A DNA stretch of 32,846 bases from IMG/VR virus record IMGVR_UViG_3300009370_000101, positions 1-32,846 of that record. The stretch is one strand, 5' to 3'. Each line of letters opens with the position of its first letter. The stretch's first letter is position 1. This stretch comes from a virus. The notes below the pieces were generated by a model, which worked only from the letters and a program-made list of their open reading frames with translations, was not told the DNA's origin and searched no databases. Position numbers and translations under genes: made by a program. This document shows, one piece after another, positions 1 through 32,846 of this stretch.

Positions 1-165
1 TATACAGGGCAGATCAGCAGACACAAAGCCAATATCGAAAATCTCATAACGAACAGCGTAGGTGTTGCAGATCACCCTGACCATATTGAGACCGTCTCGA
101 AAGAGATCGAGTCATTGGCTAAGTATGACGAGCAATTACAGATGGTGGATAAGTATTTTAAATAA
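1..165 (+). CDS. C-terminal end of a small conserved phage protein (partial)
   Basis: An open frame enters from the left edge in frame 1 and ends with TAA at 163-165, giving the last 54 residues. The peptide is polar and acidic and looks alpha-helical (RHKANIENLITNSVG, then HIETVSKEIESLAKYDEQLQ), ending in MVDKYFK. It resembles small late phage proteins with an 'RHKAN-EN' start and a 'KYF' end, recalled from experience rather than searched; no function is known to me. The next gene starts 9 nt downstream in the same direction, so it belongs to the rightward late unit. The start codon lies outside the window. Confidence 0.7.
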   Translation, partial: YTGQISRHKANIENLITNSVGVADHPDHIETVSKEIESLAKYDEQLQMVDKYFK

Positions 166-174
166 AGATTTATA

Positions 175-450
175 ATGCAAGATAGCAATGACATTCATCA
201 CCTTAAAGAGTTTATTGAAGATAAATTTTCTGCGCATGAGGAGCTAGAAGCCTTACGATTCCAGAGAATAGATGAGCTTATAACTACCTTCTCTAATGAG
301 ATTGCCTCTAATGAAACAAAAATAGAAGAGGTACACGTTAGGGTAAACCGTATAGATACAAAAATAAAAACAGTACAGGGTGTTGGCACCGCATTGGTAG
401 CTATGCTTGGTACTGTAGCTGCTTGGATGGGAATTAACGGTAACAGGTAG
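175..450 (+). CDS. Coiled-coil protein with C-terminal membrane anchor (holin/XhlA-like)
   Basis: This 91-aa protein has two parts. Residues 1-65 are charged with a heptad-like pattern (IDELITTFSNEIASNETK, then VHVRVNRIDTKIK), which predicts a coiled coil. Residues 67-88 (VQGVGTALVAMLGTVAAWMG) form one hydrophobic, Gly/Ala-rich membrane segment, followed by a short NGNR tail. Coiled coil plus C-terminal anchor is the architecture of XhlA-type and some holin-accessory proteins, so a role at the inner membrane in lysis is plausible but inferred. The stop codon (448-450) touches the next ATG at 451, suggesting translational coupling. No Shine-Dalgarno of note precedes ATG 175, so coupling to the upstream gene is likely. 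Confidence 0.6.
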   Translation: MQDSNDIHHLKEFIEDKFSAHEELEALRFQRIDELITTFSNEIASNETKIEEVHVRVNRIDTKIKTVQGVGTALVAMLGTVAAWMGINGNR

Positions 451-720
451 ATGCCTAAAAAAAATAAAAATGAAATTTCACTATACACAAAGAAGAATAA
501 GATTGTGGAGGTATGCTGGGTAGATGCTCAGGCTGAGGAGAGTTGGGAATATATAGACGGCCTTGATAAAACACCTATGTATATTAAAACCATAGGATAT
601 GAGTTGGATAAAACAGAAGTAGAACTAATACTTTGTAGGAGTCTTTCCTCTGATAAGGGATTGGAAGGTAGGTTTCATATACCATTAGCCTGTATAAAAG
701 AAATTAGAAAGATTAGGTAG
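451..720 (+). CDS. Hypothetical protein, 89 aa
   Basis: I do not recognise this protein. It begins with a lysine/asparagine-rich stretch (MPKKNKNEISLYTKKNK) and continues as an alternating hydrophobic/charged sequence that looks like a small beta-rich fold (VEVCWVDAQAEESWEYID, YIKTIGYELDKTEVELILC, GRFHIPLACIKEIRKI). There is no signal peptide or membrane segment. It starts directly after the stop of the membrane-anchored gene and is followed 2 nt later by the next start, so it sits in a tightly packed late operon. Similar pieces (a D-L/E-W phrase and a C-terminal IP-I-I-R) occur in small phage proteins, but I cannot tie them to a function. Confidence 0.6.
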   Translation: MPKKNKNEISLYTKKNKIVEVCWVDAQAEESWEYIDGLDKTPMYIKTIGYELDKTEVELILCRSLSSDKGLEGRFHIPLACIKEIRKIR

Positions 721-722
721 CA

Positions 723-905
723 ATGTGGTTACTCTTATTTGTTAAGTTAGCTTTAATTCCAGAGCCTCATGTTGTAGAGGTAGAGATCATGGAATTTTTC
801 GATAGCGAGAAAAAATGCATACAGAAAATAAAAGAAATACCAAAAGAGTCACTACCTAAAAATCTCAATATGGGGTGTGTCCCCTTAAATGGTAGGAAGA
901 TATAA
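723..905 (+). CDS. Hypothetical small protein with hydrophobic N-terminus, 60 aa
   Basis: The N-terminal 11 residues (MWLLLFVKLAL) are hydrophobic but too short for a standard transmembrane helix. They are followed by PEPHVVEVEIMEFFDSEKKC and a basic tail with two cysteines (positions 32 and 52). A short 'WLL-F-KL' start followed by 'V-V-F-S-EKC' is common in tiny phage proteins of unknown role, which could be membrane-associated. It lies between other small late genes with only 2 nt upstream spacing. The length, in-frame spacing and gene density are the main support; function is unknown. Confidence 0.5.
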   Translation: MWLLLFVKLALIPEPHVVEVEIMEFFDSEKKCIQKIKEIPKESLPKNLNMGCVPLNGRKI

Positions 906-927
906 CTAGAAGGAGTAAGAAGAAGTT

Positions 928-1140
928 ATGCCTAGAGATTACGCTAAAGAGTATAGAACTTACCATAGTAGACCTAAGCAAATAAAACGCAGGGCGGCTA
1001 GGAATGCCGCTAGAAGGAAAGTATTAAACGGGCGTAGAAGTAGCCAAGACGTAGACCATAGGGATAGAAACCCTATGAATAATAGCAGGACTAATTTAAG
1101 ATTGACTTCGAGAAATCGAAATAGAGGCCGAAATAAATAA
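928..1140 (+). CDS. Small HNH-endonuclease-like basic protein
   Basis: This 70-aa protein is extremely basic (about one third Arg/Lys). Its C-terminal half, DVDHRDRNPMNNSRTNLRLT followed by SRNRNRGRNK, matches the HNH pattern D-H ... N-NN ... NLR ... N-R seen in phage HNH proteins, with His44 the likely core residue. The N-terminal arm (YAKEYRTYHSRPKQIKRRAA) is a DNA-binding-like basic region. The protein lacks the zinc-binding cysteines of longer HNH enzymes. An AAGGAG ribosome site at about 909-914 precedes ATG 928. In many phages HNH proteins assist terminase cleavage at the cos or pac site; here it is the last rightward gene before the convergent leftward operon. Nuclease activity is inferred. 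Confidence 0.6.
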   Translation: MPRDYAKEYRTYHSRPKQIKRRAARNAARRKVLNGRRSSQDVDHRDRNPMNNSRTNLRLTSRNRNRGRNK

Positions 1141-1196
1141 TTGGGGTGTGGGGTAGGAGTTAATTAAGATCGTCCAATACACGGCAACTCAGGCCG

Positions 1197-1739
1197 TTAT
1201 ATTGGCATCCATGCTGTTGACCTTAAATCTTTTTTCGGTATGCGGTAGGCATGGGGTCTTTCGGGGTGTCCAAAATCTGATTTATATATCTCTCTCTTAG
1301 CTTGTATTCCCTCTATCCAACCATGTATTCTAGCTTCATAGAATGGATTAGACTTGGTGATCTCTACTAAGACATACTTGTGGCTGGTAGGGTCAGCAGG
1401 CCTTACTATTAAATCTCTATTCTTATTGCTCCCTACGGTTCTCACTTGCCAATCAATACCTACATCAGCATCTTTGAATGTATTAACAGTCATAGGAAAG
1501 TAAGTATTAGTTGCTTTCGCAAAGGCTATTTCTCCTAGTACACCATACAAGTTGTCTTGCATATCCCTCCCCTTATAGCCATGCTTATCTTGCATACTCT
1601 TTCTTAAAGATTCAGTATGTCGTAGTCCTACTATATGAATGGCAGTAGAAACTTCATACCACTTTAATAAAACTTTAGAGGGGTAGTTGTGTCCATGCAT
1701 AGAGTCTCCTTCCCTTATAGTTATGGGATACTTAGGCAT
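1197..1739 (-). CDS. PD-(D/E)XK-nuclease-like phage protein
   Basis: This 180-aa protein contains a block NLYGVLGEIAFAKATN (residues about 63-78), then DADVGIDWQVRT (about 90-101), then DLIVRPAD and KYVLVEITK. This order (helix with a G-E, strand with D, strand with a Q/E-V-R or E-V-K, then a hydrophobic strand) is the pattern of restriction-like PD-(D/E)XK folds in a widespread phage family usually left as hypothetical. The usual catalytic (D/E)-x-K is replaced by Q-V-R, so it may be divergent or inactive. It is the last gene of the leftward unit. Its start overlaps the end of the cysteine-rich gene by 8 nt, which implies coupled translation. Nucleic-acid processing is inferred, not shown. 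Confidence 0.6.
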   Translation of the reverse strand: MPKYPITIREGDSMHGHNYPSKVLLKWYEVSTAIHIVGLRHTESLRKSMQDKHGYKGRDMQDNLYGVLGEIAFAKATNTYFPMTVNTFKDADVGIDWQVRTVGSNKNRDLIVRPADPTSHKYVLVEITKSNPFYEARIHGWIEGIQAKREIYKSDFGHPERPHAYRIPKKDLRSTAWMPI

Positions 1740-1941
1740 CTAATAGTCTTTTGCAATAAGGTTTATGGTCATCTTCATAGTTCCAACATTCATTACATAT
1801 CTTAGGTGGCTCTATAATTTTTTCCTCTGCTACTTGGGTTTCTCCTTGGCAACATTCGTAGTTCATCCTGCCACAAGCAGCGCATTGGTAGTGTCCATGT
1901 ATCATAATTTCTTCTTTACACCCACAGGCTTGGCAAGTCAT
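1732..1941 (-). CDS. Small cysteine-rich zinc-binding protein
   Basis: This 69-aa protein has the pattern C-x2-CGC near the N-terminus (TCQACGC), then GHYQCAACGR (C-x2-C), then ECCQGE, and finally CNECW and YCKR. The first two CxxC pairs can form one zinc ribbon, and the C-terminal CxxC plus Cys may form a second site. This 'MTC--CG ... GHYQC--CG ... CC-GE' layout recurs in small phage proteins of unknown role near replication genes. No catalytic domain is visible. It lies between the two PD-(D/E)XK-like genes, overlapping the downstream one by 8 nt, so it may be a DNA-binding partner of those proteins (inference). Confidence 0.7.
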   Translation of the reverse strand: MTCQACGCKEEIMIHGHYQCAACGRMNYECCQGETQVAEEKIIEPPKICNECWNYEDDHKPYCKRLLDA

Positions 1942-1946
1942 ACGCT

Positions 1947-2423
1947 CTATTCTTCCATATAAATTTCCGTAGTTCCGTTAGAGATTGTTTCTCTTTCTAT
2001 TCCCATTCTCATTAGGTCTGCTAAAAACATAATACATATTGTAACAGTATGCTCCCCTTTTTTATCAGCAAGTTTATTATTTGCGCCTAGTTGCCAGATC
2101 ATATACTTCAAAGGTACTACAACTTCCCAGTATTTCCAATGGCTCTGCCTGTAGATCAATACAGGTATAGGATTTAACGCCTTGGTATCTTCATGCGCCT
2201 GCCTTAGTGCTTGCTCCCACCATTTCGATACACAAGCTTGTGTAACCTTTCTATATAGTTTAACTTCTATGAAGTAAGTGAACTCTCCTATTGTAATTTT
2301 AATATCGCAACCACCATCCCTTGAAGCACCAAGCTCTCTTGTTACGGTTTTGCCTAGATGTTCACTAAGTAAATGACATACCTCTCTCTCCCCACGCTTT
2401 CCCTTATCTCTACTATTCGTCAT
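1947..2423 (-). CDS. Holliday-junction-resolvase-like PD-(D/E)XK nuclease
   Basis: This 158-aa protein opens with SRDKGKRGEREVCHLLSEHL, the classic RxKGxxxE helix of archaeal Hjc-like and phage resolvase-type nucleases. It continues with TRELGASRDGGCDIKI (catalytic Asp in GGCDI, about residue 40) and FTYFIEVKLYRK (E-V-K, about residues 52-54), so E12, D40 and E52-x-K54 make a complete PD-(D/E)XK site. The following WWEQALRQA helix fits the same fold. The expected role is cutting branched DNA made during recombination or replication before packaging. It sits beside helicase, exonuclease and annealing-protein genes, which fits that role. Its start overlaps the preceding gene by 11 nt. Strict junction specificity is not provable from sequence. 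Confidence 0.75.
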   Translation of the reverse strand: MTNSRDKGKRGEREVCHLLSEHLGKTVTRELGASRDGGCDIKITIGEFTYFIEVKLYRKVTQACVSKWWEQALRQAHEDTKALNPIPVLIYRQSHWKYWEVVVPLKYMIWQLGANNKLADKKGEHTVTICIMFLADLMRMGIERETISNGTTEIYMEE

Positions 2424-2640
2424 CTAGTATCTCCTCAACTGGTATAATCATAACCTCTTCCCTAGACATATCTAAAACTTCTTCTATGTAATCTATTGCC
2501 TCTGCCTTAGTTTGAAAAATTTTTCTTTTCTTACTGAGTCTTGGGTGATCCTCTAATAAGTAAGCTATGCTATGGTCGTGGCCTTCCTCATTACAGCCTT
2601 GGCACTCCCTCCCTACTACATATCCATTACCCTCATGCAT
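2413..2640 (-). CDS. Hypothetical protein, 75 aa
   Basis: An unrecognised acidic protein. Residues 10-22 (GRECQGCNEEGHD) contain a CxxC and a His that could bind metal. The rest predicts a beta-strand followed by a helix (KIFQTKAEAIDYIEEVL), then a hydrophobic strand VMIIPVEEIL. The ribosome site GGAGG lies about 9 nt before the start. The gene overlaps both neighbours (11 nt with the resolvase-like gene, 8 nt with the upstream gene), which ties it to the replication operon. A regulatory or adaptor role is only a guess. Confidence 0.6.
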   Translation of the reverse strand: MHEGNGYVVGRECQGCNEEGHDHSIAYLLEDHPRLSKKRKIFQTKAEAIDYIEEVLDMSREEVMIIPVEEILDDE

Positions 2641-2857
2641 TGTTATTATCCTCCATTTCTTTCATAGCTTTAAATGTTTTATATTCCTTGCTAGCCTGCC
2701 TTCTCCAGTTTGTTTGGCGTTTAAAATTTTTCCAAGAAAGTTCCTTGACCTTACTAGGCGGAATGATCTCTTTTAGCTTACCGTCTTTATCGTAAACTTT
2801 AACTTCATAATATTTATTAGTGCTATCTGTGCTGTTAGTAGTTTTCTTCTTAGTCAT
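2633..2857 (-). CDS. Hypothetical basic protein, 74 aa
   Basis: An unrecognised protein starting with a low-complexity Lys/Thr/Ser tail (MTKKKTTNSTDSTNK). A short strand pair follows (YYEVKVYDKDGKLKEIIPPS), then a basic helical region WKNFKRQTNWRRQASKEYKT. The composition fits nucleic-acid binding. An AAGGAG ribosome site lies just upstream of ATG 2857, and the gene overlaps the helicase stop by 4 nt (ATGA) and the next gene by 8 nt. Position immediately after the DnaB-like gene suggests a helper in replication, without direct evidence. Confidence 0.55.
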   Translation of the reverse strand: MTKKKTTNSTDSTNKYYEVKVYDKDGKLKEIIPPSKVKELSWKNFKRQTNWRRQASKEYKTFKAMKEMEDNNNA

Positions 2858-4173
2858 ACTACTCCTTCTAATGTGATCTTTTGTCTTGCCCCATCAAAGT
2901 TAGATTTGAATTTACAAGACTCTCCATTACGATTCTTTTCTAATGCTATAATATTATCTCCTTCTCTAGTCGTATACATATTGATAAAGCAATCACATAT
3001 TCTGCTTAATTCCAATGTCCCTGCGACTCTACCTAACCCACCTGCTGATCCAAGCCCATTGTTGTATCCCTCTCTGTTTTGCTGGGCTACCACAATAAGC
3101 CTAACTCCTAATCGTGTGGTCACATTCTTTAATTCCTTCACATATTTCTGTAGCTTGATCCAATGCTCCATATTATATTCATCACGCTCACTAGTAATTT
3201 CACCCAAATGATCTATGACAATAACTTTTACGTTGTGGCAAGTAACGTGTTCTTGTATTAAAGCCATAGTAGTGGCTAAAGTCTTAGGTTCGTTACCAGT
3301 AATAATTAAATTCTTATGCTCTAGGAATAATGCTTTCGCATCACTATATGCTTTTGCATTTTCTTTACTTCTAAATCTTCTGTTATATATTTCATCGTAT
3401 GTAACACCAGAGGCAATCGCTAGTATTCTTCTAGCTAACTGCTTTCTATTCATTTCGTAATTAATATATAGTACACGACCAGATAAATTTTTATTTGCTA
3501 TATGTACCACCCAATTAAGAGCAAGCATGGATTTACCATGACCAGTAGGTGCTGATATAACATTTATATCCTGTAAGCCACGCATCTTATTATCTAGTAG
3601 TGGCATACCAATAGAGGGGCCATCATATACACCTTGCTTCCTCTCCCCTTGATCCATCTCTTCTTGTATTTCACCTATCCAATCTTCGGTAGTGGATACA
3701 GGGGATTCTTCTAACATAAAATCTTTTGACCTGATAATCTCAGTAGACCCTGCTTGGAGTACATCTATAACTTCAGAGGATTCTTTATTGCTATTAAGAA
3801 AGGTCTGTGCCTTAGCGCAAAGATTAGATACAAGTCTTTTGGAAGAGAATTCTTTTAATATCTTACAGTATTGCTCATGTAAATCGGAAGGAGTATCAAT
3901 GCTTTGTATTTCTTCTAATACTTCTTGGTGTCTCTTTTGGTTATTGAAGCTAGACTTGATTGTTATAAAATCTAAATCACCACCTAGCTTAAATGTGTCT
4001 TTAATTTCTGAGTATAACTCTTGATGGATAGGGTAGTGGAAGTCATCCGTACTCAACCTGTCCATAAAGAAAGAAGCTTGCTCCTTATTTCCCACAATAG
4101 CAGATAGAATAGCACGTTCGACATCTCTATCCGCAAAGGTAGTGGAAAACATACTACCTGCTAACTCTGCCAT
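2854..4173 (-). CDS. DnaB-like replicative helicase
   Basis: This 439-aa protein has a DnaB-type N-terminal helical domain (DVERAILSAIVGN, then FHYPIHQELYSEI, residues about 16-110) and a RecA-like C-terminal motor. Walker A is APTGHGKS at 208-215, the strand-associated YEM is at 239-241, Walker B is VIVIDH at 317-322, and VVAQQNREG (361-369) corresponds to DnaB motif H3/H4. Length is close to bacterial DnaB (about 450-470). It would be the 5'-to-3' hexameric helicase at the phage fork. No primase or polymerase gene is seen nearby, so it may recruit host enzymes. GGAG precedes ATG 4173 at good spacing, and a 168-bp gene-free gap containing an A/T-only tract lies directly upstream. Identification is firm. 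Confidence 0.9.
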   Translation of the reverse strand: MAELAGSMFSTTFADRDVERAILSAIVGNKEQASFFMDRLSTDDFHYPIHQELYSEIKDTFKLGGDLDFITIKSSFNNQKRHQEVLEEIQSIDTPSDLHEQYCKILKEFSSKRLVSNLCAKAQTFLNSNKESSEVIDVLQAGSTEIIRSKDFMLEESPVSTTEDWIGEIQEEMDQGERKQGVYDGPSIGMPLLDNKMRGLQDINVISAPTGHGKSMLALNWVVHIANKNLSGRVLYINYEMNRKQLARRILAIASGVTYDEIYNRRFRSKENAKAYSDAKALFLEHKNLIITGNEPKTLATTMALIQEHVTCHNVKVIVIDHLGEITSERDEYNMEHWIKLQKYVKELKNVTTRLGVRLIVVAQQNREGYNNGLGSAGGLGRVAGTLELSRICDCFINMYTTREGDNIIALEKNRNGESCKFKSNFDGARQKITLEGVV

Positions 4174-4255
4174 AGTATCTCCATTAGCAGAACAACTTAG
4201 GTTTCAGCGTATACCCTACCAAAAGAGCGTGTACCTACTAACTAAGTTGTCTGCC

Positions 4256-4313
4256 ATAATTATTAATAATAATAATAATAATAATAATTAATAATAATAA
4301 TAATATTAATATT
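4256..4313. repeat. 58-bp A/T-only tract with TAA/ATT trinucleotide repeats
   Basis: Positions 4256-4313 contain no G or C. The core is a long run of AAT/TAA units (about 4262-4290), a short break, a second run (about 4292-4306), then ATTAATATT. It lies in the 168-bp gap between the annealing-protein gene and the helicase gene. Such easily melted tracts serve as DNA-unwinding elements at some origins or as slippage-prone spacers. Nothing here shows which applies. Confidence 0.9.
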
Positions 4314-4341
4314 GCAAAATTTGTGCCAACCGCCAAATGCC

Positions 4342-5061
4342 CTATGGATTTATTGGGGCTGTGAATTTACATTCAGGGTAATTAGGACAAGCCCAAAAAC
4401 TACCAAACTTCCCATTCTTCATAACCAAAACAGCACCGCATTTCTTACATATCTGGTCTGGAGATACACCCTGTGCGGATGCTGACGGTACTGGAGGATT
4501 AGCATGAACTTCTTCGCCACCAAAAGTATCTATAGCTACGTTCACAATATCCTCTCTCTCCAGACCTGTACTAGCAGGTTCTTTTTCTTCTGCCTCTAGC
4601 TGTGCTTCTTCTTCTCTAGTCCATAGCTCTATACCGCAACCAAACATGGCAGCGTTTTTACATAAGCAACGCATCTGAGCATTATGAACATCTCTTGAAG
4701 TTGGTTTAAGATTTACGGTAGTAAAAGTTCTGCCATAAATAGGTGAAGTCATAGAGCGAGTAGTCCCGTAACAGGTAATGCTAGTTGATACAAAGTATCC
4801 TCCTTCTGCATCACCCATGAAAGGTCTAACGGTTCTACACTCTATTCCCTTATCGTTAAGTTGTAGTTGGTAAGTATGGAATTCGTAAGTAGCACTAGGA
4901 CAATTCCTAAAAAATCTATCCATAACATTAGACCAAGGAATGTAATCCATACCCTTACACCCCTTATCCTTAATACATTTTGCTATATCTTCCCTAAATT
5001 CTTTTGACTGAAATGTAGCATATAGCTCAGCCAGCTTTTTATCACTAGTCTTTTCTGGCAT
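4342..5061 (-). CDS. Single-strand annealing protein (DUF1071/Sak-type) with C-terminal topoisomerase-type zinc finger
   Basis: This 239-aa protein has two domains. Residues about 37-150 follow the DUF1071/Sak-type annealing-protein pattern: GMDYIPWSNVMDRF, PSATYEFHTYQ, then GYFVSTSITCYGTTRSM (mode-switching beta region), then DVHNAQMRCLCKNAAMFGCG, the conserved 'R-L-K-A-fG-G' helix. An acidic linker (about 150-200) leads to CKKCGAVLVMKNGKFGSFWACPNYPEC with Cys205, 208, 225 and 231. This is a zinc finger of the bacterial topoisomerase I C-terminal type. The family anneals complementary single strands during phage recombination; the zinc finger may add single-strand DNA binding. It is encoded next to a YqaJ-type exonuclease, its usual partner. 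GGGGG precedes the start at good spacing. Confidence 0.8.
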   Translation of the reverse strand: MPEKTSDKKLAELYATFQSKEFREDIAKCIKDKGCKGMDYIPWSNVMDRFFRNCPSATYEFHTYQLQLNDKGIECRTVRPFMGDAEGGYFVSTSITCYGTTRSMTSPIYGRTFTTVNLKPTSRDVHNAQMRCLCKNAAMFGCGIELWTREEEAQLEAEEKEPASTGLEREDIVNVAIDTFGGEEVHANPPVPSASAQGVSPDQICKKCGAVLVMKNGKFGSFWACPNYPECKFTAPINP

Positions 5062-5069
5062 TATACCCC

Positions 5070-5312
5070 CTAATCTAAAGTAATTATAACACGAAGCACC
5101 CCATTAGAATCTGATAATTTAATATCATCCCTATTGAGATACATAAGTAACCCTGATTCTTTATCCTGCGCACAAGCCTCCTCTAAGTTCTTAATTAATT
5201 TTCTTAAATTGTCTACCTTAATTGCTACAGCTACAGGGAATGTACCTAAGGCATTCTTATTATTTGACTCATCTTTCCTAGGTGAACCCCCGTTATTATT
5301 GTTTATTGACAT
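5070..5312 (-). CDS. Hypothetical protein, 80 aa, between exonuclease and annealing-protein genes
   Basis: I do not recognise this protein. An Asn/Ser/Gly-rich tail (residues 1-22) precedes a compact domain: FPVAVAIKVDNLRKLIKNLE, then SGLLMYLNRDDIKLSDSNG and VLRVIITLD. This predicts helix and strands without cysteines or membrane segments. AGGAG lies 6 nt before ATG 5312. Only 8 nt separate it from the annealing-protein start, so the two are co-translated. Its location within the recombination cassette suggests an accessory role, perhaps in single-strand DNA binding, but it is too short for a standard SSB. Confidence 0.55.
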   Translation of the reverse strand: MSINNNNGGSPRKDESNNKNALGTFPVAVAIKVDNLRKLIKNLEEACAQDKESGLLMYLNRDDIKLSDSNGVLRVIITLD

Positions 5313-5366
5313 ACCAACTCCTATTTAAAAATTTTGTCAAAGGACATTTGTGGTACTGATGATGTC

Positions 5367-6440
5367 CTATGTGTTAGACTTTATTAGAAATCTGCGTGAT
5401 TGGACATAAGCCTTGGTATGTTCATTCTCAAAATCACCCAACAAAGACATAGCATAATCAGATTCATCAGACGGATGTGCTGATAAATGCGCACGCAAAG
5501 ACTCAACGATAGCCTTATAGTCTGTCTTAACTTGTGTCTTAGAATTTTTAAACGAAACTAACTGTTGTCCTTCCTGCCCTACTAGAATGCCAGCCTTACC
5601 CATATAAGATTTAATATGATTTTTTAAAGTCTCTTCTTCTGCTACCAAAGGCTTTAAATATTTTTCTTTAATCTCACTAAGTCTGGCAACAGCAATGTCT
5701 ATTTTCTCTGTGCTAGTTACCCAATCCATAGTGCTTTCTGGATACAGTAGTTTTAAATCTTCCTTAGTAGGATTAATTATCTCTGGTAGAGTCCCTGACT
5801 TTAAGCACTCCCAAAATTTTAGAACAGCTTGGAAAACCCTATCCTTAGTTTCCCTATCTATAATTAGATCATGCGTCATTATAGGATTACCTGAGATTCT
5901 AAGGTGTGGGGCAAACCCTATGAATTTCCAATTATCGATGCCTGTTATGATGCTATACCAAACTACTTGGTAGTATTGCCAAGGCGGTACTTCTCCCTCA
6001 GCCCAGTATTTCCTATGTATCCCTTCGCTTACAGTCTTGACTTCTATACCAATTAAAATATCTTCTCCCTCTACAAGAGAAGGTTTTTGTAAGTAGAAAT
6101 CAGGATGAGCATACATCCAATCCTCTACTCCCCTGATTATAAGAGGCTGATACATCACGCCATCATAGGTAACATCTGGATAAGGAACATGAGGAGAGTG
6201 ACTGTTTAAAGGTATGGCATCCGAATCAAAGAAATACTTATTCTCTTCGCAGAATTCCTTAGCAACTACACTCTCTAATATCTGCCCCCATTTCATTGCA
6301 TGATTCAAAGAAGGAGGGGGAATTTCCCCCCTCTTCTCTTTATATAACTTAACAATACTACAATAGGGATTGGCTCCCATGATTGCACCTACATCACTAC
6401 CACCAATACCCTTGCGCCTTTCTTCGGGTGTTAGAAGCAT
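5367..6440 (-). CDS. YqaJ-type (lambda-exonuclease-like) recombination nuclease
   Basis: This 357-aa protein carries the YqaJ/lambda-exo signature. RKGIGGSDVGAIMG (residues 9-22) is the N-terminal motif, WGQILESVVAKEF follows with Glu56, then HPDF with Asp114, IEVKT with Glu133 and Lys135, and PWQYYQVVWY with Gln155/Gln158. D114, E133 and K135 form the PD-(D/E)XK metal site. The enzyme resects double-stranded ends 5' to 3', leaving single strands for the annealing protein encoded downstream. The C-terminal 150 residues are helical and may form oligomer or partner contacts. AGGAG lies 9 nt before the ATG, and the gene overlaps the DUF932 stop by 10 nt. Length is somewhat above lambda exonuclease (226 aa), as is usual for YqaJ phage proteins. 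Confidence 0.85.
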   Translation of the reverse strand: MLLTPEERRKGIGGSDVGAIMGANPYCSIVKLYKEKRGEIPPPSLNHAMKWGQILESVVAKEFCEENKYFFDSDAIPLNSHSPHVPYPDVTYDGVMYQPLIIRGVEDWMYAHPDFYLQKPSLVEGEDILIGIEVKTVSEGIHRKYWAEGEVPPWQYYQVVWYSIITGIDNWKFIGFAPHLRISGNPIMTHDLIIDRETKDRVFQAVLKFWECLKSGTLPEIINPTKEDLKLLYPESTMDWVTSTEKIDIAVARLSEIKEKYLKPLVAEEETLKNHIKSYMGKAGILVGQEGQQLVSFKNSKTQVKTDYKAIVESLRAHLSAHPSDESDYAMSLLGDFENEHTKAYVQSRRFLIKSNT

Positions 6441-7249
6441 ATCTCTTTCTCCTCTGGTCTAATAATTTTATCTAATTTACCAACAATATCAAACTGCCTA
6501 GCAGGAGAATATCTTTTTACTACGGTGTTAAAAGCATTATACAAACGCCAACCATCTCTTGAACGCTTGAAAGCATCATGTGTTGGGTTCTCCCATAGCT
6601 TATCAACGTAACCAATATGTGACCACGACATAAGCTTATCCCTACCTGCCCTAAGATATGCGCTGGCAAGCTTGCGATCATCAATCGTTATAGACTTTAA
6701 ATTGCGTACCATTTCCCCTAGCTTGGGAATATTTTTAAGGTACTTGTTTATTCCTTCCTCCATAACAGAATTAATATTGTGAATGTTACCGCTAGTATGC
6801 TTAATATTAAAAGCAATCTCACCTGTTATAGCCATATTGTCGCAAACAAAAACATTACCTCCTATTGTACCCTTCGCTGCAAACTTGCTAAGGTTTGAGT
6901 GTCGGAAGCCCATAGTAGGTTCCATTTCGTCTGTAAAATACTGGGAAATAACTGTTGGCCTACCCATAAGTTCTGTTTCAAACTTAATATAGCCAAACAA
7001 ATCGCCACCGTCATCACTAACGCCCCACCTAGTTCTTTTTAAATCGATAGGCATACCCTTATTCTGGCATACTCCATCTATAGCATTTACAATATCGTAA
7101 TGCTGGATACCCCTCCATCTTTGAGTGCGAGCAAGAGTTTTTGTATGCCCTGACCGCCCGATATATTCATGTACTGCCTCTGGTACTGGAACATCCCTTA
7201 ACTCATGTACTTTTACTTCATGTGCGCCACAATGTAACATTAGTCCCAT
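6431..7249 (-). CDS. DUF932-family protein
   Basis: This 272-aa protein matches the DUF932 layout: an R-W-S/G-like region (KRTRWGVSDDGGDLFGYIKF), then GFRHSNLSKFAAKGTIGGNVFVCDN (about 114-138, the 'R-S-D/N ... G--VFVCDN' core), then EIAFNIKHTSGN with the conserved K-H, and a long helical C-terminus. DUF932 proteins are common on plasmids and phages near recombination genes, but their biochemical role is not established. Here the gene directly precedes the exonuclease/annealing-protein pair with overlaps on both sides (10 nt each). That placement fits the known association with recombination modules. The start at 7249 follows AAAGGA at acceptable spacing; an in-frame ATG three codons later is an alternative. 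Confidence 0.7.
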   Translation of the reverse strand: MGLMLHCGAHEVKVHELRDVPVPEAVHEYIGRSGHTKTLARTQRWRGIQHYDIVNAIDGVCQNKGMPIDLKRTRWGVSDDGGDLFGYIKFETELMGRPTVISQYFTDEMEPTMGFRHSNLSKFAAKGTIGGNVFVCDNMAITGEIAFNIKHTSGNIHNINSVMEEGINKYLKNIPKLGEMVRNLKSITIDDRKLASAYLRAGRDKLMSWSHIGYVDKLWENPTHDAFKRSRDGWRLYNAFNTVVKRYSPARQFDIVGKLDKIIRPEEKEICF

Positions 7250-7545
7250 AGTAATTGTCCTTTCTTAATACGTTTAAGTTTATCCTTAGACCATCGCCTT
7301 TGGATATAGTGAACACGCTGCTTAGATATACCCCACAAATCTCCTAGTTCTTGTAAGGTCATACCCTTATTCAACTGCCTTAACAAAGTCTTGTCTCTTT
7401 TATTTGGCTTTGTTAATGGAGGCCTACCCCTATTGAAATACCTCTGGTCGTACAATTTATTTAAATCACTAAGCTGTAAGTCTTTAATCTTTTTACCCTT
7501 TGCATATTTTTTAGCTTTAAGCTTTACACCATTTTTCAAGCTCAT
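7240..7545 (-). CDS. Sigma-70 region 4-like helix-turn-helix DNA-binding protein
   Basis: This 101-aa protein is strongly basic. Residues 62-85 (MTLQELGDLWGISKQRVHYI followed by QRRW) form a helix-turn-helix of the sigma-70 region-4/resolvase type, preceded by RGRPPLTKPNKRDKTLLRQL. The GRPP phrase is AT-hook-like. It could be a transcription regulator of the phage or a sigma-like recruitment factor; with no other sigma regions present, full sigma function is unlikely. It lies in the middle of the leftward operon, overlapping the DUF932 gene by 10 nt. It is the only clear HTH regulator in the window, which makes it the best candidate for binding one of the repeat families (inference). Confidence 0.65.
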   Translation of the reverse strand: MSLKNGVKLKAKKYAKGKKIKDLQLSDLNKLYDQRYFNRGRPPLTKPNKRDKTLLRQLNKGMTLQELGDLWGISKQRVHYIQRRWSKDKLKRIKKGQLLWD

Positions 7546-7794
7546 TTACTCTAGCCTCCCACAATCTATTGTAGTAGGAGTGCAATGAACAAACTTCCAG
7601 CTTTCCTCTACGGCTTTAAGATTAGGGAGATTACGCTTACCCGTGTACTCTATTTGTGGGTATACCCCTTGGCGTAACGGGTCAACATGGGTTTCTAACA
7701 GGGGGATAATAAACTTATCACCCATATAAAAGAATGCCCATAAAATAACTAAAGAAAAAACTAAGGATATAAGCATCATCTGATATTTACTCAT
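7546..7794 (-). CDS. Small single-pass membrane protein
   Basis: The start is taken at ATG 7794 because AAGGGGG lies 5 nt upstream; a GTG five codons earlier is in frame but lacks a ribosome site. The 82-aa product begins SKYQMMLISLVFSLVILWAF, then FYMGDKFII, one N-terminal transmembrane helix. A soluble tail with two cysteines (VHCTPTTIDCG) follows. Its stop directly precedes the HTH gene start, and the start overlaps the upstream gene end by 8 nt. Function is unknown. The two tail cysteines could be disulphide-bonded if the tail faces the periplasm. Confidence 0.6.
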   Translation of the reverse strand: MSKYQMMLISLVFSLVILWAFFYMGDKFIIPLLETHVDPLRQGVYPQIEYTGKRNLPNLKAVEESWKFVHCTPTTIDCGRLE

Positions 7795-8164
7795 AGTTAC
7801 CCCCTTCACCTAATGATTCATAACCTGCTGGATAACACCCCAACCCCCTGATTAGCGCCTTAACTTGACGAATTTCCTCAACTAATCTTGCTACCTGCTC
7901 TTCAAACATGGGGATACCAAACTGCCTTAGTTGTACGGTAATAGTTTCCGTTACCAACTTCCATCCTATTACACGCAAATCGCTACCAACTCTTGTAGGC
8001 TTATGGTATGTAAAGGGTCGCTCTTCAGGAGCGCAAAGAGGTCTGCTAGTTTGGAATGCCTGACGCAAGGACTTTAATTCCGCTTGGTATTGGCGATATA
8101 AAGCTCTCTTTTTTTCATCTACTGGTACTCGCTCACCTGATCTAGTTAATCTTGTTTCGCTCAT
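7787..8164 (-). CDS. Hypothetical coiled-coil-like protein, 125 aa
   Basis: An unrecognised protein. Residues 16-40 (EKKRALYRQYQAELKSLRQA) are a charged helix, the middle RVIGWKLVTETITVQLRQFG looks beta/alpha, and residues 87-110 (EEQVARLVEEIRQVKALIRG) form a second amphipathic helix. There are no cysteine clusters or membrane segments. AGGAGG lies 8 nt upstream of ATG 8164. It overlaps the gene before it (8142-8164) and the one after it (7787-7794), so it sits inside the coupled leftward operon. Function unknown. Confidence 0.6.
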   Translation of the reverse strand: MSETRLTRSGERVPVDEKKRALYRQYQAELKSLRQAFQTSRPLCAPEERPFTYHKPTRVGSDLRVIGWKLVTETITVQLRQFGIPMFEEQVARLVEEIRQVKALIRGLGCYPAGYESLGEGGNYE

Positions 8165-8420
8165 CTTTATTACCTCCTGTTGGTTGAGTAATTAACTGTC
8201 CTTGCCCATCCATTATCTTATGGTCGTCCTTACAAAATAAGTAATAGGCATGATCCTTAATCATACTTGCAAACTCTTCTACCTCATGCGCTTCTAACAA
8301 CTGGCCCTTGCGATCCTCTTTGTATGTTAGAAAATACCAAAGATCAATCAAGGCGTACAAAGCAGCTTCCGTAAGATTAGACATAGCCTTAATCTTAAGT
8401 CTGTATTTTGTTTCTTCCAT
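8142..8420 (-). CDS. Hypothetical protein, 92 aa, first gene after the 240-bp gap
   Basis: The product has an N-terminal helical region (ATEAALYALIDLWYFLTYKE-like, residues about 16-36) that is aromatic-rich, then EVEEFASMIKDHAYYLFCKD, and a polar tail ending in GGNKDERNKIN. It is not recognisably a membrane protein because charged residues interrupt the hydrophobic run. GAAAGGAAAG precedes ATG 8420 at good spacing. It is the first gene of the large coupled leftward unit below the gap 8421-8660, so the promoter for that unit may lie in the gap. Function unknown. Confidence 0.6.
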   Translation of the reverse strand: MEETKYRLKIKAMSNLTEAALYALIDLWYFLTYKEDRKGQLLEAHEVEEFASMIKDHAYYLFCKDDHKIMDGQGQLITQPTGGNKDERNKIN

Positions 8421-8660
8421 ACTCTTTCCTTTCGTATCTATAGGGAATTAATAAGGTGCTGGCTTCCTGCTATTAGGTAGTTTATGCAAGCGTTTTCCAA
8501 GGGAATCTACCGTCTACGGTTGACACTATACTTAGGGCAATGAAAGGAGCAAACCCTTAGTCCGATCTAAGGAAAACTCCACGCTTACACCCAATAGTAT
8601 AGCGCATAGCAAGCATTTTTAGTCCCTGCCAGCGTGGGTCTGACTGTCAGGAGAGGTTAA
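8421..8660 (-). other. 240-bp gene-free segment with nested dyads (possible leader/promoter)
   Basis: No credible gene is visible. Read leftward, GGAG...CTCC encloses CCTTAG-ATCGGA-CTAAGG (plus positions about 8555-8577), followed by ACCGT-AG-ACGGT near 8510-8521. A 7-bp inverted pair CTATACT/AGTATAG (near 8525 and 8597) also spans the segment. Leftward TATACT and TATAGT hexamers could be -10 boxes, but their -35 partners are weak. A structured leader or operator for the leftward operon starting at 8420 is plausible. Confidence 0.4.
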
Positions 8661-8906
8661 TTAAGTAGACCCCCTTGGGTTCCCAACCAACCAAAGTCTT
8701 TTAACATCGTGATCGGTACGCAAACCTTCTTCTCCAAATGACCACATAATAAATTTAGGCATTCCAACAGGGTGATCCCATTTCTCTATGAACTTATCAA
8801 ACGCATCACGCTCACCATTCGCAGAAAGGGAATCTTGTTGCACCTGATATGAACCTTTTGAATCAATCTTACGCACAGCACCTATGAAATAGTACCTGTT
8901 AATCAT
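8661..8906 (-). CDS. Hypothetical protein, 81 aa
   Basis: A small globular protein of unknown family: NRYYFIGAVRKIDSKGSYQV, then NGERDAFDKFIEKWDHPVGM, then FIMWSFGEEGLRTDHDVKRL and WLVGNPRG. Alternating strands and a central helix suggest an alpha/beta fold. There are no cysteines and no membrane segment. It starts with an ATGA overlap on the gene upstream and ends at the gene-free gap, so it is the last member of a three-gene coupled run (9336 to 8661). A broadly similar 'Y-F-GA-R ... F--KW' layout occurs in small phage proteins; no function known. Confidence 0.6.
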   Translation of the reverse strand: MINRYYFIGAVRKIDSKGSYQVQQDSLSANGERDAFDKFIEKWDHPVGMPKFIMWSFGEEGLRTDHDVKRLWLVGNPRGST

Positions 8907-9154
8907 CTTTCTATCCCCTCCAATCTCTGATATAACTTCTCTTCTCTCTTACCGTTACGCAACAAACCACAATAAGAGTCCCATACATAGTTACTAAATT
9001 TATCGCTATTAAATTTAAAATTACGGGAGGATAAGAATTCAACCCAAGGTTCACAGAGGAATTTAACAGAGGCATGGGAATATGCTCTAGGGATAACTTC
9101 AAACAAGGTATTGGCTAGTTGCTCAGCAATGCCAATGTAGTCTTTCTTACTCAT
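8903..9154 (-). CDS. Hypothetical phage protein, 83 aa ('NFKFNSDKF' family)
   Basis: The product begins KKDYIGIAEQLANTLFEVIP and contains FLSSRNFKFNSDKFSNYVWD. The motif N-x-x-F-(D/N)-x-x-(R/K)-F after a helix resembles a common family of small phage proteins of unknown function that begin 'K-Y--IA'. The C-terminal tail is basic (NGKREEKLYQRLEGIER). ATGA overlaps (4 nt) link it to both neighbours, so the three small genes are translationally coupled. An ATG in another frame at 9102 also gives an open frame, but it lacks the coupling and is a shadow. Confidence 0.6.
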   Translation of the reverse strand: MSKKDYIGIAEQLANTLFEVIPRAYSHASVKFLCEPWVEFLSSRNFKFNSDKFSNYVWDSYCGLLRNGKREEKLYQRLEGIER

Positions 9155-9336
9155 TTGGCCTCCTCCTGTTTATTAACTTCTTCAATAGTCTCATCTTTAA
9201 AGTCTACATCTTTACAAGTATTATATTCTCCTGCATATATTTTATCTTTTGCATCCTCTTCAGATTTAGCACGCACTTGATAATGTGATATGCAGGTTGA
9301 GCTTGTAACTACTGTATACATACTAGAGTTTGACAT
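9151..9336 (-). CDS. Hypothetical small protein, 61 aa
   Basis: Layout: MYTVVTSSTCISHYQVRAKS, then EEDAKDKIYAGEYNTCKDVD, then DETIEEVNKQ. The pattern 'Y-V ... Y-V-A-s-EEA--KI--GEY' is typical of small phage proteins with a strand-strand-helix fold and unknown role. GAGGTGAG lies just upstream of ATG 9336. It is the first gene of the three-gene run and sits below the gene-free region 9337-9626, so a promoter for this run is expected there. Confidence 0.6.
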   Translation of the reverse strand: MSNSSMYTVVTSSTCISHYQVRAKSEEDAKDKIYAGEYNTCKDVDFKDETIEEVNKQEEAK

Positions 9337-9534
9337 TGCTCACCTCGCAGAAATAAGAACACACCTTCTCTCACATCACTCCTACCCAAGTCTTAGGATA
9401 GGTGATGGCTGGCGGAGCCAATATTGAGAAGATGCATCCTATTTAGTTAGTAAATTAAGGGAATTTCCCTGCACCCTAGACACCATATATAGAGTACAGG
9501 GAATCCCCACCCTCCCCCTTGTGTGAGGAGAGTT
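9337..9534. other. Gene-free spacer with GGGAA-type dyads
   Basis: No gene is seen. An inverted repeat TTCCCTG (9465-9471) / CAGGGAA (9497-9503) encloses a 25-nt loop, and GGGAATTTCCC is itself palindromic (about 9460-9470). A short TGGCT/AGCCA hairpin lies near 9407-9421. These could be operators or parts of a leader for the leftward run starting at 9336. No convincing promoter pair was found. Confidence 0.4.
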
Positions 9535-9618
9535 AAAAAAAGGGAACGCACATACGCTATACCACTCGGCCAAGGAGGTATGCACAGTTAGTTTGTGGTG
9601 TTAGAGTAGTACGTTCCC
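9535..9618 (-). terminator. Large branched RNA structure with U-tract, leftward (terminator or structured RNA)
   Basis: Read leftward, GGGAACGTAC (plus 9609-9618) pairs over 10 bp (one G-U) with GTGCGTTCCC (plus 9542-9551), followed by seven U's (plus A-run 9535-9541). The enclosed RNA can form CACA/TGTG with a 7-nt loop and GCATACC/GGTAT-a-GC with one bulge, making a three-way junction. It starts 8 nt below the stop of the leftward gene at 9627, so it is at least the terminator of the tiny-gene operon. It is longer and more branched than a simple terminator. Confidence 0.65.
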
Positions 9619-9626
9619 CATTCTTG

Positions 9627-9806
9627 CTACGCCTGATACCATCTACCCGTATCAGGGTCTTTCTTTAACACTACATCACAACGCTTTAGCTTAGCCCGTA
9701 ACTTCCTAGTATGTCGGCCATCATTCGCTTCTGCGTGTTCCTGAAGCTTCCTAGGGGAAAGGGAATTAAGCCATTTCCTAGAAGCCTTTACTAATCTACC
9801 AGACAT
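9627..9806 (-). CDS. Small basic protein, 59 aa
   Basis: ATG 9806 is chosen because GGAG lies 7 nt upstream; the longer frame from 9833 has no ribosome site and would overlap the upstream gene. The product (MSGRLVKASRKWLNSLSPRK, then LQEHAEANDGRHTRKLRAKL, then KRCDVVLKKDPDTGRWYQA) is rich in Arg/Lys and helical, with a terminal strand. This composition suits nucleic-acid binding, for example a host-takeover or regulatory protein, but the family is not recognised. It is the last gene of a run of tiny genes (10315 to 9627) and is followed by the branched U-tract structure. Confidence 0.55.
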   Translation of the reverse strand: MSGRLVKASRKWLNSLSPRKLQEHAEANDGRHTRKLRAKLKRCDVVLKKDPDTGRWYQA

Positions 9807-9825
9807 AGTAATTCTCCAGTATAGG

Positions 9826-9981
9826 TTAAACAAGCCCGTAGAGAATAGCTTTGCTCACTACGGTATTAGTGCAACATGATTCACAGTAACCTTGCTGTTG
9901 ATCTACTTCTACTTGTGCTTCTTCTCCACATTCACTACACAATCCAACATCTTCTAATCCTTCTAGTCTATCTTCTTTCAT
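9826..9981 (-). CDS. Tiny zinc-ribbon protein, 51 aa
   Basis: ATG 9981 follows AGGAGC with 6-nt spacing and opens a frame of 51 codons ending TAA at 9828-9826. The product (MKEDRLEGLEDVGLCSECGE, then EAQVEVDQQQGYCESCCTN, then TVVSKAILYGLV) has Cys-x2-Cys at residues 15-18 and Cys-x2-Cys-Cys at 33-37, a four-cysteine zinc ribbon. Such miniature ribbons occur in phage early regions and may bind host polymerase or nucleic acid. It is too short to be found by common length cut-offs. The next gene starts 20 nt downstream with its own ribosome site. Confidence 0.65.
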   Translation of the reverse strand: MKEDRLEGLEDVGLCSECGEEAQVEVDQQQGYCESCCTNTVVSKAILYGLV

Positions 9982-9982
9982 G

Positions 9983-10075
9983 TTAATGCTCCTGTTTATG
10001 TGTTATTACCAAGGCTAGGTATGCAATTCCTAGTACAACTACACATACAGTTAGCCATACCAATATCTCAAACAT
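9983..10075 (-). CDS. Tiny membrane peptide, 30 aa
   Basis: ATG 10075 lies 6 nt after GGAG and opens a frame encoding MFEILVWLTVCVVVLGIAYL followed by ALVITHKQEH, stop TAA at 9985-9983. Residues 3-24 form a single hydrophobic helix with a short polar tail. The gene ends within the ribosome site/start region of the zinc-ribbon gene, so the two are probably coupled. Good ribosome site, clean hydrophobic helix and tight spacing support it despite the length. Inner-membrane localisation is expected; role unknown. Confidence 0.55.
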   Translation of the reverse strand: MFEILVWLTVCVVVLGIAYLALVITHKQEH

Positions 10076-10180
10076 ACATCGCTCCTGTATTACGGGAATT
10101 TGTAAGATGGGAATTTTATACCACAAGATAAATTAACCTACCCCGTTATAGGCTTCCCTAGGCTTTGACTATCATACTTC

Positions 10181-10204
10181 TCTAACCTATTGATTTATAA
10201 GGCC
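10181..10204 (+). repeat. 24-bp direct repeat, copy 1 (partner at 11410-11433)
   Basis: The 24 bp here match 11410-11433 in direct orientation at 22 of 24 positions; the two differences are an adjacent A/T swap. The element is TCTAACCTA followed by the core TTGATTT-WW-AAGGCC. It lies just below the 36-aa membrane-peptide gene, partly overlapping its stop codon at 10205 side, and is the distant member of the iteron-like family described at 11295-11634. Confidence 0.85.
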
Positions 10205-10315
10205 TTACCTCATATAACTACTAAACGCTAGCAATATACCAGATGCGCTTATACCTATAATTAACAATAACTTAGCTAATACCTCGAATAGCTCCCTAAT
10301 ATCATTCTCATTCAT
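10205..10315 (-). CDS. Tiny membrane peptide, 36 aa
   Basis: ATG 10315 follows AAGGGGGTG with about 9-nt spacing and opens a frame encoding MNENDIRELFEVLAKLLLII then GISASGILLAFSSYMR, stop TAA at 10207-10205. A short acidic amphipathic start leads into a hydrophobic helix (residues 12-32). It is the first gene of the tiny-gene run. The strong ribosome site argues that it is translated. Function unknown; tiny early membrane peptides often modulate host envelope or exclusion systems, which is inference only. Confidence 0.55.
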   Translation of the reverse strand: MNENDIRELFEVLAKLLLIIGISASGILLAFSSYMR

Positions 10316-10540
10316 GCTTATTTCACCCCCTTAGGCTTAGGTAGTAAATTGCCGTTTCAATTCTGACGGCCTGATTGGCTGATTTAAGGCTTTAATTTTT
10401 TACCCTGCCTACCCTACCGACTTTTTTATTTTGTTGATATTTCGGCAGGATAAGGCCGTTACAATCGGTTTTGAATATCGGTTTACAAGCATTTTGAAAT
10501 TGGCCTGATAATCAGGTAAACTTCAAAAGGCCTGAAACGT
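10316..10540. other. Gene-free spacer upstream of the tiny-gene run
   Basis: No gene is seen. It contains one iteron-like core TGATTTAAGGC (10380-10390), a perfect 13-bp palindrome CCTGATAATCAGG (10504-10516), and repeated GGCCTGAT/GGCCTGAA phrases (10368, 10502, 10529). These resemble operator half-sites shared with the 11123-11760 region. A promoter for the leftward run starting at 10315 should lie here, but no convincing -35/-10 pair was found. Confidence 0.45.
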
Positions 10541-10576
10541 AAAAAACCCCTTAAACCGTAAAGGCCTAAGGGGTTT
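10541..10576 (-). terminator. Rho-independent terminator of the 174-aa gene (leftward)
   Basis: AAACCCCTTA (10544-10553) pairs perfectly with TAAGGGGTTT (10567-10576) over 10 bp, with a 13-nt loop. Read leftward the hairpin is followed by UUUUUU (plus A-run 10541-10546, part of the stem). It lies 22 nt below the stop of the leftward gene at 10598. Read rightward there is no T-tract, so it is directional. Confidence 0.85.
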
Positions 10577-10597
10577 AATACCTTGAAAATTAAAGGC

Positions 10598-11122
10598 TTA
10601 CCAATGTAAATCGTCCATCGTATAAGGCTTATTATCTGCTAACACCTTGACATCGCTATCTTTACTGCCTTTTGATTGCTTCATGCCTCGAATAGCGTTT
10701 TTATGGTGCTTAGTATGTGGCAGGTGGCCTTCTAATGCGATTCTTAGAGCATGGTAAACCTCATTGTCAAGCCCTGCCTGCTTCAAACCATCGATAAAGT
10801 AAGCAAAGGCAGGTGCAGACTGATACATAGGCTGGCCACCTTCATTGACTATCCAGATATTACCACCTGACAACTTCTTAGAACCCGTATCCTTGTCAAT
10901 GCTTTCTCTTAACTTCATGTAACGTACCGTAATTCTACCACCTAAGACTACCTCAACGGGCTTTTCAGTAGGCTTGTTTTTACCATGCACTGCCAACTCA
11001 TCGACTACGTTTCGAGAAGTATCTAGGCCACATAACCTCACGATTTCATTACCCTTGTCCTGCCATGCTTTTAATTCTTGTTCGTATAAGCTTCCCTGCT
11101 TTGTTGATTTTGCGTTTTTCAT
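10598..11122 (-). CDS. Hypothetical early protein, 174 aa, flanked by repeats
   Basis: I do not recognise this protein. The N-terminus is helical and charged (SLYEQELKAWQDKGNEIVRL), followed by KPVEVVLGGRITVRYMKLRE, a strand-rich region, then GGNIWIVNEGGQPMYQSAPA, a helix FAYFIDGLKQAGLDNEVYHA, and a basic His/Lys tail (GHLPHTKHHKNAIRGMKQSK). The tail suggests nucleic-acid contact. AAAGGAAA precedes ATG 11122. The gene is monocistronic: it has its own terminator below and the 775-bp control region above, and members of one repeat family lie on both sides. This is the position of an early regulator or initiator-type protein, so autoregulation through the repeats is a testable idea; no initiator motif is visible. 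Confidence 0.65.
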   Translation of the reverse strand: MKNAKSTKQGSLYEQELKAWQDKGNEIVRLCGLDTSRNVVDELAVHGKNKPTEKPVEVVLGGRITVRYMKLRESIDKDTGSKKLSGGNIWIVNEGGQPMYQSAPAFAYFIDGLKQAGLDNEVYHALRIALEGHLPHTKHHKNAIRGMKQSKGSKDSDVKVLADNKPYTMDDLHW

Positions 11123-11273
11123 AACGTATTTCCTTTCAAAGGTTTATAGGGTAGTTAAGCCTTACAAGGCCTAACAAGGCAAAATTTTGCCTCAACCCTT
11201 ACAAGCAAATGCCGTGCCATTTTTGAAAAGTCTTTATTTTTCAATGACTTAGCATTTTGGGCTGTTTATTAAA

Positions 11274-11331
11274 TGCCTCATTTTGAGGCAAAAATCATTG
11301 ATATTTAAGGCGATTGCCTCATTTTGAGGCA
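11274..11331. repeat. Two identical 17-bp palindromes (TGCCTCATTTTGAGGCA)
   Basis: Perfect 17-bp copies lie at 11274-11290 and 11315-11331, 41 bp apart start to start, about four helical turns, so both face the same side of the helix. A third copy of the left 13 bases is at 11390-11402, and the half-site TTGCCTCA occurs at 11187-11194. Seven-base arms around a 3-bp centre are typical of a dimeric repressor operator. Confidence 0.9.
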
Positions 11332-11634
11332 GTCTAACTGTTTGATTTTTAAGGTGTTATTCGTTTTTAATGGGTTCAATTTTAGACGATGCCTCATTTT
11401 GAACATCGTTCTAACCTATTGATTTTAAAGGCCGTTGTCGTTTTTCTAGGTTTATTATACCTGAATTGCTTAGGCTTCCCTTACTACTGAAATGCATAAG
11501 CCTATGAATTTAAAGGCATTAAGTAATTGTAGGGGATATATGCTTTATGCTTTTATGCCTTATCTTATTGTTATTACATGAGTTATGCCTCATATTCATG
11601 CATCGTAGTTATGATAATCCTTTATAAATCAATG
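11295..11634. repeat. Iteron-like family, core TTGATTT-WW-AAGG
   Basis: Direct copies: 11295-11312 (TCATTGATATTTAAGGCG), 11333-11356, 11410-11433, and a degenerate copy at 11501-11518 (CCTATGAATTTAAAGGCA). An inverted copy lies at 11619-11634 (reverse complement CATTGATTTATAAAGG). Further direct copies lie outside at 10181-10204 and 10380-10390. Two of the copies directly follow the TGCCTCA dyads (the first ends before, the second starts after them), so the two repeat families are interleaved. Confidence 0.75.
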
Positions 11635-11765
11635 CCTTACGTTTCCCATTGCAGGGAATAGCGACCCCGAAAATGCGGGAATTCATGCGTATTATATTAA
11701 CTCATCCGTAGGGCGACACAATTTCTCCAAAAAAAAATAAAAAAAAGAAAGCCAATAAAAGGGGG

Positions 11766-11794
11766 TTGACAATTCATTAAAAGTATGATAAAAT
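11766..11794 (+). promoter_or_regulatory. Strong sigma-70 type promoter, rightward
   Basis: TTGACA at 11766-11771 is a perfect -35 box. A 17-bp spacer leads to TAAAAT at 11789-11794, a 5/6 match to the -10 consensus. Transcription would start near 11801, about 97 nt before the first rightward gene at 11898. It is the clearest promoter in the window and points to use of the host sigma-70-type polymerase for the rightward unit, at least at first. Confidence 0.8.
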
Positions 11795-11818
11795 TGAAAA
11801 TAAGAAAAAGCATTAAAG

Positions 11819-11840
11819 AAAAAACAGCCCTAAGGGGCTG
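11819..11840 (-). terminator. Leftward-facing intrinsic terminator inside the rightward leader
   Basis: CAGCCC (11825-11830) and GGGCTG (11835-11840) form a 6-bp stem with a 4-nt loop. Read leftward it is followed by UUUUUU (A-run 11819-11824), a standard terminator. Read rightward the next bases are AGAATTATTT, not a T-tract. It would stop leftward transcripts before they enter the control region; in the rightward leader it could act only as a hairpin. Confidence 0.7.
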
Positions 11841-11897
11841 AGAATTATTTAATTATTTATTTAATTAAATAGTTAAATATGATGAAAGGGGGTTTGA

Positions 11898-12278
11898 TTG
11901 TCTAAGAAAAAAGTGTACGAAACAGGCGCAAGTAGAAGTGCGGACGTAGAAGGCGTTAGGTATGACTTGGTTCCACCTGAGGGTGTAGAGGCTGTTGCAG
12001 AGGCTATGCATGAGGGTGCTGTAAATCATGGAGACCATAATTGGAAGAAGGGTTTAAAAAATTCTGTTCTAATCAACCATGCTCTAAGGCATATTTACTT
12101 ATACATGAAGGAAGGTCATGGCTTTGAGGATCACATAGGCCATGCTTGCGCAAATTTGATGATGTTGAAGTGGAATGAGAAACATTTGCCAGAGTTCAAC
12201 GATCTTGGAGCCTCTTGGCATATTGAAGCAGGTAGTGACAAACTTAATTTAAACAGAAAGGACATTGAAAAGCTATGA
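11898..12278 (+). CDS. dATP/dGTP diphosphohydrolase-like (DUF5664) protein
   Basis: The start is TTG 11898: AAGGGGG lies 5 nt upstream, and the ATG at 11882 runs into a stop. The 126-aa product contains RYDLVPPEGVEAVAEAMHEG (residues 21-40), then DHNWKKGL (46-53), HALRHIYLYM (61-70), GFEDHIGHACANLMML (75-90). This is the pattern R-x-D-x3-P ... GA--HG--NW--G ... R-H ... G--D--G-----L of the DUF5664 family (dATP/dGTP diphosphohydrolase N-terminal domain, MazG-related helical fold). These enzymes hydrolyse purine dNTPs to monophosphates; in some phages they shape the nucleotide pool. It is the first rightward gene below the strong promoter, separate from replication genes. Activity is inferred from the family. 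Confidence 0.7.
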   Translation: MSKKKVYETGASRSADVEGVRYDLVPPEGVEAVAEAMHEGAVNHGDHNWKKGLKNSVLINHALRHIYLYMKEGHGFEDHIGHACANLMMLKWNEKHLPEFNDLGASWHIEAGSDKLNLNRKDIEKL

Positions 12279-12463
12279 GTGATTTAGTGCCAATAGGCGG
12301 ACTTTGGAAAAACCAAGACAAGAACGGAAATGATTACTTTAGCGGAAACTTTACTTACAAAACCAAACTCTTAGTAATGACAAACAGTTATAAGGATAAA
12401 GAAAATGACCCTGACTACATTGTTTACATTGCTAAAAAGGATGATAAGCCTAAGGAAGAGTGA
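12275..12463 (+). CDS. DUF736-like small protein, 62 aa
   Basis: The product reads VPIGGLWKNQDKNGNDYFSG, then NFTYKTKLLVMTNSYKDKEN, then DPDYIVYIAKKDDKPKEE. The layout 'GLWKN-DK-G--YFSG ... K-L---N-yK-----PDY-VYIAK' is like DUF736 and related small phage proteins, which are compact beta-rich proteins of unknown role, possibly single-strand DNA-binding. Its ATG overlaps the previous stop (ATGA), so the two genes are coupled. Confidence 0.6.
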   Translation: MSDLVPIGGLWKNQDKNGNDYFSGNFTYKTKLLVMTNSYKDKENDPDYIVYIAKKDDKPKEE

Positions 12464-12490
12464 GTGTCCTTACAAAATGGAGCCTAGAAG

Positions 12491-12685
12491 ATGTGGAGCC
12501 TCATTGGAGAAGCCATCGGTTTCATTAGAGAAGCCCTTAAAAGGCGATTTAAAACAAAGTATGAGCGTACTTGGAAGGAAAACGATGATGAAATCAAGGA
12601 TGCTTTGGCTAAGGGTAGTGTTTATCGCCTTGCTGCTATGTTTAAACGCTTGCACAAGCAAGGTAGTTCTTCTGAAAGAAAGTGA
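12491..12685 (+). CDS. Hypothetical helical protein, 64 aa, overlapping a lipoprotein gene
   Basis: Layout: MWSLIGEAIGFIREALKRRF, then KTKYERTWKENDDEIKDALA, then KGSVYRLAAMFKRLHKQGSS. The first 15 residues form an amphipathic helix, not a long membrane segment. The rest is a charged helical region. GGAG lies about 8 nt upstream. Its 3' part overlaps the lipoprotein gene at 12585-12800 in another frame by 101 nt. The overlap recalls Rz/Rz1 spanin pairs, but the expected N-terminal transmembrane helix of an Rz-like inner-membrane subunit is not convincing here. Confidence 0.55.
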   Translation: MWSLIGEAIGFIREALKRRFKTKYERTWKENDDEIKDALAKGSVYRLAAMFKRLHKQGSSSERK

Positions 12686-12800
12686 TATGAGATTATTGGA
12701 GGACGGTAACTATTCTGTTTCTCCTTCTTGGATGGAAGAACGCTTGCAATTTGAAAATAATATGGTAAAAAAGCTACAAGAGTGTCACTCTATTAATTAA
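12585..12800 (+). CDS. Small lipoprotein (outer-membrane spanin-like)
   Basis: ATG 12585 is selected because GGAAGGA lies about 6-7 nt upstream and the signal peptide then begins at the right place; the longer open frame from 12405 has no support. The 71-aa product begins MMKSRMLWLRVVFIALLLCL then NACTSK, a lipoprotein signal with lipobox L-N-A-C and Cys at residue 23. The mature part is about 49 residues (TSKVVLLKESDMRLLEDGNY, SVSPSWMEERLQFENNMVKK). Size, lipobox and partial overlap with the upstream frame resemble Rz1-type o-spanins, although it is not Pro-rich. It lies next to a holin-like gene, which fits a lysis cassette. Spanin function is inferred. Confidence 0.6.
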   Translation: MMKSRMLWLRVVFIALLLCLNACTSKVVLLKESDMRLLEDGNYSVSPSWMEERLQFENNMVKKLQECHSIN

Positions 12801-12817
12801 TTGATTGGAGCAACAGT

Positions 12818-13012
12818 ATGGTAAAAACTATAATTGGCTTTATAGATGGTATATCTACAGGTCATAAAACCTATATTCTGTTAGGCCTTGGTATGTTGAT
12901 GATGATTTGCCAAAGCTTAGGATACCACCATTTCTCTGACGAGGCATGGGGGATGTTAGGTATCGGTAGCGCAGCTACTTGGAAAATGGGTCAAGACCGC
13001 AACAAAAAATGA
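12818..13012 (+). CDS. Holin-like small membrane protein
   Basis: The 64-aa product has two hydrophobic stretches: KTYILLGLGMLMMICQSLGY (about 17-36) and AWGMLGIGSAATWKMG (about 43-58), with short polar ends and a basic C-terminal tail QDRNKK. This two-segment layout with a 'GHKTYI' start resembles small phage holins and related membrane proteins encoded beside structural genes. GGAG lies 9 nt upstream. The stop overlaps the next ATG (ATGA). Lysis timing is the expected role, but no endolysin gene is recognised in the window. Confidence 0.6.
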   Translation: MVKTIIGFIDGISTGHKTYILLGLGMLMMICQSLGYHHFSDEAWGMLGIGSAATWKMGQDRNKK

Positions 13013-13365
13013 GGTTATGGAGTGCAATGCTCCTCCTACTTGTATCCTATGCGCCAGTTTTCGCTCAGTCCCTACCCCCACTAGAGCAAAGACCCTTCTT
13101 AGGAAATATGGTTAGTTGGAGCTTGCATTTTTCTCTTGGGGTTGTAGTAGAGATGAATGAAGATGGTGAGCGTATGCTCTACTCATTTCCAATTTTATCA
13201 AGGGCGGAGGTTGATTGCCGTAAATACGCTGAAGATGGGGATGAGATACATCTTATAGAAGAGACAACCAAATACATAATTCCTAAACATCCTATGCTTT
13301 ACCGTAAACCACCATATGATTGGAAGGTGTGGGAGAAGAAAGAGATTAAAGATGGAAGAAAATAA
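13009..13365 (+). CDS. Secreted/periplasmic protein with signal peptide, 118 aa
   Basis: ATG 13009 is chosen because it overlaps the previous stop (ATGA) and gives a proper signal peptide, MRLWSAMLLLLVSYAPVFA, with cleavage likely after V-F-A before QSLPP. The earlier in-frame ATG at 12979 would put ten polar residues in front. The mature part (LEQRPFLGNMVSWSLHFSLG, VVVEMNEDGERMLYSFPILS, then AEVDCRKYAEDGDEIHLIEE) is not recognised. It sits between the holin-like gene and the small-terminase gene, so a lysis-related periplasmic role (for example spanin-like or lysis control) is plausible. No peptidoglycan hydrolase motif is visible. Confidence 0.6.
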   Translation: MRLWSAMLLLLVSYAPVFAQSLPPLEQRPFLGNMVSWSLHFSLGVVVEMNEDGERMLYSFPILSRAEVDCRKYAEDGDEIHLIEETTKYIIPKHPMLYRKPPYDWKVWEKKEIKDGRK

Positions 13366-13735
13366 CAATATACCACAAAGGTTTGTAAAAGGTGGGCTTG
13401 CAGGCCCCGGCAGGCCTAAGAATGTAATTAATAAGAACCGTTTGGTTGGGGAAGTTCTAAATAAATTAAATTTTGATCCATTAAGGGAAGCGGTTGGTCT
13501 ATACAGGGATGAAAATACACCCCCTAAAGTTAAATCTGACATAGTTTTAAAAATTATGCGCCTTGTCTATCCAGAAGTAAAACAGATACACGTTGAAAGT
13601 AATAGTGTTGCTAATGCTATGAATCCGATTGCTGAAGCTATGCTTCAAATTCAGGAAAAATCATCGGGATTTAACTACAATGCGAGGACTGAGGGTGGCA
13701 AAGAAAAAGCAAGAGAACCTAGTACAACTAATTAA
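13352..13735 (+). CDS. Terminase small subunit-like protein
   Basis: ATG 13352 is taken; the frame upstream of it lies in the previous gene without a ribosome site. The 127-aa product begins NIPQRFVKGGLAGPGRPKNV, a basic GPGRPK (AT-hook-like) stretch seen at the start of many small terminases, then NKNRLVGEVLNKLNFDPLRE, then PPKVKSDIVLKIMRLVYPEV, and an extended tail. DNA recognition by the N-terminal basic helix region and assembly by the central helices would be expected. It overlaps the previous gene by 14 nt and the large terminase gene by about 40 nt. Assignment rests on motif and position just before the large subunit. Confidence 0.65.
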   Translation: MEENNNIPQRFVKGGLAGPGRPKNVINKNRLVGEVLNKLNFDPLREAVGLYRDENTPPKVKSDIVLKIMRLVYPEVKQIHVESNSVANAMNPIAEAMLQIQEKSSGFNYNARTEGGKEKAREPSTTN

Positions 13736-15215
13736 GAGTCGTACTTGGAGATTAAATAATCTTTACCATATCCGTCCAAAAGAGGGGAGTAGTTTAATCC
13801 CATTTAGGCTTAATTGGGCGCAACGTGAGCTATATAGCAATATATGGAACAGGGTTATTGTTTTAAAAGCAAGACAATTAGGGGTTACTACCTTTTTTTC
13901 TGTGTTATTCTTAGATGATTGTTTGTTTAACCCCAATAGAGAAGCTGGAATTATTGCTGATACGAGAGAAAATGCCGAAGAAATATTTAGAACTAAGGTA
14001 AAAGATGTTTGGGATAACGTAGCAAAAGATATTCCTGCATTAAGAGATTTAATCTATGACACAATTAAGTTGGAAAGTGAGCAAGGAAAGCGTTTGATAT
14101 TTAGCAATGGTTCTGCATTTAGAGTATCAACCTCAATGAGATCAGGTACATTATCTCAACTGCTTATTACAGAGTATGGCAAAATTTGTGCGAAAGAACC
14201 TGAAAAAGCTAGGGAAGTGCGTACTGGCAGTATTGAAACATTGCCTAGAGATGCTTTGTTAGCCATAGAATCTACGGCTATGGGTAACGAAGGTGACTTT
14301 TTTAACAAGTGTCGTGATTCAGAGCTAGCCACCCTATCCCAAAAAGAACTTACCACTATGGATTATAGGTTCTTCTTCTTCCCTTGGTATAAAGAAAAAG
14401 CTTACACCTTAGAAACAACAGCCCAGTTGACTCCAGATGTTGTTTCATACTTTGATAAGCAAGAGCCTGCGTTAAAAATTAAATTTACCCAAGCTCAAAA
14501 ATCTTGGTATGCAAAAAAAGTTTCCGAGTTAGGGGATGATGTCAAGCGTGAGTATCCAACTACAGCTAAGGAAGCTTTTGAACAGAGCATAGAAGGGGCT
14601 TACTTGTCACGCCATCTGCAACTAGCGTATATGGATCAACGTGTAACCACAGTTCCTTATATTCGGAATTTACCTGTGAATACTAGCTGGGATTTAGGAA
14701 TTAACGATACGACTTGTATTTGGTTCTTTCAAGTCCATAGAGATACTATTAGATTTATAGACTACTATGAAAATGCTGATGAAGGGTTGTCCCATTATGT
14801 GAATGTGCTAAAAGCTAAGGATTATAGGTTCGGGAAGCATCTCGCACCACATGATATTGAGGTGCGTGACTTCACGATTGGTAAGACTAGAAAAGAGTTT
14901 GCGAGGGAGCAAGGATTAATATTTGAGACAGTTCCAAGACCTGCTGACGTAATGGATAAAATTGAAAGTGTCAGAAATCTATTTCCACAATTTTATTTTG
15001 ATGAGAATAAATGCAGTAGGGGCTTGACTTGTTTGAAGAATTATCGTAAAGAATGGGACGATAAGAACGGATGTTACAAGAACCGTCCTTTGCATAATTG
15101 GGCTTCGCATGGGTTTGATGCTTTATCTACTTGTTCCTTGGGCTTTGAAGCAGGATATTTAAGCATTAAGGTAATGCAAGCAAGTGCTGTAGCAGAATAT
15201 GATGTATTTGATTAA
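13695..15215 (+). CDS. Terminase large subunit (packaging ATPase/nuclease)
   Basis: GTG 13695 is preferred (GAGG 7 nt upstream; product starts AKKKQENLVQLIKSRTWRLN); ATG 13680 is an alternative. Numbering from GTG, the 506-aa protein shows the variant Walker A KARQLGVTT (58-66), Walker B LLITEYGK (156-163), the coupling motif IESTAMG (191-197), EYP-x5-EAFEQS (about 287-298), and the RNase H-like nuclease SWDLGIND (Asp333, Asp338) with PHDIEVRD (Asp387) and a C-terminal HGFDAL. It cuts and pumps DNA into the prohead through the portal. Length and motifs fit the podovirus terminase group with 'KARQ-GVTT'. Downstream genes follow in packaging order. Confidence 0.9.
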   Translation: MAKKKQENLVQLIKSRTWRLNNLYHIRPKEGSSLIPFRLNWAQRELYSNIWNRVIVLKARQLGVTTFFSVLFLDDCLFNPNREAGIIADTRENAEEIFRTKVKDVWDNVAKDIPALRDLIYDTIKLESEQGKRLIFSNGSAFRVSTSMRSGTLSQLLITEYGKICAKEPEKAREVRTGSIETLPRDALLAIESTAMGNEGDFFNKCRDSELATLSQKELTTMDYRFFFFPWYKEKAYTLETTAQLTPDVVSYFDKQEPALKIKFTQAQKSWYAKKVSELGDDVKREYPTTAKEAFEQSIEGAYLSRHLQLAYMDQRVTTVPYIRNLPVNTSWDLGINDTTCIWFFQVHRDTIRFIDYYENADEGLSHYVNVLKAKDYRFGKHLAPHDIEVRDFTIGKTRKEFAREQGLIFETVPRPADVMDKIESVRNLFPQFYFDENKCSRGLTCLKNYRKEWDDKNGCYKNRPLHNWASHGFDALSTCSLGFEAGYLSIKVMQASAVAEYDVFD

Positions 15216-15229
15216 ATAGGAGATAAGTT

Positions 15230-15541
15230 ATGGGTGGAAAGGGAGCAATGCCAGCAATGCCAGCCCCTTATGTGATGGATACGCCAAGAGAGGCGGACTA
15301 CTTACCGCCAAAAGAGGAACTCCCTGAGCCAGAAGGCGTTACTCAGGCTAAATTAGACGCAGATAAAAGGCGTAAACTAGCAAGGTTAGCAACCACAGAT
15401 ACTAGGGAAACTACTATTACAAATGAGGGCGGTGCATTAGGGCTGGGAGAGTTAGCCGAAGAAGAAATTGAAAAACCAAGTTTATTTTATAAAAAGAAAA
15501 CTGTTGGAGACAAACCTACTAAGGGCTTGTTATCTACTTAG
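15230..15541 (+). CDS. Hypothetical small structural-cluster protein, 103 aa
   Basis: The product begins GGKGAMPAMPAPYVMDTPRE, a Gly/Ala/Pro-rich flexible arm, then PPKEELPEPEGVTQAKLDAD and the basic RRKLARLATTDTRETTITNE, ending in a lysine-rich stretch KPSLFYKKKTVGDKPTKGLL. It looks intrinsically disordered. AGGAG lies 8 nt upstream of ATG 15230. Small proteins with a 'G-AP-AP' start often lie between terminase and portal in podovirus genomes, sometimes as minor virion proteins; function unknown. Confidence 0.6.
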   Translation: MGGKGAMPAMPAPYVMDTPREADYLPPKEELPEPEGVTQAKLDADKRRKLARLATTDTRETTITNEGGALGLGELAEEEIEKPSLFYKKKTVGDKPTKGLLST

Positions 15542-15550
15542 AGGGATATT

Positions 15551-16033
15551 ATGAATATTTTATTTAAACAAGAGGATCGTGAGCTAGAAAAAAGATTGTT
15601 CCGCCACGCTAGATTTAAAGGGGGGTCAGCCCCACAAGTAGATTATGCGGCGATTAATAGAGCGCAAGAACAAAAGAGACAACGCCTGCAAGCGGAGCGT
15701 GACGAGGAATTGCGTGTCTCTAGTATTGGTGATTACATAGACTATATGTATGACAATCCAGAACATACTTCTTTAAGGGCTGCTACTGGGCAGTTCTATA
15801 CGGCTACTAGCCCCGGACGTGTTCCAAGCTCAGCATTACAGGGATATAAAACAGATAAAAATATCAAACTTTCTAATGTTAAGGCTAATACAGAAAAATT
15901 TTTTACACAAAGAACACCGCTTCCAAGCTTAAAAAAAGGGCGGATACAGCTAGGGAAAAGAGCAGAAAAACCTATAAAAGAGACTTTGCTTGGTTCTGCT
16001 GATGTCGATAAAAAATCTCTGCTTGGAGCATAA
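15551..16033 (+). CDS. Hypothetical basic protein between terminase and portal, 160 aa
   Basis: An unrecognised, strongly basic protein: LEKRLFRHARFKGGSAPQVD, then QEQKRQRLQAERDEELRVSS, then DYIDYMYDNPEHTSLRAATG, then lysine-rich repeats (KLSNVKANTEKFFTQRTPLP, KKGRIQLGKRAEKPIKETLL). Its C-terminus KETLLGSADVDKKSLLG resembles the 'KKSLLG' end of the 103-aa protein encoded just before it (TKGLLST), suggesting a shared short tail. It has a ribosome site (GAGGGATAT) before ATG 15551. It is likely a minor structural or packaging protein by position. Confidence 0.55.
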   Translation: MNILFKQEDRELEKRLFRHARFKGGSAPQVDYAAINRAQEQKRQRLQAERDEELRVSSIGDYIDYMYDNPEHTSLRAATGQFYTATSPGRVPSSALQGYKTDKNIKLSNVKANTEKFFTQRTPLPSLKKGRIQLGKRAEKPIKETLLGSADVDKKSLLGA

Positions 16034-16035
16034 AT

Positions 16036-17685
16036 ATGGCCTATAGTTACTCTCCGAAAGATTTAATAAGACGGTATGATGTTTTAAAAGAAGATCGTAT
16101 TTTATGGGAACCGTTCTTTCGTGATGTTAGGGATTATATACGGCCTAGAAAACAAAACGTAGACAGCTCTGGACATATTAATGCGGAGCGTCATACTAAT
16201 AAAATGTTTGATTCTTCGGCTCCAGAGGCGAGTCGTATTATGGCTATGTCCATGCAAAACGCCCTAGTTCCTCAGTCGGTAGTTTGGTTTGGTCTTTCTA
16301 TCCCCTCTGGTCATGCACTCAGTTACTTAAATAAAGTTCCTACGGTTAGAAGATGGTTTCATGATGTTACTCAAAAGATGTTCTTTAGTATGCATGAAAG
16401 TAACTTTTATACTGCCATTGGAGAGGCGTTTTTAGACTTTACATCTTTTGGCACTATTAATGTTTTGTTAGAAGAAAATGATGCGTATGATGAAAATTTT
16501 GGTGGTCTTGTTTTCACCTCTATACCTACGGGACAATTTGTGTTTGCTGAGGATAAAAGAGGCCGACCTGATACTGTTTTTTGGGAATATGTTTTCACAG
16601 CAAGGCAGGCAAAACAGGCTTTTGGACAGCGCAAATTACCAGATAAAGTTAAAAAGGCTTGCAAGGAAAAGCCTGATGAAAAGTTTACTTTTGTTAGAGT
16701 CTTAATTCCTAGGGATGATTATAGAGCAGGCTCACAAGATGTGATGGATAAGCGCTTTGCTTCCCTAGATATTCATTTAGATTCAAAGACTCTGGTACGG
16801 GAGAGTGGATTTGATGAATTACCTTATGTAATTGGTAGATTTGAAAAGGCTTCTGGAGAACTGTGGGGTAGAAGCCCTGCTGATATAGCAATGCCAGATA
16901 TTAAAACCTTGAATAAGATTAGAGAGTTGGAGCTTAAAGGGCTTGCTACAGCCGTACATCCTCCTTTAATTGCACCAGATCAGGGTATTATTGGTACGTT
17001 TAGAATGACTCCTTCTGCAATTAACTATTCTAGGGAACCAGAAAGATTTAAATTTTTACGTTTTGAGGGTAGATTTGATTTATCTTCTCTTAAAGCAGGT
17101 GAATTAAAAAAATCTATTAGAGGTATCTTCTTAGCGGATCAGTTGGTATTGCCAGAGAAATTGAACATGACCGCAGAAGAGGTGGCAACGGTAAGAGAGC
17201 AGATTCAGAAATTACTTGGCCCAACTGTAGCTAGGTTTGAGAGTGAAGTTTTAACCCCTCTTATTCTACGCAGTTTTGGTTTAATGAATCGTGCAGGAAT
17301 TCTACCTCCTGCCCCTCAAGAATTAGCTGAATTAGACGAAATAGAGGTGTCATATGTTGGGCAACTGGCTAAGAATCAAAAAATACAAGATGTTACAAGT
17401 ATACAAAGGTGGCTCGGTGTGGCGGCTAACATGGCTTCTTTTTCGCCTGAGGTGCTGGACAACATTAATGTCGATGAAGCATTGCAGATTATCGGTGAAA
17501 GGATGGCTGTCCCGAATGAAATCATGCGTTCTCAGGAAGAAGTAGAACAACTAAGGGCGCAACGACAAGAACAAATGGAAAGACAACAACAATTAGACCA
17601 AGCTTCACAGGTTGCAGAAGGGGCTGGCAGGGCTGCTCCAATGGTCAAGGCATTAGGAGGTGTTGATGCGTTCCCAGTACAGTAG
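16036..17685 (+). CDS. Portal (head-tail connector) protein
   Basis: This 549-aa protein begins SYSPKDLIRRYDVLKEDRIL then WEPFFRDVRDYIRPRK, the typical start of T7/BPP-1-type portals ('L-Y--L---R--WE---RD---YI-P'). It contains FDSSAPEASRIMAMSMQNAL, PYVIGRFEKASGELWGRSPA and the long C-terminal helix region with GILPPAPQELAELDEIEVSY. The Gln-rich end (RQEQMERQQQLDQASQVAEG) is a helical barrel-like tail. The dodecameric portal forms the DNA entry channel at one head vertex and docks terminase and tail. Its size matches T7-like connectors (about 536 aa). Its stop lies inside the next gene (17666 start), a 20-nt overlap. Confidence 0.9.
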   Translation: MAYSYSPKDLIRRYDVLKEDRILWEPFFRDVRDYIRPRKQNVDSSGHINAERHTNKMFDSSAPEASRIMAMSMQNALVPQSVVWFGLSIPSGHALSYLNKVPTVRRWFHDVTQKMFFSMHESNFYTAIGEAFLDFTSFGTINVLLEENDAYDENFGGLVFTSIPTGQFVFAEDKRGRPDTVFWEYVFTARQAKQAFGQRKLPDKVKKACKEKPDEKFTFVRVLIPRDDYRAGSQDVMDKRFASLDIHLDSKTLVRESGFDELPYVIGRFEKASGELWGRSPADIAMPDIKTLNKIRELELKGLATAVHPPLIAPDQGIIGTFRMTPSAINYSREPERFKFLRFEGRFDLSSLKAGELKKSIRGIFLADQLVLPEKLNMTAEEVATVREQIQKLLGPTVARFESEVLTPLILRSFGLMNRAGILPPAPQELAELDEIEVSYVGQLAKNQKIQDVTSIQRWLGVAANMASFSPEVLDNINVDEALQIIGERMAVPNEIMRSQEEVEQLRAQRQEQMERQQQLDQASQVAEGAGRAAPMVKALGGVDAFPVQ

Positions 17686-17923
17686 AGAACTGGATGATAT
17701 AAGAGAAGCAATAGCAAAAACTTTTTCTGGTGTTCATGGAGAGAAGGTCTTAAAATTTTTAGACCAAATGTACTCCAACCAGATTTCAGCAGTACCTAAT
17801 GACCCCTACTCTACATATTACCATGAGGGTGGTAGGGGTTTGGTTTTAGGAATAAAGGCACAGATTGATGCATTTAAAAATAAAGAACAGCAACCAACCC
17901 AGCAAGAAGAAATAGAAATTTGA
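17666..17923 (+). CDS. Bbp19-like structural protein, 85 aa
   Basis: ATG 17666 is chosen because AGGAGG lies 5 nt upstream, within the portal gene; a GTG two codons earlier is possible. Residues 8-60 (LDDIREAIAKTFSGVHGEKV, then LKFLDQMYSN, then YYHEGGRGLVLGIKAQID) match the Bbp19 pattern 'F-s--G--VL--L ... Y--GGR-LV--I---I' known from BPP-1-type podoviruses. The tail is Gln/Glu-rich. In those phages the protein is a minor virion or assembly factor encoded between portal and scaffold, as here. Family match is from memory. Confidence 0.7.
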   Translation: MRSQYSRELDDIREAIAKTFSGVHGEKVLKFLDQMYSNQISAVPNDPYSTYYHEGGRGLVLGIKAQIDAFKNKEQQPTQQEEIEI

Positions 17924-17934
17924 AAGGAGCTACA

Positions 17935-18783
17935 ATGTCAGAAACAGAGACCGTTAATAACGATAATCTCATAGACACTAACGCAGAAACTAGCAATGAA
18001 GAAGCAGAAGAGACTTGGCAAACTCGGTATTTGTCGGATGATCTAAAAGAGAACGCTACGCTACAAAAATTTAAAGACGTAGGTAGTTTGAGCAGCTCTT
18101 ATTTGTCAATGCAGGAAATGTTAGGTTCTAGGGTTAAGATGCCAAGCGAAGAATCTAGCGAAGATGAGGTTAATGATTTCTATTCTAAGCTAGGCAGACC
18201 AGAGTCTCCTGATAAGTATGATATAAATGTGCCGACTTTGGGGAAAGAAGGCGAATACGATCAGTCTATGTATTCTGAGTTTTTAAATGAAGCACATAAG
18301 AATGGTTTAACTAATAAGCAGGCGCAGGCTGCTATTGATTTTTATAGCAAGTTAGACGATAATCAGCAAATTAATACTGATGCTGCAATGGCGCAAGCCA
18401 AACTTAATGCTGAAACTGCTCTTAAAAAAGAATGGGGTAATGTTAATTACGACAAAAATCTTGCCCTGTCTAGGCGTGCTTTTAATAGATTTGCTGATGA
18501 TGATTTAAAAACATTCGTAAATCAGAATGGTATTGCAAATAATGTTGCCATGATTAAGTTTCTGCATAAAATCGGTAAGGCTTTTAATGAGCCAGAAATG
18601 GTAGGGGCGGGTAAAGATTCTGGTAGTATTGATTCTGATTCCGCTAAAATTGAAATGGATGCAATTTTAAAAGACCCGAAGCATAAGTATCATAAGGCAT
18701 TGTTTGACACAAAAGATTCTTTACATGAAGAAGCAGTTTCCTATAGAGACCATCTTTATGATATTGTATATGGTGTCGAGTGA
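17935..18783 (+). CDS. Capsid scaffolding protein
   Basis: ATG 17935 follows AAAGGAG by 5 nt; an upstream in-frame start at 17920 would overlap it for no reason. The 282-aa product is highly acidic and helical (ETVNNDNLIDTNAETSNEEA, then DDLKENATLQKFKDVGSLSS, a 'F-d-v--Ls-sYl-ME-mlG' phrase typical of podovirus scaffolds) with LGRPESPDKYDI, another scaffold hallmark. The long helix LNEAHKNGLTNKQAQAAIDF follows. Scaffolds direct procapsid assembly and then leave the head. It precedes the capsid gene by the expected order. Its stop overlaps the next start. Confidence 0.85.
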   Translation: MSETETVNNDNLIDTNAETSNEEAEETWQTRYLSDDLKENATLQKFKDVGSLSSSYLSMQEMLGSRVKMPSEESSEDEVNDFYSKLGRPESPDKYDINVPTLGKEGEYDQSMYSEFLNEAHKNGLTNKQAQAAIDFYSKLDDNQQINTDAAMAQAKLNAETALKKEWGNVNYDKNLALSRRAFNRFADDDLKTFVNQNGIANNVAMIKFLHKIGKAFNEPEMVGAGKDSGSIDSDSAKIEMDAILKDPKHKYHKALFDTKDSLHEEAVSYRDHLYDIVYGVE

Positions 18784-19025
18784 TGACAGGCAAAGAAAAT
18801 ATTATTTGTTCTGATTGTGAAAACTTTACATATAAGGATAGACGTATCCAAGGTAAAGCCACGCCAGAGCAATATGGGTTTTGCGAAGCTTACGAATCAC
18901 CAACCTCTGCAAATAAATTTTATGGTTTATGTCCGCAGGCGGTTAGGGTTCAGGTAGAAGTTGTAAAGCCCAGCTTAGTGAAGAAATTAGCCCCAAAAAG
19001 GACAACTAAAACTTCACGCAAATGA
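18783..19025 (+). CDS. Small cysteine-containing protein between scaffold and capsid genes
   Basis: The start is ATG 18783 (TGATG overlap with the scaffold stop); GTG 18780 is an equal alternative. The product NIICSDCENFTYKDRRIQGK then FGFCEAYESPT-type region and FYGLCPQAVRV has Cys-x2-Cys, then a Cys, then a Cys. Four cysteines (about 10, 13, 34, 49) could bind zinc or an iron-sulfur cluster. The C-terminus is Lys/Arg-rich (KKLAPKRTTKTSRK). No close family is recognised. Its place inside the head gene block suggests a head-related or regulatory role. Confidence 0.6.
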   Translation: MTGKENIICSDCENFTYKDRRIQGKATPEQYGFCEAYESPTSANKFYGLCPQAVRVQVEVVKPSLVKKLAPKRTTKTSRK

Positions 19026-19029
19026 AGGC

Positions 19030-19075
19030 CTGCATGGTGCAGATAACCTTTCCTTTTAATCTCTTATTATAAGAG
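19030..19075 (+). promoter_or_regulatory. Two hairpins in the leader of the major capsid gene
   Basis: CTGCA-TGG-TGCAG (19030-19042) is a short hairpin. CTCTTA-TTA-TAAGAG (19061-19075) is a second one whose 3' arm contains most of the capsid ribosome site AAGAGG (19071-19076), 6 nt before ATG 19083. They may mark an RNA processing point or a translation switch; no promoter is seen. Confidence 0.5.
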
Positions 19076-19082
19076 GTGTGTT

Positions 19083-19958
19083 ATGAGTACTGAAGTCAAT
19101 AAAGCGTTTGCCCAAAAATTTAGGGACACGTTTATACACTTGGTACAGCAAAAGGGGTCTCGCTTGCGTGATTTTGTCCGTGTTAATACGGATGTAGTCG
19201 GTAAGTACGACCATTTTGACAGAATCGGTAGTACATCGGCTCAAAAAATTACGAGTCGGCATAGTGATACACCGTTAATTTCCACCCCTCACTCACGCAG
19301 ACGAGTGTCAATGGATGATTACAACTGGGCAGACTTAATCGATAAAGCCGATAAAGTCCGAATGTTAGCTGATCCTTCTTCTGACTACATGAAAGCAGGA
19401 GTGTGGGCAATGGGACGGCAGATGGATGATATAATCATCGCTGCTATGTCTGGTAATGCCGTTAGTATTGATGAAGATGACGCATCATCTAACGTAGCTT
19501 TACCTGCTGCTCAAAAGATTGCTGTATCGGGTACAACGGATATGAACATCACGAAGTTACGCCAAGCTAAGAAAATCTTGGATGCTTCTGACGTTGATCC
19601 TGATTTACCCCGTCATATTGTAATGAAGTCTAACCAATTCTATGATTTGCTTGGCGACACGCAGATTCAAAGTTCAGACTACAATACAGTTAAAGCTCTA
19701 GTAGCAGGCGAAATTGATACCTTTATGGGTTTCAAGTTTCATCGCTCTGAGCGTTTAGCTACCGATGGTAGCGGAGATACGCTATGTTTAGCATGGATTC
19801 CTGATGGAATTGGTCTAAGCATGGGAATGGACGTTAAGACAGAGATTTCTGAGCGTTCAGATAAAAACTATAGTACGCAAGTCTACGCTCAAATGTGTCT
19901 CGGTGCGGTTCGCATTGAAGATGAAAAGATTGTAGAGATTGCTTGTACCGATTCTTAA
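19083..19958 (+). CDS. Major capsid protein
   Basis: This 291-aa protein shows podovirus capsid traits: FAQKFRDTFIHLVQQKGSRL at the start, DFVRVNTDVVGKYDHFDRIG, then RRRVSMDDYNWADLIDKADK and the P-loop-like DPSSDYMKAGVWAMGRQMDD, the strand-rich VDPDLPRHIVMKSNQFYDLL, and the C-terminal CLAWIPDGIGLSMGMDVKTE. These correspond to the phi-KMV/BPP-1-like HK97-fold capsid (about 290-345 aa). It lies after scaffold and a small gene and before a decoration-like protein. Strong GAGGTG ribosome site, well spaced. The leader contains two hairpins (see that entry). Translation is expected to be very high. Confidence 0.85.
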   Translation: MSTEVNKAFAQKFRDTFIHLVQQKGSRLRDFVRVNTDVVGKYDHFDRIGSTSAQKITSRHSDTPLISTPHSRRRVSMDDYNWADLIDKADKVRMLADPSSDYMKAGVWAMGRQMDDIIIAAMSGNAVSIDEDDASSNVALPAAQKIAVSGTTDMNITKLRQAKKILDASDVDPDLPRHIVMKSNQFYDLLGDTQIQSSDYNTVKALVAGEIDTFMGFKFHRSERLATDGSGDTLCLAWIPDGIGLSMGMDVKTEISERSDKNYSTQVYAQMCLGAVRIEDEKIVEIACTDS

Positions 19959-19970
19959 CGGAGGTGTAAT

Positions 19971-20438
19971 ATGGCTACTTATAAAAGTACAGAGTACACC
20001 AACGCTACGGATGGGTCGGGTACTAAAAATGCGCCTACTTCTTGGAATGGCGTAACGTACAGATATGCACGATTTACTGGGCAAGCCCTCAGTTCTTCTG
20101 ATGTCGTACAGGTTATGACAATTCCTTCGGGAGTGCGTATACTTCCGCAGTCTATGGCGATCATTAGTGATCTTGAAGCATCGGCTACGGTTAATGTGGG
20201 ATATGCTGCTCATACCACGCAAAGTTCTGGTGCTGCTGTCGCTGTAGACGCAGACGCTTTTATTAGTGCGGTTGCTGCGGATTCCGCTAGGACGGTTACT
20301 TTTTTCCACGAAAGTGGAACACATGATACTGGATATGTAACTACTGGTGAGATGATTCTGACGTTTGCTTTAGGCGCAGGAACTTCTTTAGCAGCAGATA
20401 CATTTGATTTTCATATTATGTACGCTGACCCTAACTAG
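19971..20438 (+). CDS. Head decoration-like structural protein, 155 aa
   Basis: GGAGG lies 7 nt before ATG 19971. The product (ATYKSTEYTNATDGSGTKNA, then VTYRYARFTGQALSSSDVVQ, then VMTIPSGVRILPQSMAIISD, then VNVGYAAHTTQSSGAAVAVD, then GEMILTFALGAGTSLAADTF) is beta-rich, small-residue-rich and cysteine-free, as in phage head decoration or cement proteins. This slot directly after the capsid gene is where podoviruses with BPP-1-like heads carry such proteins. It is not a homologue I can name. The strong hairpin at 20453-20480 follows. Confidence 0.65.
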   Translation: MATYKSTEYTNATDGSGTKNAPTSWNGVTYRYARFTGQALSSSDVVQVMTIPSGVRILPQSMAIISDLEASATVNVGYAAHTTQSSGAAVAVDADAFISAVAADSARTVTFFHESGTHDTGYVTTGEMILTFALGAGTSLAADTFDFHIMYADPN

Positions 20439-20452
20439 GGTTAAATAGTTTA

Positions 20453-20480
20453 GTGGTGGCTCTGTTGGCAGGGCCATCAC
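20453..20480 (+). terminator. Strong rightward hairpin after the capsid genes (terminator-like)
   Basis: GTGGTGGCTCTG (20453-20464) pairs with CAGGGCCATCAC (20469-20480) over 12 bp including two G-U pairs, with a TTGG loop. TTTACTT follows. It lies between the decoration-like gene and the first tail gene. In T7 a partial terminator follows the capsid gene in the same place, giving excess capsid over tail transcripts; the same logic is likely here but not proven. Confidence 0.75.
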
Positions 20481-20501
20481 TTTACTTAACAAGGAATAAT
20501 T

Positions 20502-21080
20502 ATGGCATCTAAAGTAGATTTAGCAAATGAAGCCTTGCTTATGCTAGGCGCAAATACAATTACTAGTTTTAGCGATGATGATTCCAACGCAGTTTTAGCT
20601 AATCGTTTTTATGAGGGAGAGAGGGATGCTGTCTTACGAGGCCATAGATGGAATTGCGCTATTACTACGGCTAATTTAGCTGCGCTAGCAGATAGCCCCA
20701 TTATTGATTGGAAGTTTAAATTTACACTACCTACCGACCCTTATTGTCTGCGCATATTAGATGTCAGGACTGTTTCGGGAGATATTAGGTTAGATCACGC
20801 AGTACAAGGCAGAGAGCTACTAACAGAAGAGTCCACAGTCGATATAACATATATTCAAAGATTAGAGGACACCATGCTGTTTGATTCTCTGCTTTATCAG
20901 GCGCTTGTGCTTCGGCTTGCGTGGAAATTAGCTTATCCAATAACCCGTTCAGAGACAACGGTTGCACAAATGGGTACTATGTATGAAGCGGTAATTAGGG
21001 AGGCTAGAACAATCGACTCACAGGAGGGAACGCCAGAAGTAATAGAAACAGACGCACTTACAGATTTACGACTTCGATAA
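20502..21080 (+). CDS. Tail tubular protein A-like (gp11-type adaptor)
   Basis: This 192-aa protein begins KVDLANEALLMLGANTITSF and continues NAVLANRFYEGERDAVLRGH, then RWNCAITTANLAALADSPII, the 'N-A-L-LG ... s-F-----D-a-A-----y---RD--L----W--A' pattern of T7 gp11 and gp4-like head-tail adaptors. It ends with EVIETDALTDLRLR. Such proteins form the ring between portal and tail nozzle. AAGGA lies before ATG 20502. Its stop touches the next start (TAA then ATG at 21081), so the two tube genes are coupled. Confidence 0.8.
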   Translation: MASKVDLANEALLMLGANTITSFSDDDSNAVLANRFYEGERDAVLRGHRWNCAITTANLAALADSPIIDWKFKFTLPTDPYCLRILDVRTVSGDIRLDHAVQGRELLTEESTVDITYIQRLEDTMLFDSLLYQALVLRLAWKLAYPITRSETTVAQMGTMYEAVIREARTIDSQEGTPEVIETDALTDLRLR

Positions 21081-22793
21081 ATGTCAAAGAAACTATTTTT
21101 CCCAATACAAACAAACTTTACCGCAGGGCAACTGTCTCCACGCTTGCATGGTAGAGTTGATATAAACAAATATAATAATGGTCTAAAAACCCAAAAGAAC
21201 GCCTATAGCTTACCGCATGGTGGTGTTGTCCGTAGAGGTGGTTTTCGTTATGTAGCTAATGTGAAAACTAATTCTAAAAAAGTTAGGTTAGTAAGATTTG
21301 AATTTAGTATAACTCAAGCTTACATCATAGAATTTGGCGATCAGTATATTAGGTTTTACAAGGATAATGGACAAATCCAATCAGGTGGCTCTGCTGTAGA
21401 AGTTGCAACTCCTTACCTAGAGGCAGAAATATTTGATCTTTCTTTCGCCCAATCAGCCGATACTCTATATATAGCCCACCCTAATCACGCCCCAAGAAAA
21501 CTTACCCGTAGTAGTCATACCTCTTGGACGCTTGCCGTTCTAAGTTTTTCTAGTGCGCCAGCTAATTTTGCTGGAAGCTCTGGAGAATACCCACGTTGCG
21601 TTACCTTCTTCGAGGAACGGCTGTATTGGGCGGCTTCAGACAATAACCCACAAACGATATGGGCAAGTAAGTCTGGTGATTTCTTAAATATGAATCAAGG
21701 AACTGGGTTAGATGATGAATCTATAGAATTTACGCTTGCGACAGATGATGTAAATGTTATCAGATGGTTAAAGGCTGCTGACGTACTTTTAATCGGTACT
21801 GTTGGGGGTGAATTTAAGCTACATGGTAATGGCAATCCTGTTACCCCATCTAATGTCAGGGTTGTTCAAGAGACTAAATATGGCTCAAGTACGGTTGCTC
21901 CTGTAACGTCTGGTCGGGCAGTTTTATTTAACCAGCGAGCTACTAAAAAAATTAGACAAATGATTTTTGATTTGAATGTAGAGGGTTTTGTTGCTCCTGA
22001 TTTAACGATATTAGCAGAAGATATAACTGGGGATGGAATTACCCATATGGCTTATCAGCAAGAACCAGACTCTATTGTATGGGCGGTTAGAGCAGATGGA
22101 GTATTATTAGGTCTAACTTATCAACGAGATCAGAAGGTTGTTGCTTGGCATCAACATCCTGTAGGTGGAACAGGCACAATGGTAGAAAGCGTTGCAGTTA
22201 TTCCCTCTGCGGATGGCAAGTCGGATGAATTATGGATTAGTGTTAAAAGAACTATTAATAGCGCTACAGTTAGGTATATAGAATATCTTGATCCTACAAT
22301 CAATGTAGATTCGGGGTTAAGTTATTCTGGTTCCCCTGCTAGCAGTTTGTCTGGACTAACCCATTTGGAAGGTCAAGTTGTTCAAGTGGTAGGCGATGGG
22401 GCTGTTATGCCAGATAACACAGTTAGTAGTGGTGCAATTACCTTGTCTGCAAGCGTTACAAGTGCTTCTGTAGGCCTCAAATATACGACTGAACTTGTTA
22501 CTTTAGCGCCAGAAGTTGCTAGGGTAGATGGTTCTAGTTTTGGGAGAAAGAAGGCATGGAATCGTATTATATTAAATCTATACGAAACATTAGGGATTTC
22601 GGTGAATGGGAAGCAATTAGTGTTTAGAGATGGTGGTGATCCTATGGATTCAGCGCCTCCAGTTTTTACAGGCCAGCATGATGTAACTAATCTTGGGTGG
22701 AAAGAGGCTGATTCATCTATAACTATTAAACAGGAACAACCTTTAGGAATGACATTAATTTCCCTTGCAGGTGAATTAAGTGTTTCGGATTGA
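21081..22793 (+). CDS. Tail tubular protein B-like (gp12-type nozzle)
   Basis: This 570-aa protein begins KLFFPIQTNFTAGQLSPRLH then GRVDINKYNNGLKTQKNAYS and PHGGVVRRGGFRYVANVKTN, the conserved opening of nozzle/stabilisation proteins in podoviruses ('F-aGelSp-l-GR-D---Y--g----N--p---G---rRpG---v'). It carries GDQYIRFYKDNGQI, RCVTFFEERLYWAASDNNPQ and TIWASKSGDFLNM, a beta-propeller-like pattern typical of the nozzle. It forms the hexameric tube through which DNA exits. Length is below T7 gp12 (794 aa) but usual for the BPP-1-like group. No ribosome site stands out, so coupling to the previous gene is likely. Confidence 0.85.
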   Translation: MSKKLFFPIQTNFTAGQLSPRLHGRVDINKYNNGLKTQKNAYSLPHGGVVRRGGFRYVANVKTNSKKVRLVRFEFSITQAYIIEFGDQYIRFYKDNGQIQSGGSAVEVATPYLEAEIFDLSFAQSADTLYIAHPNHAPRKLTRSSHTSWTLAVLSFSSAPANFAGSSGEYPRCVTFFEERLYWAASDNNPQTIWASKSGDFLNMNQGTGLDDESIEFTLATDDVNVIRWLKAADVLLIGTVGGEFKLHGNGNPVTPSNVRVVQETKYGSSTVAPVTSGRAVLFNQRATKKIRQMIFDLNVEGFVAPDLTILAEDITGDGITHMAYQQEPDSIVWAVRADGVLLGLTYQRDQKVVAWHQHPVGGTGTMVESVAVIPSADGKSDELWISVKRTINSATVRYIEYLDPTINVDSGLSYSGSPASSLSGLTHLEGQVVQVVGDGAVMPDNTVSSGAITLSASVTSASVGLKYTTELVTLAPEVARVDGSSFGRKKAWNRIILNLYETLGISVNGKQLVFRDGGDPMDSAPPVFTGQHDVTNLGWKEADSSITIKQEQPLGMTLISLAGELSVSD

Positions 22794-23268
22794 TCCTCCG
22801 TTAAAACAATGTGGTAATATACAAATTGTTCCTTATAGATTAAAGCATTTTAAGGAGCTAATTGTTAGACCACATGAAGAATGTATTAAAGACGCTGTTA
22901 GACTTTCGGATACTGAGTGGGCGAAAGCTATTGGCAAGGAAGCAATAGAAGCTTATACAGGCTATATAGATGGCACGATTTTTGCAATCGGAGGTTTAAA
23001 TATTTTATGGGAGGGTGTTGGTGAGGTTTGGGTAGTTGGTTCCCCTAATATCCCAGCTTCTAGGTTTTCATATATTAAGATTGTAAAGTTCTACTTGAAA
23101 TACTTTACTGATAAGTATAAATTAAAACGGGTACAAGCCCAAGTTATAAAGGATTACGAAGAATTGCATAGATTTGTAAAGTTCATGGGGTTTACCTACG
23201 AAGGCACATTACATAATTATTGTGGTGGAAACTTAGATAATTGTATGTACGCTATATGGGAGAAGTAA
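22780..23268 (+). CDS. gp13-like GNAT-fold protein (internal virion/assembly protein)
   Basis: The start is GTG 22780 with AGGTG about 7 nt upstream, overlapping the nozzle gene end by 14 nt. The 162-aa product (VPYRLKHFKELIVRPHEECI, KAYTGYIDGTIFAIGGLNIL then WEGVGEVWVVGSPNIPASRF, then KYKLKRVQAQVIKDYEELHR, FVKFMGFTYEGTLHNYCGGN) has the GNAT acetyltransferase layout: beta strands, then V-A-V-type strand, then F-GF-EG-L. T7-like phages encode such a GNAT-fold gp13 family protein just before gp14-type genes. Whether it still acetylates is unknown, because the acetyl-CoA loop R/Q-x2-G-x-G/A is absent. Role in ejection-protein assembly is inferred from T7. Confidence 0.75.
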   Translation: MFRIDPPLKQCGNIQIVPYRLKHFKELIVRPHEECIKDAVRLSDTEWAKAIGKEAIEAYTGYIDGTIFAIGGLNILWEGVGEVWVVGSPNIPASRFSYIKIVKFYLKYFTDKYKLKRVQAQVIKDYEELHRFVKFMGFTYEGTLHNYCGGNLDNCMYAIWEK

Positions 23269-23269
23269 A

Positions 23270-24112
23270 ATGGCGATTGATCCAGTTACCGCAGCAGCAG
23301 TCACAGGTGGAGCAGAAGTAGTTAAGGGGGTTTCTGGCTATAAAGCAGGTCAAGCATCTTCTAAGGCAGCAATGGCAACTGCCATGTATAATCGGCAGAT
23401 TACCGAACTTAATGCTAAGATGGAGCAGGATCGTGGGACGATTGTTCGGACGATTACGGAGAGAAATGCTGAGGTCGTTGGCGAAAATGCCTCCTATAAT
23501 GCTTATGCATTAGAGCAACAAGCCGATCAAGTTTTAGATCAAAATGCCTTTGATATGTTTATGGCAGAAAGGCAATATGATATTTTTACAGCGCAAAAAC
23601 GAGCAAAATGGGGTACTGCTGGAGTTACAATGGCAGGTAGCCCAGCAGTAGTCGCCCTAGCGGACGCTCAATCTGCTGCCTTAAATCTAGCCAACATAGA
23701 ACAAAGAGGCCTTCAAGCCTCATCAAGATTAGACCAAGCGGCTAAAATGACCCGTTATAAAGGCAAGGTTGAATATAATAATTTGATGCAAACAGCTTGG
23801 ATGCAACAATATAATTCTGATGTTCAGCGAGCTAATATTATCAATGAAGGTAATATGAATTACTATTCAGGAATGTCTAAGGCTTATCAAGCGCAACAGC
23901 AAGCTCAGGCCGCATTAATTAGTGGAATTGCAGGCGGGATAGGCTCTTTCGCTAAAATGGGGGGCTTTGCAGACAGCACAACTGGCTCTTTGACTATTGG
24001 GGATATTAGTGTTGCTGGAGAACCCTTGGGGCAAGGAATGACCAATACCTTTAATATGTCTGACGCTGGCTATGGTTTGCCAACGGGTAGTGGTTTTAGC
24101 TTAGAATATTAA
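23270..24112 (+). CDS. Internal virion protein B-like (gp14-type)
   Basis: This 280-aa protein begins DPVTAAAVTGGAEVVKGVSG, an Ala/Gly-rich hydrophobic N-terminus, followed by long helices (MYNRQITELNAKMEQDRGTI, YALEQQADQVLDQNAFDMFM), then GTAGVTMAGSPAVVALADAQ and a Gly-rich segment AALISGIAGGIGSFAKMGGF (about 220-240). This matches the gp14-type ejection proteins of T7-like phages, which form an outer-membrane pore for DNA delivery. The motif 'A---G--G-SP--V-a-' at about 120-135 is typical. ATG 23270 is preceded by GGAG and lies 1 nt after the previous stop. Confidence 0.8.
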   Translation: MAIDPVTAAAVTGGAEVVKGVSGYKAGQASSKAAMATAMYNRQITELNAKMEQDRGTIVRTITERNAEVVGENASYNAYALEQQADQVLDQNAFDMFMAERQYDIFTAQKRAKWGTAGVTMAGSPAVVALADAQSAALNLANIEQRGLQASSRLDQAAKMTRYKGKVEYNNLMQTAWMQQYNSDVQRANIINEGNMNYYSGMSKAYQAQQQAQAALISGIAGGIGSFAKMGGFADSTTGSLTIGDISVAGEPLGQGMTNTFNMSDAGYGLPTGSGFSLEY

Positions 24113-24125
24113 CAGGAAATAAATT

Positions 24126-26075
24126 ATGCCTAAAATCGGAAATCCTCTACCAATAGATCAAAGACAATCTGTTCAAGAGCCTGTATTGGTTCCAGATACA
24201 AGTCAACCTAGCACTAACTTGCAGGCGTTAAGAGTTAATTATATGCCGTATCAAATTGGGCAGAAAACTGCCAGTTCCCAAAATCTGTTGCGTGAAGAGA
24301 TGGGTAATTTGGTTTCAAGCGTTGTGAAGGCAAAGGTTATTACTGAACAAATTAATCAGCAGTATGCTTTAAATAATTTTGATAAACAATTTGATAATAC
24401 GGATAGAATGTTTAGAGAAAAGATGAGCAGGGCTTTTGAGCCTGAAAGTCAAAATGCGGTAATAACAGAATATCGTAAAGCTATTGAGCTAAAGAGTAAA
24501 GAGTATTCAAAAATATTTCCAAAAGCAACCCCTGAGCAGCAAAAATATGTACTCCAAAGACTTTCAAAATCTCTATCTAAAGCAACAGTTATGGAAGGAA
24601 CATATAACCTTACAAAGTTTAAACAAACCGATGCCAACCTGCAATCCAGAATTAAAGATTACCAGAGAAACATAACTAAGAGTGTTGCCATTGATGCTAA
24701 ATATGAAATGGAGAAGGGCATTGAGGCAATAGAAAAAAGGTTTAATCTTGGTGCTATCTCGTTTACTCGGATGAAAATAGATACAAAGAATTTTGTTCGA
24801 GATTCAACTTATGGCAGGGCAGAACTGTTTGCACGAAGGCATGGCAATGAGTTTGCTCACGGTAGACTGCAAGATGGCTCTCCGTTCCCGACACAAGAAG
24901 AGGTGATGCAGGAGTTATATGAAAAATTAGGTTTATATGATGTGCATGGAGGGATGTTTGAGCATACTGATGCGGCTGGCTTAACCATGCACCAATTTAC
25001 AGAAGATGAGAAAAACGATATTTATGACATTTACAGTAAGGCTTTTGCTGCTAAATTAAAACAAGAGAATAGTGAGTTTGCGGCGCAAGAAAATACTAAT
25101 GTTCGTTTATTTGCTAGCCTTATAGCTGAGGATAGAGAGGAAATAGAAACGGCGAAGGAAAGAGGTACGCTTACTGCTGGTTTTATAGATCAAAAGGCGC
25201 AAAGCTACCTGCATAAAGGTATGCCTACATTAGCCGCTAAGCTATATCAGGAATGGAATGTTTATGATAACTCTGCACCTATAGATTTGATTGTTCAAAA
25301 AATGACAGACAAAGAGGGCGAGTTCTATGCTTGGGCGCAGGATTATAGGAATGGAATAGTTAGGGGTAACGGAACATTGGATGTTGTTAAGCTTAAAAAA
25401 GAGCTTCAAGATTTAGATTTACACCAACCAACTATGTATAAAGTGCTAAAGTTCTATAGGGATCAGATAGGTGTGCTTGAGGATGAGTATACGAAGAGCA
25501 AACTTGAAACGAGCTTACAGATTGCGACAGAAAAAGCTTTGAGTAACATAACTTTAGAATATAGGGATACTGCTAAGTATTTGATCGAAGGTGTGGAACG
25601 TCTTTCAGCGAATGAAGAATTTTTCCTACGGTATACTGGCAAGCTGCCGAGCGGTCAAGGTTTAAAACTTCTGCATACTAGAGGGGATATAAGTTTTGTA
25701 AAAAATATGCAAAATGAACACGCAATGTTTAATTACATCACACAGAATGTAAGAGCAAGAGTGCGTGAGGATTTCAGAACTAATCAAGGTTTTTTTGCTA
25801 GAGAGGTGTATGACGATGGCCCTCGAAAAGGAGCAAGAAAGAATAATCTAAGTTACAAAATAGCGGAAAAGGATGGCAAAGCGTATGTATTAGACACACG
25901 ACAAGCAGACGATGAATTCAATGTCTATATTCAGCGCCTATTAGAACAAGAACGTCAAAGGGTACTTCCTGAGAAAGATTTGGCTAAGATTAGGGAGGAG
26001 CAATTTAAAGAAACAAGGAAAATAAATAAAGGGCTGCGTAGAGGAGAAAGCACAACTATGGGAGGACGTAGGTAA
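24126..26075 (+). CDS. Internal virion protein C-like (gp15-type)
   Basis: This 649-aa protein is almost wholly helical and charged (TASSQNLLREEMGNLVSSVV, VITEQINQQYALNNFDKQFD, RAFEPESQNAVITEYRKAIE), as expected of gp15-type ejection proteins that form the periplasmic tunnel together with gp16-type proteins. The N-terminal PIDQRQSVQEPVLVPDTSQP is disordered. No lysozyme or transglycosylase motif is seen. Position after gp14-like and before the gp16-like gene supports the call; sequence conservation in this family is low, so confidence is moderate. AGGA lies 8 nt upstream, and its stop overlaps the next ATG (TAATG). Confidence 0.7.
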   Translation: MPKIGNPLPIDQRQSVQEPVLVPDTSQPSTNLQALRVNYMPYQIGQKTASSQNLLREEMGNLVSSVVKAKVITEQINQQYALNNFDKQFDNTDRMFREKMSRAFEPESQNAVITEYRKAIELKSKEYSKIFPKATPEQQKYVLQRLSKSLSKATVMEGTYNLTKFKQTDANLQSRIKDYQRNITKSVAIDAKYEMEKGIEAIEKRFNLGAISFTRMKIDTKNFVRDSTYGRAELFARRHGNEFAHGRLQDGSPFPTQEEVMQELYEKLGLYDVHGGMFEHTDAAGLTMHQFTEDEKNDIYDIYSKAFAAKLKQENSEFAAQENTNVRLFASLIAEDREEIETAKERGTLTAGFIDQKAQSYLHKGMPTLAAKLYQEWNVYDNSAPIDLIVQKMTDKEGEFYAWAQDYRNGIVRGNGTLDVVKLKKELQDLDLHQPTMYKVLKFYRDQIGVLEDEYTKSKLETSLQIATEKALSNITLEYRDTAKYLIEGVERLSANEEFFLRYTGKLPSGQGLKLLHTRGDISFVKNMQNEHAMFNYITQNVRARVREDFRTNQGFFAREVYDDGPRKGARKNNLSYKIAEKDGKAYVLDTRQADDEFNVYIQRLLEQERQRVLPEKDLAKIREEQFKETRKINKGLRRGESTTMGGRR

Positions 26076-27274
26076 TGGCTTCAGATAAAATAATTAGTGA
26101 GAATTCCCTTCCCGTTGAACCGCAGACGGAAGAGCAGCAACCTGACTACGGAAGTATGCCTGCATCTAATATAGGGGAAGCAATCGGAGCTTTAGGCGGT
26201 GATGAATGGAAAGAGCAAGTTCGTAGATTTGATAACGCTCCAATACGGGAGTTGTTGGGGGTTGAAAATCCTCGCAAGACTCTTCCAGTTGAACAATCTG
26301 CTGAGGCAGAATCATTTTCTATGCCTGACCTTAAAGAATGGGAGGTATATGATTTTAATATAGGGGATGATATGCCAGAGAACCCTTATCCAGAAACAAC
26401 TTGGAGGGATCATATTACTAGCCCAATGGGTAAACTAGCTTTTGATGCGACTTTATTTAATAGAAAAGAAGTTATAGATAATACTGATTTTGAAGGATAC
26501 TTCGGTGAGGGGGTTAATTTTCTTCCAGCGCTTAGAAATCGGTTTAGAGAATCTATGAGCCGCAGACAAGGCAACTCAAACGGTAATATTGATTTTGGGT
26601 ATGGAATGGATACAGAGGCATGGGCTGACCCTATGAACGAAAAAGACGAAATTACAGACGCATTGCAATTTATGCTAAAGAAAGGAGACTTCGTATACGA
26701 TAATGACCACATTTATCTCGCAAGCGAGTATAACTTTTCTCAGCGTGATATGACGGGTGATCCTGTAAACTTAGATATAACAGACGTTCCTTATCTCTTG
26801 GAAAGATTCTCTACAGATGCTACTAAGGGTGATTTATGGGTAGGTAAGGCAGGCTTCGGTCTTGGGGATAAGCTACGAAGTGCTATAGAGGAGGATGACA
26901 ATTTAGAAGGCCCGTCCATACGACTTGATCTTGGTTCTTATACTGATATAGGGTTGACGTTAGAGCAATTTAATGAATTAAAAAATACCTCTAATAGCGC
27001 AGGAGGTGTAATGGGCAGTCACAGTTTTAAAAGTATTGCTGAGTATGAGGAGTGGAAAAGCGGTCTAAAGTCTATTAACCCTAGGAATGTGGGCAAATGG
27101 GCTGGCGTTAGCAAGGAAGAAAAAAAGGAAAGGGAGCGTGGGGCTAAGAAGCGTAAGGAGGCTAAAAAGAAAACAGATGCGATGGGCTTGACAAAGGTAG
27201 GAAAGACTAGAGCTACAGCAGCAAAAAAAGTTAGAGAGTATTCAGATAAATTTAATGAGTTAATAGGAAGGTAG
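26075..27274 (+). CDS. Unknown 399-aa protein inside the ejection-protein cluster
   Basis: I do not recognise this protein. The N-terminal half is acidic (SENSLPVEPQTEEQQPDYGS, PNPYPETTWRDHI-like), the middle is a globular region (GEGVNFLPALRNRFRESMSR, NIDFGYGMDTEAWADPMNEK, DALQFMLKKGDFVYDNDHIY), and the last 60 residues are very basic (KKEERERGAKKRKEAKKKTD then VGKTRATAAKKVREYSDKFN). The basic tail could bind DNA. T7 has no gene between its gp15 and gp16 genes, so this is an insertion in this lineage or a part split off from one of its neighbours. It could be an internal virion protein. GGAGG is near the start. Confidence 0.6.
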   Translation: MASDKIISENSLPVEPQTEEQQPDYGSMPASNIGEAIGALGGDEWKEQVRRFDNAPIRELLGVENPRKTLPVEQSAEAESFSMPDLKEWEVYDFNIGDDMPENPYPETTWRDHITSPMGKLAFDATLFNRKEVIDNTDFEGYFGEGVNFLPALRNRFRESMSRRQGNSNGNIDFGYGMDTEAWADPMNEKDEITDALQFMLKKGDFVYDNDHIYLASEYNFSQRDMTGDPVNLDITDVPYLLERFSTDATKGDLWVGKAGFGLGDKLRSAIEEDDNLEGPSIRLDLGSYTDIGLTLEQFNELKNTSNSAGGVMGSHSFKSIAEYEEWKSGLKSINPRNVGKWAGVSKEEKKERERGAKKRKEAKKKTDAMGLTKVGKTRATAAKKVREYSDKFNELIGR

Positions 27275-27277
27275 TCG

Positions 27278-30200
27278 ATGGCACAAAGAGAAAAACCAGA
27301 TATTGTATTAAGGATGCGTAGCGATAGAAAACCCCCTCCAGAAGAGGGTATTGAAACTGCTGCTTTATCTGGAGATGAGGCAGGAAGAAATCCTGACCCT
27401 AATCAGGGTGTTAGTTTAGGGGATATTCTTACCCAACAGGCCAATCAAAACGCTCCTTTTATTCCATTAAGCGAAGAGGAATTTGGTTCCAAGGAGAAAC
27501 ACAAACCTCTTATAGAAGTTTTAGAAAAACAAGCAAGGGAGGCAGAAAGTCAGCCTTTACCCGAATCGTCCCGTGTTAGACATAGTGAAGAAGAAATTAA
27601 TAAGCATGAAAAAATACGCCAGCAGTACGAAAAAGAAATCGACTATACAACTGTAGGGGAAAAAACCCTGTCTGACGATTCTAGTTATTCGCCTTTTAGT
27701 AAGTATGCTAAGGCTTATGTAGATCAAGATGTGGTAGATGGTACTAGAACTGAATCAGACCATGCGTTTAAAGATTACTGGAATGAACCAGAAGGCGAGC
27801 AGAGAAAATGGCACTACGGTATGCTGCGGATGGCTGGAGAGGCGTGGATGGGTACTTTGGCAGGGGGTTTCTATACTGCGGATGCCTTAATACAAACTTT
27901 TGCTGATGCCGCTAATTTGGCTTCAGATGACCCTAATCAAGATGTAAGAGTTTTTAGTATCCTAGGGGATTTAATTATGCAGGATGGTGGCCCTGCAAAA
28001 GATATAGGGCGTGATATTGCAAGAATGTCCTTACTCTGGTTTCCTTTATTTAAGATGGTTAAAAAGCTTGGAGCAGGCGCACAATCTGGCGCACGTTTTA
28101 TAAGCGGAGCTAAGGGGATGATGGAGTCAAAAAAATATAGGCTAGGAAAGTTTATTGGTAAAGATATTCCTGCTGGTGCGCTTGCGCAATTTATTAATGG
28201 TGCTGTTACTTGGAAACCCGCAGAGAGAGGCCCAGGGGGAGCTATAATGCAATCTCTGGATAAATGGTTTGGTGAGAATCTTGGAACTCCTTATATTGCT
28301 GAGTATTTTGCAGAAGATGATCCTTCTAAATCAAAACAAGCGTTATCAAGGTTATACAATGCTTTCGGAGAAATGTTTTTACAGATAGGCTTAGACAAGC
28401 TCATTCTACCTGCACTTAAAGCCGCAGGCGTTAAGATCGCTGAATCTCATAAATACATTCCAGATAAAATTAAAGAGCGTTTGGTTAAAATGATTAGCTT
28501 GGAAAAGCATATGCTTGCTTTTGACAAAAGGTCTATGGTCAATGCTCAAGGCAAGGCTGGAACGTATGTGATTATAAATGATAAGGGTCAAATTACTATT
28601 GTTCCTAGAGGGGATGGAACAATGGAGATTGTTAGAAGCGGAAAGATTGTGCCACAAGAAGGCAAGATCAAAATTAAACCCCCTAAACTTTCGGAGGCTG
28701 GCGAGCGAGAAGGGTTTAAATTGGTAATTCCTCCTAATCTAGCACCAGACGAGGGTTTAAAACATATAGATGAGATATTCAAAGATGGGACTCTTTCTCA
28801 GATGCTTGCACAAGCAAGAACCTTCGATGAAAGAATGGCTCTCTTGCAAGAACTAGCTTCCACTCTACACACATTCAGTTCTACTGGGAAAACTAGTAAA
28901 ACTTTTCAAGAAATGCTGAAGGAGTCTGATGCGATAATAGACAAGCTATGGGGTTGGGATAAAGCCGCTATGTTGTCTAGGAAAAAAGGTTCCCCAGTAA
29001 ATGAAGCTATAGGGCTTGCCTACGCTAGAGTCGCAGAATCTTCGTTCAATGAGATGGTTTTAGCTATACAGAATTTAGGTCGGATTTCTGCAAAAGGTGG
29101 CGGTCAGATGGCAAGTGGGAAAGATGCATTTAACGAATTTTTTAGAACGCTTCGTAACTATGCTGGAATTAGGCAACAGTATGAAGATGTTTTTAGTGTG
29201 GCAGGCAGAACGCTTGGTGTTAAAAGATGGGCTAAAGGACATCATGATGACATTATAGAGTCTCCCGAATTTGCCAAGATAATGGCTATGGATGATAAAG
29301 CAAATATGGATGATGTAATGCGGTTAGCTGCTGTCCTCAGCGAGGCTTATCTGAAAAAAGGTAAGCAAGGGCTTACTAAGGCTGTTGAAGAATTTGGTAG
29401 ATCAGGCTATAAAGATGCATTTTATCAAGGATATATAGGGGCTGGGTTACTTTTAACCCCAGCGTTGTGGATGTTAAATCTTGCTACTGGCTTGGGCAAT
29501 GTTACGGTACAAGTAGGCTCTAGGCAATTTGCTAGTCTTGCTAGTCAGATTTTTGGGAAAGGGGATGTTAAGTTAGGCGCAGCTACCGCAGGCGTAGTAG
29601 GCCTATTGGCAGGTATAACGACTGCATTAAGGGGGGCTACATCGGCATTATTAACTGGTAAAAGCTTTCGAGCGTTCCAAGGGACTAAGATGGAATCATG
29701 GTTTACTGGGCAGCAGGCTCTTTCATCTAGGACGCTGGGTATAGAAAATAATGTCCAAGGACTAGGCGTTGATATGCTTGGCAAGGGAGCCTTCATGGGT
29801 GAAAGGGTGCTTTTTTCTGGAGATACTTTAGTTAAAATCCAATCTGCTTATGCAGAAATATATATGTCAGGCTATAGTAAGGCTATGGTATTGCTCAAGG
29901 AGGGTGGTCATAAATGGGGTGAAAAGGGTACTTATGAAAAATTTACTACTCTTTTTCAAGATATTATTGAAAATCCACGATCCTATACCATAGACGGAAA
30001 AACTATTTTCGACAAAGCTGTTGAGGCAGGCAGGTTAAATACCTTCCAAAAGGAGCTAGGTGATCTTGGTAGAACAATGCAGAGGCTACAAACCCAAGGT
30101 ATACTCTCCCCATTTTTGAGATTATGGGTTCCTTTCATTAAGGTTTTAAGTAATATACCTAAGTTCTTTGTTCAAAATACTCCTGCTGGAGCATTGAATT

Positions 30201-31591
30201 TTGCAGGCAAAAATTCTATATATAAAAAAGGAGTACCACAAGCTCATAGAATGGAGGAAGCAGGGCGCATGACTTTAGGGGCAATGCTCATTGGTTTGGG
30301 TGCAAGCTTGTATAATAGTGGTAATTTAAGGGGCCATTCTGAGGCAGGAGGAGTTGGGGAACCAGCCGATTGGCGTAAAAAAATGCAGAAAAGGGCAGTC
30401 GGCAGACCTGATATGGCAATTAAACATATGGATGATAACGGTAATGAATACTGGATTGATATAAAAAAGTTTCAACCTTACAGCGATATGTTAGCTTTTG
30501 GTGCTGATTTTGCAAAAATAGTAGAGCATAAGGATGATGCGGAAGCTTCTGATATTTTATGGCAGATGGTAATGTCATCTAAAGATGCGCTTATTAATAC
30601 TTCTTGGCTACCTAATTTGGAAAAAATAATGGAGATTTTTTCAGATAGAATAGAGCCGCACAAATATAAACAACTACTATACTCTTTACAGACTCCGTTC
30701 CAATTAGCACCTTTTCGTAATTTTAGAAAAGCTGATGTAACTAGAGGGGGCAATGTGCCTCCAGAGTTTTTACCTTATAGCCTTACTTTAAAGGATGGCC
30801 CTGAAGATAAGCTGTATGACCTGTCTACTTTATCGGCTCGGTGGAAAGCAGGCATTAAGCCTCTGACGGTTTCTCCCGTCAGAGATTGGAGGGGGAGAAT
30901 TGTTACTACCCATAATACAGAGGAGGCGGCAAAAAAAGGAGTTACGCCTTTTAACTTACCCCCATCGTTGACTACTGGAATGATGTCTTTTATGCCTGTC
31001 TTTATAGATAAAGCAGATAAATTAGACAGAGCTATAGAAGATTTAGGAGTTGTATTTGCAAAACCTACAGATGTAGTATATGATCCACTTAGCAAGAGAG
31101 CTACAAAAATGCTTCCTTGGGAATATGATTATTTTAGGTGGGCTATTGGTAATGTTAGGGATGGGCATGGGGATACCTTAGCACAAAAGCTTACCAAGGT
31201 CATGGGGTTGGGCAAGAGAAAAGCCTCAAAATTATATAAAACAGCCCCCGAAAAACAAGCGGGTGACTACCCAGCAGACAAAGAGGACATTGTAAAAGCG
31301 GTATATAATAACTATGTTACATTGGCTAGGAATTTAATGGTAAACTCTACCAAAGAAGATGGTAGCCCTTCTGATCTCAGAAAAAGATTGAACAGGATGG
31401 GCGGAGAAGTTGAGCTTAAAATAAATACAGCCGCAAAAGGTATGATTGTAAGAGATGAAGCTGGGGCAAGATATGTTGCACCAGAAAATACGCAAATAGA
31501 ACAGTTCCAGACAGACTATAGCTCTGCTGAGGATCGTTTTCCTAGGGTTCCACGACAAAGTTCAAGAGGAGTTGCAGGAGATAACAGATGA
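27278..31591 (+). CDS. Giant internal virion/ejection protein (gp16-like), 1437 aa
   Basis: The protein is a gp16-type ejection protein by size and position. Regions in order: an acidic, disordered N-terminus (1-110), a helical domain with EAWMGTLAGGFYTADALIQT, a domain ending near 450, helical blocks (510-690), a hydrophobic Gly-rich segment GYIGAGLLLTPALWMLNLAT (about 715-745) and VVGLLAGITTALRGATSALL (about 770-790), then FLRLWVPFIKVLSNIPKFFV (about 943-962), resembling large phage-protein domains (LPD38-like 'vPFikt--N'), then MTLGAMLIGLGASLYNSG (about 997). No transglycosylase or lysozyme motif is visible, unlike T7 gp16. The hydrophobic stretches fit insertion into the inner membrane at DNA delivery. 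Its stop overlaps the tail-fibre start. Confidence 0.8.
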   Translation: MAQREKPDIVLRMRSDRKPPPEEGIETAALSGDEAGRNPDPNQGVSLGDILTQQANQNAPFIPLSEEEFGSKEKHKPLIEVLEKQAREAESQPLPESSRVRHSEEEINKHEKIRQQYEKEIDYTTVGEKTLSDDSSYSPFSKYAKAYVDQDVVDGTRTESDHAFKDYWNEPEGEQRKWHYGMLRMAGEAWMGTLAGGFYTADALIQTFADAANLASDDPNQDVRVFSILGDLIMQDGGPAKDIGRDIARMSLLWFPLFKMVKKLGAGAQSGARFISGAKGMMESKKYRLGKFIGKDIPAGALAQFINGAVTWKPAERGPGGAIMQSLDKWFGENLGTPYIAEYFAEDDPSKSKQALSRLYNAFGEMFLQIGLDKLILPALKAAGVKIAESHKYIPDKIKERLVKMISLEKHMLAFDKRSMVNAQGKAGTYVIINDKGQITIVPRGDGTMEIVRSGKIVPQEGKIKIKPPKLSEAGEREGFKLVIPPNLAPDEGLKHIDEIFKDGTLSQMLAQARTFDERMALLQELASTLHTFSSTGKTSKTFQEMLKESDAIIDKLWGWDKAAMLSRKKGSPVNEAIGLAYARVAESSFNEMVLAIQNLGRISAKGGGQMASGKDAFNEFFRTLRNYAGIRQQYEDVFSVAGRTLGVKRWAKGHHDDIIESPEFAKIMAMDDKANMDDVMRLAAVLSEAYLKKGKQGLTKAVEEFGRSGYKDAFYQGYIGAGLLLTPALWMLNLATGLGNVTVQVGSRQFASLASQIFGKGDVKLGAATAGVVGLLAGITTALRGATSALLTGKSFRAFQGTKMESWFTGQQALSSRTLGIENNVQGLGVDMLGKGAFMGERVLFSGDTLVKIQSAYAEIYMSGYSKAMVLLKEGGHKWGEKGTYEKFTTLFQDIIENPRSYTIDGKTIFDKAVEAGRLNTFQKELGDLGRTMQRLQTQGILSPFLRLWVPFIKVLSNIPKFFVQNTPAGALNFAGKNSIYKKGVPQAHRMEEAGRMTLGAMLIGLGASLYNSGNLRGHSEAGGVGEPADWRKKMQKRAVGRPDMAIKHMDDNGNEYWIDIKKFQPYSDMLAFGADFAKIVEHKDDAEASDILWQMVMSSKDALINTSWLPNLEKIMEIFSDRIEPHKYKQLLYSLQTPFQLAPFRNFRKADVTRGGNVPPEFLPYSLTLKDGPEDKLYDLSTLSARWKAGIKPLTVSPVRDWRGRIVTTHNTEEAAKKGVTPFNLPPSLTTGMMSFMPVFIDKADKLDRAIEDLGVVFAKPTDVVYDPLSKRATKMLPWEYDYFRWAIGNVRDGHGDTLAQKLTKVMGLGKRKASKLYKTAPEKQAGDYPADKEDIVKAVYNNYVTLARNLMVNSTKEDGSPSDLRKRLNRMGGEVELKINTAAKGMIVRDEAGARYVAPENTQIEQFQTDYSSAEDRFPRVPRQSSRGVAGDNR

Positions 31592-32846
31592 CAATAACTA
31601 CAACCACATCTAAGGTTACTTATACTGGTAATGGATCAACCGATGTATTCGCCTATACCTTTAAAATCTTTGCTAATACAGAAATCAAGGTATATGTCGA
31701 TAACGTATTGAAAACATTGACTACCCATTACACAGTAAGTGGAGCAGGCTCCGCATCTGGAGGTAATGTTACTTTTACCTCAGGAAATATACCAGCTAAT
31801 ACTACTAAGGTAGTTCTAGTTCGTAATATAGCTAAAACTCAAGTTACAGACTATGTGGAAAATGACAGTTTTCCTGCGGAAACGCATGAGTCAGCTTTAG
31901 ATAAGCTCACTATGCTAGTACAGGACGTTCATAATACTATAGATGGGGATATATTTAGATTCTCAGAGAGTGTAGATGATGCAGGCGTTGTCACTATTAC
32001 TAAGAACGCAACTGAAAGAGGCAATAAATTACTGGCATTTAATAGCGCAGGGGGTTTAGAAGCCACGCAAGAAATCGGTGTACTCAAGGGTAATTGGGCT
32101 GCATCTACAGCTTATGTAGTTAGAGATATAATTAAAGATACTTCTAATAATAACATCTATATCTGTATTACGGCTCATACCTCATCAGGCGCACAACCGA
32201 TCTCAAGCAACACAGATGCCTCTAAATGGACTTTAATTGTAGATGCTGCTTCTGCTACCACTTCTGCCACCAATGCAGCTACAAGTGCCACAGCAGCAGC
32301 TACTTCGGCTACAGCAGCAGCTACAAGTGCTACTGCATCTGCAACCTCGGCAACTGCTTCCGCAGGGTCAGCTACTACAGCTTCCACTCAAGCGACTAAT
32401 GCAGCGAGTTCCGCTACTAGCGCAGCTAGTTCAGCGAGTACAGCCACTACTCAAGCGTCAAATGCTTCTACATCTGCTACTAGCGCATCCAGTTCTGCAA
32501 GCACCGCAACTACTCAAGCGAGTAATGCTTCAACGTCAGCCACTAATGCTGCTACATCAGCTACTAATGCAGAGGCTACAGCAGGAGCATTAGCTTGGAA
32601 GTATACTTTTGATAACTCTACTACAATGGCTGATCCCGGAACTGGAGATATTAGGTTTAATCATGGTACACTAGGATCGATTACTGCTATTGCTATAGAT
32701 GCTACAAGTGCTGATACTGGTAATCCTGATGTATCTGATTTAATTGCTTCGATAGATGATGGAACAAACTCTACCCATGAAGGGTATGTTTTTGTAAGAA
32801 AGTCAGGTGCTCCTGCTACATTCTTAGCATTTAATGTAACTGGTGC
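31588..32846 (+). CDS. Tail fibre protein, T7-type N-terminus (partial, runs off the right edge)
   Basis: ATG 31588 overlaps the previous stop (ATGA); no stop is met before the window end, giving at least 419 residues. Residues 1-130 (SKVTYTGNGSTDVFAYTFKI, NTEIKVYVDNVLKTLTTHYT, then AETHESALDKLTMLVQDVHN) match the T7 gp17 N-terminal domain that attaches the fibre to the nozzle. Residues 170-214 (NWAASTAYVVRDIIKDTSNN then YICITAHTSS ... W) look like a carbohydrate-binding CBM5/12-type motif. Residues 220-328 are an Ala/Ser/Thr repeat rich in A-T-S-A units, probably a trimeric shaft. After it, TFDNSTTMADPGTGDIRFNH is a motif common in phage fibre domains. It binds the host receptor. Confidence 0.9.
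   Translation, partial: MTITTTTSKVTYTGNGSTDVFAYTFKIFANTEIKVYVDNVLKTLTTHYTVSGAGSASGGNVTFTSGNIPANTTKVVLVRNIAKTQVTDYVENDSFPAETHESALDKLTMLVQDVHNTIDGDIFRFSESVDDAGVVTITKNATERGNKLLAFNSAGGLEATQEIGVLKGNWAASTAYVVRDIIKDTSNNNIYICITAHTSSGAQPISSNTDASKWTLIVDAASATTSATNAATSATAAATSATAAATSATASATSATASAGSATTASTQATNAASSATSAASSASTATTQASNASTSATSASSSASTATTQASNASTSATNAATSATNAEATAGALAWKYTFDNSTTMADPGTGDIRFNHGTLGSITAIAIDATSADTGNPDVSDLIASIDDGTNSTHEGYVFVRKSGAPATFLAFNVTG

Follow-up and report, generated by a model that had tools for sequence, protein, structure and literature searches.

A 775-bp gene-free region in the genome of an uncultured bacterial virus may be an enhancer-type promoter for host sigma-54 RNA polymerase, with activator palindromes upstream of it, that controls a one-gene transcript encoding a 174-aa protein. 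This is the explanation we favor for the region, and we give it an even chance of being correct. Phages usually transcribe from promoters for the housekeeping sigma factor or for a polymerase of their own. If a phage gene is indeed under host sigma-54, its expression would be tied to the nitrogen or stress state of the host.

Gene layout and signals of the region

The record is a 32.8-kb IMG/VR entry, and the window is all of it (32,846 nucleotides). Its portal protein is 33–37% identical to the portals of Pelagibacter podoviruses. The preliminary description of this DNA had placed a gene-free zone between two divergent operons, and the gene layout bears this out. The leftward genes, left of 11123, include a helicase, a RecE-like exonuclease and a Sak-like annealing protein. 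The rightward genes, right of 11897, begin with a dATP/dGTP pyrophosphohydrolase-like gene, followed by terminase-like and portal genes (by position and portal comparison). No cultured isolate related to the region was found, either by DNA match or by match of the 174-aa protein. A GTDB host lookup matched a single MAG contig (L052, Nitrospiraceae), which is possibly mis-binned. A fixed genome end near the region was considered and rejected by eye; the contig ends fall at differing aligned positions. The signals in the region and around the 174-aa gene are listed below.

10183-10202, plus strand: a further copy of the 20-bp motif, located in a second gene-free gap (20-bp profile)
10544-10576, minus strand: intrinsic terminator immediately downstream of the 174-aa gene, as also seen in L010 and L012
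10598-11122, minus strand: 174-aa gene, the only one on the leftward transcript; L007, L010, L012 and L046 have relatives
11177-11192, no strand: AGGCAAAATTTTGCCT, a 16-bp palindrome where transcription is predicted to start
11204-11219, minus strand: sigma-54-like -24/-12 element TGGCACGGCATTTGCT, 12/12 to TGGCACGN4TTGCW; leftward start predicted at ~11193
11274-11290, no strand: perfect palindrome 1, TGCCTCATTTTGAGGCA, centre about -89 from the predicted start
11291-11310, plus strand: motif copy 1, the weakest (20-bp profile)
11315-11331, no strand: perfect palindrome 2, TGCCTCATTTTGAGGCA, centre about -130
11335-11354, plus strand: motif copy 2, also an IHF consensus match (20-bp profile)
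11390-11406, plus strand: palindrome half-copy (from the sequence)
11412-11431, plus strand: motif copy 3, also an IHF consensus match (20-bp profile)
11497-11516, plus strand: motif copy 4 (20-bp profile)
11586-11602, plus strand: degenerate palindrome copy, missing in the near-identical relative L004
11662-11728, plus strand: core element CGACCCCGAAAA..GGGAATT..CATCC..AATTTC, common to 15/15 aligned family members
11766-11794, plus strand: rightward sigma-70 promoter TTGACA-N17-TAAAAT, 11/12; same element in relatives
11825-11840, plus strand: hairpin CAGCCCTAAGGGGCTG within the rightward leader; relatives have similar ones

Since the terminator lies directly 3′ of the 174-aa gene, the leftward signals drive that single gene. 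The 174-aa protein had no sequence match in Pfam, PHROG, NCBIfam or PDB, and a fold comparison with its model (pLDDT 68) gave no match with an E value under 0.29. The rightward late operon would be served by its own sigma-70 promoter. An Rfam scan of the gene-free regions returned zero matches; this includes the core at 11662-11728 (GACCCCGAAAA..GGGAATT..CATCC..AATTTC), which is kept in all 15 aligned members.

A sigma-54-like element, palindromes and a 20-bp motif

The preliminary description had overlooked the sigma-54-like element TGGCACGGCATTTGCT, which precedes the 174-aa gene by 82 nt. This element has the GG of the -24 box and the GC of the -12 box, at a conserved position just upstream of the gene start. 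Within the 150-nt leader, none of 2000 leader shuffles reached its 12/12 match. At the same position, relative L012 also matches at 12/12 (0/2000 shuffles) and L010 at 11/12 (2/2000), while L006 matches at 10/12 (12/2000) and L007 at 9/12 (85/2000); the last two are weak taken alone. In each of the five phages the predicted start precedes the start codon by 67–78 nt, and the alignment of these otherwise divergent leaders, which represent only about three independent lineages, shows no change in the TGG.A and T.GC columns. In five other relatives (L046, L009, L052, L040 and L042) the best sigma-54 match in the leader is at chance level (6–8/12), and sigma-70-like hexamers are found at about the same position instead. 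Sigma-70-like hexamers also overlap the sigma-54 element in L006 and L007. Of the arguments for the element as a promoter, the strongest is that sigma-70 and sigma-54 elements replace each other at one place among relatives. When the whole window was scanned, one intragenic site slightly outscored TGGCACGGCATTTGCT, a level reached by 1/100 shuffles. The score is not unique in the window; the argument depends on where the element lies and on its conservation. A second intergenic sigma-54-like site, TGGCACAAATTTTGCA (4313-4328, minus strand), precedes a DnaB-type helicase gene by 140 nt and adjoins AAT repeats.

Sigma-54 activator sites are usually palindromes located about 80–150 bp upstream of the promoter, and the two perfect palindromes of the region lie within this range. 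The preliminary description had reported these two 17-bp palindromes, 41 bp apart, a half-copy at 11390 and the 16-bp palindrome at 11177, all of which are present in the sequence. The arrangement TGCCTCA-N0..5-TGAGGCA occurs twice in the window and never in 100 shuffles. TGCCTCA itself occurs 12 times in the window, against 3.8 expected, with seven of the 12 inside the gene-free region. The region contains six perfect palindromes with arms of at least 7 bp, compared with a mean of 1.2 and a maximum of 7 in 500 shuffles. The upstream palindromes vary in sequence among relatives: L010 and L012 have a TTACACN6GTGTAA-type palindrome at -144, and L007 has ATCTACAACAGTGTAGAT at -154. We know of no host activator that recognizes TGCCTCAn3TGAGGCA. 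A host transcription factor for this site was considered and rejected, the exact 17-mer being present in 10 IMG/VR stretches, not clearly above chance.

The second repeat family, described earlier as at least five copies of TTGATTT-WW-AAGG, was redefined as TAAnnnnTTGnWTTYTAAAGG, a form common to most relatives. The 13-mer TTGATWTTWAAGG has three exact copies in the window (11298, 11342 and 11419), all in the gene-free region. With two mismatches allowed, the window has 16 copies against 8.6 expected, and 1/100 shuffles reach 16. As 13-mers the weakest copies (11504 and 11620) are at chance level, and the 13-mer alone does not support them. A 20-bp profile built from the relatives, with the window copies included in its training set, supported 11497-11516 and gave four copies in the region. 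The inverted copy at 11619 and the degenerate palindrome copy at 11586 are not conserved, since both are missing from the near-identical L004. Of the copies claimed earlier, the three exact ones are present and that at 11501 is supported by the 20-bp profile; the inverted one is weak, and the positions had been given 3–9 bp too early. The second gene-free gap (9834-10597), left of the 174-aa gene, has two motif copies, at 10183 (plus) and 10581 (minus).

The IHF consensus WATCAA-N4-TTR has three exact matches in the region of the window, against 0.12 expected. The window, L006 and L007 have this consensus within the motif; L010 and L012 have an altered GAT in TTGAT and an intact TAAAGG. Since these two relatives break the IHF part yet keep TAAAGG, the motif may have a phage-specific binder, rather than simply IHF. 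In L006, L007, L010 and L012 the motif lies at -45 to -75 from the predicted start.

These elements suggest the following mechanism. Host sigma-54 RNA polymerase would form a closed complex on TGGCACGGCATTTGCT (11219-11204) and remain there. Opening would be triggered by a host enhancer-binding activator bound to the TGCCTCATTTTGAGGCA pair at -89/-130, whose spacing of 41 bp is about four helix turns. The interleaved TTGATTTTAAAGG elements, of which two or three fit the IHF consensus, would help to bend the DNA, and the 16-bp palindrome may serve as a local operator at the start site. Here sigma-54 binding, the palindromes as activator sites and the role of bending are what we infer from the sequence. 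The function of a sigma-54 promoter requires rpoN and an activator ATPase. As neither a sigma-54 gene nor an activator gene was found in 20 phage records, both would be host factors. The earlier suggestion of a compound operator fits this arrangement, in which several kinds of element surround a sigma-54-like promoter that is well placed and keeps its position in the relatives. Against the promoter reading, the host may lack sigma-54, and the overlapping facing pairs of some relatives, described below, suit no ordinary promoter.

Array-type relatives and alternative explanations

Six relatives (L013, L034, L040, L042, L043 and L045) are of an array type, with 3–13 sigma-54-like elements in both directions in the same gene-free region. 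In the array-type relatives, this region lies upstream of a dGTP-hydrolase-like gene. The elements often form overlapping facing pairs with starts offset by 18–22 bp, so that two polymerases could hardly use both. Across the 15 gene-free regions of the family, TGGYA-N6-TTGCW occurs 45 times, and any other spacing 0–3 times. L013, L042, L043 and L045 have 3–5 separate Fur-box matches each. The facing-pair pattern was found in at least 120 IMG/VR stretches, some of them related to each other, compared with six for a control pattern with a spacer one base shorter. The contigs span 30–68% GC. Around 116 facing-pair loci, the DnaA box TTATCCACA occurs 31 times in 12 loci (1.25 in shuffles), Fur boxes 16 times in 7 loci (0.0) and IHF sites 39 times in 32 loci (5.65).

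Two other accounts of the pairs were rejected. As RNA or DNA hairpins, their arm interiors match below random (first position 0.31 vs 0.52 expected, 157 pairs), and as a common chromosomal element they were found in 0/198 genomes of the phylum of the Nitrospiraceae MAG. Among L054–L173, several stretches (e.g., L065, L069, L078, L085 and L092) have regular arrays of facing sigma-54-like pairs with a 47-bp period; those of L065 and L085 are flanked by genes of opposite direction, and the phage group carries ThyX-like and terminase genes. By eye, palindromes of the TGCACCAnnTTGGTGCA type (NtrC-like) and the AGTGAGTACTCACT type adjoin facing pairs in L070 (~2828) and L164 (~254).

For the array-type relatives, the leading alternative to the promoter reading is that the region traps regulators, titrating sigma-54 polymerase, Fur and DnaA of the host, and in the window a palindrome-binding factor, as phage copies multiply. 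The many sites in both directions, the facing pairs with DnaA, Fur and IHF sites enriched around them, and the Fur boxes all favor a trap. So does the cultured SAR11-infecting phage of this type, HTVC010P, in which the only sigma-54-like matches are two loose ones, both outside its divergent gap; to our knowledge, its host group lacks rpoN. The bound proteins are putative, assigned from site look-alikes, and the sites are few relative to typical regulator copy numbers unless the phage copy number is high. The window itself has one sigma-54-like site in the region, at a promoter-like conserved position, and neither a Fur box nor a DnaA box there, and we consider a trap rather unlikely. A broader proposal, that many unrelated phages carry gene-free islands of look-alike sites for host master regulators that capture these regulators, with the window as a small promoter-type member, is conceivable and on the doubtful side. 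A limited literature search found no description of host-regulator look-alike sites packed in phage gene-free stretches. The pattern of facing sigma-54-like pairs, which many unrelated viral contigs combine with DnaA and Fur boxes, gives an idea about phages and host regulators that can be tested directly.

The palindromes could also be operators of a phage-encoded regulator, such as the HTH protein at 7240-7545, that governs divergent transcription. They flank and overlap the divergent promoters, one of them sits at the predicted start, and their sequence shifts among relatives as repressor specificities do; a short HTH protein is encoded in the window and in L010/L011. This protein matches HTH_23 and sigma-70 region 4 only weakly and has no link to the palindromes, and no integrase or repressor was recognized within the window; we consider such operators unlikely. 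The preliminary description had offered a replication origin as well, with the motif copies as iterons; the core and A-tract (11662-11750) would then be the opening site. The same-direction motif copies and the presence of the core beside an A-rich tract in all 15 aligned members speak for it. In relatives, however, motif copies differ in direction and in number, from none to four or so, and the region of the window has no DnaA box, nor was an initiator recognized among the window ORFs scanned. The GC skew does change sign at the region, but this coincides with the change in gene direction, and the skew flips again at ~1.1 kb likewise. Since it follows gene direction everywhere in the window, it does not discriminate. 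We regard an origin as improbable. Least probable is an injection stop or anchor of the kind proposed for T5, in which DNA-binding proteins of the host would arrest incoming DNA at a gene-free stretch. The annotated injection stop signal (iss) of T5 does carry DnaA-type and LexA-type sites and inverted repeats. In the T5-like Vibrio phage D419 (L203), each of the 6 strict sigma-54-like sites and 5 TTATCCACA boxes found in the 100 kb of genome covered by the scan falls within 103219-107182, a cluster of ~4 kb near the DNA-transfer gene. The T5 iss lacks a strict sigma-54-like site, and we know of no two-step DNA entry for the podovirus type of the window.

Comparison with known systems

The favored reading as a sigma-54 promoter draws on bacterial promoters of this class, of which glnA and nif, with enhancer-binding activators and IHF, are examples. 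The region shares with them the TGGCACG-N4-TTGCW element, paired palindromes ~90–130 bp upstream, and bending-type elements between or beside these. It differs in that the phage has neither a sigma-54 gene nor an activator gene, the palindromes interleave with the bend-type motif, and this motif keeps TAAAGG, which IHF does not need. The Pelagibacter phage HTVC010P (NC_020481) has the same genome plan, with a gap between leftward genes and a rightward terminase-structural operon and with short repeats of its own. Its gap has no sigma-54-like site, no palindrome family and no 20-bp motif.

The nearest known relative in kind is the injection stop signal of T5 (AY543070, 9140-10149), described as a set of repeats, palindromes and DnaA boxes with a possible role in contacts with components of the host (PMC13250531). 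Fur-like matches in the T5 iss were not above shuffles. T5 (L206) has near-identical LexA-type boxes, CTGTATAAATATACAG, at 6213 and 9411, each near DnaA boxes, with that at 9411 inside the iss. The two regions differ in that the T5 iss lacks strict sigma-54-like sites, whereas the region of the window lacks DnaA, LexA and Fur sites. They are alike in being gene-free, rich in repeats and located beside the first-expressed genes, and in combining palindromes with sites for host proteins, which in T5 are of the DnaA and LexA types.
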